Shown in pieces: positions 1 to 64,000 of a stretch of 64,000 bases of DNA. The stretch is from Rhizobium sp. C1. GTDB lineage: Bacteria > Pseudomonadota > Alphaproteobacteria > Rhizobiales > Rhizobiaceae. The notes beneath the pieces were generated by a model. It did no database searches. It worked only from the letters and a program-made list of their open reading frames with translations, and was not told the DNA's origin. The stretch covers positions 186,001-250,000 of the forward strand of contig NZ_JAJNCY010000001.1 of assembly GCF_021026335.1 (NCBI RefSeq). The letters are read 5' to 3'. Both the position numbers and the translations under genes were made by a program. Position 1 is the first letter of the stretch. Every line of letters begins with the position of its first letter.

Positions 1-600
1 AACTGCACGGTCCTCTTTGACAGTGAGAGCAAGGAAGGCGTCGTCGTCGATCCCGGCGGCGATGTCGGGACGATCCTTGAGGTTCTGAAGTCCAATGCGA
101 TCGACGTGAAGGCGATCTGGCTGACCCACGGCCATCTCGATCACGCCGGCGGGGCGATGGAGCTCAAGGAGGCACTGGGTGTCGAGATCGTCGGTCCGCA
201 CAGGAACGACGAGACTTTGCTGAAGGATATCGAGGCGAAGGCGAAAATGTATGGGCTCGATACGCCCATGCGCAACTGTGTTCCCGATCGCTGGCTGGAC
301 GACGGCGAGACCGTCAGCTTCGGCACCCATGTCTTCGAGGTCTATCACACGCCGGGCCATGCGCCGGGGCACGTGATCTATTTCCACCGGGAGGAGGGCA
401 TCGCTCATCTCGGCGACGTGCTCTTCCATGGTTCCATCGGGCGCACGGATCTGCCGGGCGGCGACCACGCGACACTGCTGAATTCGATCAAGACCAAGGT
501 GTTTCCGCTCGGCGACCATGTCGGCTTTCTTTGCGGACATGGACCGGGGAGCAGGATCGGCGACGAGCGCCGGAACAATCCTTTCCTGGCCGGGCTTTGA
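1..600 (+). CDS. MBL-fold metallo-hydrolase, glyoxalase II-like (5' truncated)
   Basis: The reading frame is open from the first base, so the N-terminus lies outside the window; 199 residues are visible. The zinc-binding signature THGHLDHAGG sits at visible residues 42-51. Other ligand positions expected for the fold follow: H120 in HTPGHAPGH, D139 in HLGDVLF and H180 in CGHGPGS. The size and motif spacing match the short glyoxalase II-like hydrolases (YcbL/GloC type, about 210-220 aa). These are cytoplasmic Zn enzymes that cleave thioesters such as S-lactoylglutathione. The substrate here is inferred from the family only. A hairpin terminator follows at 631-660. Confidence 0.85.
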   Translation, partial: NCTVLFDSESKEGVVVDPGGDVGTILEVLKSNAIDVKAIWLTHGHLDHAGGAMELKEALGVEIVGPHRNDETLLKDIEAKAKMYGLDTPMRNCVPDRWLDDGETVSFGTHVFEVYHTPGHAPGHVIYFHREEGIAHLGDVLFHGSIGRTDLPGGDHATLLNSIKTKVFPLGDHVGFLCGHGPGSRIGDERRNNPFLAGL

Positions 601-630
601 GCGCCTAGCTTCGAGCACCGAGAGGCAGAC

Positions 631-660
631 AAAATGCCGGGCGACGAACCCGGCATTTTC
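631..660. terminator. Bidirectional intrinsic terminator
   Basis: An 11-bp inverted repeat (AAAATGCCGGG and CCCGGCATTTT) with a 7-nt loop lies between two convergent genes. A-rich and T-rich ends on both sides allow it to work for the metallo-hydrolase (+) and the BA14K gene (-). Confidence 0.75.
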
Positions 661-681
661 AGTTTTGAGAGAAGACGCTGA

Positions 682-1110
682 TCAGCCTGCGGTGCAGAAA
701 TGCTGGCGGCCGTCATAACCGATGAAGGTGCCGCTCTGCGGGTCGAACGAGCGATAGCGGTTCGAGCAATAGCGATACCAGCTGCGCGACCACGGCTCGA
801 GGCTCGGACGATAGACCGGAACCGGTTGCTCGTAAACATAGGCCGGGCGATAGTAGACACGGCGTGGCGGCGGTGGCGGCGGCGGGGCGTAATAACCGTC
901 ATCATAATAGTAGCGGCGCGGCGGCGGCGGGCTGGCAATGGCTGCGCCGGCGATCACGCCGACGGCCAGACCCGCCACGCCCGCGGCAAGGGCATCTCCA
1001 CCGCCATAGTAGCGGCGATGCCATTCATGAGCAGATGCGCTGCCGGCAACTGCAAAGGCTGCGACCGTTGCGGCGCAGGAAATCGCGACAAATTTCGAAA
1101 CCTTGTTCAT
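682..1110 (-). CDS. BA14K family secreted protein
   Basis: This 142-aa protein has a clear Sec signal peptide (residues 1-27, cleavage expected after ASA). An Ala/Gly-rich hydrophobic stretch follows at about 38-60, then a Pro/Tyr-rich middle. The C-terminus contains WYRYCSNRYRSFDPQSGTF, typical of BA14K, the family of the Brucella 14-kDa immunoreactive lectin-like protein. The two cysteines in this C-terminal block are conserved in the family. It is probably periplasmic or surface exposed. The molecular role is unknown. It is monocistronic, with a terminator on its 3' side. Confidence 0.8.
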   Translation of the reverse strand: MNKVSKFVAISCAATVAAFAVAGSASAHEWHRRYYGGGDALAAGVAGLAVGVIAGAAIASPPPPRRYYYDDGYYAPPPPPPPRRVYYRPAYVYEQPVPVYRPSLEPWSRSWYRYCSNRYRSFDPQSGTFIGYDGRQHFCTAG

Positions 1111-1227
1111 GGCCTTTCCTTTCGTCCATGCGCGCGATCAGATCGCGTTGTTGCGACGAAAGTTAGGTCTTCGAAGCTGAACGCAGTCTGAACAAGGTTA
1201 AAATTGCCCAAAGGTCCGAAAGTTCCG

Positions 1228-1286
1228 CACCAAAAGAGAAAACCGCAGTCTGGAAGCGCAAAAGGCTGCGCCGGCAAACTGCGGTC
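1228..1286 (-). terminator. Terminator of the cold shock gene
   Basis: On the minus strand ACCGCAGT pairs with ACTGCGGT across about 28 nt that can form an inner stem. It is followed by TTTTCTCTTTT. It lies 35 nt beyond the cold shock gene stop. Confidence 0.6.
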
Positions 1287-1320
1287 TCAAATCTAAGTCA
1301 GACGCTCAAGTCGTCGCCGT

Positions 1321-1536
1321 TTAGCCGGTCACCGTCAGGTTGACAGCCTTCGGGCCCTTGCCGCGGCGATCCGGCTCGGTGTCGAAGCTGACCTTCTGGT
1401 TTTCGGTCAGGCCATTGAGGCCCGATGCCTGTACGGCGGAGATGTGGACGAAGATGTCCGCGCCGCCCTTGTCGGGCTTGATGAAGCCGAAGCCCTTGTC
1501 GGTATTGAAGAATTTTACAGTGCCAGTCTCGGCCAT
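1321..1536 (-). CDS. CspA family cold shock protein
   Basis: A complete 71-aa single cold-shock domain. RNP1 is visible as KGFGFI (residues 14-19) and RNP2 as DIFVHIS (27-33), the single-stranded nucleic acid binding surface. Family members act as RNA chaperones that melt secondary structure at low temperature or in stationary phase. The start is the only in-frame ATG giving the usual [11 protein letters not shown] beginning. The gene stands alone with a 400-nt upstream region that may hold its promoter and a long 5' UTR, and a terminator follows. The paralog cannot be assigned because rhizobia carry several csp genes. Confidence 0.93.
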
Positions 1537-1933
1537 GTGTCTCAGGTCCTTTTCTCATGCCCGTGCCGGTACGGGCTCATTCAGCGCCATCAGAAGCGCC
1601 CCCGGCAGGCAGTCGTCGTCATGCGGAGGAAAGGTCCTGTTTGTTACCGCGGTTCATCTGGACACCGGACCTGCCTTGCCCGATACCCAAAACGACCGCC
1701 CGGAACTTGTCGCGTCTCCGGAGCGCAGAAATTATGAGGTCTTCCCGTGTGTCCAAACATTTCTGTGGACGGAGCGCAGAGTGATGTAGTTCTGAAAAAT
1801 TGGCAAGAGAAACTTTTACGGGTTTTTTGAAAACTTCTCGGGTCCGCGCGCGGAAATTTCAAATGTTTAATTGCCCGCCATATGGGCATATTTCGCAAGT
1901 GCTTGAAAAGTAATCAGTGTGTAGGGCTGACTT
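1537..1933. other. Intergenic region upstream of the cold shock gene
   Basis: No convincing gene is present in these 397 nt. The part from about 1790 to 1900 is AT-richer than the surroundings and could hold the minus-strand cold shock promoter and a structured leader. I could not settle on a -35/-10 pair. Confidence 0.4.
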
Positions 1934-2836
1934 TTATCCTGCTTGCGTCGCGGACTGGCTTCGTCGCGACAGAATTTCCGGAACGATTTCAACCAGCATC
2001 ATCGCGAGAAAGATGACGCCGCAGCCGACATAGCCGAGCGGGGTGATCGTTTCGCCCAGGATCAGCGCCCCGAACGTCGCTGCGAACAAGGCTTCGGAGG
2101 AGAGGAAAATCGCGGCCTGCGGCGCCGTCGTATAGCGCTGGCCTATGACCTGCAGGCTGAAGGCGAGCCCTGAGGAGAAGATGCCTGCATAGGCGATCTC
2201 GAACGCCGCATCTGAAATGGCGGTCCATGAAATCGGTTCCAGCAGAATGGCACCGGCGGTCGCACAGATCCCCGTCACGGCGAATTGCCAGGCAGACAAG
2301 AGCAGCGGTCGACCGCTCTGGCTGGCGAAGATGCCGATGAGGAATACCTGGACCGACCAGAAGAACGCGCAGACAATCGTCATGGCGTCGCCGTAGGTGA
2401 GGCTGGCGATCGCCCCGCCGCTGAGGAGAAAGATGCCGATCAGCGCCAGCATGGCGGCCGGCCAGATGATCCAGTGCGGCGCCTTGCGCAGGATGACGAC
2501 GGTGAGGATCGGCACCATGATGACGTAGAGGCCGGTCAGAAAGCCGGAATTCGTGACCGTGGTCGTCAGAAGTCCGATCTGCTGCGTCACCGCACCGGCA
2601 AAGAGCGCCAGGCCGATGGCCGAGAAGGCAGCGTATGTGCGGGGCGTCACCGGCTTTTCTGCGCGTTTTGCCTCGCGCCAGGCAAAGGGTGCCACGGCGG
2701 CGGTGGCAACCAGAAACCGCAGGCCGATGAACCAAAGCGGGCCGAGCGATTTCATGGCGCTTGCCTGCACGACAAAACCTCCGCCCCAGATCGCGCCGGC
2801 GAGAAGAAGGCAAAGATTGGCTTGCAGGCGGGACAT
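1934..2836 (-). CDS. EamA/DMT family transporter
   Basis: A 300-aa polytopic inner membrane protein with ten predicted membrane segments arranged as two EamA repeats. The first repeat opens with LCLLLAGAIWGGGFVVQ and the second with GDAMTIVCAFFWSVQVF. The end of the second repeat has the typical SSEALFAATFGALILGE motif. Family members export small metabolites or amino acids; the substrate is not predictable. I chose the ATG at 2836 (MSRLQAN), preceded by GGAAAAGG, over an ATG 11 codons upstream because the extra residues are a charged, unconserved tail. It is monocistronic. Confidence 0.85.
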   Translation of the reverse strand: MSRLQANLCLLLAGAIWGGGFVVQASAMKSLGPLWFIGLRFLVATAAVAPFAWREAKRAEKPVTPRTYAAFSAIGLALFAGAVTQQIGLLTTTVTNSGFLTGLYVIMVPILTVVILRKAPHWIIWPAAMLALIGIFLLSGGAIASLTYGDAMTIVCAFFWSVQVFLIGIFASQSGRPLLLSAWQFAVTGICATAGAILLEPISWTAISDAAFEIAYAGIFSSGLAFSLQVIGQRYTTAPQAAIFLSSEALFAATFGALILGETITPLGYVGCGVIFLAMMLVEIVPEILSRRSQSATQAG

Positions 2837-2971
2837 GTTGAGAGCCTTTTCCGGGGGAGGGCGCGGCAATGCGCGACGCCGGCCTTCTACCAGCCGTTTG
2901 TCTCTTCCTCAAGGGGCCGGGATCACGGTGTGGGCTCAAGGGGTGGGCGGGGGCCGTGCCGGCGTCGGGGT

Positions 2972-3604
2972 TCAGCGCGCCGAGGCCAGCATCGGTTGCC
3001 GGATATCGATGAGGTCGGCATCGACCACATAGCGAAAGGGGCTCCCGGCCGTGCCGTCGAGCGGCCAGCAGGTCGTCAGGGCCAGATGACGGCCCAGCGC
3101 CGAGACGTCGATGCCGTTATCGTCCCAGCGGGCAATGCGGGTGCCGGTGGCGCGGAAATCCAGCGCGCGCCCGTCGGCGAGTTCGATGTGGATGGTGTCG
3201 CCACGCCTCAGATTGCCAATCCAGGCAAACTGGCTGTCGCTGTTTGCTGCGATGACGGACGTGCCGTTGTCGCCTGGCAAGGGAGAGGCTTCAAGCCATG
3301 CGGGACCGAGGCTGCGTGTCGTGGCGCTGACGCCGGCAATCACGATGCCGCGTTTTGCCAGGCGGGGCGTCGAGATGCGCGCCACCACCTGAAAATCCGC
3401 CCATGGCCAAGGCCTGCCGTCACCCAGGCCCTGAACGCGACGTTCGAAGCTGCGGTTTAGGAGGGCCTGTGACAGTTCAGCTTTTGCCTTGATGTAGAGG
3501 CCGTTCCCAATCAGGACGAGGCCTGCCAGAGCCAGCGTCGCCAACAGGGCTATAGCAGTCCGGATGGCGAGAGGCTGGCGGCGATCGTCCTTTTTAGAGG
3601 ACAT
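2972..3604 (-). CDS. Class GN-like sortase with the catalytic His replaced by Asn
   Basis: A 210-aa protein with one N-terminal membrane anchor (residues 15-35) and an extracytoplasmic sortase domain. It carries hallmarks of the proteobacterial class GN sortases: PWPWAD (65-70), SLGPAWLEASPLPGDNGTSV, the catalytic Cys motif TTCWP (C179) and the Arg segment FRYVV (R191). The block normally reading AGHRDTHF reads AANSDSQF here, so N121 sits where the catalytic His should be. This was checked on the nucleotides (GCA GCA AAC AGC GAC). The start at 3604 has GAGGA 8 nt upstream and overlaps the preceding gene by 11 nt, so the two are co-translated. It may be inactive as a transpeptidase or have a changed mechanism. 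Confidence 0.8.
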   Translation of the reverse strand: MSSKKDDRRQPLAIRTAIALLATLALAGLVLIGNGLYIKAKAELSQALLNRSFERRVQGLGDGRPWPWADFQVVARISTPRLAKRGIVIAGVSATTRSLGPAWLEASPLPGDNGTSVIAANSDSQFAWIGNLRRGDTIHIELADGRALDFRATGTRIARWDDNGIDVSALGRHLALTTCWPLDGTAGSPFRYVVDADLIDIRQPMLASAR

Positions 3605-4154
3605 CAATACGATCCTCATCGTCCCTGCTGCCGCGCGGGCCGCCGAACGTGAGCAGGATAAAGCTGCCGCCGATGAACGCGACGGAGACCAGCAGCAGGC
3701 CATTCAGGATGTCGTGATCGGCGAGCCCCGCGCTCTGCGCGAACTGGAAGGCGCTGGCCTGCTTGGAGATCGCCAGGGCCAGTTCCCGCCCGGCCTGAGC
3801 AAAAGAGGTCTCGTTTGCATCGGCATCGTTCAGGGCCACGGTCTGAAACATCGCGTCTGCCGGCTGCGAGGCTGCTTCGGCCGACGGGACGTCACGGCTG
3901 GCGACCTCGACAAGCAGAGGTTGGCTTGCCGCCACGTGGCTCGTTACGTGAGGCGAGGGAAGGAAGAGAGAGCCGACGCCGGCATTCTGGCGTGCCTCGG
4001 CTGTATGCGCCGGGGAAGCGCCCGTTGCAGAGGCGGAATTCATCAGGCCCGCGAACATGAACACCAGAGCGGCCACGAAGACAATCGCGAGCCAGCCCAT
4101 GATGTTGTCGTTGCGCTTCAGCCGGACATATTCCAGTTCGTCTTCCAGAAACAT
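3594..4154 (-). CDS. Two-span membrane protein co-translated with the sortase-like gene
   Basis: I do not recognise the family. The 186-aa protein has membrane segments at about 19-37 and 150-170. Between them is an Ala/Ser-rich segment of about 110 residues, probably periplasmic. The C-terminal helix is followed by Arg residues (GGPRGSRDDEDR), the layout of a cell-wall sorting signal, but no LPxTG or LPxTA motif precedes it. The start at 4154 has GGGGA 6-7 nt upstream. Standard class GN sortases usually sit beside a large VIT/VWA target protein. Here this small protein takes that place, so it may be the partner or substrate of the sortase-like protein. That link is inferred from the 11-nt overlap only. 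Confidence 0.7.
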   Translation of the reverse strand: MFLEDELEYVRLKRNDNIMGWLAIVFVAALVFMFAGLMNSASATGASPAHTAEARQNAGVGSLFLPSPHVTSHVAASQPLLVEVASRDVPSAEAASQPADAMFQTVALNDADANETSFAQAGRELALAISKQASAFQFAQSAGLADHDILNGLLLVSVAFIGGSFILLTFGGPRGSRDDEDRIDVL

Positions 4155-4529
4155 GATCTTCCCCAATCTTCCTGCCGGCCGTTGGACTGGCCTGCAATGT
4201 CCCACCGATCTCGACGGCCGGAGGCTGTTTCCTCGTGTTACAGACGGCACGTGATCGATGTCTTATTTTAAAACGGGTCATCATGGCCTCAGACGGGTCA
4301 AATTGTGACGCCAGCCGAGATTTATCGTGGCCAATTCAAGGCACGCGTGAAACTTGTATGACGCCATCGCCTCCTGACTGCCGCAAGGCGGGCCGCATGT
4401 TAAGTTTTGTGTCGTAAACGTGAAGCCATTTTGCGCGAAGGAAAACAAATTTAATGTTGTTTTACAGGCGTTTATATCAGGCGTACGACATCTTCCGGAC
4501 ATGTTTGAAAGGCCTGAAGGAGACCGGAG
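4155..4529. other. Divergent intergenic region
   Basis: These 375 nt separate the minus-strand sortase operon from the plus-strand DUF4405 gene and should hold both promoters. The segment 4400-4500 is AT-rich. I see no RNA gene and no credible small coding sequence. Confidence 0.4.
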
Positions 4530-5036
4530 ATGAAAGACGTCCTGTTCCGTTATGCGACCCCCGCGCTGACCTCACTTTTTGTTGTCTCGCTGATATCTGG
4601 CGTGATCATTTTCTTCCACATCGGACCCAGTTGGTTGCATGGCGTCCATGAATGGCTCAGCCTGCTTCTGGCAGTCCCTTTCGGGCTTCACATGTGGCGA
4701 AACTGGAGACCTTTTATTAACTATTTCAAACGCGCGGCCATGCCTGTCAGCCTTGCCTTTGGCGTTGCCGCCGTGGCTGCCTTCGGGCTTGTTCCGGCGG
4801 GTGCGCAAGGGGAAAGAAGCGGACCGCCACAATTCGCGCTGGCGGCTGCCATGGCTGCCGCGACGCCGACTACGGTCGCACCGGTGCTGGGCGTCACCCC
4901 GGATGAACTGGTCGGGACGCTGAAGGCCGCCGGCTTTATCAATGCCGATGCCGCTTCGCCGATGAGCGCCATGGCAGCGGCTGCCGGCAAGAAGCCTGCG
5001 GATCTCTACAAGGTGCTGAATTCGGTCGGGAAGTAA
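4530..5036 (+). CDS. DUF4405 domain membrane protein
   Basis: A 168-aa protein with three predicted membrane helices (about 9-29, 41-57 and 71-90) and a soluble, probably periplasmic, C-terminal part. Histidines H30, H37, H40 and H54 lie at helix ends in the pattern HIGPSWLHGVHEWLS...HMWRNW. This is typical of DUF4405, which is related to cytochrome b561-type di-heme proteins, so heme binding is possible but unproven. AAGGAGACCGGAG precedes the ATG. The C-terminal 75 residues (Ala-rich, VTPDELVGTLKAAGF) look like a small helical domain of unknown role. It converges with the EAL gene. Confidence 0.75.
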   Translation: MKDVLFRYATPALTSLFVVSLISGVIIFFHIGPSWLHGVHEWLSLLLAVPFGLHMWRNWRPFINYFKRAAMPVSLAFGVAAVAAFGLVPAGAQGERSGPPQFALAAAMAAATPTTVAPVLGVTPDELVGTLKAAGFINADAASPMSAMAAAAGKKPADLYKVLNSVGK

Positions 5037-5060
5037 GCGTTTCCAGACGGAGAGGGGCGC

Positions 5061-5957
5061 TTACGCCCCTCGCTTACCGAAGGAGGAAGCCCGTCGGCCG
5101 GTGCCGAAGGACGGCATGGAGGCGCGGGCAGGGGCGATCTGCGGACGCACATGCTCGAAGGGCTCCGGATAGGTGCGGTTGAAACTCGTCGGCGCGATTT
5201 CCGGGCGGGCGAGCACATAGCCCTGCATGAGCGGTACGCCGAGTTCCTGGCAGAGTTCCACCTGCGAAAGTTCTTCCAGGCCCTCGAAGATCGGCTGGAT
5301 CCCACGTTCCATGAACTGCTCGACCATGACCTTCAGGAGCGCAAAGCCCGTCGAGTCCTGCATGAATTCGAGAACCCAGCTGGTTTCGAACTTGACGAAT
5401 TCCGGCTTGAGGATCGCCACGCGCTCGGCGTCGCTGTCCTGCGCGCCATATTCGTCGACGGCGGTCTTGAAGCCGAGTTCGCGCAGACTGTTGGCGAAAT
5501 GGGTGATCGCCTTCAGGTCCTCGTTCTTCTTGCGTGTGATTTCGCAGACGATCTGCTCGGGCTTCATGCCGGCTTCGCGGGTGGCGAGCGCAATGCGGTC
5601 CACTTCGTGGCGGATCGCCTGCAACGTCAGGAACATGCCGGGATGGAAGTTGACGAAGAGCTTGACCGAGCGGCGGTTGAGAAGCCCGGTGTTGAGAATG
5701 TGCAGCGTGCGCAGCAGGCTGTCGACTTCCGGAAGATCGGCGGGATCGACCTGCGGAAAGAATTGTGACGGGGCGACGGCATCATTGCCGCGCCGGGCGC
5801 GTACGAGGCCTTCGAAGGCGGCCAGGAGCAGATCGCCATTGGCATCTTCGCCGAAGATCGGCTGGAGCGCGGTCTGAAGCACGAAGGCGCCATGGGTTGC
5901 AACATACGTGCCATCCTCAAGGCGCTGCAAACGTGAGAAGAGACTGGTCGACGTCAT
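5061..5957 (-). CDS. EAL domain protein, probably degenerate
   Basis: A 298-aa protein consisting almost entirely of an EAL (c-di-GMP phosphodiesterase) domain. Several metal or catalytic positions look recognisable: E of FEGL (EAL signature), N of LFVNFHP, E of VCEITRKK, K of LKPEFVKFE and E of IFEGLE. The loop-6 DDFGTG motif is altered to DEYGAQ and EAL itself is EGL, so catalytic activity is doubtful. It may bind c-di-GMP or act as a protein-interaction module. There is no sensor domain or membrane segment. I chose ATG 5957 (MTSTSLFSRLQ) over an ATG 16 codons upstream. Its stop codon lies in the loop of a GAGGGGCG/CGCCCCTC hairpin at 5052-5071. Confidence 0.8.
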   Translation of the reverse strand: MTSTSLFSRLQRLEDGTYVATHGAFVLQTALQPIFGEDANGDLLLAAFEGLVRARRGNDAVAPSQFFPQVDPADLPEVDSLLRTLHILNTGLLNRRSVKLFVNFHPGMFLTLQAIRHEVDRIALATREAGMKPEQIVCEITRKKNEDLKAITHFANSLRELGFKTAVDEYGAQDSDAERVAILKPEFVKFETSWVLEFMQDSTGFALLKVMVEQFMERGIQPIFEGLEELSQVELCQELGVPLMQGYVLARPEIAPTSFNRTYPEPFEHVRPQIAPARASMPSFGTGRRASSFGKRGA

Positions 5958-6086
5958 CAACGGAATCCGGTGGCATATTGGTACAATCAACCTCTGGGGT
6001 AGCACGAAATCGTTACTTGCCGATTAAGCCTTGCCGATTGACTGCCGAGCGATCGTCAAAATTGAAGCATTCATCGCCTGAATTGA

Positions 6087-7391
<1,305 letters not shown>

Positions 7392-7419
7392 GCGCTGAAG
7401 AGCGTTTTTCGCATGTTTC

Positions 7420-7451
7420 AAACCGCCGGGCGCAAATCCGGCGGTTTTTTC
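7420..7451 (+). terminator. Terminator of aatA
   Basis: An inverted repeat (ACCGCCGG and CCGGCGGT) with an 8-nt loop is followed by six T residues, 30 nt after the aatA stop. Confidence 0.85.
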
Positions 7452-7573
7452 GTATGTCGGCTTTGAAAACGCAATCCTGGCTCAAGCTTCCGCGAGCCTA
7501 GTGAAGCTGCCTCTCAACGCTTGGGGACAGCGGCGAGTGGTGACTCCAACTGCAATCTCTCGAGGAGATGAGC

Positions 7574-8311
7574 ATGACTTCGATAATGTCATCACCAGGC
7601 GGCAGTGCCGTCTATTCCAGTCAATTGTCCCAATTGCTCGCAGCCAACCAGTCTGCGGACAATGATGATTCATCCAGCAGCAATAGCCCGGTTGCGGCCA
7701 GCCAGACGGTTCCGTCGCTGGCGAGCGTTCTGAGTACCGACGATACCACGGGGGTGGGCGCGCAGGCGGCCTCCACCATCAATTCGCTGATGATGCAGAT
7801 CCAGGCGATGCGGGCCGGAACGCCAGTCGATCCGTCTTCGACGACGGGTTCCACCGCTGACGGCACACAGCCCGTCGACCCGCAGCAGAGCGGCGCGGTT
7901 AATGGCCACCATCATCGCCATCATGGTGGAGGTGAGGCGGCAGCGGCTAAGGCCTTCTCCAACATCGACACCGACAAGAGCGGTTCCGTTTCGCTTTCCG
8001 AATTCGTTGCCGGTCGTCCGAAAACCATGTCGGAGGACGATGCGACCAAGATCTTTCAGTCGATCGATACGGGTGGGACGGGATCGATCGACGAGCAGCA
8101 ATTCGCAACGCATCTGAAGGCGGAGCATGAGAAGGCCGGCGGCGCGCATCATGCCAAGGGCGCTGAAAGTGGCGACGCCAAGCCGGATATGAAGACGCTG
8201 GCGCAGGATTTGATGACGCAGCTCAAGCAGGTCATCCAGACCTTCAACAACGGCTATGTCGATGGCGGGGATGTCGGCCAGCAGCCGGCGGATACGACCA
8301 CCGTGGGATAA
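7574..8311 (+). CDS. EF-hand domain protein
   Basis: A 245-aa, Ser/Thr/Ala-rich protein with a C-terminal EF-hand pair. Loop 1 is DTDKSGSVSLSE (132-143), a canonical Ca2+ loop. Loop 2 is DTGGTGSIDEQQ (165-176), which has Gly at the third position and a non-acidic residue at position 12, so it is probably weak or non-binding. A His-rich run (HHHRHHGG) lies just before the first loop. No signal peptide is evident. The start at 7574 puts GAGGAG 6 nt upstream; an in-frame ATG two codons earlier overlaps that site. The function is unknown. Confidence 0.75.
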   Translation: MTSIMSSPGGSAVYSSQLSQLLAANQSADNDDSSSSNSPVAASQTVPSLASVLSTDDTTGVGAQAASTINSLMMQIQAMRAGTPVDPSSTTGSTADGTQPVDPQQSGAVNGHHHRHHGGGEAAAAKAFSNIDTDKSGSVSLSEFVAGRPKTMSEDDATKIFQSIDTGGTGSIDEQQFATHLKAEHEKAGGAHHAKGAESGDAKPDMKTLAQDLMTQLKQVIQTFNNGYVDGGDVGQQPADTTTVG

Positions 8312-8389
8312 GGAGTGGCGAAGCCTGCCGAGAGCGTGGCGGTCACGCCGCGCTCGTCTTCACGTCAAAACCAAAGCATTTTTTCAAGC

Positions 8390-8423
8390 AAAAAAAATGG
8401 GCCGCAAGATTTCTCTCGGGCCC
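8390..8423 (-). terminator. Intrinsic terminator of the AbcR-type sRNA
   Basis: On the minus strand GGGCC (8423-8419) pairs with GGCCC (8403-8399) across 15 nt, followed by A and a run of eight T (8397-8390). Confidence 0.8.
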
Positions 8424-8508
8424 GTATAGTTGTGAAGGTAAAAACCTCCAGAGGGGAACAGTTGTTGCAGCGGCACTGGGAGGAAAACCGCTGAGCTCAA
8501 CAACTGAG
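8390..8508 (-). ncRNA. abcR: AbcR (alpha-r15 family) trans-acting small RNA
   Basis: The minus strand can form a three-hairpin RNA of about 119 nt. Hairpin 1 has an outer stem CAGTTGTTG (8506-8498) with CAACAACTG (8467-8459) and an inner stem CAGCGG/CCGCTG. Together these expose the loop TTTTCCTCCCAGTG, a strong anti-Shine-Dalgarno sequence. A short CCTC/GAGG hairpin follows, then an intrinsic terminator ending in eight T. This architecture and the position next to lsrB/vtlR match the Hfq-dependent AbcR RNAs of rhizobia, Agrobacterium and Brucella, which repress ABC-transporter substrate-binding protein mRNAs. The exact 5' end (8505-8509) is inferred from the promoter. Confidence 0.85.
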
Positions 8509-8512
8509 CGTG

Positions 8513-8541
8513 ATATGATGCCAAATTGTGCAAGTTTCAAG
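8513..8541 (-). promoter_or_regulatory. Sigma-70 type promoter of the AbcR-type sRNA
   Basis: On the minus strand CTTGAA (8541-8536) and TCATAT (8518-8513) are separated by 17 nt, close to the rhizobial CTTGAC-N17-CTATAT consensus. Transcription would start at about 8505-8509, exactly where the first stem of the sRNA begins. Confidence 0.65.
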
Positions 8542-8551
8542 GATTGGCCTT

Positions 8552-8577
8552 GCATGCCAGACATGCTTTTTGCGCAT
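8552..8577 (-). promoter_or_regulatory. Tandem dyads upstream of the sRNA promoter, candidate LsrB/VtlR site
   Basis: Two overlapping inverted repeats lie on the minus strand just upstream of the -35 box. They are ATGC-N7-GCAT (8577-8563) and GCATG-N5-CATGC (8566-8552), both 15 bp long and sharing GCAT. Position and size fit a LysR-type activator site. LsrB/VtlR is encoded next door and its orthologs control abcR genes in related bacteria. Binding here is inferred. Confidence 0.5.
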
Positions 8578-8780
8578 AGCTTTGGTGATTTTTCCAATAA
8601 GTTATTGTTTTTTATGATTTAAATATTTGACTCTGCGGTCAAAATTTCAAGGCTTCATCAATCAGAATTTTGAATCGTCCGACAGCGCTCACTAAATTTG
8701 ATTGATTTCTGCTTAAAATATAGCCGTCAACTATGTCTGCCTCGAATCTGTGCGGCGCAATTTTGACGTTGCACAGAGGA

Positions 8781-9683
8781 TCAAAAGTTCCAGTTACGCG
8801 CTTTGGCGACGATGAAATCGCGGAAGACTTTGAGCTTTGCTGCGTTCTTCATTTCATCGGGATAGCAGAAATAGGTGTCGAATGACGGCACGTCGGCATT
8901 GGTGACCAGCTGTACGAGGCCCGGATCGCGGCCAACGATATAGTCGGGCAACATGGCGATGCCGATGCCCTTGAGGGCTGCCTGCTTGATGGCGCTGAGC
9001 GAATTGATCTGCAGATGCGATGCCCGCGGGTTGTCGGACGAGCGACCGGCGATCTCCAGCCAGTTCACGTCCAGCAGGTAGCCGGGGGCAGGCTCGCCGA
9101 AGGTGATGATGCGGTGCTTGTCCAGATCGTCGAGCGACTGCGGCTCGCCGTGGCGGCTCAGATAGGCGGGGGCGGCATAGACATGCATATGCACGGTGAA
9201 GAGCTTGCGCTGGATGAGGTCCGACTGCTGCGGCTGGCGTAGACGAATGGCGCAGTCGGCGTGACGCATGTTCACGTCCAATTCCTCATTGTCAAGGATG
9301 AGCTGGACCTGCATGTCGGGATAGAGGTTCAGGAATTCCTGGATCTTGTCGGTCAGCCAGCCCTGGCCCAGACCGACGGTCGTCGTGACCTTCAGCTTGC
9401 CGCTCGGCTTCTCGGTGGTTTCGGTGAGCTGGATCTTCACCGTTTCCAGCTTCATCAGCACATCATGGGCGGTGCGATAGAGCAGTTCGCCCTGTTCGGT
9501 CAGGATCAGGCCGCGGGCATGGCGGTGGAAGAGCTTGCAGCCGACATCGCTTTCCAGCGCGCTGACCTGACGGCTGATCGCGGATTGCGACAGATGCAGG
9601 CTCTCGGCGGCATGCGTGAACGAGCCTGCCTCCGCAGCGGCATGAAAGATTCTCAGCTTGTCCCAGTCCAGCGGTCCGCCCAT
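8781..9683 (-). CDS. lsrB: LysR-type transcriptional regulator LsrB/VtlR
   Basis: A 300-aa LysR regulator with an N-terminal winged HTH (residues about 8-65, FHAAAEAGSFTHAAESLHLS then SAISRQVSALE) and a C-terminal effector-binding domain (about 95-290). Sequence and context (trxB 30 bp upstream, an AbcR-type sRNA downstream) match LsrB of Sinorhizobium and VtlR of Brucella/Agrobacterium. Those proteins control symbiosis or virulence, oxidative stress, LPS and abcR sRNAs. Cysteines that could sense redox state are present (VGCKLF, ADCAIR, YFCYPD). AAAGGGGAA precedes the ATG. It is probably cotranscribed with trxB. Confidence 0.85.
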   Translation of the reverse strand: MGGPLDWDKLRIFHAAAEAGSFTHAAESLHLSQSAISRQVSALESDVGCKLFHRHARGLILTEQGELLYRTAHDVLMKLETVKIQLTETTEKPSGKLKVTTTVGLGQGWLTDKIQEFLNLYPDMQVQLILDNEELDVNMRHADCAIRLRQPQQSDLIQRKLFTVHMHVYAAPAYLSRHGEPQSLDDLDKHRIITFGEPAPGYLLDVNWLEIAGRSSDNPRASHLQINSLSAIKQAALKGIGIAMLPDYIVGRDPGLVQLVTNADVPSFDTYFCYPDEMKNAAKLKVFRDFIVAKARNWNF

Positions 9684-9713
9684 GCCGTTCCCCTTTAGGT
9701 CATGAACTTTTAT

Positions 9714-10679
9714 TTATTCGGCGGCGACAGCAGGTGCTGCGAGGTGACCGGCCAGATAGCGCTCGGCTTCGAGCGCTGCCATGCAGCCCATGCCGGCCGC
9801 CGTGATGGCCTGCCGGAAGGTGTCGTCCGTCACGTCGCCTGCTGCGAATACCCCCTCGACGTTTGTGGCAGTCGAATCGGGCGCTGTCCACAGGTAACCG
9901 TTCGGCTTCTGGCGCAGTTGGCCTTCGAAGAGTTCGACCGCCGGCGCATGGCCGATGGCGACGAAGACGCCATTGGTGGCGTGTTCGGTGATCTCGCCGG
10001 TCTTGGTGTTGCGCAGCTTCACGCCGGTCACGGAGACCGGGGAGGCGTCGCCAACGATTTCGGCAATCTCGACATTCCAGACGATCTTGACGTTTTCCTT
10101 GGCGAAGAGGCGTTCCTGCAGGATCTTTTCCGAGCGGAACGAGTCACGGCGATGCACGACGGTCACCGACTTCGCGATATTGGAGAGATAGAGCGCTTCT
10201 TCAACGGCCGAGTTGCCGCCGCCGACCACGATCACGTCCTTGTTGCGATAGAAGAAGCCGTCACAGGTGGCGCAGGCCGAGACGCCGAAGCCCTGGAAGG
10301 TCTTTTCGGAGTCGATGCCGAGCCACTTGGCCTTTGCGCCGGTGCAGATGATCAGCGTGTCGGCGGTCCAGGTCGCGCCGCTGTCGGTGACGACGTTGAA
10401 GGGACGGCGGGAGGTGTCGACGCTCGTCACGATGTCGTTGACGATCTCGGCGCCGACATGCGTCGCCTGGTTCAGCATCTGCTCCATCAGGAACGGGCCC
10501 TGGATCGGATCGGCATAGCCCGGATAGTTCTCGACATCGGTAGTGATCATCAGCTGGCCACCCTGATCGAGGCCGGCGATCAGCACCGGCTGCAGCATGG
10601 CGCGCGCGGCGTAGATAGCGGCGGTGTAGCCGGCCGGGCCGGAGCCGATGATGAGAACCTTGACGTGACGGTTGGACAT
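9714..10679 (-). CDS. trxB: Thioredoxin-disulfide reductase
   Basis: A 321-aa FAD/NADPH flavoenzyme that reduces thioredoxin in the cytoplasm. It shows the FAD-binding GSGPAG (12-17), the redox-active CATC (C136, C139) in SACATCDGFFY, the NADPH site VVGGGNSAVEEALYL and a C-terminal FAD motif GVFAAGDVTDDTFRQ. The start at 10679 (MSNRHVKVLIIG) is the family start; the in-frame ATG 19 codons upstream adds an unconserved tail. It lies 30 bp upstream of lsrB in the same direction and divergent from lrp, an arrangement shared with Sinorhizobium and related genera. Confidence 0.95.
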   Translation of the reverse strand: MSNRHVKVLIIGSGPAGYTAAIYAARAMLQPVLIAGLDQGGQLMITTDVENYPGYADPIQGPFLMEQMLNQATHVGAEIVNDIVTSVDTSRRPFNVVTDSGATWTADTLIICTGAKAKWLGIDSEKTFQGFGVSACATCDGFFYRNKDVIVVGGGNSAVEEALYLSNIAKSVTVVHRRDSFRSEKILQERLFAKENVKIVWNVEIAEIVGDASPVSVTGVKLRNTKTGEITEHATNGVFVAIGHAPAVELFEGQLRQKPNGYLWTAPDSTATNVEGVFAAGDVTDDTFRQAITAAGMGCMAALEAERYLAGHLAAPAVAAE

Positions 10680-10888
10680 TGTGTGATCCTTTCGCGCGGC
10701 CTGAAAGGCGCAAAGCAATATGCGCGCCGCGACCATGAAACTTGAACGTTATTTATGAGGCGGCAGGGGGTAGTTTCAAGGGAGCGGGCTGCTTACCAAC
10801 AGAAAGCCGCGCCCGCTTGTGCGTAAACTCGCGTCCTGTCATAGCTAAAGCACACATTTCAGCCGATTCCCAAGCTTTTGGACCCTTC

Positions 10889-11356
10889 ATGTTCCGTGCC
10901 GAACTCGACGCGATCGACATCAGAATCCTTCGGGAGCTTCAGGCGGACGGGCGCATCACGAATGTGGAGCTCGCAAGCCGCGCCGGCATTTCCGCGCCGC
11001 CCTGTCTTCGTCGGGTCCGCCGGCTGGAGGACACCGGGATCATCGAAGGCTATCGCGCCATCCTGAACGGTCCGAAGCTCGGGATGGATCTGACGGCCTT
11101 CTGCATGGTGGGTTTGAAGCATCAGTCTGAGGCCAATCTCAAGAGCTTTTCGGCCGCCACCACCAAGTGGCCGCTGGTGCGGCAGGCTTGGATGGTGTCG
11201 GGCGAAAGCGATTTCCTGCTGCAATGCGTGGCGGAGAACCTGACCGTGTTTCAGGATTTCGTCATCGAGCAACTGGCGGCAGACGAGAATGTCGACACCG
11301 TGCGGACCATGCTGACGATCCGGCAGGTGAAGAAGGTCGGGCTGATCGAGATTTGA
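10889..11356 (+). CDS. lrp: Lrp/AsnC family transcriptional regulator
   Basis: A 155-aa regulator with an N-terminal HTH (residues about 8-55, LDAIDIRILRELQADGRITN...) and a C-terminal RAM/AsnC ligand domain (VSGESDFLLQCVAENLTVFQDF). Family members bind amino acids and control amino acid metabolism genes. Start ATG 10889 gives MFRAELDAID, the common rhizobial Lrp start. It is divergent from trxB across 209 nt, and this position next to trxB is shared with Sinorhizobium. The specific ligand and regulon are not predictable from sequence. Confidence 0.85.
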   Translation: MFRAELDAIDIRILRELQADGRITNVELASRAGISAPPCLRRVRRLEDTGIIEGYRAILNGPKLGMDLTAFCMVGLKHQSEANLKSFSAATTKWPLVRQAWMVSGESDFLLQCVAENLTVFQDFVIEQLAADENVDTVRTMLTIRQVKKVGLIEI

Positions 11357-11380
11357 TGGTGGGCTTGCGCTGCGGGTAAC

Positions 11381-11509
11381 TCTCCCTCCCCCTTGTGGGG
11401 AGGGTTGGGGAGGGGTCTTTATTTCCGCTCGCTCCGGCGTTCGCGGTAAAGTCCCCCTCTGGCTGCCGCCATCTCCCCCACAAGGGGGGAGACGGTTGGG
11501 GCGGGCTCT
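11381..11509. repeat. Intergenic GC-rich inverted repeat element
   Basis: Two near-palindromic arms, at 11381-11404 and 11471-11492, are inverted relative to each other. Both contain the core CCCCCTTGTGGGG or its complement. Each arm is followed by a direct copy of GGTTGGGG-N-GGG-N-TCT (11403-11418 and 11494-11509). The element sits between the convergent lrp and lpsB genes and touches the lpsB stop codon. It resembles short interspersed repeats scattered between rhizobial genes; I cannot name the family. Confidence 0.6.
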
Positions 11510-12567
11510 CAGTCCCTCGCCAACGTCTCGTAAATCGCGCCCAGCGCTTCAGCCTCGCCCTTGAGATCGAAGCGTGCGCGGACGTCGGCGAGAGCTTCTT
11601 CTCCGTGCGCTTCCGCCAATGACGGGTCTGCCAAGTATTTCGCAATCGCATCGCGCAGCGTCTCGTAATCACCGGCCGGTGCGATCTCGCCGGTCTTTCC
11701 GGGCACGATCATTCCAGCATAGGCACCCGCGTCGCTGGCAACCACCGCCGTCTTCGATGCCATGGCTTCGAGCGGGGTGAGGCCAAAGCCTTCGTTGCGG
11801 GAGGGGGCGACGTATAGCGTAAGCCGGCGGTACCAAGGCTTGATATCGTCCACCTCGCCCAGGATGCGGATGCGGTCTTCGAGACCGGCGGCCTTGATGT
11901 CGGCTTCCAATGCATTTGCGAAGGGTTTGTTGTCGGAGGTGACGCGGCCCGTGACGATCGAGGTCCAGTCCGGATACTTCGGAAGAAGTTCGATCATCGC
12001 TCGGACGAAAAGATCGGTGCCCTTCGTATGACGGACGCGGCCGAAGCAGCCGATGAGATAGCGGCCGGGCAGGCCTGACGCCGCCATCGTGTCGCTGTCG
12101 GTTTCTGCCGGATGGAAGAGGGCGAGGTCGACGCCATGGGAGACGACGGTGTGCGGCACTTTCAGAAAAGAGCCCGAGCGCGCACTGGTGGCGACGACGG
12201 CATCCATCTTCGCAATCAGCCAGCGGGTGTAGTGGCTGTGGTTGCGTTGGGCGGCAGATGTGAAGAGCAGCCGGATCGGCATGCGCAACACGTCGCGCAG
12301 GAGGAGGCCGAACAGCATTTCGTTGTTGCGGCGCGCATGCCAGATGCGCTTGCCGCCGCCCCTTGGCTTGCGCCAGAGCTTCAGAAGGTCGAGCCAGCCA
12401 AGATGCGGCAGGTGGGCGGGCAGGCCGGGGCCGAGCACGGCGACGCGCTGGCCCTGGCTATTCTGTTCCGGCACGAGCTGGACGATCGTGGACGTCACGC
12501 CCGAGAGCCGCCGCTTGAAATTCGGCGCAATGACGCGGGTTTCGGCGGCGGTCGTTAACTCGGGCAC
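11509..12567 (-). CDS. lpsB: LPS core mannosyltransferase, GT4 family (LpsB/LpcC-like)
   Basis: A 352-aa GT-B fold glycosyltransferase. The C-terminal donor-binding domain shows GRVRHTKGTDLFVRAM, VAPSRNEGFGLTPLEAMASK and the E-x7-E motif of GT4 enzymes. The N-terminus (VIAPNFKRRLSGVTSTIVQL) is typical of the rhizobial LpsB/LpcC group, which transfers mannose to the Kdo/lipid A acceptor of the LPS core at the inner face of the inner membrane. greA lies 21 bp upstream on the same strand, the order also known in Sinorhizobium. Donor specificity is inferred from the family. Confidence 0.8.
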   Translation of the reverse strand: MPELTTAAETRVIAPNFKRRLSGVTSTIVQLVPEQNSQGQRVAVLGPGLPAHLPHLGWLDLLKLWRKPRGGGKRIWHARRNNEMLFGLLLRDVLRMPIRLLFTSAAQRNHSHYTRWLIAKMDAVVATSARSGSFLKVPHTVVSHGVDLALFHPAETDSDTMAASGLPGRYLIGCFGRVRHTKGTDLFVRAMIELLPKYPDWTSIVTGRVTSDNKPFANALEADIKAAGLEDRIRILGEVDDIKPWYRRLTLYVAPSRNEGFGLTPLEAMASKTAVVASDAGAYAGMIVPGKTGEIAPAGDYETLRDAIAKYLADPSLAEAHGEEALADVRARFDLKGEAEALGAIYETLARD

Positions 12568-12588
12568 GGTGTCGGATTTCCGGGCGGA

Positions 12589-13065
12589 TCAGCCCCAGGA
12601 GATGTTGAGGATTTCGTAGGCCTTGGAACCGCCGGGGGCGTTGACCTCGATCGAGTCACCCTTTTCCTTGCCGATGAGGGCGCGGGCGATCGGCGAGGAG
12701 ATCGAGATGCGGCCGGACTTCACGTCCGCTTCCTGGTCGCCGACGATCTGGTAGGTCTTTTCTTCTTCCGTGTCCTCGTCAACGAGCTTGACGGTGGCAC
12801 CGAATTTGATCGTGCTTCCGGACATCTTGGAAAGATCGATGACTTCGGCGCGACCAATCAGATCCTCAAGCTCGCTGATACGGCCTTCGTTGTGGCTCTG
12901 TGCTTCCTTGGCGGCGTGATACTCGGCGTTTTCCGACAGATCGCCATGGGCGCGCGCTTCGGCGATCGCCTCAATGATGCGGGGGCGTTCTTCCTGCTGG
13001 CGCCAACGCAGCTCCTCATTGAGCTTGGCGAAGCCGGACTGGGTCATCGGAACTTTTTCGACCAT
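12589..13065 (-). CDS. greA: Transcription elongation factor GreA
   Basis: A 158-aa GreA. An N-terminal coiled coil (residues about 10-75) carries the catalytic acidic tip in [16 protein letters not shown], and a C-terminal FKBP-like domain ends in [12 protein letters not shown]. It stimulates transcript cleavage by backtracked RNA polymerase. I chose ATG 13065 ([12 protein letters not shown]), the usual rhizobial start; ATG 13071 two codons upstream is also possible. It is followed by lpsB with 21 bp between them, so the two are likely one transcript. Confidence 0.95.
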
Positions 13066-13154
13066 TTCCATTTCCTTCCCGTCGCTGACGCATAGGACAT
13101 CTCCCATGCGGCCGCATGTCTTGTCGTTTCCACGTCTTTTGATGAGCGCGGCAC

Positions 13155-13196
13155 AAAAATAAAACGGTCCCCGGAGCTTCACGCAACGGAACCGTT
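13155..13196 (-). terminator. Terminator of the upstream DUF930 gene
   Basis: On the minus strand AACGGTTCC pairs imperfectly with GGACCGTT and is followed by TTATTTTTG. It lies between the DUF930 gene and greA, so greA should have its own promoter in 13066-13150. Confidence 0.6.
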
Positions 13197-13305
13197 CAAA
13201 ACGGAAAACAATATAACAGAAAGCTTTTCGAAAAAGCGAGAAAAATCTGTCGCGGTGCTCGGCCTGTTTCCAAAGGCGCTTTGAGAACAAATGCTTGGTG
13301 GAGGC

Positions 13306-14043
13306 TCAGCGTTCCAGATGAAGGTCGTCCCAGCGACTGCTCGGGATGAGTGTGCCGATGGCGAAGCGGAAGGCGATGACGGCGCCACGCCTGGTGTCGA
13401 GGATGCAGTCGAAGGTCAGGCGGAACCAGCGATGCGCGCTCCGGAAGGCGGCACCGGGCGCGCGCAACCGATCCCCATCCACCTGTGTATTCTCCAGAGC
13501 GTAGGCAATCAGCCGGTCCGGCTGGAGCTTTGAGTCGGTGCGGCGAATTTGCTCCATCGCCTCCGTATCGCAAATCTGCTCGTTCCGTTCGGACGGGGAC
13601 AGCGTTTTCAGTGCGTCGCGAGCGGAGCGGTTTTCCGGGCGGGAGAGAATGGTGGCGGCATAGAAGGCGCTTGCCTCCTTCATCTCCGGCTCGGCCTTGG
13701 GCGGCTCAGTTTGCGTCTCGCCCGGTTTCGGGACCGCCTCAGGGGCCGGCGTAGCGGTAGGGGCCGGAGGCGCAGGCGGTGGGGCTGCGCCTTCGGCCTG
13801 TTGCCCGGCAGGTCTAGGTTGCTGTTGTTCCGCGGAAGTGCCTGCCGCCGGTGGCTGTGGACTGTTCGGGGTTTCCGGGGCGACGGTTTGCGGGACCATC
13901 CTGATGGAGATTACGGGTTCGGGCGCGTCTTCCACCGAAGCAGGCGCGAACCGCAGGAGAGAAGCGAGCAGAACAAGGTGGAGGACGATCGACGCGGCAA
14001 GGCCGGCCCGAAAATCCTTCCTTGTTTGCATGGGGTGCGCCAT
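13306..14043 (-). CDS. DUF930 domain protein with TonB-like N-terminus
   Basis: A 245-aa protein. A short cytoplasmic N-terminus and one membrane helix (about 13-33) lead into a Pro/Glu/Ala-rich segment (about 45-135). A C-terminal DUF930 domain follows (SERNEQICDTEAMEQIR ... WFRLTFDCILDTRRGAVIAFRFAIG). The anchor plus proline-rich spacer resembles TonB/TolA, suggesting a domain held across the periplasm. The function of DUF930 is unknown. A second protein of the same design is encoded at 39403-40383. The start is uncertain: ATG 14079 and 14106 are also in frame. Confidence 0.75.
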   Translation of the reverse strand: MAHPMQTRKDFRAGLAASIVLHLVLLASLLRFAPASVEDAPEPVISIRMVPQTVAPETPNSPQPPAAGTSAEQQQPRPAGQQAEGAAPPPAPPAPTATPAPEAVPKPGETQTEPPKAEPEMKEASAFYAATILSRPENRSARDALKTLSPSERNEQICDTEAMEQIRRTDSKLQPDRLIAYALENTQVDGDRLRAPGAAFRSAHRWFRLTFDCILDTRRGAVIAFRFAIGTLIPSSRWDDLHLER

Positions 14044-14128
14044 CTGTCCTGTTGCCTCGATGTCCTTCGCTCCCGTCATCGATACTGGGCTGGGTGCTGG
14101 ACGCAACAGTCAATCGACGTCCGGCGTC

Positions 14129-14980
14129 TCAGGCCGCGCTCACGGCAGGGGATGGTGTATCGGCAAAGGTACTATGCCGATCGCGGAAGGCGACGACAAC
14201 ACGGTTGCGGCCCGTCTGCTTTGCTTCATAAAGACAAGCGTCGGCCTCGCGATAGAGCTGTTCATATGTGGCCGCCGTGTCGCTGAAGGCGACGCCGATG
14301 CTCACGGTCAGTCGGGTGGGCAGGAACGTTTGGGAAAACTCAGCAGCTGCAACGGCTGCTCGCAGGCGCTCGGCCTGGAGGGCGGCCAGACCAGCTGTGG
14401 CGCTACGGGTGAACACGGCAAACTCCTCACCGCCGATACGACCGAAGACCTCATCCTCCCTAAGGCAGCCTTTGATCGCCTCCGTGACGGCGATCAGCGC
14501 TTCGTCACCGGTGTGATGGCCGAACGTGTCGTTGACCTTCTTGAAATGATCGACGTCGATGACCAGCATGGCCGCAGCCACAGGTGTATCGGAGAGCAAA
14601 ACTGGCTCGACCGCATTGTGGAACGCGCGCCGGTTGAAGATACCCGTCAGGCTGTCGGTGAAGGCCAGGCGCTCCAGCGCCTCACGGGTAAGGGCTAGTT
14701 GGCGAAGCTTCGAGAAGAGATAGAAGAATGTGGGGCCGCCGATCAGAACGGGGCCGAGAATGTCATTGCGGACGCTAAGCCAAACGAGTTCGTTTGTCTG
14801 AGCCGTGAGGTTGCCGTAGTCGAGCGCAAAGACCAGAGCCAGGACCACGATCGTGAAACCGGTCGTCGCGGCGACGATCAGCGCATAATCCCGCATGCTC
14901 AATTTGACTGACTTCACCGCGGCGTCCTTGGGGCCGGGCGACAGGCGAATTCCTGTTTCAACCGGACCGTTCAGGATCAT
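14129..14980 (-). CDS. Membrane-anchored diguanylate cyclase (GGDEF)
   Basis: A 283-aa protein with two N-terminal membrane helices (about 32-54 and 66-90) and a cytoplasmic GGDEF domain. The active-site motif GGEEF is intact (183-187), as are the metal Asp region VIDVDHFKKVNDTFGH and the DPLT-like TDSLTGIFNRR. It should convert two GTP to c-di-GMP. The inhibitory I-site position reads REDE rather than RxxD, so product feedback may be weakened. There is no separate sensor domain, so input would come through the membrane part. It is monocistronic. Confidence 0.88.
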   Translation of the reverse strand: MILNGPVETGIRLSPGPKDAAVKSVKLSMRDYALIVAATTGFTIVVLALVFALDYGNLTAQTNELVWLSVRNDILGPVLIGGPTFFYLFSKLRQLALTREALERLAFTDSLTGIFNRRAFHNAVEPVLLSDTPVAAAMLVIDVDHFKKVNDTFGHHTGDEALIAVTEAIKGCLREDEVFGRIGGEEFAVFTRSATAGLAALQAERLRAAVAAAEFSQTFLPTRLTVSIGVAFSDTAATYEQLYREADACLYEAKQTGRNRVVVAFRDRHSTFADTPSPAVSAA

Positions 14981-15071
14981 CGTCGTTCGGACTGCGCCGA
15001 AACAAGATGACCTTGCCCGACTTGTTATAAGTCAATTTTGCTGAGGAACCGTCTAAGCCCGGTGTAAATTC

Positions 15072-15114
15072 TGCGGCTCCGTGTTAACCGCCTGGTAACA
15101 GGGAGCCGCATTTT
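15072..15114 (+). terminator. Hairpin between the GGDEF and PPK2 genes
   Basis: A 9-bp perfect inverted repeat (TGCGGCTCC and GGAGCCGCA) is followed on the plus strand by TTTT. The flanking genes are both on the minus strand and the minus side lacks a T-run, so its role as the PPK2 terminator is only likely. Confidence 0.4.
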
Positions 15115-15136
15115 CGTGCCGTTCTGGTGCAGATGC

Positions 15137-16039
15137 TCAGTAGAGCTTCGGCACATACATGTCTTCGGGTACCGGCTTGCGGTAATAGTCATCGTGATGG
15201 ACGCGCTCGGGCAGGTCGATGGCCGGGCGCGGCACTTCCTCGTAAGGGATCTGCTTGAGGAGGTGGGCGATGCAATTGAGGCGGGCGCGCTTCTTGTCCA
15301 CCGCCTCGACCACCCACCACGGGGTTTCGGGCGTATGCGTGCGGTCCAGCATCTCTTCCTTGGCCTTGGTGTAGTCTTCCCAGTGGACGCGGCTTTCGAG
15401 GTCCATCGGCGAGAGCTTCCATTGCTTCAGCGGATCGTGGATACGCATCTTGAAGCGGAATTCCTGCTCCTCGTCGGTGATCGAGAACCAGTACTTGATG
15501 AGGATGATGCCCGAGCGGACAAGCATGCGCTCGAATTCCGGGACGGAGCGGAAGAATTCTTCCAGTTCGTCCTTGGTGCAGAAGCCCATGACGCGCTCGA
15601 CACCGGCGCGGTTGTACCAGGAGCGGTCGAAGAGAACCATTTCGCCGGCGCTCGGCAGATGCGGCACATAACGCTGGAAATACCACTGGTGACGCTCGCG
15701 CTCGGTCGGCGCAGGGAGTGCCACGACGCGGCAGACGCGCGGGTTGAGGCGCTGCGTGACACGCTTGATCGCGCCGCCCTTGCCGGCGGAATCGCGGCCT
15801 TCGAAGATCACCACGACCTTGAGCTTCTTGTGCTGGATCCAGTCCTGCAGCTTCACAAGCTCGTGCTGCAGTCGGAAGAGTTCGCGGAAGTAGACCTTGC
15901 GGTCGAGCGTCGGCTCGGCCTCATGCGTCATGCCGTCGACGACGAGCTCATCGAGCTGATCCTCGTCCATCTGCATTTCCAGCTCCTCATCGAAGCTGTC
16001 GGCGATTTCCGTCTTGATGCGCTCGAGGTCATATTGCAT
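15137..16039 (-). CDS. ppk2: Polyphosphate kinase 2
   Basis: A 300-aa PPK2 of the P-loop kinase fold. The Walker A motif is GRDSAGKGG (81-89), the Walker B region LFDRSWYNR (136-144), and the lid region includes RHQWYFQRYVPHLP. Family members transfer phosphate between polyphosphate and nucleoside di- or monophosphates in the cytoplasm. The single-domain length and motif set fit class I (NDP phosphorylation), but the class cannot be proven by eye. The acidic N-terminal stretch (about 10-45) is typical of rhizobial members. It stands alone, with 74 nt to the next upstream gene. Confidence 0.9.
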   Translation of the reverse strand: MQYDLERIKTEIADSFDEELEMQMDEDQLDELVVDGMTHEAEPTLDRKVYFRELFRLQHELVKLQDWIQHKKLKVVVIFEGRDSAGKGGAIKRVTQRLNPRVCRVVALPAPTERERHQWYFQRYVPHLPSAGEMVLFDRSWYNRAGVERVMGFCTKDELEEFFRSVPEFERMLVRSGIILIKYWFSITDEEQEFRFKMRIHDPLKQWKLSPMDLESRVHWEDYTKAKEEMLDRTHTPETPWWVVEAVDKKRARLNCIAHLLKQIPYEEVPRPAIDLPERVHHDDYYRKPVPEDMYVPKLY

Positions 16040-16113
16040 TCGTCAAATCCTTCCGTCGAATTGGCCGGAGAGAAGCAGGCTTCTGTGAAGGACTTGTGAC
16101 AGTTGGATGACGT

Positions 16114-17391
16114 TCAGATGCCGAAGGTCGGATTTGGGGGGAGGTTGGGCGGACGATAGTCCTTGCGCTCTTCTAAGCGGGTCCCGACAGAGGGATGGAG
16201 GATGGCGTCTTGTGGTATCTTGCGATGCCGACCGAACGGGATCATCCAGCCTCGCCAGCCGCGATTTGGCCGGCCCCGTTCGTCTTCACGCCACGGACGA
16301 AGACGCGGGATACACTCGATGATCCACCAGAGACCTTTGAGGGATTCGTGCTGTTTCGCGACGGGAGAGGGCGCCGGATAAGGACTGCCGGGTGCCTTGC
16401 CGAGCAGTGTCTGGATCGCGCTTTCGTCGTAAAGCAGACCAATATTGCTCTGCGCCGATTCTGTGATCAGCCATTCCAGCGGAACCTTTGCGAGCGCGCT
16501 TTCCGCCTCCACATAGCCGCCGCCGACATCGGCGTGGACGCCGGCAAACCATCGCTCCTTGACGTTCTGATCCGGGAGGGCCGCGTCCGGCAGTGGGTTT
16601 CCGAATGCATCCTTCGGCCGGAACGGGCCGCCCCAGAATTTCTCGCCGGCTGGCCAAAGCTGCGGATGAAACATGGTGCGCCGCTCGTCGATGGAAACCG
16701 CGTGCCTGACGGCCTCGACGCTGCGGTTCTTGCGCGTAAAGGGATGTGTGGTCAGTTGCGGGTAGTATTTACCCCATTCAATGACCGAGGATACCGTATC
16801 GAACAGAAGCAGCGACTTGATCGCGGGCCGGTAGGTCCGCAGCGTTCGCTCGTAGAGGCGCATCGTCTGGAAAGCGGCGTCTGGCCCTGAGGTTTCGCGC
16901 GATATGCCGTCGTCATCCTCGGTCTTGGGGATCGACTTGTAGGTGCGGTAGGCATAGTCGAGCAGGTTTAGCTGGTAGGGTTCGACAAGACCCAGAGCAT
17001 GAATGAAACCCGCGAGCACGCGGGCGGAATAGGCGCCGCGGCTGAAGCCGATGATGGTGATGCGATCTTCCTCGCCGGTCTTGCGCCCAGACGCGTCGAG
17101 AGCGCTTCTTTCGAAATTCTCGACAATGAAGCCATAGGCATCGAGAACATTCTGATCGAGCCCGAAGCCTGTGGCCAGCCCCCAGATTTCATAGATCCGG
17201 CTGGCGAGCCAGCTGGTGTCGTGATTGACACCCATTGTGCCCACGCCAGGGTCATAATAGACGAGCTGCCGAGCGCTTCTTTCGAGGCAGCCGTAGAGGC
17301 GCAAGGGGTTGGTGCGGTCACCGCTGATCTGGTTGGACGTTCCGTCGAAAATGATCACGATGTTCTTGGCCACGATCCCCTCCATAGTCAT
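16114..17391 (-). CDS. DUF2235 alpha/beta hydrolase
   Basis: A protein of about 425 aa with the DUF2235 hydrolase fold, the family that includes Tle1-type phospholipase effectors. Visible motifs are the N-terminal IVIIFDGTSNQ, the nucleophile elbow GFSRGAYSARVLAGFI (GxSxG) and WFAGVHADVGGGY, which supplies the acid and His region. There is no signal peptide and no T6SS gene nearby, so a cytoplasmic lipase/esterase role is more likely than a secreted effector. The start is uncertain: ATG 17391 or 17385 are possible, and GTG 17373 has GGAGGGG just upstream. Confidence 0.8.
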   Translation of the reverse strand: MTMEGIVAKNIVIIFDGTSNQISGDRTNPLRLYGCLERSARQLVYYDPGVGTMGVNHDTSWLASRIYEIWGLATGFGLDQNVLDAYGFIVENFERSALDASGRKTGEEDRITIIGFSRGAYSARVLAGFIHALGLVEPYQLNLLDYAYRTYKSIPKTEDDDGISRETSGPDAAFQTMRLYERTLRTYRPAIKSLLLFDTVSSVIEWGKYYPQLTTHPFTRKNRSVEAVRHAVSIDERRTMFHPQLWPAGEKFWGGPFRPKDAFGNPLPDAALPDQNVKERWFAGVHADVGGGYVEAESALAKVPLEWLITESAQSNIGLLYDESAIQTLLGKAPGSPYPAPSPVAKQHESLKGLWWIIECIPRLRPWREDERGRPNRGWRGWMIPFGRHRKIPQDAILHPSVGTRLEERKDYRPPNLPPNPTFGI

Positions 17392-17472
17392 GAAGGGGAT
17401 CTTAGTGGGTCTGTTCAATTTTTTCAATTGCAGGTTTTATTTTTGCATATATTCGCGTCTTGCCGACGCGCT

Positions 17473-17817
17473 CTATCGCTGCTGAAGAATCCTGACCACT
17501 CTCGGGCTCATGTGCCCGAGGCGCATCTGCGCGACTTCCTCGTAGGAAAGGCGTCCGCTTGCGACCGCGTTGATCATTCTCGTGCAGGCTGCGCGATCAG
17601 CTTCCGAGTCCTTGACGTCAAGAAGCAGCGCCACGTTATGTCTTGTCTGTGGACTGGAGAGATGCGCATGCGCGATGCACTTTTCCGTCGTCTCACTCCG
17701 CAGCCTCTTGCTGCCTGCAAGCGCGGCGGCGCCGGTTTCAAAATTTGTCTTTGAGGGCACAGTGGTGCATCCCGAAACGGCAAGGCCGCACAGGAGGAGA
17801 ACTGCAATCTTCTTCAT
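17473..17817 (-). CDS. Small putative lipoprotein
   Basis: A 114-aa protein beginning MKKIAVLLLCGLAVSGCTT, a lipoprotein signal with lipobox AVSGC, so it is probably anchored to the inner or outer membrane. The mature part has two further Cys (EKCIAHAH, AACTRMI) that could form a disulfide, and a helical C-terminus. I do not recognise a named family. I chose ATG 17817 because it places the charged MKK directly before the hydrophobic core; an in-frame ATG lies four codons upstream. Confidence 0.65.
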   Translation of the reverse strand: MKKIAVLLLCGLAVSGCTTVPSKTNFETGAAALAGSKRLRSETTEKCIAHAHLSSPQTRHNVALLLDVKDSEADRAACTRMINAVASGRLSYEEVAQMRLGHMSPRVVRILQQR

Positions 17818-17992
17818 AAAAATCCTCACAATCCCAAGATGTAAACGTACCCTCGCTGAAAGGGCTATCTTGGAAGAAGGATACGGTCAAGCAAACTCTG
17901 GCGGCCCCTAATCGGTCCACACAATACCGTTAATTCGGGCAGAGTCGCGGTTGGGTCCGCAACCCGCGTCGGGCTGCGGACCGATGCTGAAG

Positions 17993-21478
<3,486 letters not shown>

Positions 21479-21635
21479 GGCGTCATTCCATATTTGTAGG
21501 CCTGCGACAAAGACCGGCGACGGTACTTGACCGGGCCGGGTGCAGGCTTCGTGACTTAAAGGCTAGGTGGGCCTTATAGGGAATGTCTTTGTGGAAACCA
21601 ACCCCGAAAATGTAACTCTCTGGGGATTTGTACCG

Positions 21636-22568
21636 TCAGGAGGGGACGGTCGTTGCTCCCACGTAATCCATTTGAACGGGCCGGAGACCAGAACGTGATT
21701 TCAGGCGCGTTTCCAGACGTGAGACGGCGAGAATGGCCCAAGCGGCAACGGCAATTCCTGCGATAACATCGACGAGGTAATGCCCACCATTGGGGATTGC
21801 GGATGCCGCCATCATAGCATTGATGGCCGCGACGGGGTAGCGGAGAAGCTTGTGGTGCCACCACGCCCATCCGCATAGAACCGCCACTGCTGCATGCACC
21901 GATGGGAAAGATATGACCCCTGCGAGCTTAAACGGTGCGAAGGCGAAAATGTTACCGCTCTTGAGTTGTTGCAGTTGCGGAACGAAATCGAGGGCGAACT
22001 GCAAGCTAATATTTTTCGCGTGGTGTATGTCGGCGGCGGCAAATGCGCCCACTGCCGGTGCCGTTGCTGCGACGATGCTTGCAGCCAAAACAATCAGACC
22101 ATAGCACATAATCATCTTGTAAGCCCGCGTTGGAACGGAGCCGAGTGAGAGCAGCAATGGGTATGCAATGAGCTGCGGCGTGAATGCCGAATAGGCGTAG
22201 CCAAACAGGCGGCCAAGCCACGGCCGCTCATCAATGAACCCGATTGTTGCTTTCCAGTCGAAACCTATGGCGGAATCGGCAAAACTTAACTGGTGATCCG
22301 AGAAATCGAAAGGCAGTTGCATCGCGATATAAGCCGAGGCCGCAACGGGAAAAAGCAGAAGCAAGTGAAAGAGTAGAGCCTGCGCAAAAGCCTGAACCCG
22401 ACGGAACCCGCATCTACGAGCGTATAACGCCAAAGTGGCACTCGCTATTGCTGCTGGAGCCAACGCCATGAACCATGCTTCGAGGTCCACACGCAGGACT
22501 GTAAAAGGCAGTATTGCGACGATCACAAGCCAAAATGCTGCCGAAAACCATGTCAGCAATTTTAGCAT
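21636..22568 (-). CDS. PAP2-superfamily membrane phosphatase/transferase
   Basis: A 310-aa polytopic membrane protein with at least six hydrophobic segments. The C-terminal third carries the PAP2 core: PSVHAAVAVLCGWAWWHH (conserved SxHA) and GGHYLVDVIAG (GxHxxxD). The layout resembles the inositol-phosphorylceramide synthase/AUR1-like branch of PAP2 proteins, which act on lipid phosphates at the outer face of the inner membrane. The substrate is unknown. Codon use is less GC-biased than that of its neighbours, which may indicate acquisition. It is monocistronic. Confidence 0.75.
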   Translation of the reverse strand: MLKLLTWFSAAFWLVIVAILPFTVLRVDLEAWFMALAPAAIASATLALYARRCGFRRVQAFAQALLFHLLLLFPVAASAYIAMQLPFDFSDHQLSFADSAIGFDWKATIGFIDERPWLGRLFGYAYSAFTPQLIAYPLLLSLGSVPTRAYKMIMCYGLIVLAASIVAATAPAVGAFAAADIHHAKNISLQFALDFVPQLQQLKSGNIFAFAPFKLAGVISFPSVHAAVAVLCGWAWWHHKLLRYPVAAINAMMAASAIPNGGHYLVDVIAGIAVAAWAILAVSRLETRLKSRSGLRPVQMDYVGATTVPS

Positions 22569-22731
22569 TTTACCACCCCGGATATATATCAGATCGATGT
22601 GGTGCGATCCTAGATCGCTGCGAGTTAACGCAGTATTTCCAGTTCAGGAGCTTGCTCAAAATAAAAATCTTGAGGCTGTCCTGATGTCTGTCGGTATAGA
22701 TAATATATATATTTTTATATTGTAGAATATC

Positions 22732-24258
22732 CTACTTTTTGACCGGCAGCTGTACATTCTTCAAGCTCACCGCGCAGATCAGCGCAATAAAGCCGATGAT
22801 GGCACCCGTCAGGAAGAGCGGGTGGAAGGCGCCGTGATAGACTTCGGCGACGAGATGGCGAGCGGCTTCCGGGAGGGCTGCAGCGTCTTTCGGGGTCAGC
22901 TTTTCGATGTCGTCGACGCCGGGAATGGGCTTGGCAAGATGGGCGACGCTGGCCGCAAGGATCGCGCCATAGACAGAGATGCCGATGGAGGCGCCGCCCA
23001 TGCGGGTGAGCGTGACCACGCCGGTCGCGGCGCCCGTATCGCGCTTGTCGGCTGCGTTCTGGACACCGAGAACCGGAACCTGCTGGGCAACGCCGATGCC
23101 AAGCCCGTTGAGCAGCAGCAGCGGCGCGATGACCCAGAGCGGGGCGGAGAGCGGCAGGAAGGCGATGATCGTCAGCGCGACAACGCCCGAGCAGCCTGAA
23201 ATGACGGCAAAGATCTTGTAGCGACCCGTGCGCGACATGATGCGGCCGGAGGTGACGGAACCGATGGCGATGCCGCCGGTCAGCGGGATGAACAGGAGAC
23301 CCGCGTTGGTCGGGGTGAGGCCCACGGCGGACTGGAGATAAAGCGCAAAATAGGTCGAAAGGCCGATGCCGATTGCGCCGCTTGCCATGGAGAAGACCAG
23401 GAGAAGATTGACCGTCGACTTCGAGAAAAGGCTCAGGGGCACGACCGGTTCGGCCACGCGCTTTTCCACCTGGATCCAGAAGACGATGCAGAGCGCGCCG
23501 ATGCCGAGGATGGCGAGGCTTTGAGGCGCGAGCAGGCCGCCGAACAGTTCCGAGCTGTCTGCCCAAAGGACGAGGCTTGCAATGGCGGCCGCCAGAAGGA
23601 GCGCGCCGATATAGTCGATCTTCGGTTTACGATGCGGACGCTTGTAAGGCAGCATGGCGCCGATGCCGAGCAGGACGACGATGCCGACGGGCAGGTTGAC
23701 GAGGAAGATGGACCGCCAGCCGAAAACGTCGCTCATCACGCCCCCGAGCGCCGGTCCGACCGCACCCGAAAGCATCAGCATCAGGCTCGAATAGCTCTGG
23801 TATTTCGCCCGTTCACGCGGCTCGAAGAGATCGGCGTTGATCGAGAAGATCGAGACCATGATGCCGCCGCCGCCCAGCGCCTGCAGGACGCGCGCGGCAA
23901 TCAGCGTGTCCATCGAGACCGCAAGACCGCAGGTGGCGGAGCCCAGGGTAAAGATGAAGACAGCCGCCATCATCACATATTTGCGTCCGAACAGATCGCC
24001 GAGCTTCCCGTAAAGAGGCATGACTGCACTGGAGGCGAGAAGATAGGCAGAGCCGACCCAGCCGAAGCGTTCCAGTTGCCCGAACTCGCCGACGATCGTC
24101 GGCAGCGCCGTCGCCACGATCTGGTTGTCGAGCGTGGCCATGAACACGCCCGTCAAGAGAAATGCGAAGATGATCAGCCGGCGCTTGTGGTCGAGTCCCA
24201 TGGGCGCTTCATGATGAATTTCGGCCTCGGGGCTCGCATTTTTCAAACGGTTGTGCAT
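22732..24258 (-). CDS. DHA2 family MFS drug efflux transporter (EmrB-like)
   Basis: A 508-aa protein with about 14 membrane segments, the size of DHA2/EmrB proton-driven drug exporters. Motif A-like GKLGDLFGRKYVM follows TM2, and the N-terminal ATLDNQIVATALPTI motif is typical of the family. It is divergent from a MarR-type regulator gene 140 nt away, the usual arrangement for an efflux pump and its repressor. There is no EmrA-type adaptor nearby, so it probably works alone in the inner membrane. Confidence 0.88.
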   Translation of the reverse strand: MHNRLKNASPEAEIHHEAPMGLDHKRRLIIFAFLLTGVFMATLDNQIVATALPTIVGEFGQLERFGWVGSAYLLASSAVMPLYGKLGDLFGRKYVMMAAVFIFTLGSATCGLAVSMDTLIAARVLQALGGGGIMVSIFSINADLFEPRERAKYQSYSSLMLMLSGAVGPALGGVMSDVFGWRSIFLVNLPVGIVVLLGIGAMLPYKRPHRKPKIDYIGALLLAAAIASLVLWADSSELFGGLLAPQSLAILGIGALCIVFWIQVEKRVAEPVVPLSLFSKSTVNLLLVFSMASGAIGIGLSTYFALYLQSAVGLTPTNAGLLFIPLTGGIAIGSVTSGRIMSRTGRYKIFAVISGCSGVVALTIIAFLPLSAPLWVIAPLLLLNGLGIGVAQQVPVLGVQNAADKRDTGAATGVVTLTRMGGASIGISVYGAILAASVAHLAKPIPGVDDIEKLTPKDAAALPEAARHLVAEVYHGAFHPLFLTGAIIGFIALICAVSLKNVQLPVKK

Positions 24259-24398
24259 GACAGGACAATTCCGATAGTGCAGCGTATGGGAAGTCGCGCA
24301 TTTATGTGCCTACATCAAACAAATGTCAAATTCATATGCGTGACAAGTGCAATTAAATTTGTTATACTTCAGCAGGATCAGGAGGAGTTTTTATCGTC
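24259..24398. promoter_or_regulatory. Divergent MFS/MarR control region with candidate dyad
   Basis: This AT-rich spacer must hold both promoters. TGTCA (24324-24328) and TGACA (24341-24345) form a 22-bp dyad that could be a MarR operator. The half sites are only 5 bp, so support is weak. AGGAGG (24380-24385) precedes the MarR start region. Confidence 0.3.
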
Positions 24399-24911
24399 AT
24401 GAGCGCCAAGGCCGAACACGCGTCCAACGGTGAAAAGTCTGCCGCCGCGGCGGATATCGCGCGGATATCGCAGGCGATGTCGCGCATGCGCCTGATGATT
24501 GGCCGACGCATCATCGGCCGTATGGCGATGAAGAGGGCGGCGCCGACGCTCGAGCTGTCGCATCTCGACGTCATCGAGGCGGTCCGGCGAATTTCCGAGA
24601 GCAGCGAGGTGACGGTCGGGGCGGTGGCGGACATGATGCATGTCGATCCATCCCGCAGCAGCCGGCTGATTTCCGAGCTCGTGCAAGGTGAATTCCTCGT
24701 CCGCTCCGTCTCGCAGGCCGATGCGCGGCGCGCGGTGGTCGAACTCACCGACAAGGCACGCGCCTATTTCCGCGAGGCCCAGAGCGTCAAGCGCGACCTG
24801 ATCGAATCCATCGTCGCAGACTGGAGCGTGGACGATATCGCGCATTTCGGGCGCCTCTACCTGAAATTCGTCGAGGAGTTCGAGCAAATGGCGAAGTCCT
24901 CCGAGGTCTGA
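24399..24911 (+). CDS. MarR family transcriptional regulator
   Basis: A 170-aa regulator with a central winged HTH (about 45-115). It shows ELSHLDVIEAVRRI, the recognition region VADMMHVDPSRSSRLISELVQ and the wing VSQADARRAVVELTDKA (DxRxxxxxLT-like). Family members are dimeric repressors released by phenolic or other small ligands. It is encoded divergently from the DHA2 efflux pump, so it probably represses that pump and itself. A strong RBS (AGGAGG) lies 13 nt upstream of the ATG. Confidence 0.85.
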   Translation: MSAKAEHASNGEKSAAAADIARISQAMSRMRLMIGRRIIGRMAMKRAAPTLELSHLDVIEAVRRISESSEVTVGAVADMMHVDPSRSSRLISELVQGEFLVRSVSQADARRAVVELTDKARAYFREAQSVKRDLIESIVADWSVDDIAHFGRLYLKFVEEFEQMAKSSEV

Positions 24912-25007
24912 TTTCCCATCCGGCCTATGGAGCGTCTCAAAAAGACATTTCCATGACGCCGCGATTCTGTCAGAAGGCGGGGGTCGTTTTTCCCGAAAGT
25001 CCCCTCC

Positions 25008-25934
25008 ATGATCATCGATGCTTCACCGAAGCCTGAAACTGCAGCCGCTGTGGCGCCTTCGGGGCGACCGGCGGGCTTCGCGCTTGGCCTTGTCGCCATG
25101 ATTGCCGCGGCGCTGGCGATGAGCATTTCCCCGTCGCTTGTGCGGCTTGCCGATGTCGGCCCCTATGCCAGCGCCTTCTGGCGCGTTTTTCTGGCGCTGC
25201 CTGTCCTGTGGTTCTGGATGCTGCAGGAGGAGCGGCAGCGACCGGATGCGCCGCGGGCGCATTTTCCGCTCGGAACGATCCTGGCGGGCCTCGCCTTTAC
25301 CGGCGATCTCTTCTTCTGGCATCTGACGGTGATGCATACGAGCATCGCCAATGGCACGTTCTTCGCCACCATGGCGCCGCTCTGGGTGGTTGTTTTCGGC
25401 TGGCTGTTATTGCGCCAGAAGGTGAGCCGCATGACGCTGTTCGGCCTGGGGCTGTGCCTGGTCGGCGGTTCGGCGCTGGTGGCGGAGAGTCTCGCCTTCA
25501 ATCCCGCTCATGCGCTGGGGGACATGATGGGCATCGTCACCGGCGTGTTCTTCGGTCTCTATTTCCTCGCAGTCGGCGCTGCGCGCCTGAAGAGCGGAGC
25601 GGCACGCGTCACGTTCGAAATGAGTCTCATCACGGCGGCACTGCTTTTCGTTGTGGCCCTGGTCATGGAGCCGCATATTCTGCCGAAGAGTGGCTATGGC
25701 TGGGGGATTCTCCTGACGCTCGCCTTTGTCAGTCATGCCGGCGGGCAGGGGCTGCTCTCCATCGCGCTGGGCCGTCTGCCGACCGTATTCTCGTCGCTGG
25801 TCATTTTCCTCGAGGCGATTGCCGCAGCGATCATCGCCTGGATCCTGCTCGATGAGCCGGTGTCGCTGCTTCAGGCGGGTGGCGGACTGGTCATTCTCTG
25901 CGGCATCTGGGTAGCGCGTCCGAAGACGGCCTGA
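25008..25934 (+). CDS. EamA/DMT family transporter
   Basis: A 308-aa protein with ten predicted membrane helices in two EamA repeats. Examples are LVAMIAAALAMSISPSLVRLADVGPYASAFWR at the first repeat and LVIFLEAIAAAIIAWILLDEPVSLLQ at the end of the second. It is probably an inner membrane exporter; the substrate is unknown. The start at 25008 has only a weak RBS. It lies 96 nt after the MarR gene in the same direction, so it could be cotranscribed. It converges with the LytTR gene. Confidence 0.85.
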   Translation: MIIDASPKPETAAAVAPSGRPAGFALGLVAMIAAALAMSISPSLVRLADVGPYASAFWRVFLALPVLWFWMLQEERQRPDAPRAHFPLGTILAGLAFTGDLFFWHLTVMHTSIANGTFFATMAPLWVVVFGWLLLRQKVSRMTLFGLGLCLVGGSALVAESLAFNPAHALGDMMGIVTGVFFGLYFLAVGAARLKSGAARVTFEMSLITAALLFVVALVMEPHILPKSGYGWGILLTLAFVSHAGGQGLLSIALGRLPTVFSSLVIFLEAIAAAIIAWILLDEPVSLLQAGGGLVILCGIWVARPKTA

Positions 25935-25945
25935 AAACACAAGTG

Positions 25946-26797
25946 TCAGTTCCAGCTCGCGACCTTTGCCTTGACTTCGCTTGCGAAGCTGCGGCTGACG
26001 GGCAGTTCCGTTCCGTCTTTCAGACGCGCCAGCAGCTTGCCGTCCCTTGAGGCCAGGGCCTCGAAGGCGGCGCGGGCGATCCAGTGCGAACGGTGGATCT
26101 GTGTCCCCTCTGTCTCTGCGAGTTCCGAGAGCGCATCGGAGAAGCGGATGAGGATCAGTTCGCGTCCGCGACTCGTGACCGTCATCGTGTAATGATCTTC
26201 CGCCGAAAGGCGCAGGATCGGGCCGCGATTTTCCGGCTTGAGACGGGATAGAAGGGCAGGCGGCTCCGGTGTCCGTGAAGGCTGCATGCCTGCTTCTGCC
26301 GAAAAGGGTGCAGAGACGGCTGCTGCAGAGGCATTGGCCGCGTCCGTCACCATCCGGATCTGCTTTTCATGCCGCATCGAGGCCCAGAAAATCAGCGTGA
26401 AAACCACGGAGATCGGGAGGGCTTGTGCGGTGTTTTCCAGATAGGCCTGCCAGGACGGTTCCGGGCCGCGCCAGGAATAGACGATGAACATCGTCGACAG
26501 GCCGATGACGGGGCAGGAGGCGAGCGAGCCCAGAAACATACGGGGGAAGGGCGCTGCGATCAGTCCGTCCAGGTACAGTTCGGCAAGGATCACGAAGACG
26601 ATGGCAATCCCGGTACTGACGAAGATGCTCACCAGCCAGAAGCCGAAGCGCGGCAAGACCCCGAGATGCTGGCCCGTGCCAAACGGGCCAATGGCGGTGA
26701 ACAGCAAGACGATGGCCGCCAGCACGATCCAGAAGTTTCTGGAGCTTGCGAAATCCTGCAATTCGCGAAGCGCGGAGTGCAATTTGCCACCGTTCAC
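25946..26797 (-). CDS. Membrane-bound LytTR DNA-binding regulator
   Basis: A 283-aa protein with four N-terminal membrane helices (about 22-140) and a C-terminal LytTR DNA-binding domain (about 190-283: LSAEDHYTMTVTSRGRELILIRF ... IHRSHWIARAAFEALASRDG). This is a one-component architecture: a membrane sensor joined directly to DNA binding, with no response-regulator receiver. It starts with GTG at 26797, supported by AAGGGG 7 nt upstream. It is divergent from the DUF2306 gene (92 nt), a plausible regulatory target. Confidence 0.83.
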   Translation of the reverse strand: MNGGKLHSALRELQDFASSRNFWIVLAAIVLLFTAIGPFGTGQHLGVLPRFGFWLVSIFVSTGIAIVFVILAELYLDGLIAAPFPRMFLGSLASCPVIGLSTMFIVYSWRGPEPSWQAYLENTAQALPISVVFTLIFWASMRHEKQIRMVTDAANASAAAVSAPFSAEAGMQPSRTPEPPALLSRLKPENRGPILRLSAEDHYTMTVTSRGRELILIRFSDALSELAETEGTQIHRSHWIARAAFEALASRDGKLLARLKDGTELPVSRSFASEVKAKVASWN

Positions 26798-26889
26798 GTA
26801 TGTGCCCCTTCAACGTGCGTACACGGATTTGATCGGCGGAAACAATTGGACGAAGCAGAGGCCAGTTGCAATCCCCCGGAGTGTGCCAA

Positions 26890-27435
26890 ATGAACCTTCA
26901 GCCCTTTCTCGACGCCTCCTTCGCGGTACAGTTTCACGTTTGTACCGTCATCCCTGCGGCATTTCTCGGCGCCTATGTCCTCATGACCCGAAAGGGTACA
27001 GCGCGCCACAAACGCCTTGGTCGCATCTGGGTGGCGCTGATGATCCTGACGGCAATCTCCACCTTCTTTATCCACCAAATCCGGGTTTGGGGTGCTTTCA
27101 GCCCGATCCATCTTCTCTCTGTCGTCGTAATCGTTTCCTGTGCGCTCGCGATCTGGCAGGTTCGGCGCGGAAACATCCGGGCGCATAAATCCGCCCTGAT
27201 CAGCGCCTATATCGGCGGCATCTTCGGTGCGGGGCTTTTCACATTCTGGCCGGGCCGGCTGATGAACCAGATCGTTCTGGGTGGCTCCGTCGGTTCTGAT
27301 GCGGATACTGTTCGGCATTCGATCCTGGCAGCCGGTATTGTGGTTGCGATTGGATATGCCTGTGCGATGTATGCTACGCGTTTCCGGTCCGCGCGGCGGC
27401 CTGCCCGGAATGCGCGACGTTTAGAAAATGCCTGA
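26890..27435 (+). CDS. DUF2306 family membrane protein
   Basis: A 181-aa membrane protein with about five helices. Family features include the VQFHVCTVIPAAFLGAYVLM and HKSALISAYIGGIFGAGLFTFWPGR segments with conserved His and Gly. The function of DUF2306 proteins is not established. The start ATG 26890 has GGAG 9 nt upstream; an in-frame ATG eight codons earlier lacks a good RBS. The GST gene follows 11 nt downstream and is probably cotranscribed. The LytTR membrane regulator is divergent. Confidence 0.7.
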   Translation: MNLQPFLDASFAVQFHVCTVIPAAFLGAYVLMTRKGTARHKRLGRIWVALMILTAISTFFIHQIRVWGAFSPIHLLSVVVIVSCALAIWQVRRGNIRAHKSALISAYIGGIFGAGLFTFWPGRLMNQIVLGGSVGSDADTVRHSILAAGIVVAIGYACAMYATRFRSARRPARNARRLENA

Positions 27436-27446
27436 CGGAGAACCAT

Positions 27447-28094
27447 GTGCTGATCGTCCATTACCTCAACAACTCCCGCGCCCATCGGCTGATCTGGCTG
27501 CTTGAAGAGCTTGGCCTCGACTACGAGATCAAATTCTACCGGCGCGGTCCTGATTATCGTGCGCCGGCCGAATTGAAGAAGGTGCATCCGCTCGGCAAGT
27601 CGCCGGTTCTGGAAGACGACGGTCTGGTGATTGCCGAGAGTGGGGCGATCTTCGAATATCTCCTGGATAAATACGATCCGAAGGGCCTCGTGCCGCAGCC
27701 AGGAACGCCGGAGCGTCTGGCCTATACCTATTGGCTTCATTATGCCGAAGGTTCGGCCATGCCGCTTCTGGTCATGAAACTGATCTTCACCATGATCCCG
27801 AAACAGGTTCCCTTCTTCATGAAGCCCTTCGCCAGGGCGATCAGCGGCGGCATCATGGGGCGCATGATCGATCCGCAGCTGAAGGAGAATGCCGATCTGT
27901 GGGAGGCGGAGCTTTCCGAGAACGGTTGGTTTGCCGGCTCTGCCTTTTCGGCCGCCGACATCATCATGAGTTTTCCGGTGGAGGCTGCCGTCACGCGGGC
28001 TGGCCTCGGTTCCGGCTATCCCGCGATCCAGAAATGGCTTCAGGCGATCAAGACGCGGGACGCTCACAAGCGGGCCAGTGAAAAGGTGAGCTGA
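27447..28094 (+). CDS. Glutathione S-transferase family protein
   Basis: A 215-aa protein with an N-terminal thioredoxin-like domain (residues 1-78) and a C-terminal helical GST domain. LIVHYLNNSRAHRLIWLLEELGLDYE is followed by the cis-Pro region KSPVLEDDGLVIAESGAIFEYL, whose ESGAI motif binds the gamma-Glu of glutathione. Translation starts at GTG 27447 (GGAG 6 nt upstream); the overlapping ATG at 27445 is in a frame that stops at once. It lies 11 nt after the DUF2306 gene. It is probably a cytosolic detoxification enzyme with unknown substrate. Confidence 0.88.
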   Translation: MLIVHYLNNSRAHRLIWLLEELGLDYEIKFYRRGPDYRAPAELKKVHPLGKSPVLEDDGLVIAESGAIFEYLLDKYDPKGLVPQPGTPERLAYTYWLHYAEGSAMPLLVMKLIFTMIPKQVPFFMKPFARAISGGIMGRMIDPQLKENADLWEAELSENGWFAGSAFSAADIIMSFPVEAAVTRAGLGSGYPAIQKWLQAIKTRDAHKRASEKVS

Positions 28095-28167
28095 GGCTGC
28101 GCCATAGATTTGCCGCGCCGCTCAATTCGGATAGAAGGGTGATGTCAGCGGTTGAGAGGGGCTCGCT

Positions 28168-29082
28168 ATGGATCTGAACGGACGCCGGGAATCCGACAAT
28201 ATCGAGGATGTGCGGGGTCAGTCCGATGGCGGGCCTGTCGGGCGCGGTGGGGGATTTAACATTCCGGGCGGCATCCCGCTTGGCGGTTTTTCCTTCCGTA
28301 CTCTCCTGATCTTCGCGGTGATCTATCTTGTGTGCAAGTTTGCGCTCGGGATCGATCTCCTGCAGCTTCTCTCCGGCGAGCCCAGCAGGCAGGCCGGGTC
28401 AAGCTACAGCCAGTCGCAAAATCCGGCCAGCAACACCGCGCAGAACGATGACATGAAGAAATTTGTCTCGCAGGTGCTGGCCGATACGGAAGATACCTGG
28501 AGCGGCATTTTCGAATCCATGGGCAAGAATTACGAGCGGCCGAAGCTGGTCATGTATTCAGGCCGCTGGAACTCGGCCTGCGGCGAGGCCAGTGCTGCCG
28601 TCGGGCCCTTCTATTGTCCGTCCGATCGCAAGGTCTATCTCGACACGGATTTCTTCCACGAGATGCAGACCAAGTTCTCGGCTGGCGGTGACTTCGCCGA
28701 TGCCTATGTGATCGCGCATGAGGTTGGCCACCATGTGCAGAACCTTCTCGGCATTCTGCCGAAGTTCAACCAGGCGCGCAAAAGCATGAGCGAGACGCAG
28801 GCGAATGCCATGTCCGTGCGGGTCGAGCTGCAGGCCGACTGTTTTGCCGGCATCTGGGGCAAGTTCACCCAGCAGAAGGGTATTCTGCAATCGGGCGATC
28901 TGGAAGAAGCTCTCAATGCCGCCCACCAGATCGGTGACGACGCGCTGCAGAAGCAGGGCCGGGGCTATGTCGTTCCCGACAGCTTCACGCATGGCACGTC
29001 AGCGCAACGCATGAAGTGGTTTCAGCGCGGTTTCGACACCGGCAAGCTTTCGGCCTGCGATACGTTCAGCGGCGCGATTTGA
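28168..29082 (+). CDS. Neutral zinc metallopeptidase, YpfJ family
   Basis: A 304-aa protein. A Gly-rich cytoplasmic N-terminus (about 1-35) and one membrane helix (about 42-62) lead to a periplasmic metallopeptidase domain. The Zn motif HEVGHHVQ (HExxH) is present in YVIAHEVGHHVQNLLGI, with the downstream acidic ligand likely in RVELQADCFAGIW. Extracytoplasmic cysteines (CGEAS, FYCPSD, CFAGIW, LSACD) may form disulfides. The natural substrate is unknown. The ATG has a weak RBS (GAGAGGGG 8 nt upstream). It is monocistronic. Confidence 0.87.
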   Translation: MDLNGRRESDNIEDVRGQSDGGPVGRGGGFNIPGGIPLGGFSFRTLLIFAVIYLVCKFALGIDLLQLLSGEPSRQAGSSYSQSQNPASNTAQNDDMKKFVSQVLADTEDTWSGIFESMGKNYERPKLVMYSGRWNSACGEASAAVGPFYCPSDRKVYLDTDFFHEMQTKFSAGGDFADAYVIAHEVGHHVQNLLGILPKFNQARKSMSETQANAMSVRVELQADCFAGIWGKFTQQKGILQSGDLEEALNAAHQIGDDALQKQGRGYVVPDSFTHGTSAQRMKWFQRGFDTGKLSACDTFSGAI

Positions 29083-29279
29083 GCCGTACATGGAGGGTCG
29101 AATGGGCTTGTCCCATTCGCCCGCCTTTGCGCTCTATCAAGAAATTTCATCAACGCGGTACTTTTCCGGGGTGCCATTTGCCGCTTTTTTAAGCTAGGTT
29201 CTCGCGCAAATTGAGACTGCCGGGATGCTTTTAGCGCTTTCCTGACCGGTGGCTAAGATAAAGCGCCTCGAGAATCGAT

Positions 29280-30653
29280 ATGGAACAGGCATTGAAAACA
29301 GGCGGCTCCTGGGGCCGGCATCTGGCGGACACGGCGTTGCTCGGTGCACCGCTGATCGGCGCTCAGATCGCGCAGCTGGCGATCAACACGACGGATGTGC
29401 TCATCATCAGCCAGTTGGGAACCACCGAGCTGGCGGCGATCGTGCTGGCCTCGCAGTTCTTCTTCACGATCTTCATTCTGGGCAGCGGCTTTTCGACGGC
29501 GGCGATCCCGCTGGCGACGCATGCGCTGGCAGTTGGCGACGAGCGCGGCGTGCGCCGCGCGATCCGCATGGGCATGTGGGCGTCGCTCGCCTTCTCCATC
29601 CTGTGCATTCCGCTGTTCCTTTACTCGGAGCCGATCCTGCTCCTGCTCGGGCAGAAGCCGGACGTGGCGGCCTATGCGGCGTCCTACCTGCACATTGCCG
29701 GCTTTGGCATCATTCCGGCGCTGCAGTTTATGGTGCTGCGCTCGTTCCTCAGCGCACTCAAGCGCGCGGCCATCATCCTTTATGTGACGGTTGCGGTCCT
29801 CGTGCTCAACGCTGTCTTTGCCTATGCCTTCGTGCTGGGGCATTTCGGCATGCCGGCCTTCGGCATGCATGCGGCGGCCTATGTGGCGGCTGGCGTGAAC
29901 CTGTTCGGCTTCGTGGCTGCGGTCGTCTATATCGAGCGCGTGCCGATCCTGGCGGCCTATGGCCTGTTTACCCGCTTCTGGCGGCCTGACTGGCAGGCGT
30001 TGGGCGAGGTGGTGCGGCTTGGTATTCCGGTCGGCCTGATGGTTCTGGCGGAAGTCAGCCTCTTCACCGTTGCCTCTCTCATGATGGGCTGGATCGGGAC
30101 GGTTGAGCTTGCCGCGCATGGCATTGCGCTGCAGTTCGCCTCCATGTCCTTCATGGTGCCGCTCGGGCTGGCACAGGCCGCGACTGTTCGCGTTGGCCTG
30201 GCGGCGGGGGCAGGCAAGCGTGCCGATGTGATGCGGGCGGGAGGCGCAGCCGTACTGCTTGCCACCGGGTTTGCGCTCGCGAGCTGTATCCTCTTTATCG
30301 TGGAAAGAGAATCGCTTGCGCGGCTTTTCGTCGATCCGGATTCAAACAATGCGGCAGAGTTGATCGCAACGGCAGGCCCGTTCATCATCGTCGCCGGCGC
30401 CTTCCAGCTCTTTGACGGGCTGCAGGCGATCGGAGCAGGCCTTGCCCGCGGCCTCAAGGACTCGACCGTGCCGATGGTTCTGGCGATCGTCAGCTATTGG
30501 GGCATCGGCTTTACCAGCGCCTATCTGCTTGCCTTCCCGCTGGGCTTTGGCGGGATCGGCATCTGGTACGGCTTCATGCTGGGACTGGCGGCGGCCTCCA
30601 TCGCGCTCAACGGCCGCTTCTATTATCTGGCACGCCGCAACCGGCTCGCCTGA
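29280..30653 (+). CDS. MATE family efflux transporter
   Basis: A 457-aa integral membrane protein with 12 helices in two MatE repeats, the usual length for NorM/DinF-like cation-coupled multidrug exporters. Family-like segments include LIGAQIAQLAINTTDVLIISQLGTTELAA near the start and GIPVGLMVLAEVSLFTVASLMMGWIG opening the second repeat. Substrates cannot be predicted. It converges with carA; the shared terminator at 30682-30718 separates them. Confidence 0.9.
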   Translation: MEQALKTGGSWGRHLADTALLGAPLIGAQIAQLAINTTDVLIISQLGTTELAAIVLASQFFFTIFILGSGFSTAAIPLATHALAVGDERGVRRAIRMGMWASLAFSILCIPLFLYSEPILLLLGQKPDVAAYAASYLHIAGFGIIPALQFMVLRSFLSALKRAAIILYVTVAVLVLNAVFAYAFVLGHFGMPAFGMHAAAYVAAGVNLFGFVAAVVYIERVPILAAYGLFTRFWRPDWQALGEVVRLGIPVGLMVLAEVSLFTVASLMMGWIGTVELAAHGIALQFASMSFMVPLGLAQAATVRVGLAAGAGKRADVMRAGGAAVLLATGFALASCILFIVERESLARLFVDPDSNNAAELIATAGPFIIVAGAFQLFDGLQAIGAGLARGLKDSTVPMVLAIVSYWGIGFTSAYLLAFPLGFGGIGIWYGFMLGLAAASIALNGRFYYLARRNRLA

Positions 30654-30681
30654 AAGCTCCCGCGGCCTTAAGAAGTCAAAG

Positions 30682-30718
30682 AAAAGCCCCGTGCTTCGAA
30701 AGGATGCACGGGGCTTTT
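30682..30718. terminator. Bidirectional terminator between the MATE gene and carA
   Basis: A 13-bp perfect inverted repeat (AAAAGCCCCGTGC and GCACGGGGCTTTT) with an 11-nt loop and A/T runs on both ends serves two convergent genes. Confidence 0.9.
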
Positions 30719-30743
30719 GTGCGTCAGGTCGCGGGCTGGTCGA

Positions 30744-31955
30744 TCAGGCGGCGCTGCGTTCGTTCAGCGCCGGCTCGCCCTTGCGCTCGCGCACGAGGTT
30801 GATGAAGCGGCGGAAGAGGTAGTGGCTGTCCTGCGGGCCGGGCGAAGCCTCCGGGTGATGCTGCACCGAGAAGACCGGCTTGCCGACGACGCGGATGCCG
30901 CAATTGGTGCCGTCGAAGAGGGAAACGTGAGTCTCCTCAACACCTTCCGGCAGCGACTTCGAGGCAACTGCGAAACCATGGTTCATCGACACGATTTCCA
31001 CCTTGCCGGTCGTGTAATCCTTGACCGGGTGGTTGGCGCCATGATGGCCCTGATGCATCTTCTCGGTCTCGGCGCCCAGCGCCAGAGCGAGCATCTGGTG
31101 GCCAAGGCAGATGCCGAAGAGCGGCAGGCCGCTGTCGATCAGCTTGCGGATGACCGGAACGGAATATTCGCCGGTGGCGGCCGGGTCGCCGGGGCCGTTC
31201 GACAGGAAGATACCGTCCGGGTTCAGCGCCAGGATGTCTTCAGCCGACGTCTTGGCCGGAACGATGGTGACGCGGCAGTCGAGACCGGCAAAGAGGCGCA
31301 GGATGTTGCGCTTCACGCCATAGTCGACGGCGACGATGTGGTAGCGGGCGTCGGCGTCGCCGAGTTCGCTCGTGCCTTCGTTCCAGACCCACGGGCGCTC
31401 GTTCCAGCGCGAGGACTGGCCGGAGGTCGCTTCGATGGCGAGGTCGAGACCGATCAGGCCGCTCCAGGCTTTGGCGTCCTTCTTCAGCGCTTCAACGTCG
31501 AACGTGCCCGAGGGCTCGTGGGCGATGACGGCGTTCGGCGCGCCGTTTTCGCGGATCCAGGCGGTGAGCGCGCGGGTATCGACGCCGCACAGGCCGATGA
31601 CGCCGCGGGCCTTCAGCCACTGGTCGAGATGCTTGGCGGCGCGATAGTTGGACGGATCGGTGATATCGGCCTTGAAAATGACGCCGACAGCGCCCTTGCG
31701 GGCTGCGGGCGTCAGGTCTTCGATATCTTCCTCGTTCGTGCCGACATTGCCGATATGGGGGAAGGTGAAGGTGACGATCTGGCCGAGATAGGAGGGATCG
31801 GTGAGGATTTCCTCGTAGCCGGTGAGCGCGGTGTTGAAGACGACCTCGGCCTGGACATGGCCCGTGGCGCCGATGCCCTTGCCTTCGATGACCGTTCCGT
31901 CGGCGAGGACCAGAAGGGCGGTGGGCTTTTCAGTCGTCCAGGGGGCGGTGGCCAT
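30744..31955 (-). CDS. carA: Carbamoyl-phosphate synthase small (glutaminase) subunit
   Basis: A 403-aa CarA with an N-terminal CPSase small-chain domain (about 12-160) and a C-terminal class I glutamine amidotransferase domain (about 210-395). The nucleophile is in LFGICLGHQMLALALG, the His/Glu pair in VQHHPEASPGP. It releases ammonia from glutamine and channels it to CarB (17993-21478). The start ATG 31955 (MATAPWTTEKPTALLVLADG) is the family start; 43 in-frame codons upstream do not look conserved. carA and carB are about 9 kb apart, as is common in rhizobia. Confidence 0.96.
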   Translation of the reverse strand: MATAPWTTEKPTALLVLADGTVIEGKGIGATGHVQAEVVFNTALTGYEEILTDPSYLGQIVTFTFPHIGNVGTNEEDIEDLTPAARKGAVGVIFKADITDPSNYRAAKHLDQWLKARGVIGLCGVDTRALTAWIRENGAPNAVIAHEPSGTFDVEALKKDAKAWSGLIGLDLAIEATSGQSSRWNERPWVWNEGTSELGDADARYHIVAVDYGVKRNILRLFAGLDCRVTIVPAKTSAEDILALNPDGIFLSNGPGDPAATGEYSVPVIRKLIDSGLPLFGICLGHQMLALALGAETEKMHQGHHGANHPVKDYTTGKVEIVSMNHGFAVASKSLPEGVEETHVSLFDGTNCGIRVVGKPVFSVQHHPEASPGPQDSHYLFRRFINLVRERKGEPALNERSAA

Positions 31956-32281
31956 GGCTTTTCTCCGGCGGTTTGACGGGTTCGCGGCAAGGGCGCGGCT
32001 CGCAGTTGCCTGCGCCGCGGATGCGAAATCCATCTGTCTGTGTGCTAAGGCCGGGAAAATAGTGCGGGCATCCCTTGGGGTCAACCTTTGGCGGGACGAT
32101 TCCTCGTTTTAAAAGGCTAATCTTTTCAATCGATTATTCATTTTGTTTGATTGGTGGCAGACGAGAGCCTAAGTACGGCGCACTGAAATCCGAAAAATGC
32201 CGGGATTGAAAGAGCCGCCGCAAGCTGTAGCGCCTGCTGGAAAAATCTTTCGTTGGCCGGCGACTGACAAGGGAAAATTCG
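31956..32281. other. Divergent intergenic region between carA and the yqeY-like gene
   Basis: These 326 nt hold both divergent promoters. The stretch 32100-32160 is AT-rich. I see no gene, and no riboswitch or leader-peptide structure that I can support. Confidence 0.4.
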
Positions 32282-32731
32282 ATGCGCGACACGCTCTCAC
32301 AAGCCATGAAGGATGCCATGAAGGCCAAGGACACGCGGCGGCTTGCGACCGTCCGTCTCATCATGGCCGCGATCAAGGATCGGGACATTGCCACGCGCGC
32401 GCCGGGGCACGAGCAGATCAGCGACGAGGATATCCTGCAGGTCCTCGCCAAGATGATCAAGCAGCGCGAGGAATCGACGAAGATCTATGCGGAAAACGGC
32501 CGCGCCGATCTCGCCGATCAGGAACGCGAGGAAATGGACATCATCCGCAGCTTCATGCCGGAACAGCTATCGGACGAGAAGGTTCGGGAAATCTGTGTAG
32601 GTGTCATCGCTGAAACGGGGGCGTTGGGTCTGCGCGACATGGGCAAATGCGTCGCGCTTCTGAAAGAGCGCTATCCCGGCCAGATGGATTTCGCCAAGGC
32701 TTCGGCGATCCTCAAGGAGCTCTTGAAGTAG
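32282..32731 (+). CDS. GatB/YqeY domain protein
   Basis: A 149-aa all-helical protein of the YqeY family, related to the C-terminal tRNA-binding domain of GatB. The N-terminus MRDTLSQAMKDAMKAKDTRRLATVRLIMAAIKDRDI and the C-terminal MGKCVALLKERYPGQMDFAKASAILKELL are characteristic. It may assist amidation of misacylated tRNA, but no function is proven. In many proteobacteria yqeY lies near dnaG and rpoD; here it is 1.8 kb upstream of dnaG, and across a divergent region from carA. Confidence 0.9.
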   Translation: MRDTLSQAMKDAMKAKDTRRLATVRLIMAAIKDRDIATRAPGHEQISDEDILQVLAKMIKQREESTKIYAENGRADLADQEREEMDIIRSFMPEQLSDEKVREICVGVIAETGALGLRDMGKCVALLKERYPGQMDFAKASAILKELLK

Positions 32732-32795
32732 ACCCACAGGTCATGCCGGTCGGGGAAGCGGTTCCAGCCTTTCCCGACCGCACAAGGCGGCCGCC

Positions 32796-33221
32796 TCACT
32801 TCGCCATGGCGGCGCTGAGGATAGCCTGCTGCTGCGGCTTCGGCCCGCCCACGAAGCGGAGCGTCTTGCCTTCCTTCAGCAGAGCATAGGCATGCTTCCG
32901 CTGCGGGGTCACCAGGATAGAGATGCGGGCTTCGCTGCAATTATGCGCTTCGCAGGCGTTGTAGACATCCGTTCCCGGCAGCGGCGAAATTGTCGTCAGC
33001 ACGGGCTGGGCGGTGTAGTTGCGGTTCTTGATGATGCCTTTGGCCCAGTGAGGCAGCTCTTCGCGCGTGATGAGCGAGACGATGGGCGCGCGGACGGTCC
33101 TGTCTCTCAACGCATCCATCAGATACGGTTTCTTGGCATCGGTCGGCGCGAACTTGACGTCCTCTGCCTGGGCTTGGAAAGCTGTCACAAAAACAGCGGC
33201 GGCGATCAGAGCGAGACGCAT
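32796..33221 (-). CDS. Ivy-type c-type lysozyme inhibitor family protein
   Basis: A 141-aa secreted protein. The signal peptide MRLALIAAAVFVTAFQAQA is followed by a mature domain of the Ivy family. The hallmark CxxHxC loop, here CEAHNC in YNACEAHNCSEARISI, is the element that inserts into the lysozyme active site in Ivy. The segment before it (QPVLTTISPLPGTDVYNAC) also fits. It would act in the periplasm against host or competitor lysozymes. The start ATG 33221 is set by the signal peptide; 11 in-frame codons upstream are not needed. It is convergent with the YqeY-like gene. Confidence 0.75.
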   Translation of the reverse strand: MRLALIAAAVFVTAFQAQAEDVKFAPTDAKKPYLMDALRDRTVRAPIVSLITREELPHWAKGIIKNRNYTAQPVLTTISPLPGTDVYNACEAHNCSEARISILVTPQRKHAYALLKEGKTLRFVGGPKPQQQAILSAAMAK

Positions 33222-33305
33222 CAAGCGGAGTTCTCCGTTTGGACTTTGATTCAACGTGACTTTATCCCACCGCTCTTGTCTCGCCGCAAGCGATTTTCAC
33301 CTGCG

Positions 33306-33350
33306 CGTTCAGTTTCAAATCGTTCAGTTTCAAATCGTTCAGGCTCAAAC
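33306..33350. repeat. Three tandem copies of a 15-bp repeat
   Basis: CGTTCAGTTTCAAAT occurs at 33306-33320 and 33321-33335 exactly, and at 33336-33350 with three changes. The third copy overlaps the stop codon of the VOC gene. It could be a small variable-number repeat or a set of regulator sites. Confidence 0.8.
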
Positions 33351-34313
33351 GCCCGGAACAAACCGGATCGGGGTGTTCCACGGATCGAGTGCCACGAGCG
33401 TGCTGCCTTCCTCCTTTGTGTCCGTACCATGGCTTTTCAGGCGCGAACGCAGGTCGTCCATCAGGTCCGGAGCGACCGTGAATGCGGCCGTTTCGAGACC
33501 CGACATGTTGCCCGGCCGCCGGCCGGCTCCCCGCGACTGCCAGACGTTGGAGCCGACATGGTGGTGATAGCGTCCGTTTGAGAAGAAGGCAGCGCTTTCG
33601 TTGGCAATCAGCGCCGTCATGTCGAGACCGGTCGCCTTGACGTAGAAATCGCGGGCCAGCGCCGTGTCGCCGACGCGCATGTGGACATGGCCGATGCGAA
33701 AGCCGGCGGGCGCCGTGTAGGGCAGCTTGCTGTCTCGCGGCAGTCCGGCAATGAGGTCATCGACGTTCAGCTCGTCGGTCCCCATCTTCACCTGGCCATC
33801 GGTCTTCCATGTCCAGCCTTCGTGCGGCCGGTCGGCATAGACTTCGACGCCGTTTCCTTCCGGGTCATCGAGATAGAGCGCCTCGGAAACGGAGTGGTCT
33901 GCGAAGCCGGTGAACGGGACGCCGTTGACATAGGCCGTGATCAGCCAGCGGCCGAGTTGTTCGCGGTCTGGCATCAGAAAGGCCGTGTGATAGAGACCGG
34001 CGGTCGACGGATCGTCGGGAGCGTCTTGCGGCTTGTTGAGGAGTGTGACGAGCGGCATGCCATCGGCTCCCAGCACCGTGTGATCTGCGTTCGACGTCAG
34101 AATGGCAAGCCCGAGGACCTGATTGTAGAAGGTGGTCATGACCGTCATGTCGCGCGCACGCAGCGTCACCGAGTTGATATGGATCGGCGTACTGACGGCG
34201 AAGGACGGCTTTAGCGGCGCTGCGAGGGAGGGGGCGGCTGCACCAAGGAGGATCGGTGCTGCGCCCAGCACGTGGAGGGCGGCGCGGCGGGTGATGTCAA
34301 GGGAGGAGGCCAT
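33345..34313 (-). CDS. VOC family dioxygenase-like protein with a Tat signal
   Basis: A 322-aa protein with two vicinal-oxygen-chelate modules (about 45-165 and 205-320), like CatE catechol-2,3-dioxygenases. Metal-ligand candidates include H of YHTAFLMPDR, E of GNGVEVYADRP and H of VGHVHMRVGDTALARDFY-type segments. Unusually for this cytoplasmic family, the N-terminus is a Tat signal: TRRAALHVLGAAPILLGAAAPSLAA, with twin Arg and an AxA-like site. So it is predicted to be exported folded with its metal. The substrate is unknown. Tandem repeats overlap its stop codon. Confidence 0.8.
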   Translation of the reverse strand: MASSLDITRRAALHVLGAAPILLGAAAPSLAAPLKPSFAVSTPIHINSVTLRARDMTVMTTFYNQVLGLAILTSNADHTVLGADGMPLVTLLNKPQDAPDDPSTAGLYHTAFLMPDREQLGRWLITAYVNGVPFTGFADHSVSEALYLDDPEGNGVEVYADRPHEGWTWKTDGQVKMGTDELNVDDLIAGLPRDSKLPYTAPAGFRIGHVHMRVGDTALARDFYVKATGLDMTALIANESAAFFSNGRYHHHVGSNVWQSRGAGRRPGNMSGLETAAFTVAPDLMDDLRSRLKSHGTDTKEEGSTLVALDPWNTPIRFVPGV

Positions 34314-34556
34314 GGGGTGATCCTGCGGTTATGATGGAGATGTTATGCTCCACCGGAAGTCGCCCGCATAGATCACGCGGAATGGATGAATCGTTCTCTT
34401 GGAGTGAACAACGGATGTGTTATTGTTCAGCGTAGAAGATCGTTAGGTTGCGGTCATCCTGACCGGCGCCGATTGTGAATATCGGGGGCTGAGCGGCATA
34501 GTAGGTGGTCTTCTGGGGCCGGCCGACCTATATGGAAGAATTAATCAGAGGTTTCC

Positions 34557-36554
34557 ATGCGCTTTTCCCAGGGCTTTCTCGACGAGATACGCGATCGTGT
34601 GCCGATTTCGGCGGTGATCGGTCGTCGCGTTGCGTGGGATCGCAAGAAGACGAATGCGGCGCGTGGCGACTATTGGGGTTGCTGCCCGTTCCATGGCGAG
34701 AAGACGCCGAGCTTTCACTGCGAGGACCGCAAGGGGCGCTACCATTGCTTCGGCTGTGGGGTGACGGGCGATCATTTCCGGTTTCTGACGGACCTTGAGG
34801 GGATCAGCTTTCCGGAAGCGGTCGAGCAGATCGCAGGGCTTGCGGGCGTTCCCATGCCGCAGCCGGATGCGGAAGCAGCGCGGCGCGACGAGCAGCGCAC
34901 GACGCTCATGGATGTCATGGAGCTGGCGACCGCCTTCTTCCAGGACCAGTTGCAGAGCGCCAATGGCGCCAGGGCGCGGGCGTACTTGCGCGACCGCGGG
35001 CTGACGGGGCGGACGATCGAGACGTTTCGTCTTGGCTATGCGCCGGAGAGCCGCAACGCGCTGAAGGAGCATCTGGCGGGGAAGGGGATCCAGAAGGAGC
35101 AGATCGAGGCCTGCGGACTCGTCGTGCATGGACCGGACATCCCGGTTTCCTACGACCGCTTCCGGGATCGCATCATGTTCCCGATCCTGAGCTCGCGGGA
35201 GAGGGTCATCGCCTTTGGCGGGCGCGCGATGTCGCCGGACGCGATGGCGAAATATCTCAACTCCAATGACACGGAGCTCTTCCACAAGGGCGACGTGCTT
35301 TACAATTTTGCCCGTGCACGGAAGGCGATGCAGGGAGCAAATGGTGCGTCGACCGTGATCGCGGTCGAAGGCTACATGGACGTGATTGCGCTACATCAGG
35401 CGGGCATTGAGAACGCAGTAGCGCCGCTTGGCACCGCGCTCACCGAAAACCAGCTCGGACTGCTCTGGAAAATGACGCCCGAGCCTGTGCTCTGCTTCGA
35501 TGGTGATGGGGCGGGCCTGCGCGCGGCCTATCGTGCCGCCGATCTGGCTTTGCCGCTGATCGGGCCGGGCAAGTCGGTGTCTTTCGCGCTGCTTCCCGAT
35601 GGCAAGGACCCGGACGATCTGGTCAAGCATGACGGGCGCGCGCCGTTCGATCGGGTCATGGCGCAGGCGAAACCGCTTGCGGAGATGATCTGGACACGGG
35701 AATCGCAGTCCGGCAGTTTCGCGACGCCCGAAAAGCGCGCGGAACTGGAAGCACGGCTCAGGCAGATCACCAATGTGATCGCGGACGAGACTGTGCGCCG
35801 CCATTACCAGCAGGCGATGCGCGAAAAACTGACTGCCTTCTTTCAGCCGCAGCAGCGCGATGGTGGAAACTGGCGCTCGGGCGGTGGGGGCGGGCGCAAC
35901 GGCGGCAACTTCCAGCGGGGTGGCGGCGGTCAGCGCGGCTCTCAGGCCAATAGCCGCGTGGGCGGCATTTCCGACAGCCTTGCGCGGTCCGGTATGGTGC
36001 GCGGGCATCAGGATGTTCCGACGTTGCGCGAGGCGGTGCTGGCGCTGACCATCGTGAACCATCCGCAGATCCTGATCGATGAATATGACCACATCGCCGA
36101 TCTCGAGTTCGAGAACCGCGATATCCAGAAGCTGCGTTCGGCGGTGCTGTCCGAGGCCGCCATGGCGGGGTCGATGAAATTCAGCCGCGAGACGCTGATT
36201 GCGAGTCTGGAGGCACAAGGCTTTTCGACGCTGCTCAAGCTTCTCGATCAGCAGGTGCGCAATGCCCGGCTGTGGACCGCCACGGAGCAGGCGGCATCCG
36301 AGGACGCGCGGGAAGCTTTCCTGCAGGTTTTGGCGTTGCACCAGCGAACCCGTGTGCTGCGGCAGCAGATCGGCGAACTGGAACGCGAAATCGCCGACGC
36401 CATCGAGCGTGATGATGACCGGAACATCGACGCCCTGATGCAGGCTTTGCGGGAAGTGCAGACGGAAGCCGCCCGGCTGGAGAACCAGGAAGCCATCATC
36501 GATGGCTTCGGCGTGTTGTCCGGACGCGTCAAAGGACCCGCAGTCGGCAGTTGA
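34557..36554 (+). CDS. dnaG: DNA primase
   Basis: A 665-aa DnaG that makes RNA primers for replication. The CHC2 zinc finger has C43, H46, C64 and C67. The catalytic core and TOPRIM domain (about 170-370) include VIAVEGYMDVIALHQAGIENAVAPLGTALT and CFDGDGAGLRAAYRA. A Gly/Arg/Asn-rich linker (about 435-480) separates the core from the C-terminal DnaB-binding helical domain (about 490-660). AGAGG precedes ATG 34557. rpoD follows 380 nt downstream; rpsU, the first gene of the classic macromolecular synthesis operon, is not here. Confidence 0.97.
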   Translation: MRFSQGFLDEIRDRVPISAVIGRRVAWDRKKTNAARGDYWGCCPFHGEKTPSFHCEDRKGRYHCFGCGVTGDHFRFLTDLEGISFPEAVEQIAGLAGVPMPQPDAEAARRDEQRTTLMDVMELATAFFQDQLQSANGARARAYLRDRGLTGRTIETFRLGYAPESRNALKEHLAGKGIQKEQIEACGLVVHGPDIPVSYDRFRDRIMFPILSSRERVIAFGGRAMSPDAMAKYLNSNDTELFHKGDVLYNFARARKAMQGANGASTVIAVEGYMDVIALHQAGIENAVAPLGTALTENQLGLLWKMTPEPVLCFDGDGAGLRAAYRAADLALPLIGPGKSVSFALLPDGKDPDDLVKHDGRAPFDRVMAQAKPLAEMIWTRESQSGSFATPEKRAELEARLRQITNVIADETVRRHYQQAMREKLTAFFQPQQRDGGNWRSGGGGGRNGGNFQRGGGGQRGSQANSRVGGISDSLARSGMVRGHQDVPTLREAVLALTIVNHPQILIDEYDHIADLEFENRDIQKLRSAVLSEAAMAGSMKFSRETLIASLEAQGFSTLLKLLDQQVRNARLWTATEQAASEDAREAFLQVLALHQRTRVLRQQIGELEREIADAIERDDDRNIDALMQALREVQTEAARLENQEAIIDGFGVLSGRVKGPAVGS

Positions 36555-36934
36555 AATGATTCGCGGAATTTCCCGCGACTTGAAATTTCCCTCACAGTTC
36601 CCAAATAGTGGAGACTGCCCCGAAAGGTCTGGATTTTACAGCTTTTGGTGTTTTTTCAGATTTTTCAGGCAAAATGCTTGACTGCCCGGAGAATTGTGGG
36701 AATCACCTTCGGGATCGGAAATGGTGGTATTGGTCAATCAACTTGAATGCCTGCATCTTCATGCATGCGCCGAACCGGCTGCTGCGAGAAGAGGGCCTTC
36801 GTGGTTAATCAGGATTTAATGGTCTTCCGCTAGCTCAAGACAGATACGGGGGCGACGCGACGCTTTCAAGAGCCGTTGCGCAAGCCTCTCGTCCGGCTTG
36901 GCGAATTGAGACGTGACAGGAAAGCGACGGATAC
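36555..36934. promoter_or_regulatory. dnaG-rpoD intergenic region with candidate rpoD promoter
   Basis: These 380 nt begin with a small hairpin (TCGCGG 36561-36566, CCGCGA 36573-36578) that lacks a T-run and could be an attenuator. CTTGAC at 36677-36682 is a perfect -35 box. The hexamer 17 nt on (GAATCA, 36700-36705) is a poor -10, so promoter support is moderate. No credible gene is seen. Confidence 0.35.
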
Positions 36935-38983
36935 ATGGTAACGAAGGTCAAAGAGAACGAAGAAGCCGAATCTGAACGCGAAGGCGCAACAGACGGTCCG
37001 CTTCTCGATCTTTCGGACGACGCCGTCAAGAAGATGATCAAGGTCGCGAAGAAGCGCGGCTATGTCACCATGGACGAGCTGAACTCCGTTCTGCCCTCCG
37101 AGGAAGTCAGCTCGGAGCAGATCGAAGACATTCTGGCAATGCTCTCCGACATGGGCATCAACGTCGTTGAAGACGAAGAAGTCGACGAGAACGCCAACAG
37201 CGCTGCAGCTGATGACGACGAGGACGGCGAGGGCGGTCTTGTGACCACCTCGGCGAGCACGGCGCTGGCTACGGCAAAGAAGAAAGAACCGACCGATCGC
37301 ACGGACGATCCGGTGCGCATGTATCTGCGCGAGATGGGCTCTGTCGAGTTGCTCTCGCGCGAAGGCGAAATCGCGATTGCCAAGCGCATCGAGGCCGGCC
37401 GCGAAACGATGATCCAGGGCCTCTGTGAGAGCCCGCTGACCTTCCAGGCCATCATCATCTGGCGCGACGAGTTGAATGAAGGCGCGACGCTGCTGCGCGA
37501 AATCATCGACCTCGAAACCACCTATTCCGGCCCGGAAGCCAAGGCTGCGCCGCAGTTCCAAAGCCCCGAGAAGATCGAGGCCGACCGCAAGGCTGCCGAA
37601 GAGAAGGACAAGGCAAAGCGTGCCCGCTCTGCTGCCAATGACGACGACATCACCAATGTCGGCGGCGAGGGCTTGGCGCCTGAAGAAGAGGAAGAGGACG
37701 AAGACGAGTCCAACCTGTCTCTGGCCGCGATGGAAGCCGAGCTTCGTCCGCAGGTCATGCAGACGCTCGACCTGATCGCCGAGACCTACAAGAAGCTGCG
37801 CAAGCTGCAGGACCAGCAGGTGGAGGCGCGCCTTGCCGCAACCGCATCGCTGTCGACTGCGCAGGAGCGCCGGTACAAGGAACTCAAGGACGAGCTGATT
37901 GCGGCCGTGAAGTCGCTGTCTCTCAACCAGAACCGTATCGATGCTCTGGTCGAGCAGCTTTACGACATCAACAAGCGTCTCGTGCAGAACGAAGGCAAGC
38001 TGCTGCGTCTGGCAGAGTCCTATGGCGTCAAGCGCGACAGCTTCCTGGAACATTATCACGGTGCCGAGCTCGATCCGAACTGGATGAAGTCGATCGCAAA
38101 CCTTGCCTCCAAGGGCTGGAAGGAATTCGCCCGCGAGGAAAACAACGCGATCAAGGACCTGCGTTCCGAGATCCAGAACCTCGCCACGGAGACCGGTATT
38201 TCGGTCACGGAGTTCCGCCGCATCGTGCACATGGTGCAGAAGGGCGAACGCGAAGCGCGCATTGCGAAGAAGGAAATGGTGGAAGCCAACCTTCGTCTCG
38301 TGATCTCGATCGCCAAGAAGTACACGAACCGCGGCCTGCAGTTCCTCGATCTCATCCAGGAAGGCAATATCGGCCTCATGAAGGCGGTCGACAAGTTCGA
38401 GTATCGGCGCGGCTACAAGTTCTCCACCTATGCAACGTGGTGGATCCGGCAGGCGATCACGCGTTCGATCGCCGACCAGGCCCGCACGATCCGCATTCCG
38501 GTGCATATGATCGAAACGATCAACAAGATCGTTCGCACGTCGCGCCAGATGCTGCACGAGATCGGCCGCGAGCCGACGCCGGAAGAACTGGCCGAAAAGC
38601 TCGCCATGCCGCTTGAAAAGGTGCGCAAGGTTCTGAAGATCGCCAAGGAGCCGATCTCGCTCGAAACGCCGGTCGGCGATGAAGAAGACAGCCATCTCGG
38701 CGACTTCATCGAAGACAAGAATGCGCTTCTGCCGATCGACGCCGCCATTCAGGCGAACCTGCGCGAGACAACCACCCGCGTTCTCGCTTCGCTGACGCCG
38801 CGCGAAGAACGCGTGTTGCGCATGCGCTTCGGTATCGGCATGAACACGGACCACACGCTCGAAGAAGTCGGCCAGCAGTTCTCCGTCACCCGCGAACGTA
38901 TCCGCCAGATCGAAGCCAAGGCGCTTCGCAAGCTCAAGCACCCGAGCCGCTCGCGCAAGCTGCGCTCGTTCCTCGACAGTTGA
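36935..38983 (+). CDS. rpoD: Principal sigma factor RpoD (sigma-70)
   Basis: A 682-aa housekeeping sigma factor. Region 1.1 is at about 20-90 and region 1.2 at about 125-160 ([21 protein letters not shown]). A long non-conserved acidic segment follows (about 200-270). Region 2 (about 445-515) contains [44 protein letters not shown]; region 3 follows, and region 4 (about 610-675) contains the [31 protein letters not shown]. It directs RNA polymerase to housekeeping promoters. It is followed by a strong terminator at 39008-39038. Confidence 0.98.
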
Positions 38984-39005
38984 GCAGAGTAGCTTTTGAG
39001 AGATT

Positions 39006-39353
39006 TCAAAGCCGGCGAGGGCAACTTCGCCGGCTTTTCCATGCGATCTCTGCAAAAGCGCCCAGCGCCTCGCATGCCTTTGTCAGTCTTGCTTCCAGCG
39101 TTACCACCATTGTGTCTCCCGTTTCGAACGCAATGGCCAGATGCGGTGCGTCTCCAGAGCGCAGGTCGAGCGTATGCCCTTCATGAAGCGCGCCGCCGTC
39201 ATGAAACGGGAAGCGCTGACCGGGCCATGACGAACCGAATTTGTGGTCAGCCGGTTGGATGACGACTGGACGACTGCCGCTTGCGTAGCGCTTGTCCGAT
39301 ATATTTAACACGGGAGCATTTTGTTTAACCGCGCAATGCACATAGCTGTCCAA
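39006..39353 (-). CDS. Possible small hypothetical protein
   Basis: A 115-codon open frame with moderately biased codons in its second half (DGGALHEGHTLDLRSGDAPH ...). I recognise no family. The last ten codons lie in the rpoD terminator hairpin, and no good RBS precedes the ATG at 39353. It could be a real minus-strand gene convergent with rpoD or a chance frame. If it is not real, 38984-39402 holds only the terminator. Confidence 0.35.
   Translation of the reverse strand: MDSYVHCAVKQNAPVLNISDKRYASGSRPVVIQPADHKFGSSWPGQRFPFHDGGALHEGHTLDLRSGDAPHLAIAFETGDTMVVTLEARLTKACEALGAFAEIAWKSRRSCPRRL
39008..39038. terminator. Terminator of rpoD
   Basis: GCCGGCGA pairs with TCGCCGGC across 8 nt and is followed by TTTTCC on the plus strand, 25 nt after the rpoD stop. 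Confidence 0.8.
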
Positions 39354-39402
39354 TCTGCCGGTTTCCCCTCTCGATCCCGGGCTGATTCCGCCCTACATAG
39401 GA

Positions 39403-40383
39403 ATGATGGACGGTGCGCAGGAATTGCCGGAGCGGAGAAATGGGTGGGCCTATGCGGCGTCCGCCGTGCTTCATATTGCCGTTGCGCTGGTGCTTTTTCT
39501 GAAACTTCCCGAGCACTCCGCCGAACCGCCCAAGGATGAAGCGGTGAAGGTGGATATCGTGCAGGAAAAGGAGGCACCGCCCCCTCCTGAACAGAAGCCG
39601 CCGGAAGAAAAGAAGCCGGAGGAGAAGGCCGCGGAGAAGCCGCCAGCACCGCCTCCACCGCCTCCGCCGGAAGCCAAGGAGGAGGCAAAGGTCGAGCCGC
39701 CGGAAAGTCCGCCCATTCCACAGCTGAGGCCTGTCTTCCAGTTCGGCCAGAAGGATGAGGCATCGCAGAAACAGGCCGGCAGCGCCTCTGACGGCGAGAA
39801 GGATGCGGCAGATGAGCTTGCGGACCAGAAGCCAGCTGCCCCGCCTGCCGAGGAGCCGAAGGCTGTCACGGAGGAGGCTGCGAAAGAGCCACCGAAAGAT
39901 AACATTCCCGGCGTTCCGGATGTCCTGAAAACGCAGGAGCAACAGGCGTCTGCCGCCGCTGCCGCTGCCGGCAAGCCTGCCGAGGAGAAGGCCGCCGCGC
40001 CGAAGCCCGATGAGGCGAGGGAGTTGAAGAAGGCGCGCAAGCTCTATTCGGCCAACGATATGGGCGGACGAGCGGCCATCGTGACGATGAGCGGCCTGTC
40101 GCGGCCCGAGCGGATCAAGCAGCTCTGCGCCACGGAACTGGGTCAGCAATTGATCCACGGATCGCCTCCCTATCAGGCAGAAATCGTGCCTTCGGCGGCG
40201 CCGCGCGAGGGCAATGTACTGTCCATTCCGAAGGCTTATTTCCGCACACGCAGCGCGTGGTACGAAATCAGCTTTCAATGCGAACTTGACGCTGATGCGA
40301 CGCGGGTTGTCTCGTTCGCCTTCAAGGTCGGGGCCCCCGTGCCGAAATCCGAATGGCGAGCGCGGGGCTTCCCGACGAACTGA
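39403..40383 (+). CDS. DUF930 domain protein with TonB-like N-terminus (second copy)
   Basis: A 326-aa protein. One membrane helix (about 16-34) is followed by a long Pro/Glu/Lys/Ala-rich segment (about 50-200, with runs such as PPAPPPPPPPEAKEEAKVEPP). A C-terminal DUF930 domain (about 210-325) contains RPERIKQLCATELGQQLIHG and WYEISFQCELDADATRVVSFAF. The layout matches TonB/TolA-like proteins that span the periplasm. It is a paralog of 13306-14043 in architecture. ATG 39406 is an alternative start. The DUF6665 gene begins 17 nt after it and is probably cotranscribed. Confidence 0.8.
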   Translation: MMDGAQELPERRNGWAYAASAVLHIAVALVLFLKLPEHSAEPPKDEAVKVDIVQEKEAPPPPEQKPPEEKKPEEKAAEKPPAPPPPPPPEAKEEAKVEPPESPPIPQLRPVFQFGQKDEASQKQAGSASDGEKDAADELADQKPAAPPAEEPKAVTEEAAKEPPKDNIPGVPDVLKTQEQQASAAAAAAGKPAEEKAAAPKPDEARELKKARKLYSANDMGGRAAIVTMSGLSRPERIKQLCATELGQQLIHGSPPYQAEIVPSAAPREGNVLSIPKAYFRTRSAWYEISFQCELDADATRVVSFAFKVGAPVPKSEWRARGFPTN

Positions 40384-40400
40384 TCGAAAGGATAGGAACC

Positions 40401-40733
40401 ATGTCCTTACGCATGCCGCGCGATCTGGCGCGTCTTTCCCGAGCCGGGCAGTTTGACGGCGCCCTGTCGAATTTCGAGGCTGAGGCCTTGTCCGAAAGCG
40501 CATCGTCGCTCGGCCATCAGGGGCGCAAGGCCGAAAAGGCGCTGGCCGCACTGGCGGCCGCTTCGCCGGAGACACGCGCGGCCGCGCTTGCCGAGGCGGG
40601 GGAGGCGGTCTGGGCCTATTTTGTCCAGCGGGAGCTTTGCGGATTGAGAGATCACCGCCTGATCATCCGGGAGATGGGCATCCCCGCGGAGGTGCTGACA
40701 CGGCTGGGCGCCGCGCCGAAGCAAACGCCGTGA
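40401..40733 (+). CDS. DUF6665 family protein
   Basis: A 110-aa, largely helical cytoplasmic protein. The C-terminal part VWAYFVQRELCGLRDHRLIIREMGIPAEVL is the recognisable conserved block of this rhizobial family, whose function is unknown. The start ATG 40401 has AGGA 8 nt upstream; the frame is open 16 codons earlier, into the end of the DUF930 gene. It is probably in one transcript with that gene. The family assignment is from memory. Confidence 0.7.
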   Translation: MSLRMPRDLARLSRAGQFDGALSNFEAEALSESASSLGHQGRKAEKALAALAAASPETRAAALAEAGEAVWAYFVQRELCGLRDHRLIIREMGIPAEVLTRLGAAPKQTP

Positions 40734-40751
40734 TTTTTTTGAGCCTGACTC

Positions 40752-41393
40752 TCACTTGCGCAGAATGCAGTCGAACTCGTTGCCCTTGGGCCAGTTGATC
40801 AGCGCCATGTCACCCTCGACCTCGAAGCTGATGCCCTTGGGGCCGACGAAGCGCTTTTCGTCGGTCTCGTCGTCCTGAAAGGCGACGGCAGTCTTGCCGG
40901 CGTGATCGAGACGAACGGACGGCGGCGCACTTTCGACATAGGTCACGATCAGCTGATTTTTCGGATTGCCGCGGCAGGTATAGATGGCTGGCGATTTCGT
41001 CTTCACCAGAAGGAAGCGGGCCTGAAGATCGGCGATGCGACGGTGATAGCTGTCAAGCGTACAGGCCTTGACATCCTCGCTCTTGGCACATGCATTGCGC
41101 TCGCGTGACCAGCGCAGCTGATAGGCTTTCATATGCCGGATTTCGGGTGCGGTGTTTGGCATGGCCTCGACCTTTTTCAGGGCGCTCTGGAACACCGAGG
41201 CGAGCTGCACGTCGAGATCCGCCAGTTCTGGATCCTCACAGACCAGTTCCTCGATTGCGTGTTCGGCTGTCGAGCAGTCAAAGGAGGGCTTCACCTTCGT
41301 GTCGCTCGAGCCTTGTGGCAAGGCCGCTGCAGAGGCGGCCTGACCGGACAGAAGGAGGCACGAAATCAATCCGGCACGGATCATCAGATTCAC
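40752..41393 (-). CDS. LprI-MliC fusion, predicted periplasmic lysozyme inhibitor
   Basis: A 213-aa secreted protein. A signal peptide (about 1-22, LISCLLLSGQAASA) leads to an LprI/DUF1311 domain (about 35-115: FDCSTAEHAIEELVCEDPELADLD ... RWSRERNAC). A C-terminal MliC-like domain follows (about 130-213: IYTCRGNPKNQLIVTYVESAPPSVRLDHAG ... FDCILRK). Both domains occur in proteins that inhibit c-type lysozyme, so a role in protecting peptidoglycan is likely. I chose GTG 41393 because AAAGG lies 9 nt upstream; ATG 41384 is the alternative. It starts 5 nt after the UPF0303 gene stop and is cotranscribed with it. Confidence 0.75.
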   Translation of the reverse strand: MNLMIRAGLISCLLLSGQAASAAALPQGSSDTKVKPSFDCSTAEHAIEELVCEDPELADLDVQLASVFQSALKKVEAMPNTAPEIRHMKAYQLRWSRERNACAKSEDVKACTLDSYHRRIADLQARFLLVKTKSPAIYTCRGNPKNQLIVTYVESAPPSVRLDHAGKTAVAFQDDETDEKRFVGPKGISFEVEGDMALINWPKGNEFDCILRK

Positions 41394-41398
41394 GATGT

Positions 41399-41866
41399 TC
41401 AGCCTTTCAGATAATCCTTCAGGACCTTGACGATCATTCCGTGGTCTTCCGCCTGGGCAAGGCCAGAGACCGTAATTGCCGCCACCACGCCGGTTCCCGC
41501 GACGCGGACCGGGAAGCTGCCGCCGTGGTGAGAGAAATTCATCTGGTCGACACCGATGTCGGGGCCCGGCACGCGGCCCTTCTGCCGCAGGGCTTCGCCA
41601 ACGGCCAGCGACGACTTGTGATAGCGCAGCGTCGTGTTCGATTTGCGTCTGGCCCATTCGTCGTTGTCGGGCGTTGCACCGGGCAAAGCTGCATGAAACA
41701 GCGTTCTGTCCGGTGTGCGGATGTTGATCACCACACGCGCGCCTTCCACGCGGGCGGTGGCAACGAGCGCCATGCCGATTTCCAGGGCTTCGGCCTCGCT
41801 AAAGGCTCGAAAAACGAGCCGGGCTTCTTCCGCTGCGATCTGATCAATCAATTCTGCTGTCGACAT
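41399..41866 (-). CDS. UPF0303/heme-degrading domain protein (HbpS-like fold)
   Basis: A 155-aa protein of the UPF0303 (YBR137W/HbpS-like) family. It shows IGMALVATARVEGARVVINIRTPDRTLFHAALPGATPDNDEWARRK, and the C-terminal FSHHGGSFPVRVAGTGVVAAITVSGL typical of the fold. Some relatives bind or degrade heme; the function here is not established. ATG 41866 (MSTAELIDQIAAEE) is chosen because the upstream residues are unconserved. It is the first gene of a two-gene unit with the LprI-MliC protein. Confidence 0.85.
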   Translation of the reverse strand: MSTAELIDQIAAEEARLVFRAFSEAEALEIGMALVATARVEGARVVINIRTPDRTLFHAALPGATPDNDEWARRKSNTTLRYHKSSLAVGEALRQKGRVPGPDIGVDQMNFSHHGGSFPVRVAGTGVVAAITVSGLAQAEDHGMIVKVLKDYLKG

Positions 41867-42107
41867 GTCCCGTCCCGTGCTTCGCAGAGAATCATAGCGT
41901 TGGTTTTTTGTTGCGCAACGGCTTTCTATCAGGCGTTTCTGTCTGAAAAATATCTCATTGTTTTCTGTATCTGCTAATGTTTCGCGGAGATGAACGGGGT
42001 CTGAACGGGAGATTCGGGGAACATTCATCTCGTTTGGGGTATTTAAGACGATATTCGAAGCGGTTCGGCGGCAAAAGCCGGCAAGGGCTTTTCATGGAGA
42101 AGAGGAT

Positions 42108-42476
42108 ATGAAACAGTTTCTCACGAGGGTACTGCTTGCAGCCATGGTTGGTGGTGCAGGTCTTTCGGTAGCACCCGTGGCCGCGTTGGCTGACGGCATT
42201 TATTTCGGCTTCGACAACGGGCCGGGTTACGGCAATCGCCCGCCGCCGCCGCCACCGGGGCGTTTCTACGATGAGCCGGGCTATCGCCGCCCGCCGCCGC
42301 CGCCGCCCGGTTATGGCTGCAGCGAGCGCGAGGCTGTCCGCCGCGCCTGGCGCATGGGTCTTGAAGATCCGGAAGTCGTTCGCGTTACGCCGCGCCGCGT
42401 GATCGTTGAAGGACAGGTCGGTCGCCGTCTCCGTCAGGTTCAATTCGCGAATGTTCCGGGCTGCCCGCCGCTGTAA
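42108..42476 (+). CDS. Small secreted proline-rich protein
   Basis: A 122-aa exported protein with a signal peptide (about 1-28). Two Pro runs (residues about 44-50 and 62-68) interrupt a Gly/Tyr-rich segment. A basic C-terminal domain follows (CSEREAVRRAWRMGLEDPEVVRVTPRRVIVEGQVGRRLRQVQF), with a Cys at each end that may form a disulfide. Similar small proteins are common in rhizobia, but I know no function. It has its own terminator at 42503-42537. Confidence 0.7.
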   Translation: MKQFLTRVLLAAMVGGAGLSVAPVAALADGIYFGFDNGPGYGNRPPPPPPGRFYDEPGYRRPPPPPPGYGCSEREAVRRAWRMGLEDPEVVRVTPRRVIVEGQVGRRLRQVQFANVPGCPPL

Positions 42477-42502
42477 GGCCTGATGTTTGCATTCTTGCAA
42501 GG

Positions 42503-42537
42503 AGCCGCCGCATCTGAAGAGGTGCAGCGGCTTTTTT
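42503..42537 (+). terminator. Terminator of the proline-rich protein gene
   Basis: AGCCGC pairs with GCGGCT, with an extended inner stem GCA(T)/(G)TGC, followed by six T. Confidence 0.75.
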
Positions 42538-42557
42538 CGTTTCCAACAATCCGGAAA

Positions 42558-42594
42558 AGGCCGGGCGGGACAGCCGATGCAGTTCCGCCCGGTC
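42558..42594 (-). terminator. Terminator of the SIMPL gene
   Basis: On the minus strand CCGGGCGGA pairs with TCCCGCCCGG (one bulge), followed by CCTTTTCC. It sits 19 nt after the SIMPL stop. Confidence 0.6.
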
Positions 42595-42612
42595 TCGTGG
42601 ATCAAAGGGCCG

Positions 42613-43338
42613 TTACGGCTTTTTCTGGTTGATGGCGAAGGTCACGGTCACGCGGGCGTGATATTCGCTTTCACCCGCTTCAACCGGTACGCTGTCCGTC
42701 GACTGCTTTGCCATGCTCATGCGCGCCGCCATCGGCACTTGCGGCATAAACTGCGGGTCCTCCGAGATGGAGATCACGTCTCCGGTCGAAACGCCGGCTG
42801 CCTCGGTCAGCGCCTTGGCCTTGGTGATGGCGTCGGCGACGGCCGCCTTGCGGGCCTCTGCGACCAGCTCCTTCTCGTTGCTGTTGCCGAAGCTCAATGA
42901 GCCGCCGGAATTGATGCCATCGGTCACGGCTTCGTCCAGCACCTTGCCGAGCCCGCCAATGTCGCGCACCCGAATGGTCAGCATGTTGGAGACCTGATAG
43001 CCGGTGAGCTTGGGCGCGGTGCCATTCTTGCCGGAATAATCGAATTGCGGCGTCACCGAGAAGCCGGAGGTTTGCAGGTCGCGCGCGTCGATTCCCTTGG
43101 TCTTCAGGCCGGCCAGTGTGTCGGACAGGGCCTTGTTGGCGTCATCGAGCGCCTGACGGGCGGTGGCTGCGGTCTTCAGAACACCCACATGGATGATGGC
43201 CATGTCGGGCGCCGCCGAAACTGTACCTTCGCCGGTGACGGTAATTCGCGCCTGCTCCTCTGCCGCGCGCGTGGCAGGGGCCGCTGAAACCAGCGCCAGA
43301 ACGGCCAGCGAAGTCATGAGCGTGCGGGTATGAAACAT
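42613..43338 (-). CDS. SIMPL (DUF541) domain periplasmic protein
   Basis: A 241-aa exported protein with a signal peptide (about 1-25, ending ATRAAE) and a SIMPL domain. Family segments are ITVTGEGTVSAAPDMAIIHVGVLKTA, GIDARDLQTSGFSVTPQFDY and the C-terminal ARVTVTFAINQKKP. SIMPL proteins form periplasmic or outer membrane-associated oligomers and are linked to stress tolerance; the biochemical role is unknown. It is monocistronic, with a terminator at 42558-42594. Confidence 0.88.
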   Translation of the reverse strand: MFHTRTLMTSLAVLALVSAAPATRAAEEQARITVTGEGTVSAAPDMAIIHVGVLKTAATARQALDDANKALSDTLAGLKTKGIDARDLQTSGFSVTPQFDYSGKNGTAPKLTGYQVSNMLTIRVRDIGGLGKVLDEAVTDGINSGGSLSFGNSNEKELVAEARKAAVADAITKAKALTEAAGVSTGDVISISEDPQFMPQVPMAARMSMAKQSTDSVPVEAGESEYHARVTVTFAINQKKP

Positions 43339-43524
43339 GATGGTCCCTCCAGTTCAAGACGGCCGGGGACGGCCTGTCATGGATTTCAGGCTCGAGACCG
43401 ATACGCGCCTCAAGCCTCGTCTCTAACGTCGTCGTGGAAAAGCGCCGAATACTCTCCGTGATCAATCACCCTTCCCGGACGGGGCAAGATGTGTCTGTTG
43501 ATTGTGTGGCAAATGCGGCGGGTG

Positions 43525-43552
43525 CTTGAAGCAGCAGGCGAATTCGTTTAAT
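43525..43552 (+). promoter_or_regulatory. Candidate tRNA promoter
   Basis: CTTGAA (43525-43530) and TTTAAT (43547-43552) are separated by 16 nt, about 55 nt upstream of the tRNA. They resemble the rhizobial housekeeping promoter. Confidence 0.45.
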
Positions 43553-43608
43553 CGGATCGTCGCTGCGGTTCACCATTGCCCGCCGCACCGCCGACCAACG
43601 ACCGGCGA

Positions 43609-43684
43609 GGGCCTGTAGCTCAATGGTTAGAGCCGGCGGCTCATAACCGCTTGGTTGGGGGTTCGAGTCCCTCCGGGCCCACCA
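43609..43684 (+). tRNA. tRNA with CAT anticodon, probably tRNA-Ile2
   Basis: A 76-nt cloverleaf with encoded CCA. The acceptor GGGCCTG pairs with CGGGCCC allowing a G-T pair. The anticodon loop CTCATAA carries CAT, and the T-arm is GGTTCGAGTCC. The D arm and variable region (CTTGGTTGGGGGTT) resemble E. coli ileX-type tRNA-Ile2 more than elongator Met tRNA, so the CAT wobble base is probably modified to lysidine to read ATA. An initiator identity is excluded because the acceptor starts with a paired G. The prophage begins directly after its 3' end. Confidence 0.88.
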
Positions 43685-43781
43685 TTAATTATTGATTTCA
43701 TTATCTTATCTTGTGGCTAGCCTTCGTGTAGCGGGCCGCGCGCTTTTGAATTTTTGACACCGGCTTTTAGAACACTCAGGA

Positions 43782-44066
43782 TCAGCTCTTAAGCGCATTG
43801 GCGAGTTCGGCACAGGCCCCGGCAATATCATCACGGTGGGCGGCTTTGATCCCCTCAGAAACCTGCAGGCGCGCAGCCTCCACCGTACTTTTCTCCGTTC
43901 CTCCAATTATCATGTTTGCGAACATTGCTGTTGACGCGGGGATAATGGAAACATCGCAGTGCGCGAGTCCCCATTCAATCCATAGTGCCGAAAGCAGCTT
44001 TTGTTCATTCGTTTGCGCGACGACAGCAGTGGTGAACAGAGCGGCGGCGATTGTTGCTAGCGGCAT
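43782..44066 (-). CDS. Small secreted prophage protein
   Basis: A 94-aa protein with a signal peptide (about 1-18, MPLATIAAALFTTAVVAQ) and two Cys (HCDVS, GACAEL) that may pair in the periplasm. I recognise no family. Its ATG overlaps the stop codon of the methylase gene by 1 nt, so it is translated from the same mRNA. It is the last gene before the prophage boundary and could be a lysogenic-conversion gene. Confidence 0.6.
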   Translation of the reverse strand: MPLATIAAALFTTAVVAQTNEQKLLSALWIEWGLAHCDVSIIPASTAMFANMIIGGTEKSTVEAARLQVSEGIKAAHRDDIAGACAELANALKS

Positions 44067-44872
44067 CAAGGGGCTCCCGAAATAATCACTTCGCGGACCT
44101 TCTTACCAGCCCCACCGCTGACCGAGTAGGTGCAATCTACCTCTTCGATCGAGAACGCTCGGAAGGTTTCGAAGACGCCTTGAGCCGCGTTTAAGGACAG
44201 AATGAAGCGTCCTCGAAGCCTCTTTAAAACTTCGGCCATATGTTCGAAGTCGCCTCGACCGAAGACGTCAGGGCCATAGTCGTCTTCATTTCCGTAGTAG
44301 GGCGGGTCGAGATAGAAGAGCATGCCTTCCCGGTCGTAACGCTCAATCAGCTTAGCCCAGGGCAGGTTCTCAATCACAACGCCGGCGAGACGTTCGTGCA
44401 CGTCCTCCAGGAGCGGCCCAAGCTTTGATACATTGAAACGGCCGCCAGTTGTCCTGGACACCCCGAAGGTCTGACCATCGACCTTGCCTCCGAACGCCGT
44501 GCGCTGGAGGTAGAGGAAGCGAGCTGCCCTCTCCAGATCGGTCAAGGTCGCGGGGTCGCAGCGCTGCAGCCGCTCGAATTCCCGCCGTGAGGTAATCTGG
44601 AACCTAAGGGTGTCCATGAACTGCGGATAATGCCGCTGCAGGATCCGGAAAAGATTGGCAACCTCGCCGTTGATGTCGTTGATGACCTCAAGCCTCGGCT
44701 GGAATGGCCTGCGCAGGAACACCCCGCCCATCCCGACGAAAGGCTCCGCGTAGCCGTCATGCGGGATCGAACGCAGCCGCTCGATGATGGTCTTTGAGAG
44801 CAGTCTCTTGCCGCCGATGTAGGCAGCGGGCGGATTCGCGGGGATAACGTCGTGGAGGGCTGTAACCGCCAT
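44066..44872 (-). CDS. D12-class N6-adenine DNA methyltransferase
   Basis: A 268-aa Dam-type methylase. The SAM motif region AYIGGKRLLSKTII leads to PFVGMGGVFLRRP (FxGxG). The catalytic DPPY lies in LFYLDPPYYGNEDDYG. It transfers a methyl group to adenine in DNA. The recognition sequence is unknown. Its place at the distal end of a Mu-like late region matches the position of mom in Mu, so it probably protects phage DNA from host restriction. It overlaps the next gene by 1 nt. Confidence 0.88.
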   Translation of the reverse strand: MAVTALHDVIPANPPAAYIGGKRLLSKTIIERLRSIPHDGYAEPFVGMGGVFLRRPFQPRLEVINDINGEVANLFRILQRHYPQFMDTLRFQITSRREFERLQRCDPATLTDLERAARFLYLQRTAFGGKVDGQTFGVSRTTGGRFNVSKLGPLLEDVHERLAGVVIENLPWAKLIERYDREGMLFYLDPPYYGNEDDYGPDVFGRGDFEHMAEVLKRLRGRFILSLNAAQGVFETFRAFSIEEVDCTYSVSGGAGKKVREVIISGAP

Positions 44873-45065
44873 TGTGGATTTACCTGGACTCGCTCACAAG
44901 CCGCGCAGCCCTTCGGGGCTACGGGTGGTGAAGTTAAGTCTTCTTGCTTCCGGGCGGGTTCGGTCGCCAAACTTGACCCCGCCTCCGGCTTAGGCCGGCA
45001 CCTGGTACTTCTGGATTATGGTCGCCGCCGGCGGCCACATTTGATGGATGGGCGCGGTGTGCGTT

Positions 45066-45686
45066 TTACCAGCCGCGCTGCTTTAGCCAGCCGCCAATAT
45101 AGCGAGCTTCGATCATCTGGCCTTTTTCATTCCGATGCAGTCCGTCGAAGCGCGTATCGTCGGCCGAAAGCTCACCGAGGAAAGCCTGACGTTCGACATA
45201 TGTGAACGTGTTGTGCGGCCAACGCGCCAGTACCTGCCGATCAATTTCGGCCATAGCGGCAACCTGATCAGTTGTTTCAGGCTTGCCGGCAGACTGCGCA
45301 ACCTGCGGCATGATCAGGAAGTGGTCAGTCTGGAGCGTCGCCACCGCTGCCGAGAGGTCAGCCACATACGCTTGCGCGTCCTCATCATCATTCCGGCGGT
45401 CATAGATGATCGTCGTGATCTTGCGGTGCGACTGGTCGGCCTCCATCTTGACGCGCATCGTGTGCATATCCTGGCCGCCCACGCCATCGTTGAAAGGCTT
45501 TCGGCCCAACTCCGACGAAACGATCACCCACCAGCGTTTGCCGTCCCAAGAGGGCACAAGATTGTAGACCTTGGCAATGCCGGACCGCGATGCGATCGCA
45601 GTGCTGTCGCCACGTATTGCGAGCGTGTCCTCACCACCGCAACTGACCAGCAAGAGAGCTAATACCCATAAAAAACGATTACGCAT
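45066..45686 (-). CDS. SGNH-hydrolase-like lipoprotein encoded by the prophage
   Basis: A 206-aa protein beginning MRNRFLWVLALLLVSCGGED, a lipoprotein signal (lipobox LVSC). The mature part has SGNH features: block I IRGDSTA (nucleophile Ser), block III-like YDRRNDDE and the C-terminal DxxxFDGLHRNEKG with Asp-x-x-His. It may deacylate or deacetylate envelope glycans while anchored to the membrane. A membrane-anchored lipoprotein is an unusual cargo for a phage tail region and suggests a superinfection or conversion role. ATG 45686 is preferred to an upstream ATG two codons earlier. Confidence 0.72.
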   Translation of the reverse strand: MRNRFLWVLALLLVSCGGEDTLAIRGDSTAIASRSGIAKVYNLVPSWDGKRWWVIVSSELGRKPFNDGVGGQDMHTMRVKMEADQSHRKITTIIYDRRNDDEDAQAYVADLSAAVATLQTDHFLIMPQVAQSAGKPETTDQVAAMAEIDRQVLARWPHNTFTYVERQAFLGELSADDTRFDGLHRNEKGQMIEARYIGGWLKQRGW

Positions 45687-45757
45687 GATCAAACCTTTTT
45701 AAAAAAATCTTTCGCCAGAATATCCGAGCATCTCTGGTTGTCGAGTCCTACACCAAA

Positions 45758-47254
45758 TCACCAGCCGAGTGAGATGAGCTTATCTCTGTAGGCACGGGCC
45801 TTTGCCATTTGACCGGCCGCATTGAGGTGACCACCATCAGAGCGCAGCGAGCGCGGTATCCAGCCGGCAGCGATGTCGGCTAGGTCTTCCGCCGAGCCGT
45901 TGCTTGCCGATGCAAAATACGGCATCGGGTCAACGTAGCGATCCCCGTAGGATGATTGCCTCAGCGCGTTGAGTGCCAGCCGTTTTGCCGTGTCATCCGG
46001 CGTGTCTGCTCCGGAGCCAGTTGCCGGATCATTCGCAAAGGGCGTTACAGCGCCGACCAGAAAGCGGCCACCGACAACATGGGCCACCATGAGAGCCATG
46101 TCTGCTTCGATTTCGGTTGCAGTGAGCGTCTTAAATCCGTTGCGGCCACCCTCAAGCAGGTTGATGCGCGCATTGTAATAGACGTCGGCAGCCTGCCGAG
46201 CACGGATGGAAGCAATGCTTTCCCCTCCGACACCACCGTCGTAGACATAGCGATAGCTGCCCATCATCGTTGCGAGATAGGCTGGATATCCGCCTTGCGT
46301 CAGGCTATCGCCCCAGCAGGCCAGATATCGGTTCGCAGATCGAGGTTTGAGGTAGTCAAGTGCTGCGCCAACCGCAGCTCGTTCGGACGAAGAAAAAGCT
46401 TTCCGGAAAAACCCTACCGCTCGGATAAAGCCGAACCAGGCCGCACCACCGTCTGGAGATGCGCCGATACGAGGCGCGTCGGTCGCATCCTCGTCCGAAG
46501 TGAGAGCCGCGTCAAAGCTGTCTCTCGTGGTCGTCACACCATCGACCGTGACACGCGGCGCGTTGTTCGCGAGGTCGGCCTCCATGATGGCGGATGTCCA
46601 GCCGGTGCCGGTCGTCGCCTTTGTTGAGACGGGTAAGGCAAAATTACCGTTATTGATGCGGCGTAAGAATGCGCCCCATTTTCCGGACTGCGCGCGCAGG
46701 CTGAACTGGGAATTTCCCGATCCGGCACGGAAAGAAGCAATATCAAGCGTTTCTGCAATTCCAGTGGTTCCGTCGCCGACGACAGCGACGGATACTCCGC
46801 CCAGATTGCGCGCGAAGCTGAGAGCGTTTTGCAGCCCCAAGCTTGTAGGCAGATTGACGTTATAGATCATTGGCTCGCCACCGGACCAGTCAAATACTGG
46901 CTGCTGGGCTGTGATGGTCTGCAATGCGTCGTGCGCGCCCATCTGATCGTGCCAGATCTTGACGCGCAATTCCGATGTGCCCGCCCAGCCCATGATTTCG
47001 GCGCGCGATAGGTAGCCGCTAGGTCTCGGGTAAAAGGCAGTCTCCGCATTATCGGACGTCCGGCGCAGAGTGACAATCGGACCGGTGTATCCAGATCGGA
47101 CGAGCTGCAGCGCGAAGAGGGCGTATGGCACCGGCGTGGCGTCAAAGACAGGCCGTGCCCGCACACCCTTGCTAAGGGTGTCAGAAAACGATTTGACCGC
47201 GCCCGCCTTCGAGATCTGGCGCTCGATCGGGATTGTCAGACCGCTCGACAGCAT
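45758..47254 (-). CDS. Phage tail protein with GDSL/SGNH hydrolase domain
   Basis: A 498-aa protein with an N-terminal region resembling phage appendage proteins (about 1-270, including a concanavalin-like segment WGAFLRRINNGNFALP). A C-terminal GDSL esterase domain covers about 300-498: YLACWGDSLTQGGYPAYLATMM, GGVGGESI and SDGGHLNAAGQ with the catalytic Asp/His. Such tail enzymes trim O-acetyl or other esters from LPS or capsule during adsorption. ATG 47254 overlaps the stop of the previous gene (TGATG). GDSL blocks I and V are intact. Confidence 0.8.
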   Translation of the reverse strand: MLSSGLTIPIERQISKAGAVKSFSDTLSKGVRARPVFDATPVPYALFALQLVRSGYTGPIVTLRRTSDNAETAFYPRPSGYLSRAEIMGWAGTSELRVKIWHDQMGAHDALQTITAQQPVFDWSGGEPMIYNVNLPTSLGLQNALSFARNLGGVSVAVVGDGTTGIAETLDIASFRAGSGNSQFSLRAQSGKWGAFLRRINNGNFALPVSTKATTGTGWTSAIMEADLANNAPRVTVDGVTTTRDSFDAALTSDEDATDAPRIGASPDGGAAWFGFIRAVGFFRKAFSSSERAAVGAALDYLKPRSANRYLACWGDSLTQGGYPAYLATMMGSYRYVYDGGVGGESIASIRARQAADVYYNARINLLEGGRNGFKTLTATEIEADMALMVAHVVGGRFLVGAVTPFANDPATGSGADTPDDTAKRLALNALRQSSYGDRYVDPMPYFASASNGSAEDLADIAAGWIPRSLRSDGGHLNAAGQMAKARAYRDKLISLGW

Positions 47255-47517
47255 CACTCCGAATCCCACACATACGAGTTGCCTTTGCCGTTGCGCAAAG
47301 TGAAGCGCACGGCCGGCAGCTGCGCGACGCGGATGAGCTTCCGGCTTGTCGCATGCATGGTGTCCACGACAATCCACGGCGCAGAGCCGTTCAGCCGTGT
47401 CTCGACATCGACCGTCGCCTGCTCGCCATCGCTCTTGAACTGGAAGATCGAATCCACCGTCGGCGTAAACGCCGGCGACGTGAATTCCACTAGGTTGGTA
47501 GACATGCGCTCTGCCAT
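47254..47517 (-). CDS. Small phage protein of unknown function
   Basis: An 87-aa beta-rich protein (LVEFTSPAFTPTVDSIFQFKSDGEQATVDVETRLNGSAPWIVVDT) without signal or membrane segment. I recognise no family. Its position between the fibre assembly gene and the GDSL tail protein, and the beta-sandwich look, suggest a minor tail or adsorption component. The ATG at 47517 is preceded by GGAGAG. Its stop overlaps the next start. Confidence 0.6.
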   Translation of the reverse strand: MAERMSTNLVEFTSPAFTPTVDSIFQFKSDGEQATVDVETRLNGSAPWIVVDTMHATSRKLIRVAQLPAVRFTLRNGKGNSYVWDSE

Positions 47518-47530
47518 GGTTTTTCTCTCC

Positions 47531-48094
47531 TCAGCTGGCCGACGGCCAAACGACAGTGTTCCGGACCGCGCGAGCCGCATCCGCGTCAGCCGCTTCCGTA
47601 ATCGCCATGTTCGTCTGCATCCGGATCTTCTCGATCGCCGCTCCGATCGCGACCCAGGCCGTGTAGGCATCGATGACTGCACTTGCCACGCCGGAAGCCG
47701 TCGAGGCCGTGATGCCGACTTCGTTGGCGATCATCGGATAATCGGCAGCGTTTGGCTCTGTCGCGGCCAGGAATGCCCGCGCCTGGGCTAGCTTTTCCGT
47801 GTAAGTCATCGCCTGGCCTTCGCCGGCCGTGATGTAGCGCTTGCGTTCCGCCTCGGCCGCCGCGTTAATTTCCTCAATCAACGCCTGCTTAATCTGCCGC
47901 AGCTCGCCTTGCGTGGGCTCGATAGTCGGCGGCGATGAAAAAGCCCGACCGTCGTAAACATCGCCCGGTTTCACGGCATCGTGCGCGACCACGAAGTCCT
48001 GAGCGAGATCAGGATGATAGATATCGTCCGGATGAAACTTGCCAAGATCGACAACCTCGACAGCGACACCGTCCTTAATGCGCGCATAGAACAT
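47531..48094 (-). CDS. Tail fibre assembly-like protein
   Basis: A 187-aa protein. The N-terminal part (MFYARIKDGVAVEVVDLGKFHPDDIYHPDLAQDFV) resembles small phage proteins next to tail fibres. It is followed by a helical segment (PTQGELRQIKQALIEEINAAAEAERKRYI ... EKLAQARAFL) like DUF4376/tail-fibre-assembly proteins. It probably helps fold or attach the fibre encoded just upstream (7 nt away). The assignment rests on context and overall pattern. Confidence 0.6.
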   Translation of the reverse strand: MFYARIKDGVAVEVVDLGKFHPDDIYHPDLAQDFVVAHDAVKPGDVYDGRAFSSPPTIEPTQGELRQIKQALIEEINAAAEAERKRYITAGEGQAMTYTEKLAQARAFLAATEPNAADYPMIANEVGITASTASGVASAVIDAYTAWVAIGAAIEKIRMQTNMAITEAADADAARAVRNTVVWPSAS

Positions 48095-48101
48095 GATGAC
48101 C

Positions 48102-49217
48102 TCACAGAATATGGATGATGATGCCGCCGTTTGCGCCTCGGCCGCCATAGTTGCCGCCAGTCCCACCCGCGCCGCCACCGCCGCCGCCGGGCCACAAGCC
48201 ATCCACGCCCGGCCCCCCGGATGCCGGTGCTGGCGGCGCACCGAACGGTGATCCACCGCCTTGTCCGCCTATGCCTGTCCCATCGGAAGCGGCCGGCAAA
48301 GCCCCCGCGCCATTGCCACCGCGAATATTGATATCGCCGCCGATACCGATACCGCCCGTCGTCACATTGCCGTAAACGCCGAATTTTCCGTGCACACCGA
48401 CTTCTCCCGGCGTCGCCGAAAAATACGATCCGAAGGATGTCGTCTGGCCCGGCGCGCCGGGATTGCCGGGACTGCCGCCGAGACCTCCTGCACCATTGAC
48501 GTAAGGGATCACTTGGCCGGGAGTGACATCGATTTCCTTGTAGGCATAACCGCCCCCCGCACCCCCTGTCCCCTCGTAGCCGTTGTTCGTGTTCGATCCG
48601 CCGCCGCCGCCGGGGGCACCAGCCCACAGCTCAGGGCCTATCCGATAGACACCGGCCGGTACGGTGTAACTGCCAGGGCCGGGCGCACTGATCACCGTGA
48701 CACTGCTCGAAAAACGAGGGGCGAGCGGCACCGAAACCTGAACATTGGTGCCGTCGAAGATCGCCGTAACAATCGCGCCGCCTGGCAATTGACCCGGTTT
48801 AAGGGCGTTGTTGCCGAAGGCGACCAATGCCTTCGGCGAAAGGCCGTTCGGCGAGAGCGTGACGGCATCCGTATTCGGCGCGGCGATCTTCAGCCGCATC
48901 GGCACGCCGACCAGCTCGGTCCATGCGGCCGGCGCAGGCGACAAAGCAACCGTCAATGCGTTGGCCGTTCCTCCGACTTCAAAATAGTTCAGCCGCTGTG
49001 ACCGGATCGCCTTTGTAAGCTGGTTCCATTTGGTCCGATCGGCGACGAAACCGGCCGCTTCAATAACTGCGAGGATTTCTTCCTGCACGCTGTTCAGCCA
49101 GAGGGCGCTAACCCAGGTGCCTTCCTGGCTACCTGATCCGAAAGAAAGGATCTGATCCTGGAAGCCCTTCTTTCCACCGCCAAGGTCGATGGCATTGAAA
49201 CTGTCTATACGGTCCAT
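48102..49217 (-). CDS. Phage tail fibre with glycine-rich C-terminus
   Basis: A 371-aa protein. The N-terminal part (about 1-170) looks like tail-collar/fibre attachment sequence (MDRIDSFNAIDLGGGKKGFQDQ, VSALWLNSVQEEILAVIEAAG). From about residue 195 onwards it is very Gly-rich with many GGxGG repeats (over 40% Gly near the end). Such Gly-rich adhesin domains form polyglycine-II sandwiches in T-even and Mu-like phage fibres and contact host receptors. It ends in a hydrophobic tail, GGIIIHIL. Confidence 0.8.
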   Translation of the reverse strand: MDRIDSFNAIDLGGGKKGFQDQILSFGSGSQEGTWVSALWLNSVQEEILAVIEAAGFVADRTKWNQLTKAIRSQRLNYFEVGGTANALTVALSPAPAAWTELVGVPMRLKIAAPNTDAVTLSPNGLSPKALVAFGNNALKPGQLPGGAIVTAIFDGTNVQVSVPLAPRFSSSVTVISAPGPGSYTVPAGVYRIGPELWAGAPGGGGGSNTNNGYEGTGGAGGGYAYKEIDVTPGQVIPYVNGAGGLGGSPGNPGAPGQTTSFGSYFSATPGEVGVHGKFGVYGNVTTGGIGIGGDINIRGGNGAGALPAASDGTGIGGQGGGSPFGAPPAPASGGPGVDGLWPGGGGGGAGGTGGNYGGRGANGGIIIHIL

Positions 49218-49221
49218 CTAC

Positions 49222-49815
49222 TCAGGCTCCGGGATAATTGAAAATGAGGTTGCTGTGGGCCGGCTTGATCAGGTGAAAGTACTTTTCCAGATCGCCATTG
49301 ACCGAGAAGGCTGCGAGCGATTCCCCGGCCTGCGATTGGCCCGCTCTGAACGGGATGACCGGGAGGGCCGGCATGTTGACGCGCCAGGTGAATTGCTCGC
49401 CTTCCGCGATCAGCGGAGTTCCGGCGACCATCATCCCAGCGCGTGTCGGCCAGAACTCGTCGATGGTAATCGTGACGCCGAGCTTGGCTGCAATGCCGAT
49501 GTAATAGGGGATGCTCTGTCCGCCCTTGGCCGTCCAGCGCTGGTGTGCCAGCCTCTGCCTGTCGCCGATCGTCGCCACCCTGCGGTCTCGGCCGGCCGGG
49601 TCGGGACCAAGGACACGCTCGAAATCAGCAAGCTGCTTCACGGTCGTTCGCGGATCGATCTCGTCCATCATTTCAGCCGCCGCGTCCTCGGCATCTTTCA
49701 GGACGGTCGCAAAAGCGCGCATCACCAGGCCGAAGCCGCCCGTCACTTTCGGGACGGCAAAGCCGCGAGGGAGGCGCGCGAAGATTGTCCGGAGAATGTC
49801 GTCAACCGTTCTCAT
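49222..49815 (-). CDS. Baseplate protein gp48-like (YmfQ/DUF2313)
   Basis: A 197-aa YmfQ/DUF2313 protein, equivalent to Mu gp48, a baseplate component between the gp47 wedge and the fibre. Typical segments are RRVATIGDRQRLAHQRWTAKGG and IPYYIGIAAKLGVTITIDE. ATG 49815 overlaps the gp47 stop (ATGA, 4 nt); an in-frame ATG four codons earlier is less likely. It is followed by the fibre gene after 4 nt. Confidence 0.85.
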   Translation of the reverse strand: MRTVDDILRTIFARLPRGFAVPKVTGGFGLVMRAFATVLKDAEDAAAEMMDEIDPRTTVKQLADFERVLGPDPAGRDRRVATIGDRQRLAHQRWTAKGGQSIPYYIGIAAKLGVTITIDEFWPTRAGMMVAGTPLIAEGEQFTWRVNMPALPVIPFRAGQSQAGESLAAFSVNGDLEKYFHLIKPAHSNLIFNYPGA

Positions 49816-50963
49816 GGTGCCACCCATGTGATCGTCCCGGCGACGGGGTAGGTGTAATTGTCAAGCGTATAGCGGGCGGCCGGCACGACGAGGTCATGTG
49901 CATATTCGCCGTCAGCCGCCGAAATCTCTTCAGACAGACGCGAGCGCTCGATTGTCGCACCGATCGGGCTTTCATTGCCGTCGTCTTCCGGAGATCCAAG
50001 CACGGCCCAGAAGCGCTTGTAGGCTTCTGCGACCGCAGCCCTGGTCTTGGCATTGTCCGGTCGCAGTCGGATAGAAGCAGGTTGTGCCACGATGGCGGCG
50101 GCATGGACGCTCACCCGGGCCGTCACGGGACGGACACCCGTTGCTGTCCCGATCGCGCCGAGATAGGCAAGAATTGCCGCCCGCTCCGGATCGGTCGGCG
50201 ACCGGACGGTGCCGTCATCGTCCTTCATGGCAACGACAATACCGACAGAGCCGCGTCCGATCACCTCGGGAATGACCTTGACGGCGGCGACCTTGAACTT
50301 CGATTTCACCCAGGCGACATAATCATAGCCGGCACCACCCTGGGGCGGCTTGCGGATGTGTTCAACGACTGCGGCCTGCAGCTCTTCCCAGGTGCTTTCG
50401 TCTGCGCCACCGGCAAAGGCGGTTGTGATCTCGATCGAGGTGACATCGGGGTTCGGCTCGACGGTGGCGAGCTTGATCCCGGCCTCGTAGTTATAGGCAG
50501 CGCCTGCGCCGGCAGCTGTGGCGGATACGACAACCGTTCCGCCTACGCCAATCGTAGCGGCGGCATCGGTCAACCAGATCAGCCCTTCGCTCGACGACAT
50601 CTCCAGCCCGGCCGGAATAGGTGCCCCCGGCGTTCCCGTGATCGTCACCGATCCAACGGCAAAGTCCGCCTCGCGCCCATCGACATTCCAGATGCTCGCA
50701 TGCCGATAGACCTGCTCCTCTTCGGCTGTGTCAGGGAAATACTGCCGGCCCCACCAGGCGACGTGATCGTGGATGGCGCGGATCTCCGGCGCGACGGATC
50801 GGAAAACAAGCGCGAGCATGCCGCGCGCCGACCGCACCGCGAACGAAAGCTTCTGCGCCGACCATGTGACGCCCTTGGCGGAAAACACCGCGTCCGCGCC
50901 GGCCTCGAAAGCCGTGGCGCAGCGCTCAGCCAGTGTTTTGAGGGATGGGATTGTTATCGGCAT
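49812..50963 (-). CDS. Baseplate J/gp47 family protein
   Basis: A 383-aa baseplate wedge protein of the Mu gp47/P2 gpJ family. Characteristic blocks include GSVTITGTPGAPIPAGLEMSSSEGLIW, TAAGAGAAYNYEAGIKL and GAGYDYVAWVKSKFKVAAVKVIPEVIGRGSVGIVVAM. The start overlaps the gp46 stop by 1 nt and its stop overlaps the gp48 start by 4 nt. Confidence 0.92.
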   Translation of the reverse strand: MPITIPSLKTLAERCATAFEAGADAVFSAKGVTWSAQKLSFAVRSARGMLALVFRSVAPEIRAIHDHVAWWGRQYFPDTAEEEQVYRHASIWNVDGREADFAVGSVTITGTPGAPIPAGLEMSSSEGLIWLTDAAATIGVGGTVVVSATAAGAGAAYNYEAGIKLATVEPNPDVTSIEITTAFAGGADESTWEELQAAVVEHIRKPPQGGAGYDYVAWVKSKFKVAAVKVIPEVIGRGSVGIVVAMKDDDGTVRSPTDPERAAILAYLGAIGTATGVRPVTARVSVHAAAIVAQPASIRLRPDNAKTRAAVAEAYKRFWAVLGSPEDDGNESPIGATIERSRLSEEISAADGEYAHDLVVPAARYTLDNYTYPVAGTITWVAP

Positions 50964-51421
50964 CAGGTGACCCTCTTGCCGGCCGTGATCTCGTCGTCAC
51001 CCGTTGCTACACGCCACCGGAGAAGGCCGCGCGCCGCCCACCATGCCTCGATCTCGGCGGGCGATCCGGTCTGGGCCTTCGCCCAGGTCGTGCCTTCGCC
51101 GAGCCAGTATTCGGCGAGCAGGCGCGTTTCTTCGGTCTGTTTTGCCCGACCGAGCAACCACATCCGACAGCCCTGAAATTCGCCAAAGCGGTCGCAGGCA
51201 TCAAGGACGGAGCCGCGCCGCTGATAATAGGTGTCCGGCCGGTAGAGATTGGTGACGCCATCCGGCAGCTCATCGCCCTCGGCTGCGCGCCGATCGAGCC
51301 CGATCGACAGCAGCAAGGGCGTCTCGGCCGTCACGTCGATCGACAGGTCGCCGTCGTCCGCGAACGCGAGGTCGCAGGTTTGGGTCAGATCGTCAAAAGA
51401 GAGAGCCAGGTCACAAAACAT
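50963..51421 (-). CDS. Phage gp46-like baseplate protein
   Basis: A 152-aa protein of the Mu gp46 family, a small baseplate wedge component (gp25-like). Recognisable parts are LAFADDGDLSIDVTAETPLLLSIGLDRRA, TYYQRRGSVLDACDRFGEFQG and WWAARGLLRWRV. Together with gp45, gp47 and gp48 it forms the Mu-type baseplate module. It lies 84 nt after the gp45 gene; that gap holds a hairpin also found after gpG. Confidence 0.88.
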   Translation of the reverse strand: MFCDLALSFDDLTQTCDLAFADDGDLSIDVTAETPLLLSIGLDRRAAEGDELPDGVTNLYRPDTYYQRRGSVLDACDRFGEFQGCRMWLLGRAKQTEETRLLAEYWLGEGTTWAKAQTGSPAEIEAWWAARGLLRWRVATGDDEITAGKRVT

Positions 51422-51454
51422 GCCGGGCAGATTGCCCGCGCGCGCGCGACCACG

Positions 51455-51477
51455 TCATGACCGCCCAGGCGGTCGGG
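51455..51477 (-). repeat. Prophage intergenic hairpin, copy 1
   Basis: GACCGCC and GGCGGTC form a perfect stem in the gap between the gp45 and gp46 genes. The 23-nt block is identical at 20 positions to 63533-63555. Another partial copy of the flank (GGTCGGGTCA) occurs at 51499-51508 at the gp45 stop. Confidence 0.6.
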
Positions 51478-51505
51478 CTTGTCGATGGCCGCAATGGAGG
51501 TCGGG

Positions 51506-52063
51506 TCAGTCCATCAAGGGCGTGGGAGGTGGGCCGCCGGTGTGATTGTGGACATTATACTTGTCGCGCATTTCCTGCATGGTTCCGGCATGGTCCTTGA
51601 CGTCGCCAGTCGCCTCAATGTCGCCCTCGACCTTCAGGATCTGCGCGGTGATGAAGACGCCGGCGTCAGTTTTGATCGTGATCTGCTGTCCCGACTTCAA
51701 GGTCATCTCGCCGCCGGCTCCGAGAACGAACTTGTCTCCAGCGGCATTGTAGAGGCCGACCTCGTTTTCGTCCAGCTTTCCCATCCTGGCGGAGGGGTTG
51801 GCGACCGGCATCAGCATGATATCGCCCTCGTCGCCTCCCAAAGCGAGCGCCAGACCCAGCGCCCCATCACCAACATGGCTGGCAAAGCCATAGGGCTGCA
51901 TGACCTCAATGCCATCCCGCCAGACACCGTCAGCGACTTCGATGCTCGCGGTCTGTGTCTTTCCGCCGTCATTCACGTTCTTCATCGTCACGCGGCGCAT
52001 CATCCCACGGATGATGTTGTGCAGCTCCTGAATTTGTGCGCGCAGCTCAGCGATCTCGCTCAT
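51506..52063 (-). CDS. Baseplate assembly/spike protein gp45-like (gpV)
   Basis: A 185-aa Mu gp45-like protein: the OB-fold spike that pierces the outer membrane. The N-terminal helix IAELRAQIQELHNIIRGMMRR is followed by an OB domain (GIEVMQPYGFASHVGDGALGLALALGGDEGD). A beta-helix-like tail (GGEMTLKSGQQITIKTDAGVFITAQILKVEGDIEATGDV) ends with HNHTGGP. The HNH-like His pair near the C-terminus may bind an iron atom as in other spikes. ATG 52063 overlaps the gpP stop. Confidence 0.88.
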   Translation of the reverse strand: MSEIAELRAQIQELHNIIRGMMRRVTMKNVNDGGKTQTASIEVADGVWRDGIEVMQPYGFASHVGDGALGLALALGGDEGDIMLMPVANPSARMGKLDENEVGLYNAAGDKFVLGAGGEMTLKSGQQITIKTDAGVFITAQILKVEGDIEATGDVKDHAGTMQEMRDKYNVHNHTGGPPPTPLMD

Positions 52064-53277
52064 CAAAGTCTCTCCGCTGTCGTGTCGAGCTTGCCGCTCG
52101 CCTTGTTCGTCCGGCTCTTCGCGCCCTTGCCGCCCGTCGTGCCACCGCCCTTGCTCTTGGCGAAGGCTTCGGGGCTGGTCACCGTCAGTTCCGTATCCAT
52201 CGCCTCGTCCTCGGTCTCGTGGAGCCGGACCTTGGAAATCAGCATGTCGCGATCGATAGCGTTATACCTGTCCTTCACGGGTGCGATCGTGTTCGGTCGC
52301 CATAGCTCGCCATCTACATCATGGCCGTAAACGACATAGGTGATCTGCTCGCCCTTGCCGCGCGCGGTATTGCGCCGCCACTCGGCCTCTTCCTGGGCGC
52401 TCATCTGCTCGGCCTTGGTGCGCGCCAGATAGACCTTCGGCCGGTAGCCCTCGACCTCTTCGTCCTTCGCCACGCCCTTGGCGACCGTGCCTTTGCGCTC
52501 CTGTTTGGTGGCCTCGCCATCGCCGCCGGCGCGCGCAGCTGGCGTCAACGGCTCGGCCGTCTTGTCAAGCGCCGCGTCACCCTTGCGTTCCTTGCCGGCC
52601 TTCTCATGTTGGCCGTGGACGATGGTTTCCGAGAAGCGGCCGGTGCAATCCTCACCCATCGAGACAGACTTGACGTTGCCCGGCGCGTTGATTGCGCCGG
52701 CGGCCTTCTTCGACCCGGCGCGTGTGATGACGATATTGCCGATCCCGTCGGACATGGCGAGCGCCTGGCGCTGACGCGCTCCCTTTTCGATTGCCCGATG
52801 CGCGGTCTCGGCGAGATCCAGCGAATACCTGGGGAACGGCTCGCCCGTGTCGATCTCGCTGCGGACGCCGAGGCCATAGGGTGCAGCAATCTTTTTCGCC
52901 GCATCTTCCAGCTTGACGTTCTTGAACTCGGCCGGGCCTTTGGTCATGGCAGCGCAATCGACCATATCGCCGGCCTTGCAACGGCCCGAGAGCGTGATCT
53001 CGGCCGTCTGATCCGAGAACTCGCTCGACCGCTTCTCGATCTTGCCGACAAGCACGAGCTGGCCGCTGACCGTGATCTTCACCTTCTTCTGTGCTTTCAA
53101 TCGCGCGTTCCACGGCCCGAGCGCGGCCACAAGGGCATCCGCGTTCGCCTCCTGGTCGCGGCAGGTGAAGGAGAAGGACGCGGAAAAGTCTTCCATATCG
53201 AGGGAGACTTCCTTCTCCTTCGCGCCTTTGAACTCACGCCCCTCGATCCAGATGCGGATGCCTTTTTCCCCGATCAT
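52063..53277 (-). CDS. Baseplate hub protein gpP-like
   Basis: A 404-aa protein equivalent to Mu gpP (gpD/hub family), the central baseplate hub to which the spike attaches. The N-terminus (IRIWIEGREFKGAKEKEVSLDMEDFSASFSF) and GFxxx-type beta segments (KVKITVSGQLVLVGKIEKRSSEFSDQTAEITLSGR) fit. Highly charged Lys/Glu-rich stretches at about 245-300 are unusual. ATG 53277 overlaps the gpN stop by 4 nt. Confidence 0.85.
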   Translation of the reverse strand: MIGEKGIRIWIEGREFKGAKEKEVSLDMEDFSASFSFTCRDQEANADALVAALGPWNARLKAQKKVKITVSGQLVLVGKIEKRSSEFSDQTAEITLSGRCKAGDMVDCAAMTKGPAEFKNVKLEDAAKKIAAPYGLGVRSEIDTGEPFPRYSLDLAETAHRAIEKGARQRQALAMSDGIGNIVITRAGSKKAAGAINAPGNVKSVSMGEDCTGRFSETIVHGQHEKAGKERKGDAALDKTAEPLTPAARAGGDGEATKQERKGTVAKGVAKDEEVEGYRPKVYLARTKAEQMSAQEEAEWRRNTARGKGEQITYVVYGHDVDGELWRPNTIAPVKDRYNAIDRDMLISKVRLHETEDEAMDTELTVTSPEAFAKSKGGGTTGGKGAKSRTNKASGKLDTTAERL

Positions 53278-54506
53278 GGCTTGATGACCCTGATCTTTCC
53301 GGGCTTCATCGCGGCCGGGTGGCGCGGCCGGTTGCGTCGGACGATATCGGCATAGACAGCCTCGACGATCGCCGGGTTGTCGCCGGCGACGTGGTTGGCG
53401 AGCACCCAGGCATCAACCGGCCGATCGGTTTCGAAGACCAGCGTCTGCGGTAGCCGGCCGATGATCTCGTTGACGGTGCCGGTGATCTCCGCCTGGAGCG
53501 CGTAAAGCTGCCGGATAATCTCGGCCATCTCGCCGGCATAGGCGCTATTCGAAAGGAGATCGGCCGTCTCGGCAAGTCCGGAGAGACATTCCAACGCCTG
53601 ATTGCGGGCGGTCAGCGCCGCATCAGTGCTCTCGAAAGACCAGTAGTCGATCTGGGACACGGCCTGGATGACGACATGGATGGACGCAGCAAAGAGCAAC
53701 GCCTGGTCCGGCGCGGACGGCGCATCTGCCACTTCGCCCTTGAGCGCGGTGGCGACCCGTACGCCGAGGGCAAAGAGCGCCTCCGCCGGCGGCGCGGCTT
53801 CGGCAGTGCTCTCCTCGGCCTCAGAGACCCAAGGCTTGATCGTCGCGTCGCCGATCATGGCTGCGGCCGTCACGACAACAGCGTCCAAAGCGGTGGGCGT
53901 GTCGGCCGTCGCGCGGGAGACCTGCGCCTTGAGACGCGGCACGAACCGGCGCGAGCTGCTCACCGGCTGCAGGTTCGACATTGTCTGCTTGATGATCCGC
54001 AGCGACCTGGTCGTAGCCCGCGAGCGCGCAGCCGAAATCGTGCGCTTCTCCACCGAGGACGAGAGCGATGTGGCAAGTGTGACCAGAGCCACGACGATCG
54101 AGGCAATGCCGAAAAGCCCGCTCAAGCCCGCTTCAAATCCGCTTCCAACCAGCTCGAAACGCGCCTGGAAGCGCACGATCCGCATTTCCCGGTCGGAATA
54201 GTTGATGGTCGCCGGTTCAGTGAGGATAACCATCATCGGGCCACGGAACGGATGCACCAGCATGGCCGGGCCCTGCGTTTCGAAAGCCGCTTCCAGGGCT
54301 GCGGCCTGGGCGAGATAGTCGTCGCCGATGATCAGGCCGTCGATCGAGATCTCGCGCGGCGCGCGGCCGAAATCGTCATAGGCCGCATCATCGACACCAG
54401 GCAGAAATGTCCGCGCCACTCGGCGGCCGGGTCGCGATGATGCGGTCGGAACGTAAAACGCGATCCCCCGATAAGAACCGCTGACGAGGCCGGGCAACGG
54501 TGCCAT
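53274..54506 (-). CDS. DNA circularisation/gpN-like tail protein
   Basis: A 410-aa protein with the N-terminal DNA_circ_N domain of the Mu gpN family (GIAFYVPTASSRPGRRVARTFLPGVDDAAYDDFGRAPREISIDG). In Mu, gpN is a baseplate/tail tip protein; the DNA-circularisation name is historical. The C-terminal half is helical. The start ATG 54506 overlaps the tape measure stop (TAATG). Confidence 0.85.
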   Translation of the reverse strand: MAPLPGLVSGSYRGIAFYVPTASSRPGRRVARTFLPGVDDAAYDDFGRAPREISIDGLIIGDDYLAQAAALEAAFETQGPAMLVHPFRGPMMVILTEPATINYSDREMRIVRFQARFELVGSGFEAGLSGLFGIASIVVALVTLATSLSSSVEKRTISAARSRATTRSLRIIKQTMSNLQPVSSSRRFVPRLKAQVSRATADTPTALDAVVVTAAAMIGDATIKPWVSEAEESTAEAAPPAEALFALGVRVATALKGEVADAPSAPDQALLFAASIHVVIQAVSQIDYWSFESTDAALTARNQALECLSGLAETADLLSNSAYAGEMAEIIRQLYALQAEITGTVNEIIGRLPQTLVFETDRPVDAWVLANHVAGDNPAIVEAVYADIVRRNRPRHPAAMKPGKIRVIKP

Positions 54507-56614
54507 TACGGTGCTCCAACGGACTTGCCGGTATTGATGCCGCTATTCTTCGCGCCGCTGGTCTGGACGCTCTGCCCGGTAACGGTCGTGCCGGGTGCGG
54601 CCTTGACCGTCGTGGTAACATCGACGCTGACATTCTGGTTGGCTGGCTGCTCGGCCTTGGTCGCCGGTTGTGGGGTTCCGGGCGGTCCGCCGCCGCCGAG
54701 CCAGGAAGGCAGCGATGGCCAGCTGATGATGCCGGACAGGTCAATCTTCCCGATTGCCGCCAGGATCCGCGAGGGCAGGCTGCTGAACCACTCAATCAGC
54801 CCGTCTACCGCGGACTTGATCCCGTTGACGATCGAATCGCCGAGGTCTCGCCCCAGTTGGTTGAAGGAGGCCAGGTCAGCAGCGGAATACTGCTTCATCG
54901 AAAACATGCTGCCGAAGTCGATCCCGCTGAAGAACGACTTCAGGTCGTTCCACCAGGCCGTCATTGTCGTTTTCATGCCATCGAGCAGGGGGCCGAGCTT
55001 GGACGTTTCCAGGCCGATGGCAGAGAAGAACCACTGGAATGACGAGACGGTCGCTTCAAACGGTCCCTTGAACGATGATGCGAAGCCCGTGACGAACGCC
55101 TGTATGGGTTGCCAGTAGCGATAGATTGCGAAGGAAAGAGCCGCTACCGCCGCGATCGTCGCCCAGATCGGCGCGGATATGCCCGCGAGAGCGCCGCCAA
55201 CCGCGCCCAACGCGGCGGGGATGAAGGAAAGTGCCGTCCAAAGCAAGCGCAGCGGCCCAGCAAGCAGGGAGAGACCGCCGGAGATAATCGGCGCGACGAC
55301 GCCAAGCACACCCAGAGCCGCAGCAGCGGCCACTGCGGCCCCGCCGAGCGACAGCATATGGCGCACCATGCCGCCCGTGCGTTCGTCCGTTTCGCGAAGC
55401 CACTTAAGGGCTTCGATCAGGTGCTGGTTGATCGCCGGAAGCCAGACGCCGAAGGCGAGTCCGACTTCCCGAACGGCCTGGACACCGATCTCCTGGAAGA
55501 TCATGAACTGGCGATTGAGCCCCTGAATCTGGGTCTCGAAATCCGCCTGCGAATTCGCGCCTGTTGCCTTCGCGACGTCTTCCTTGATTTGTTTGTATTC
55601 CTCCAGGTGTGCGAGGAATGGAATGAGGAAGTCGAGAACCTGCTGATCCTGGAAGAGTTCACCAAGCTTGCCGGCGCCATGAATTTTTTCGAGCTGCTCG
55701 CGCACATAGCCCAGCGCTTCCGCACCCGAAAGACCGTTGGCCTTTGCCTTATCCATGAGGCCCTGTATTTCCTTTGCGGAAACGCCCGTCAGCTTCATGA
55801 TCTTCTGGATGACCGCCTCGATCGGGTTGATGCCCTTCGTGGCCGCATCCTGCATCACCGCCTGGATATCGACACCGGCTTCCTTGAACGTCTTGACGGT
55901 GACGGGTGCAAGGATCTTCGAGAGGAAGTTCTTGAGGTTGTTTGCAGCCTCGGCAGGTTCGGACGTACCTTTCATGGCGATCTGCAGGGCTGCGCCCAGG
56001 AAGTTCACGGCCTCGCGTCCGGTTACCCCGAACTTGGCAACCTGCGATGTCAGTGTCGGGAAATAGCGAGCCATTTCCTTGAACTCGAATGAGCCCGCCT
56101 TGGCCGAAACGATCAGCCCGGCGATGGAGCTATCCATCTGATCAGCCGGTATCCGGAGCGTTTGCATCAGCGATATTGCCACGCCAGCGACATCCTCGAA
56201 CTGTGCGTTGGCAGCCGTTGCATTTTTGGCGATCGCGCCGAGAGAGGTCTCCACCGATGCGCGATCGAGGCCGGCGGCAATCATCTTGCCAGCGCCGGCG
56301 GCTATCGTGTCGGAGAACTGGCCATAGGTGAAGGACAGCCCCTCGTATTGCGCCTTCTGCTGGTTGACGAAATCGAATGCCGCCTTGTGCGTCAGCTCGG
56401 CTGTGGTTGCTATATCCAGGAGCTTCTGTTGGAACTCGGCCGCCTGCGCAATCGGCGCGGTGAACGAGATGGCGGCAAGCGCCGTCCCGACAAGTCCGAT
56501 CTTGCGGATCGTATCTGTAAAACCCTTCACGACGCCGGTCGCGCGCTTGAGCGGTCCGGACAGCAGGTCTTTCAGCCGGACGAGAACGTCGAGCGCCATG
56601 TTCCGTCCGGACAT
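54506..56614 (-). CDS. Tail tape measure protein (TP901 family)
   Basis: A 702-aa tape measure protein. The N-terminal TP901 domain (about 60-400) contains FGQFSDTIAAGAGKMIAAGLDRAS-like and GAALQIAMKGTSEPAEAANNLKNFLSKI segments. Three or four hydrophobic helices lie in the middle (about 435-500), and the C-terminus is Pro/Thr-rich. It sets tail length. By the usual rule of about 0.15 nm per residue it would give a tail near 100 nm, typical for Mu-like phages. It starts 1 nt after the stop of the frameshifted gp41 extension. Confidence 0.92.
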   Translation of the reverse strand: MSGRNMALDVLVRLKDLLSGPLKRATGVVKGFTDTIRKIGLVGTALAAISFTAPIAQAAEFQQKLLDIATTAELTHKAAFDFVNQQKAQYEGLSFTYGQFSDTIAAGAGKMIAAGLDRASVETSLGAIAKNATAANAQFEDVAGVAISLMQTLRIPADQMDSSIAGLIVSAKAGSFEFKEMARYFPTLTSQVAKFGVTGREAVNFLGAALQIAMKGTSEPAEAANNLKNFLSKILAPVTVKTFKEAGVDIQAVMQDAATKGINPIEAVIQKIMKLTGVSAKEIQGLMDKAKANGLSGAEALGYVREQLEKIHGAGKLGELFQDQQVLDFLIPFLAHLEEYKQIKEDVAKATGANSQADFETQIQGLNRQFMIFQEIGVQAVREVGLAFGVWLPAINQHLIEALKWLRETDERTGGMVRHMLSLGGAAVAAAAALGVLGVVAPIISGGLSLLAGPLRLLWTALSFIPAALGAVGGALAGISAPIWATIAAVAALSFAIYRYWQPIQAFVTGFASSFKGPFEATVSSFQWFFSAIGLETSKLGPLLDGMKTTMTAWWNDLKSFFSGIDFGSMFSMKQYSAADLASFNQLGRDLGDSIVNGIKSAVDGLIEWFSSLPSRILAAIGKIDLSGIISWPSLPSWLGGGGPPGTPQPATKAEQPANQNVSVDVTTTVKAAPGTTVTGQSVQTSGAKNSGINTGKSVGAP

Positions 56615-56615
56615 T

Positions 56616-56771
56616 TCAGCTTTCCTCTTTAAGAGATCGTCGCCAGCTCATGACCGCATTCCACCAGAAGGTCAGGTCATGCACGTCCATGTCGAGAATG
56701 CTGGCCGCCGAGAACCCTGTCTCGTCGGCCAGCATGCCCATCATCACGTTCGTGTTTTCTGGCCACGGGTC
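56616..56771 (-). CDS. -1 frameshift extension of the tail assembly chaperone
   Basis: At 56777-56771 the minus strand reads T TTT TTG, a classical X-XXY-YYZ slippery heptamer, nine codons before the gp41 stop. A -1 shift there opens a frame of 51 residues (DPWPENTNVMMGMLADETGF ... MSWRRSLKEES) that ends at 56616, 1 nt before the tape measure ATG. The frame has no good start of its own and codon use is coding-like. This matches the gpG/gpGT-type tail assembly chaperones conserved in tailed phages. The product would be about 195 aa. Confidence 0.85.
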   Translation of the reverse strand, partial: DPWPENTNVMMGMLADETGFSAASILDMDVHDLTFWWNAVMSWRRSLKEES

Positions 56772-57202
56772 AAAAAATGGCCAATTACCTGCGCCGCTGC
56801 CGTGATGTCAGCACCATCCATCTGGTCGTAGATCGCCGACATGAGAGGCGCGGTGATGCGGGTTGACCTGGCAAGAGCCATGACGGTCTGCATCTCGGCC
56901 GAGGTTGAGTTGATCGACCGGAGGTCAACACCGCGCAGGCGATGGAAGACGAGTTCGCTGTAAACGCGATCGCGAACCTTCCCGTCCTTCCGGGTCGTCA
57001 CGGTCACCGTTTCAGAGAGTGGCAGCGTGACCGATCCGTCCTCGTTCTGGACAGCCTGCTCGGGCAGCTTGTCCATCGGATCGCCATCTTCGTCGATGAT
57101 GCGGCTTGCCTTGTTGGCAATTCCGTCTTCCTCAACGATCACAACGGGCTTCTCCAAACGCTCTTCGAGCGCGTCCAGGTCAACTTCAAGCGGCTTTTTC
57201 AT
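56744..57202 (-). CDS. Phage tail assembly chaperone gp41-like
   Basis: A 152-aa protein of the Mu gp41 family (short form of the chaperone). It has VTLPLSETVTVTTRKDGKVRDRVYSELVFHRLRGVDLRSI and a C-terminal helical part (AEMQTVMALARSTRITAPLMSAIYDQMDGADITAAAQVIGHF). It binds the tape measure protein during tail assembly. ATG 57202 (MKKPLEVDLD) overlaps the tube gene stop by 4 nt. A slippery site near its end gives the extended form (56616-56771). Confidence 0.88.
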   Translation of the reverse strand: MKKPLEVDLDALEERLEKPVVIVEEDGIANKASRIIDEDGDPMDKLPEQAVQNEDGSVTLPLSETVTVTTRKDGKVRDRVYSELVFHRLRGVDLRSINSTSAEMQTVMALARSTRITAPLMSAIYDQMDGADITAAAQVIGHFLTRGQKTRT

Positions 57203-57561
57203 CCGATGATCTCCTCGGGCTCGCCGGCCGCCCATTTGAGTTCCACTTTGCCGCCTTCGCCGCCGGTCGCGTCGGGCCGGTCGCCCTCCAGGAAGGCGTC
57301 AGGCCAGACATAGGTCTGGCCGGTGTCGCACACGACCTGCAGCTCGCCTTCGCCCGCATCGAGCAGGCCCAGCAACGACTGACCGCGCTCGACATGCGTG
57401 GTCGCGGTAACTTCAGAGCCCTGGTATTCCTGGGCTCTGGCAACGGTACGCCCATAGGTGACGGCGTTGTTCTTGATGCCGCCGAGCCGAAGCTTCGCGC
57501 CCTTTTCGACGGGGATATTTCGACCTCTCCAGTAGATGTCGATAATGCCTAAGACCTGCAT
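57199..57561 (-). CDS. Phage tail tube protein (Mu gpM-like)
   Basis: A 120-aa protein, the size of Mu gpM-type tube subunits. VLGIIDIYWRGRNIPVEKGAKLRLGG and VERGQSLLGLLDAGEGELQVVCDTGQTYVWPDAFL fit the family. It follows the sheath gene, the standard order, with a 17-nt gap. It forms the inner tube inside the contractile sheath. Its stop overlaps the gp41 start (ATGA). Confidence 0.88.
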   Translation of the reverse strand: MQVLGIIDIYWRGRNIPVEKGAKLRLGGIKNNAVTYGRTVARAQEYQGSEVTATTHVERGQSLLGLLDAGEGELQVVCDTGQTYVWPDAFLEGDRPDATGGEGGKVELKWAAGEPEEIIG

Positions 57562-57578
57562 GTCTTGCTTCCTTCAGG

Positions 57579-59063
57579 TTAGACGAGGAATTCCAGGGAC
57601 GCGGCCTGAACCATGAGGTTGCCGACGATCTGGTAGACCTGCTTCGAGTTCATGCGATTGCGCGTGTCGGCATCCCGCTCGAAGATCGACATGGCCAGTG
57701 TCTCCTGGACATTCTCGATCCAGACGTTGCGCTCGTAGACCTGGCAACGCGACGCCCACGCGCCCTTCATGATGCGGGGCGAAACGACGGCAGCGCCTGC
57801 GGCTGTGTCGCCCTCCGCCCGGCGAACCGAGACGGCGCGATCGTCGTCCACCAGCTTGGCGCGCGGATAGGTGAGGTTCACATAGCCCGACCAGTCGTAG
57901 CGGATGCGGCTGTTGGTGGCCGGCACCATGATGTCCAGCCAGGCATCATCGGCAACGTTGAGCGTGGTCTTCTTGTAGGTCGTGATCATGCGGTTGATCA
58001 CGACGGTGCCGTCATCCATGCAGATGTCGGCCGACATGCCGTGCTGAAGGAGGAAGTTGCGTTCCTCCTGCGTGTCCTGGTCCGCAGGGTCGGGAGCCTC
58101 GACGCCGGGCAACACGAGGCTCTTCAGCTGGCGCGCGGGGTCCTGCGTGAGGAAGAACGAAGCAACGGCCATCGCCGTCGCCGCGTGGACCCAAGGCGAC
58201 GTAGGGCTACGATAGAGCCCGCCGCAGGTGACGAAGGCGCAGTTGGTCAGGTCGCCAAAGGTGGTGCGCTGGCCGAAGGTGCCGGACTTGTAAACGAAGC
58301 CGTGGCAGTCGAGCTTTGCGGTGGCGACGTAACGCGCCTTCAGCCACGTATCGAGCAGCTGCAGGTTGGCCGTGTCGTTCCACGGAACGCAAATCTTGGT
58401 AAACCAGCTGACGTCGATGGCGTCGAGCGCCGTCTGCAGGTTGGGGTTGGTTGCACCGCCAGCCATGTCGACGATCGTAGCAGTCAGTCCAGCCGGGAGA
58501 TCGGCGGCCTTCCGATCGACGCGAACGTTGATCTCGTTGCCGCAGGCTCCCTTGTTCTTCGCCGTAAGCGTGACGACACCCAGCGCCGAGGTCGCACTGG
58601 CGACACAGCGCGTGTCAGCGTTGACCGCCGCCGCAAGCTTGGTTGCCAGCGCGGTGGGCGTATCGGTCGCCAGCGCCGTGATGTAGACGCGCCGGCCGCC
58701 GATCTTGAAATAGAGCGTGGACGAAACGGAGGTTGCGCCCGCAAACGTGATCGTGCCCGTGGCCGCCGTCGCGCCGGCTGCATCATCCATGGCCATCACA
58801 TAGAGCGGCGTCGATTTGTTGGCCTTGCGGAAGGCCACGACCTGCTCTGCACCGATCGAGCCTTCGCCAAAATGGGCATAGCCTTCATCGGCGCGGGTCA
58901 CTTCGACGATACGCCCGGCAGTCAGCGTGCCGCCGGCGAGCTTCTGGCTGACGACGATGGTCTTTTCCGGGTAAGCCAGAACACCCTTCTTGGTGTAGTT
59001 CGGCTTGACCTCGCCGAAAACAGCCGGATCAAGCCAGTTTGTCGGGATCTCGTTGAACGTCAT
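57579..59063 (-). CDS. Tail sheath protein (Mu gpL-like)
   Basis: A 494-aa contractile sheath subunit, the size of Mu gpL. The N-terminal FNEIPTNWLDPAVFGEV matches the typical 'xxIPxxxRxPGxYxEv' start of Mu sheath proteins. A middle segment, CVPWNDTANLQLLDTWLKARYVATAKLDCHGF, lies near FGDLTNCAFVTCGG. A C-terminal domain follows (YVNLTYPRAKLVDD ... ERNVWIENVQETLAMSIFERD). ATG 59063 overlaps the DUF2635 gene stop (59063). Contraction drives the tube through the envelope. Confidence 0.92.
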   Translation of the reverse strand: MTFNEIPTNWLDPAVFGEVKPNYTKKGVLAYPEKTIVVSQKLAGGTLTAGRIVEVTRADEGYAHFGEGSIGAEQVVAFRKANKSTPLYVMAMDDAAGATAATGTITFAGATSVSSTLYFKIGGRRVYITALATDTPTALATKLAAAVNADTRCVASATSALGVVTLTAKNKGACGNEINVRVDRKAADLPAGLTATIVDMAGGATNPNLQTALDAIDVSWFTKICVPWNDTANLQLLDTWLKARYVATAKLDCHGFVYKSGTFGQRTTFGDLTNCAFVTCGGLYRSPTSPWVHAATAMAVASFFLTQDPARQLKSLVLPGVEAPDPADQDTQEERNFLLQHGMSADICMDDGTVVINRMITTYKKTTLNVADDAWLDIMVPATNSRIRYDWSGYVNLTYPRAKLVDDDRAVSVRRAEGDTAAGAAVVSPRIMKGAWASRCQVYERNVWIENVQETLAMSIFERDADTRNRMNSKQVYQIVGNLMVQAASLEFLV

Positions 59064-59302
59064 CATTTGGCGTCTCCTTCAGTCTCGGCGGGCTTGCGGC
59101 CTCGCTTTGCGATCTCGGCCGGCTCCTCGATGGACGGCGCAGGCTCGGTCGGCCGATCGGCTGGCACCAAGTCCTCATCGCGGATACGCCGGCGGATATA
59201 GAGCGTGTCTTCCGCCTCCATCCCCTCGGCCGGCCACGGCTGGCCGTTCTCCTGCCGCACCGTGCGGCCTTCGCCCTGTTTCAGGAATTTCGTCTCTGCC
59301 AT
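59063..59302 (-). CDS. DUF2635 phage protein (Mu gp38-like)
   Basis: A 79-aa protein. MAETKFLKQGEGRTVRQENGQPWPAEGM is typical of DUF2635, the small gene between gp37 and the sheath gene in Mu-like phages. Its role in the virion is not known. Charged, probably disordered C-terminus. Its ATG is 2 nt after the gp37 stop, and its stop overlaps the sheath start by 1 nt. Confidence 0.8.
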   Translation of the reverse strand: MAETKFLKQGEGRTVRQENGQPWPAEGMEAEDTLYIRRRIRDEDLVPADRPTEPAPSIEEPAEIAKRGRKPAETEGDAK

Positions 59303-59304
59303 TT

Positions 59305-59883
59305 TCAGGCTCCCGGATTGATGATGTCGGTTTGGGTGGGTGCGCCTTCCGGCGCATCGGCGAGCGACCAGGTCACGCCGATCGCGGCGAGATCGTCGCT
59401 GGCCTCGATGTCCAGCGCGGCGGTGTCGGTGGCGAATGAGAAGGTGAAATCCACCTGCGCGACGACGACCGCGTCATCGGCAAAACCTTCCGGAACGACA
59501 GCGTTCGCTGCCGTGACGGCGCAGCGGCCGGTCGTGTTGGAAAAGCCGTGGATGAGCGCGCAGGCAACATCGACCATGGCGTCCATTCCAAGGCCTCTCG
59601 AATCCCCCTTGAAGCGGGCTTCAAGGCTGCCGGTCGAGCGGTAGACGATGAAGAGGCTCCAGCGCTGATCGCCGGTCAGGCGACGTTCGGTGTCTCCGGC
59701 CTTCATGCCGTTCCAGGCAAGACCGAGAAAGCAACCGTTGTTGATCCAGCGGTTGAACTCATTCTTCGTCATGGCCGAAGAGACACGCTCGATCGTGAAG
59801 ATCTGCGCGGGGAAGCCGGTGCGCAGCCGCTCGACGAGAAGCGGCTCCTGGACGGCGATCGGGGCGAGCGACTTATTGACCAT
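59305..59883 (-). CDS. Phage gp37-like protein (DUF1834)
   Basis: A 192-aa protein of the DUF1834/Mu gp37 family. LAPIAVQEPLLVERLRTGFPAQIFTIERVSSAM and WSLFIVYRSTGSLEARFKGDSRGLGMDAMVDVACALIHGF fit. It is probably a tail-terminator or neck protein (lambda gpU-like fold). ATG 59883 overlaps the gp36 stop by 1 nt. Confidence 0.82.
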   Translation of the reverse strand: MVNKSLAPIAVQEPLLVERLRTGFPAQIFTIERVSSAMTKNEFNRWINNGCFLGLAWNGMKAGDTERRLTGDQRWSLFIVYRSTGSLEARFKGDSRGLGMDAMVDVACALIHGFSNTTGRCAVTAANAVVPEGFADDAVVVAQVDFTFSFATDTAALDIEASDDLAAIGVTWSLADAPEGAPTQTDIINPGA

Positions 59884-60320
59884 CACATGTCCCTCAATGT
59901 GGTGTGGTCAAAGTCGCGGGGCCTGTCGCTGTAGCGCGGACCGGAGCCGATCGCCTGGCCCGTTGCGCCGTCTGCAAGCGGTGCGTCCAGATGCACGACG
60001 CCCCGCGAGATCTGTTCCAGCCATTTCATGACGTCGGAACGGTCGGTCTTCATCTGCTCGGTCGGCGTGGTGCGCTCGCCCTGGGCCAGCTCGTAGCGGG
60101 CGATCTTGCAGCAGCCGGCGATCAGATCGACCGGCGGCGCAAGCACCGGCACGGCGTAACGCTTGCGCAGGTAGCCGTCGATCAGCGCTGTGGCGTCGGC
60201 AATGGCCTGATTGACCTTGGCGACATTAACCGTCGTTGCGGTCAAGTCTTCCGGATTGGACAGACGCAGGATCTGCGTTTCTCCAAAGCGGGCGATCATG
60301 TCGGTTGCGGTCGCGTACAT
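59883..60320 (-). CDS. Phage gp36-like protein (DUF1320)
   Basis: A 145-aa protein of the DUF1320/Mu gp36 family, the head-tail adaptor of Mu-like phages. The N-terminus (MYATATDMIARFGETQILRLSNPED) and ALIDGYLRKRYAVPVLAPPVDLIAGCCKIARYEL are characteristic. ATG 60320 is chosen because it gives the family start and follows the Acb2/Tad1-like gene by 10 nt. Confidence 0.9.
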   Translation of the reverse strand: MYATATDMIARFGETQILRLSNPEDLTATTVNVAKVNQAIADATALIDGYLRKRYAVPVLAPPVDLIAGCCKIARYELAQGERTTPTEQMKTDRSDVMKWLEQISRGVVHLDAPLADGATGQAIGSGPRYSDRPRDFDHTTLRDM

Positions 60321-60330
60321 CGGATGTTCC

Positions 60331-60558
60331 TCAAAGCTCGATTCGGCCGGGCTTGAAGATGGCGCGATTGGCGGCCATGAAGCCTTGTTCGATGGAGGTG
60401 CGGCCGATCGCAAGCCAGCGCTTGTCGGTGTCCGGATCAGCAGCCAGCTCATCGAGCTGACGAAGCACCATCTCTTCCAGGCGCTTGTTCACGTTGACCT
60501 TGCCAACGCTATCGTCGGACTGCGGCTTGTAGCCGGAAACGGGAAGACCGTTGTTCAT
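60331..60558 (-). CDS. Acb2/Tad1-like anti-CBASS protein
   Basis: A 75-aa protein. The C-terminal half (DKRWLAIGRTSIEQGFMAAN RAIFKPGRI) matches the strongly conserved core of Acb2/Tad1 hairpin proteins. The N-terminal VSGYKPQ... is followed by a helix (KVNVNKRLEEMVLRQLDEL), also as in that family. Acb2/Tad1 proteins are phage-encoded sponges that sequester cyclic (oligo)nucleotide signals, so CBASS or Thoeris effectors are not switched on. The gene sits between the capsid and connector genes in the late operon. Assigned by pattern memory only; no structure or search was available. Confidence 0.72.
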   Translation of the reverse strand: MNNGLPVSGYKPQSDDSVGKVNVNKRLEEMVLRQLDELAADPDTDKRWLAIGRTSIEQGFMAANRAIFKPGRIEL

Positions 60559-60629
60559 CGCTCTGCCTTATTGTTTGTATGGCGGGGCGGCCGAATTGCC
60601 GCCCCGCCGTTGGGCTTGTGCTTTTGGGG

Positions 60630-61052
60630 TTATTTCTTGCCGCCGGCCTTTTCATCGGCCGGTTTGGCGGCTGCGGCCTTCAGCTGCTCCAGCTCGGCCT
60701 TGACGGTCTCGGCGGCAGCCTTGGCATCGGTGATTTCGGTTTCCAGCTTCGCGATCAGGGTCTTCGCCTGTTCCGCCTGGCTGAAAAGCTGATCGCGCTC
60801 GGCTGTCATGGCGGCGAACTTGGACGTCAGGTCGGCAACCTGGGACTTGAGCGTGCTGTTTTCGGAAGCGAGAGTGTTGACGTCTTCGGACAGGTCCTCG
60901 CCCTCGATGACTTCGAATGCGGGGTCGTTGCGGAAGTTCTGCAGCTGCTCGGGCGTCCAATGGTCGGCGTCATAGACGGCCTTCGCCTCATGTGAGACGC
61001 CGTTGCGATACATGCCGGGACGCCGGCAGATGATGGTGACCTTGGAAGTCAT
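60630..61052 (-). CDS. HI1506-related Mu-like phage protein
   Basis: A 140-aa protein. The N-terminal part (VTIICRRPGMYRNGVSHEAKAVYDADHWTPEQLQNFRNDPAFEVIEG) matches the HI1506 family, found next to gpT in Mu-like prophages. Residues about 55-125 form a long coiled coil (LASENSTLKSQVADLTSKFAAMTAERDQL ...). It ends in a Lys/Ala tail. The function is unknown, possibly a minor capsid or scaffold partner. It is 113 nt after gpT; that gap contains a CCGCGA/TCGCGG hairpin (61084-61098). Confidence 0.82.
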   Translation of the reverse strand: MTSKVTIICRRPGMYRNGVSHEAKAVYDADHWTPEQLQNFRNDPAFEVIEGEDLSEDVNTLASENSTLKSQVADLTSKFAAMTAERDQLFSQAEQAKTLIAKLETEITDAKAAAETVKAELEQLKAAAAKPADEKAGGKK

Positions 61053-61165
61053 GTCGATCTCCTAGTTTCGGGACTTGCCGGAGCCGCGACTTTCGCGGTT
61101 CTGGAAAATCCCGCGCGGGTGAGATCCGCGCAGGAAGGCCATCGGGCCGGTTGCGGCCTCGTCCG

Positions 61166-62059
61166 TCAGGCCAGATGCGGAATCACGACGATGCGCGCCG
61201 TGTCCTTCCAGACGTTGGTTGCGCCTGCATCATTGCGTTCGTTGATGATGAGCTTGCGCGCCGCGCCTTCCAGCGCCGGCGGCACCAGCAGCACCTTGCC
61301 TGCGATGTTCAACGGCTCGCCGGAGCGCTTGTACTGTGAGGCGAGCTTGACGCGGGCTGCCTCGTAGTTCGCGGCATTCAGGTCTGCCTTCGACTTGTAG
61401 ATCGTCTGCCAGGCGCCATAGCCGGCATTCATGCGGCCTGTGGAGCCCCAGGTGTATTCGTTGTAGTCGAAGACGCGGGGATCGTCGGGGTTCTGGCGGG
61501 CCACGATGCCGAAGGCTTCGCGGGTCTGGTAGATGATCGGCTTCAGCACCTGGCTGTCATCCATCAGATACCAGGCAGGATAAGCGCCGGAGGTAAAGTT
61601 CGAGACAACGGTGTCAGCGCCATTGGCGTCAAAGCCCGGATGGTCAATGTCGAAGAAATACTGGCCGTCATAGCAGACCGCGTTCTCGCCGTTCTTCAGG
61701 AGCGGGAAGATGAGCCGGTCCGGGAACTCGGCTGCGTTCTGGCCCATCTGGGCAGCGACATTGAAGTAGATGCCGAGCTGGTCATCCGCGATGTTGTCGC
61801 GGTTGATGGTGATCGTCTCTTCGAAACGCTTGTTCTTGATGACGAAGCTGGAACCGCCGAGGCGATTGTAGATGCGTTCACCGACCCATTCGCGGATGCC
61901 CTTCAGATCATCCAGACGCGGGTATTCGTTCTGCGCGCCCGTCGAATTCACGGTCATCGCAACCGTGTTATAGAACGACGCGACAGAGCCGAAGCGGCCG
62001 TTGAAGGCAGTCGAGAGGCCGGTATAGATCGACCGGAGCGAGGAGGCATTGATATCCAT
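61166..62059 (-). CDS. Major capsid protein, Mu gpT-like
   Basis: A 297-aa major head protein of the Mu gpT family. Family motifs include LRSIYTGLSTAFNGRF near the start, EYPRLDDLKGIREWVGERIYNRL, FEETITINRDNIADDQLGIY and the C-terminal NIAGKVLLVPPALEGAARKLI. It has the HK97-like fold and forms the icosahedral head. The preceding gene for the decoration protein lies 12 nt upstream. The length is in the usual range (about 300 aa). Confidence 0.93.
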   Translation of the reverse strand: MDINASSLRSIYTGLSTAFNGRFGSVASFYNTVAMTVNSTGAQNEYPRLDDLKGIREWVGERIYNRLGGSSFVIKNKRFEETITINRDNIADDQLGIYFNVAAQMGQNAAEFPDRLIFPLLKNGENAVCYDGQYFFDIDHPGFDANGADTVVSNFTSGAYPAWYLMDDSQVLKPIIYQTREAFGIVARQNPDDPRVFDYNEYTWGSTGRMNAGYGAWQTIYKSKADLNAANYEAARVKLASQYKRSGEPLNIAGKVLLVPPALEGAARKLIINERNDAGATNVWKDTARIVVIPHLA

Positions 62060-62071
62060 GGAAGGTGTCCC

Positions 62072-62464
62072 TTACTTCGGCTGCAGCCAGACGCCGTCAG
62101 CATCGACCGCGAAGATCGTGCCGCAGACGAGCTTGCCGCCCGGATTGGTGAGGCTGAAGGTGTTGTCGTCGATCGCGTAGACCGACGCGCCGATGTTTGC
62201 GGCCGTAGCGCCGGCGAGAGGAATAAGGATCGGCTTCTTCGAAACACGAACCTGCATGTCACCGGCGATACCGGCCGAATTATCCACCCGGTGCTTGTTC
62301 CAGCCGACACAGACGACGGCAGAACCGTTGTCCGGCTTGACGGCGACGCCGGCCGCCGTGACGGCGACGATCGTGCCGCCGTAGTAGAGCGTGGCCGCAG
62401 CGGCCGGGAAGCTCAGTTCTTCGCCATTGCGCGTCCGGCGATCGACATCATTGCTGGCGGCCAT
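62072..62464 (-). CDS. Capsid cement/decoration protein (DUF2190-like)
   Basis: A 130-aa protein located between protease and capsid, the standard place for a capsid cement protein. The sequence is beta-rich, with LSFPAAAATLYYGGTIVAVTAAGVAVKPDN and GASVYAIDDNTFSLTNPGGKLVCGTIFAVDADGVWLQ, like the DUF2190 family. It would stabilise the gpT shell. It begins 1 nt after the protease gene region (protease stop at 62466). Confidence 0.75.
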   Translation of the reverse strand: MAASNDVDRRTRNGEELSFPAAAATLYYGGTIVAVTAAGVAVKPDNGSAVVCVGWNKHRVDNSAGIAGDMQVRVSKKPILIPLAGATAANIGASVYAIDDNTFSLTNPGGKLVCGTIFAVDADGVWLQPK

Positions 62465-62465
62465 G

Positions 62466-63500
62466 TCAGACTCCCTTCTCCAGCTTGCGGTTCTTGAGGA
62501 AGTCTTCCTCCGATACGCCCATCTGGGCGATGACCATGCGATCAGCCTCGGAAAGCTGTCCGTCGCGGCTGTCGTCGGAAGGGTTGCGGCCCTTGAGCGA
62601 GCCGGAATGGATCGACGGGAGGAGCTTCAGCTCTTCCTCGACCTCGGTCGGGTTCTTGGCGTGGCGCGCGATGTAGTGGTCGCGCAGCGCCGGGAAGAGC
62701 TTGCCGGTCTTTATCGCCTCGTCGATGACGGAGACGGCGCGATCCTGGGCGTGTGAAGCCTTCAGGGTCGCCAGCTCGCTGTTGAGCGTTGCGATCTGGC
62801 TGTTCAGCGACTTGACGACTTCGTCGCCGCCGGCTGCGGTAGCCGATGCGAGCCGCGACTGCAGCGCCGTGACGACGGCCATCTCGTCGCCATCCGAAGC
62901 GACCAGGCCGCCGACGCGCTTCAGCAGCGTGTCATATTTCGTGCGGGCGGAATGGGCGGAAGAAACCGCCTCGAGGACCTGTTCCTCGGTTGCGGTCTCG
63001 GGAAGGCCAAGAGCCTTCCTCAGCAGCTCCAGCATGTCTGGCTCCTGTCTAGAGTTCAGTGATTTCAGAAAGGGAAGATTGGGATCGTTCGTCAGCGCCG
63101 CGCGATCGACGCTGACAATGCGGAAAGGCTTCTGCTTGGTGTGAAAAAAGACCGGCGAGATGAAGCCGTAAGATTTGCCGTCTACAAGCTCGCGACCCTC
63201 GGCAGTCCACTCAACGCGACCGTAGAGACCATCTTCACGCGCTTGCATTTCAACGATCCAGCCTCGGGCCGGTGATGGCTTGCCATTCTTTCCCAAGATG
63301 TCGATGGCGTGGTTCTCGTCGATCGGTAGCTTACGTCCCTCGCTTGCGAACTTCGCGACAAGCATGTTGAGGTCGGGCGCTTCATAGGGGCCGCGCCCAT
63401 CCACGCCAGAGAAGCTGGTGGATGGCAACAGCTGCAGCCAATCCGGAACACCGGAGGCAGCATTAAGCGCGATAACGATGGAAGCGGTCTGGTTCAGCAT
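62466..63500 (-). CDS. Phage protease/scaffold (Mu gpI-like)
   Basis: A 344-aa protein with an N-terminal protease domain (about 1-150) of the Mu gpI family. It contains LLPSTSFSGVDGRGPYEAPD, DENHAIDILG and GIVEMQ-like segments, and WTAEGRELVDGKSYGFISPVF. The C-terminal part (about 165-340) is helical, coiled-coil rich, and corresponds to the internal scaffold gpZ. The autoprotease cleaves scaffold and itself during head maturation. ATG 63500. It lies 58 nt after the gpG gene, a gap that holds the second hairpin copy. Confidence 0.9.
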   Translation of the reverse strand: MLNQTASIVIALNAASGVPDWLQLLPSTSFSGVDGRGPYEAPDLNMLVAKFASEGRKLPIDENHAIDILGKNGKPSPARGWIVEMQAREDGLYGRVEWTAEGRELVDGKSYGFISPVFFHTKQKPFRIVSVDRAALTNDPNLPFLKSLNSRQEPDMLELLRKALGLPETATEEQVLEAVSSAHSARTKYDTLLKRVGGLVASDGDEMAVVTALQSRLASATAAGGDEVVKSLNSQIATLNSELATLKASHAQDRAVSVIDEAIKTGKLFPALRDHYIARHAKNPTEVEEELKLLPSIHSGSLKGRNPSDDSRDGQLSEADRMVIAQMGVSEEDFLKNRKLEKGV

Positions 63501-63532
63501 GAACCGGTTTTAGCAACCGGCCTCATGGCTGT

Positions 63533-63555
63533 TCATGACCGCAGGGGCGGTCGGG
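63533..63555 (-). repeat. Prophage intergenic hairpin, copy 2
   Basis: GACCGC and GCGGTC flank a 4-nt loop, 3 nt past the gpG stop. The 23-nt block shares 20 positions with 51455-51477, including the outer TCAT and GGG. Confidence 0.6.
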
Positions 63556-63558
63556 TCA

Positions 63559-64000
63559 TCAACGGGCTTTGGTGAGGCGCATGACGAAGTCCTGCACGGT
63601 GTCGGCAATCATGTCTTCGTCATCTCTCGATATACCCATGAACTTGCGGGACGGCAAGGTGACCTCGTCCGCCTGGATGAACAGGCCCCCCATCCGGAAA
63701 TAGAGGTGATCGGACTTCTTTGGCACAATCGTCACCCCGAAATGCTGCGCGGCGGCGTAAAGAACATTGGTGCCGACCCGCACCCAGCCGTTGCCGGCCT
63801 GGTCGTTGATGGAATTGCGCAGCCGGCCGCTCTCTGTGAGGATTCGCGCATTGCGTTTCCCTTCCGCATAAAGCGGGTTGAGGGGAGCCCACGCCTGCCC
63901 CTCGGGATCTTTCTGCGATACGAAACGCATATGAGTCGAGGCCACGAGGCCAGTGCCGATCGCGGCCATCATGGGCTGCGTGTTACGGAACATCATGAGT
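63559..64000 (-). CDS. Phage virion morphogenesis protein (Mu gpG-like), probably 5' truncated
   Basis: The visible 147 codons encode a gpG/S-like morphogenesis protein: MMAAIGTGLVASTHMRFVSQKDPEGQAWAPLNPLYAEGK, RILTESGRLRNSINDQ, VGTNVLYAAAQHFG and a C-terminal helix. The family typically has about 20 more residues at the N-terminus. The frame stays open to the window edge, so the true start probably lies beyond 64000; ATG 63996 is possible but would be short. It is needed for tail or head-tail joining in Mu. Confidence 0.85.
   Translation of the reverse strand, partial: LMMFRNTQPMMAAIGTGLVASTHMRFVSQKDPEGQAWAPLNPLYAEGKRNARILTESGRLRNSINDQAGNGWVRVGTNVLYAAAQHFGVTIVPKKSDHLYFRMGGLFIQADEVTLPSRKFMGISRDDEDMIADTVQDFVMRLTKAR

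Follow-up and report, generated by a model that had tools for sequence, protein, structure and literature searches.

The lsrB locus of Rhizobium sp. C1 raises the question of what a lone AbcR small RNA (sRNA) gene means. In the accessible published descriptions, Agrobacterium tumefaciens C58 carries AbcR1 and AbcR2 in tandem with an arsR-type gene on the far side, and in Sinorhizobium meliloti AbcR1 and the adjoining AbcR2 have an arsR-type gene next to them; by contrast, the locus in our window (the whole 64-kb stretch of DNA analysed) has one copy and an EF-hand gene. The first-pass annotation saw in this a hint that one copy had been lost, with a single RNA left to serve both target sets. 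The window carries a real, ordinary AbcR1-type sRNA that is alone at its locus but not in its genome.

The match to the Rfam family ar15 (RF02345) covers window positions 8505-8393 on the minus strand with 91.6 bits (E 1.2e-17; gathering cut-off 40 bits), over model positions 1-112 of 112. The only other Rfam match listed across the window is a tRNA. With a full-length match and an exact LsrB box, the annotation of an AbcR/alpha-r15 sRNA beside lsrB/vtlR is confirmed, and the interval proposed for it, 8390-8508, fits the ar15 match together with the T8 tract at 8397-8390. The features of the locus are as follows.

7568..8311, plus strand: EF-hand protein gene, 247 aa, on the far side of AbcR (Pfam EF-hand_6, EF-hand_7 and EF-hand_1)
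8390..8423, minus strand: Rho-independent terminator hairpin with T8 at 8397-8390 (sequence, fold)
8393..8505, minus strand: AbcR (ar15, RF02345) sRNA gene, LsrB-linked AbcR1-type copy, about 113-116 nt (Rfam, fold, tree)
8451..8458, minus strand: anti-Shine-Dalgarno seed aSD2, UUCCCCUC, in a single-stranded linker (Rfam match, seed comparison, fold)
8478..8485, minus strand: anti-Shine-Dalgarno seed aSD1, UUCCUCCC, in the first hairpin loop (Rfam match, seed comparison, fold)
8513..8518, minus strand: putative -10 element TCATAT after a 17-nt spacer, 4 of 6 positions as in the published CTATAT
8536..8541, minus strand: putative -35 element CTTGAA, 5 of 6 positions as in RpoD CTTGAC and identical to RpoH1 CTTGAA
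8554..8566, minus strand: LsrB/VtlR box GCATGTCTGGCAT, exact GCAT-N3-TG-N3-T at -61 to -49 (consensus match)
8781..9683, minus strand: lsrB/vtlR, LysR-type regulator, 300 aa (Pfam HTH_1 and LysR_substrate)
9684..9696, minus strand: lsrB ribosome-binding region AAAGGGGAACGGC, complementary to aSD2 (predicted duplex -18.8 kcal/mol, 10 contiguous pairs)

The predicted AbcR fold has an energy of -44.2 kcal/mol, whereas shuffled sequences average -26.8 (z -5.26) and none of 200 was as low. It consists of three hairpins, namely a two-step 5' stem, a short second hairpin and the terminator hairpin. Three hairpins, aSD1 and aSD2 and a Rho-independent terminator are likewise described for S. meliloti AbcR1 (SmelC412, alpha-r15) in the accessible text. 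The two-step stem exposing an anti-Shine-Dalgarno loop was predicted as first annotated, but the loop is smaller than the 14 nt originally given: its outermost U-G closes and 12 nt remain open, with the aSD1 seed unpaired. The motifs CCTCCC and TTCCCCTC are both present in the window AbcR, and both are unpaired in the predicted fold. The loop seed differs from that of S. meliloti, which reads CUCCUCCC. When the 32 base pairs of the window fold were mapped on 175 AbcR copies, 5050 of 5431 cells were canonical, and at least one double change was seen in 23 of the 32. Slid control structures were canonical in only 0.39-0.64, although the structure was derived from one row of the set and some excess over these controls is expected.

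The LsrB box matches the VtlR/LsrB consensus put forward for Brucella and Agrobacterium (PMC8844928; PMC7486931, accessible text). According to the accessible parts of these papers, S. meliloti abcR1 is LsrB-dependent through a box at the same distance, -61 to -49 (PMC8844928), and expression of A. tumefaciens AbcR1 is VtlR-dependent (PMC7486931). The published S. meliloti hexamers are CTTGAC-N17-CTATAT for RpoD and a -35 CTTGAA for RpoH1 (PMC8844928, accessible text). The -35 and -10 elements of the window AbcR were assigned because of their likeness to CTTGAC-N17-CTATAT; the pair CTTGAA-N17-TCATAT was absent from the output of a simple sigma-70 promoter scan. Since the -35 element equals the published RpoH1 hexamer, this promoter may also receive RpoH1 input. 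The same-genus copies L036-L038 have other hexamers at the -35 position.

AbcR lies downstream of lsrB, and trxB is on the other side of lsrB. The order trxB-lsrB-AbcR is like the trxB-vtlR-abcR order of A. tumefaciens C58 (PMC7486931, accessible text), and the lsrB neighbour and the position of the box are like those described for S. meliloti AbcR1. The window LsrB is 87-99% identical to the proteins of the best 80 of 588 lsrB loci; no NCBIfam equivalog reached its cut-off for LsrB among the 25 shown. The EF-hand gene had been correctly placed on the far side of AbcR. By tblastn, every genus genome but G003 (5 of 6) has it at the lsrB locus; it also lies somewhere in locus L094, and it was found in no other compared locus. 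The NCBIfam model XopAW matches the EF-hand protein weakly, at 39.3 bits against a cut-off of 120, which is so far under the cut-off that only the EF-hand part of the protein is supported.

A permissive Rfam scan of positions 8300-8800 gave no further ar15 match, although a relic too decayed for Rfam would escape such a scan. There is therefore one recognisable copy between lsrB and the EF-hand gene, as the first-pass annotation had noticed. The named lsrB loci used for comparison are the best 80 of 588 confirmed stretches, the nearest relatives of the query, and all 80 were searched with Rfam. Of these 80 loci, 24 have a single copy beside lsrB and 52 have two; three copies occur at 2 loci, four at 1, and 1 locus has none. 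Three of the 24 lone-copy loci (L036-L038) belong to the same genus; because the other 21 lie outside it, a lone AbcR beside lsrB is common and not peculiar to this genus. The locus without ar15 over the cut-off is that of Rhizobium sp. FKY42 (L071). Three AbcR genes stand in tandem beside lsrB in L091 and L094, and Ferirhizobium litorale has a tandem array of four (L085, 4012-4738).

Among these best 80 of 588 loci, the box at -61 differs with the position of the copy. It is exact in 20 of the 24 lone copies and has one mismatch in the other 4. For the first of two copies, it is exact in 39 of 52, with one mismatch in 11 and two in 2. For the second of two, it is exact in 23 of 52, has one mismatch in 4 and at least four mismatches in 25. 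These 25 box-poor second copies fit the published split, since S. meliloti AbcR2 is described as having an RpoH1-type promoter and no further conserved motif (PMC8844928, accessible text).

Within the genus, a window-type gene is present at the lsrB locus in all 6 genomes, and a second lsrB-linked copy was found in none of the 6. Among the loci listed, second copies occur at lsrB loci of Martelella, Shinella, Rhizobium and Neorhizobium. Because second copies are so widespread in other genera, loss is the simplest reading, and the second lsrB-linked gene was most likely lost in this genus; the tree on hand is unrooted.

In the genome as a whole (4.53 Mb, 22 contigs, 99.69% complete), three ar15 genes pass the cut-off, namely C6:71430-71538 (109.9 bits), C16:69774-69883 (107.1 bits) and the window copy. 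The next candidate in a search at E up to 10 scores 18.6 bits, far under the cut-off; at that E value, 12 of 14 unrelated control genomes also give ar15 matches, none of them over the cut-off. The sole match to the family ar35 (RF02346) in the genome is under its cut-off. The C16 copy has nadC on one side and a methyltransferase gene on the other, and the C6 copy lies on an 86-kb contig between a gene for a 1598-aa helicase/methylase-like protein and a ParB-like gene. Since both contigs carry repC, the two copies are very probably located on repABC replicons. The three copies share the exact LsrB box at -61 and both aSD motifs. The aSD2 seed is identical in the three copies and in S. meliloti, and the aSD1 seed of the C6 and C16 copies is that of S. 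meliloti, from which the window seed differs by one base (U for C). An extended box derived from the C6 and C16 copies, GCATNNCTGCATTGCACAA, has no exact match in the genome beyond these two. A third place, with two mismatches, lies at C20:68108-68126 and could mark another LsrB-controlled promoter.

Copy number varies among the six genus genomes, with 3 ar15 genes over the cut-off in the present genome (G000), 2 in G001, 2 in G002, 1 in G003, 2 in G004 and 4 in G005. G005 has two further ar15 matches under the cut-off. Its contig C20 (L125) carries two weak ar15-like copies (31 bits) near a good copy, lacking the exact LsrB box and the seeds CCTCCC and TTCCCCTC, and these are possibly decayed or divergent. 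Five of the six genomes (G000, G001, G002, G004 and G005) have the nadC-linked AbcR, on contigs with repC in 3 of the 5, and all five copies (L003 1501-1610 on C16 of G000, L010, L011, L012 and L017) have the exact LsrB box at -61. In G003, which is 99% complete, the gene at C7:964123-964236 is the only ar15 over the cut-off even at E up to 10. The alpha-r15/AbcR family is described as always multi-copy in the accessible text of PMC3712013, to which G003 is an apparent exception.

Copies similar to the two off-site genes are widespread on plasmids. In PLSDB, the nad-type copy with its promoter matches 382 of 72,556 records (327 over at least 80%; 273 predicted conjugative), and the C6 copy matches 394 of 72,556 records (320 over at least 80% of its length); these counts may include chromosome-like replicons, since PLSDB also includes records of 3.5 to 4.6 Mb. 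At many of the listed places, no annotated feature underlies the AbcR-like match. Fifteen places (L156-L170) were sampled as every fourth of 60 spread rows of the C6-copy matches, and each exceeds the ar15 cut-off, with scores from 80.5 to 119.9 bits. Ten of them have an exact LsrB box at -61 and another has it exact at -62; in 2 the box at -61 carries a single mismatch, and 2 lack it within one base of -61. One of the latter two, L165, shows by eye a one-mismatch box at -59. The plasmid copies were also considered as parts of one conserved backbone block with the helicase/methylase and ParB-like genes, and this was rejected: in tblastn with the C6 proteins, both genes were found in 3 of the 15 loci (L156, L157 and L168), the ParB-like gene alone in L158 and L164, and a single 53-residue helicase fragment in L160. 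As few loci share the C6 block, the setting of the plasmid copies varies.

The AbcR family and its plasmid copies are already published. Plasmid alpha-r15 members are named in a covariance-model legend in the accessible text of PMC3712013, with no difference in kind from our C6 copy, and S. meliloti is said to carry three AbcR homologues (PMC7143759, accessible text). In Brucella, one AbcR is VtlR-controlled and another lies on the second replicon (PMC7486931, accessible text), which resembles the arrangement here; that other-chromosome copy was reported as VtlR-independent, whereas both off-site copies here have the exact LsrB box. No statement on an LsrB box in plasmid AbcR members was found in the accessible literature, including that of PMC3712013, and its presence in most of the sampled plasmid copies is perhaps new.

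The counts bear directly on how the lone copy is to be read. The idea that the lineage lost one tandem copy and that the single remaining AbcR covers both target sets agrees with the one recognisable copy at the locus, with the missing second lsrB-linked gene throughout the genus, and with the single ar15 gene of the congener G003. As far as a loss beside lsrB is concerned, it is the most likely reading. The genome, in contrast, is not single-copy: the whole-genome ar15 search that had been suggested as a check gives two further full genes with higher scores and exact LsrB boxes. A second copy elsewhere was the result that the first-pass annotation itself had set as refuting copy loss, and the idea thus fails for this genome, though not for G003. 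With three ar15 genes in the genome, all bearing both aSD motifs, and with lone copies common elsewhere, one RNA for both target sets does not follow, and the proposal as a whole is highly improbable. Even more doubtful is a silent remnant, conserved by chance and making no RNA. The window copy does score lowest of the three, but its box, seeds, terminator and stems with double changes are all intact and the gene is kept at the lsrB locus across the genus, so we consider this reading extremely improbable.

Since copies do exist elsewhere in the genome, the missing tandem copy could instead have moved, the nad-linked or plasmid copy being the old AbcR2. This was addressed with an unrooted tree of 175 rows, each the RNA with 75 upstream bases, built by quick IQ-TREE with SH-aLRT. 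The rows are 138 copies from the named lsrB loci, 15 plasmid copies and 22 of the 39 matches of another ar15 scan (6 of the 39 are loci already named, and 11 were omitted as weak or without a fetched stretch). A branch with a starred support of 99 divides the tree into 26 rows (16 plasmid, 5 nad, 4 from contig C20 of G005 and 1 other) and 149 rows, the latter including all that are lsrB-linked. Several rows have long branches, and the starred values of this quick method merit less trust. The nad copies form one set with a starred 100, and the window copy falls in a starred 98 set of six same-genus lsrB-linked rows, two of which are one locus. Because the C6 and C16 copies are placed in a lineage with rhizobial plasmids, they probably did not arise as tandem partners that moved away. 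Promoter type argues likewise, as the off-site copies have a box at -61 and 25 of the 52 second-of-two copies among the loci listed have at least four mismatches there. It does not decide the matter alone, because the box in the other 27 is exact or one mismatch away. Together, these data make relocation to another replicon very unlikely.

We are therefore left with high confidence in the reading that the window gene is a chromosomal lsrB-linked AbcR1-type sRNA that would be activated by LsrB and repress in trans through two seeds, and one of three AbcR genes in the genome. Family membership, predicted structure, seeds, box, terminator, the hfq gene present in the genome and copy number were observed here; from published work on Sinorhizobium, Agrobacterium and Brucella we infer LsrB activation, Hfq dependence and the targets. 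By analogy, LsrB, the product of the adjacent gene, would bind the box at -61 and activate AbcR. AbcR, probably helped by Hfq, would act in trans through its two C/U-rich seeds, aSD1 in the loop and aSD2 in the linker, which would mask the ribosome-binding sites of mRNAs for transport and metabolism. Masking these sites would lower the translation of nutrient-uptake genes. The corresponding seeds of S. meliloti AbcR have been dissected (PMC8844928, accessible text). Seed pairing in 26 periplasmic binding-protein genes, compared with the 60 window ORFs and using automatically called start codons, showed no significant excess (one-sided p 0.17 for aSD1 and 0.077 for aSD2). Even the small difference seen is confounded, because generic Shine-Dalgarno sites are stronger in the transporter genes than in the window ORFs (p 0.003).

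When the 60 window ORFs of this target test are ranked by whichever seed pairs better, lsrB comes third. The strong predicted pairing of aSD2 with the lsrB ribosome-binding site suggests a possible feedback of AbcR on lsrB. Among the best 80 of 588 loci, with L054 dropped for lack of upstream sequence, lsrB pairs with aSD2 at -14 or lower in 52 of 79, versus 0 of 78 for trxB (Wilcoxon p 6e-14, which is overstated as the loci are related). Several points speak against a feedback. The window's own seed was used at all loci. Among the loci listed, the 27 of 79 that fall short of -14 include Neorhizobium, Pseudorhizobium and Martelella loci but also some of Rhizobium and Ciceribacter. For the window lsrB site, 44 of 1000 aSD2 shuffles pair equally well. 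The accessible literature on AbcR1, lsrB/VtlR and feedback, supplements aside, gave no statement of an AbcR-lsrB feedback loop, and the main text of PMC8844928 contains neither 'feedback' nor 'lsrB mRNA'. LsrB is described as co-activating AbcR1 and NfeR1, and the NfeR1 feedback acts on ntrBC (PMC10746234, accessible text). The strong predicted pairing between aSD2 and the lsrB ribosome-binding site is thus perhaps new.

A wider arrangement may be considered, in which a plasmid AbcR lineage with the LsrB box and the chromosomal gene form a dispersed system run by LsrB, and AbcR limits LsrB through aSD2. Each incoming rhizobial plasmid, mostly predicted conjugative, would then add a dose of LsrB-activated AbcR, and the pairing of aSD2 with the lsrB site would limit LsrB and buffer this plasmid-borne dose. 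We put this forward tentatively and regard it as rather unlikely.

The window gene is an apparent orthologue of a well-studied riboregulator, and little of importance lies in it alone. Since a lone lsrB-linked AbcR is common among the loci seen, the division of labour between AbcR1 and AbcR2 may not be general. If true, pairing of aSD2 at the ribosome-binding site of lsrB would complete a regulatory loop, and an LsrB box on the plasmid copies would give an acquired plasmid an input to its host's control of nutrient uptake.
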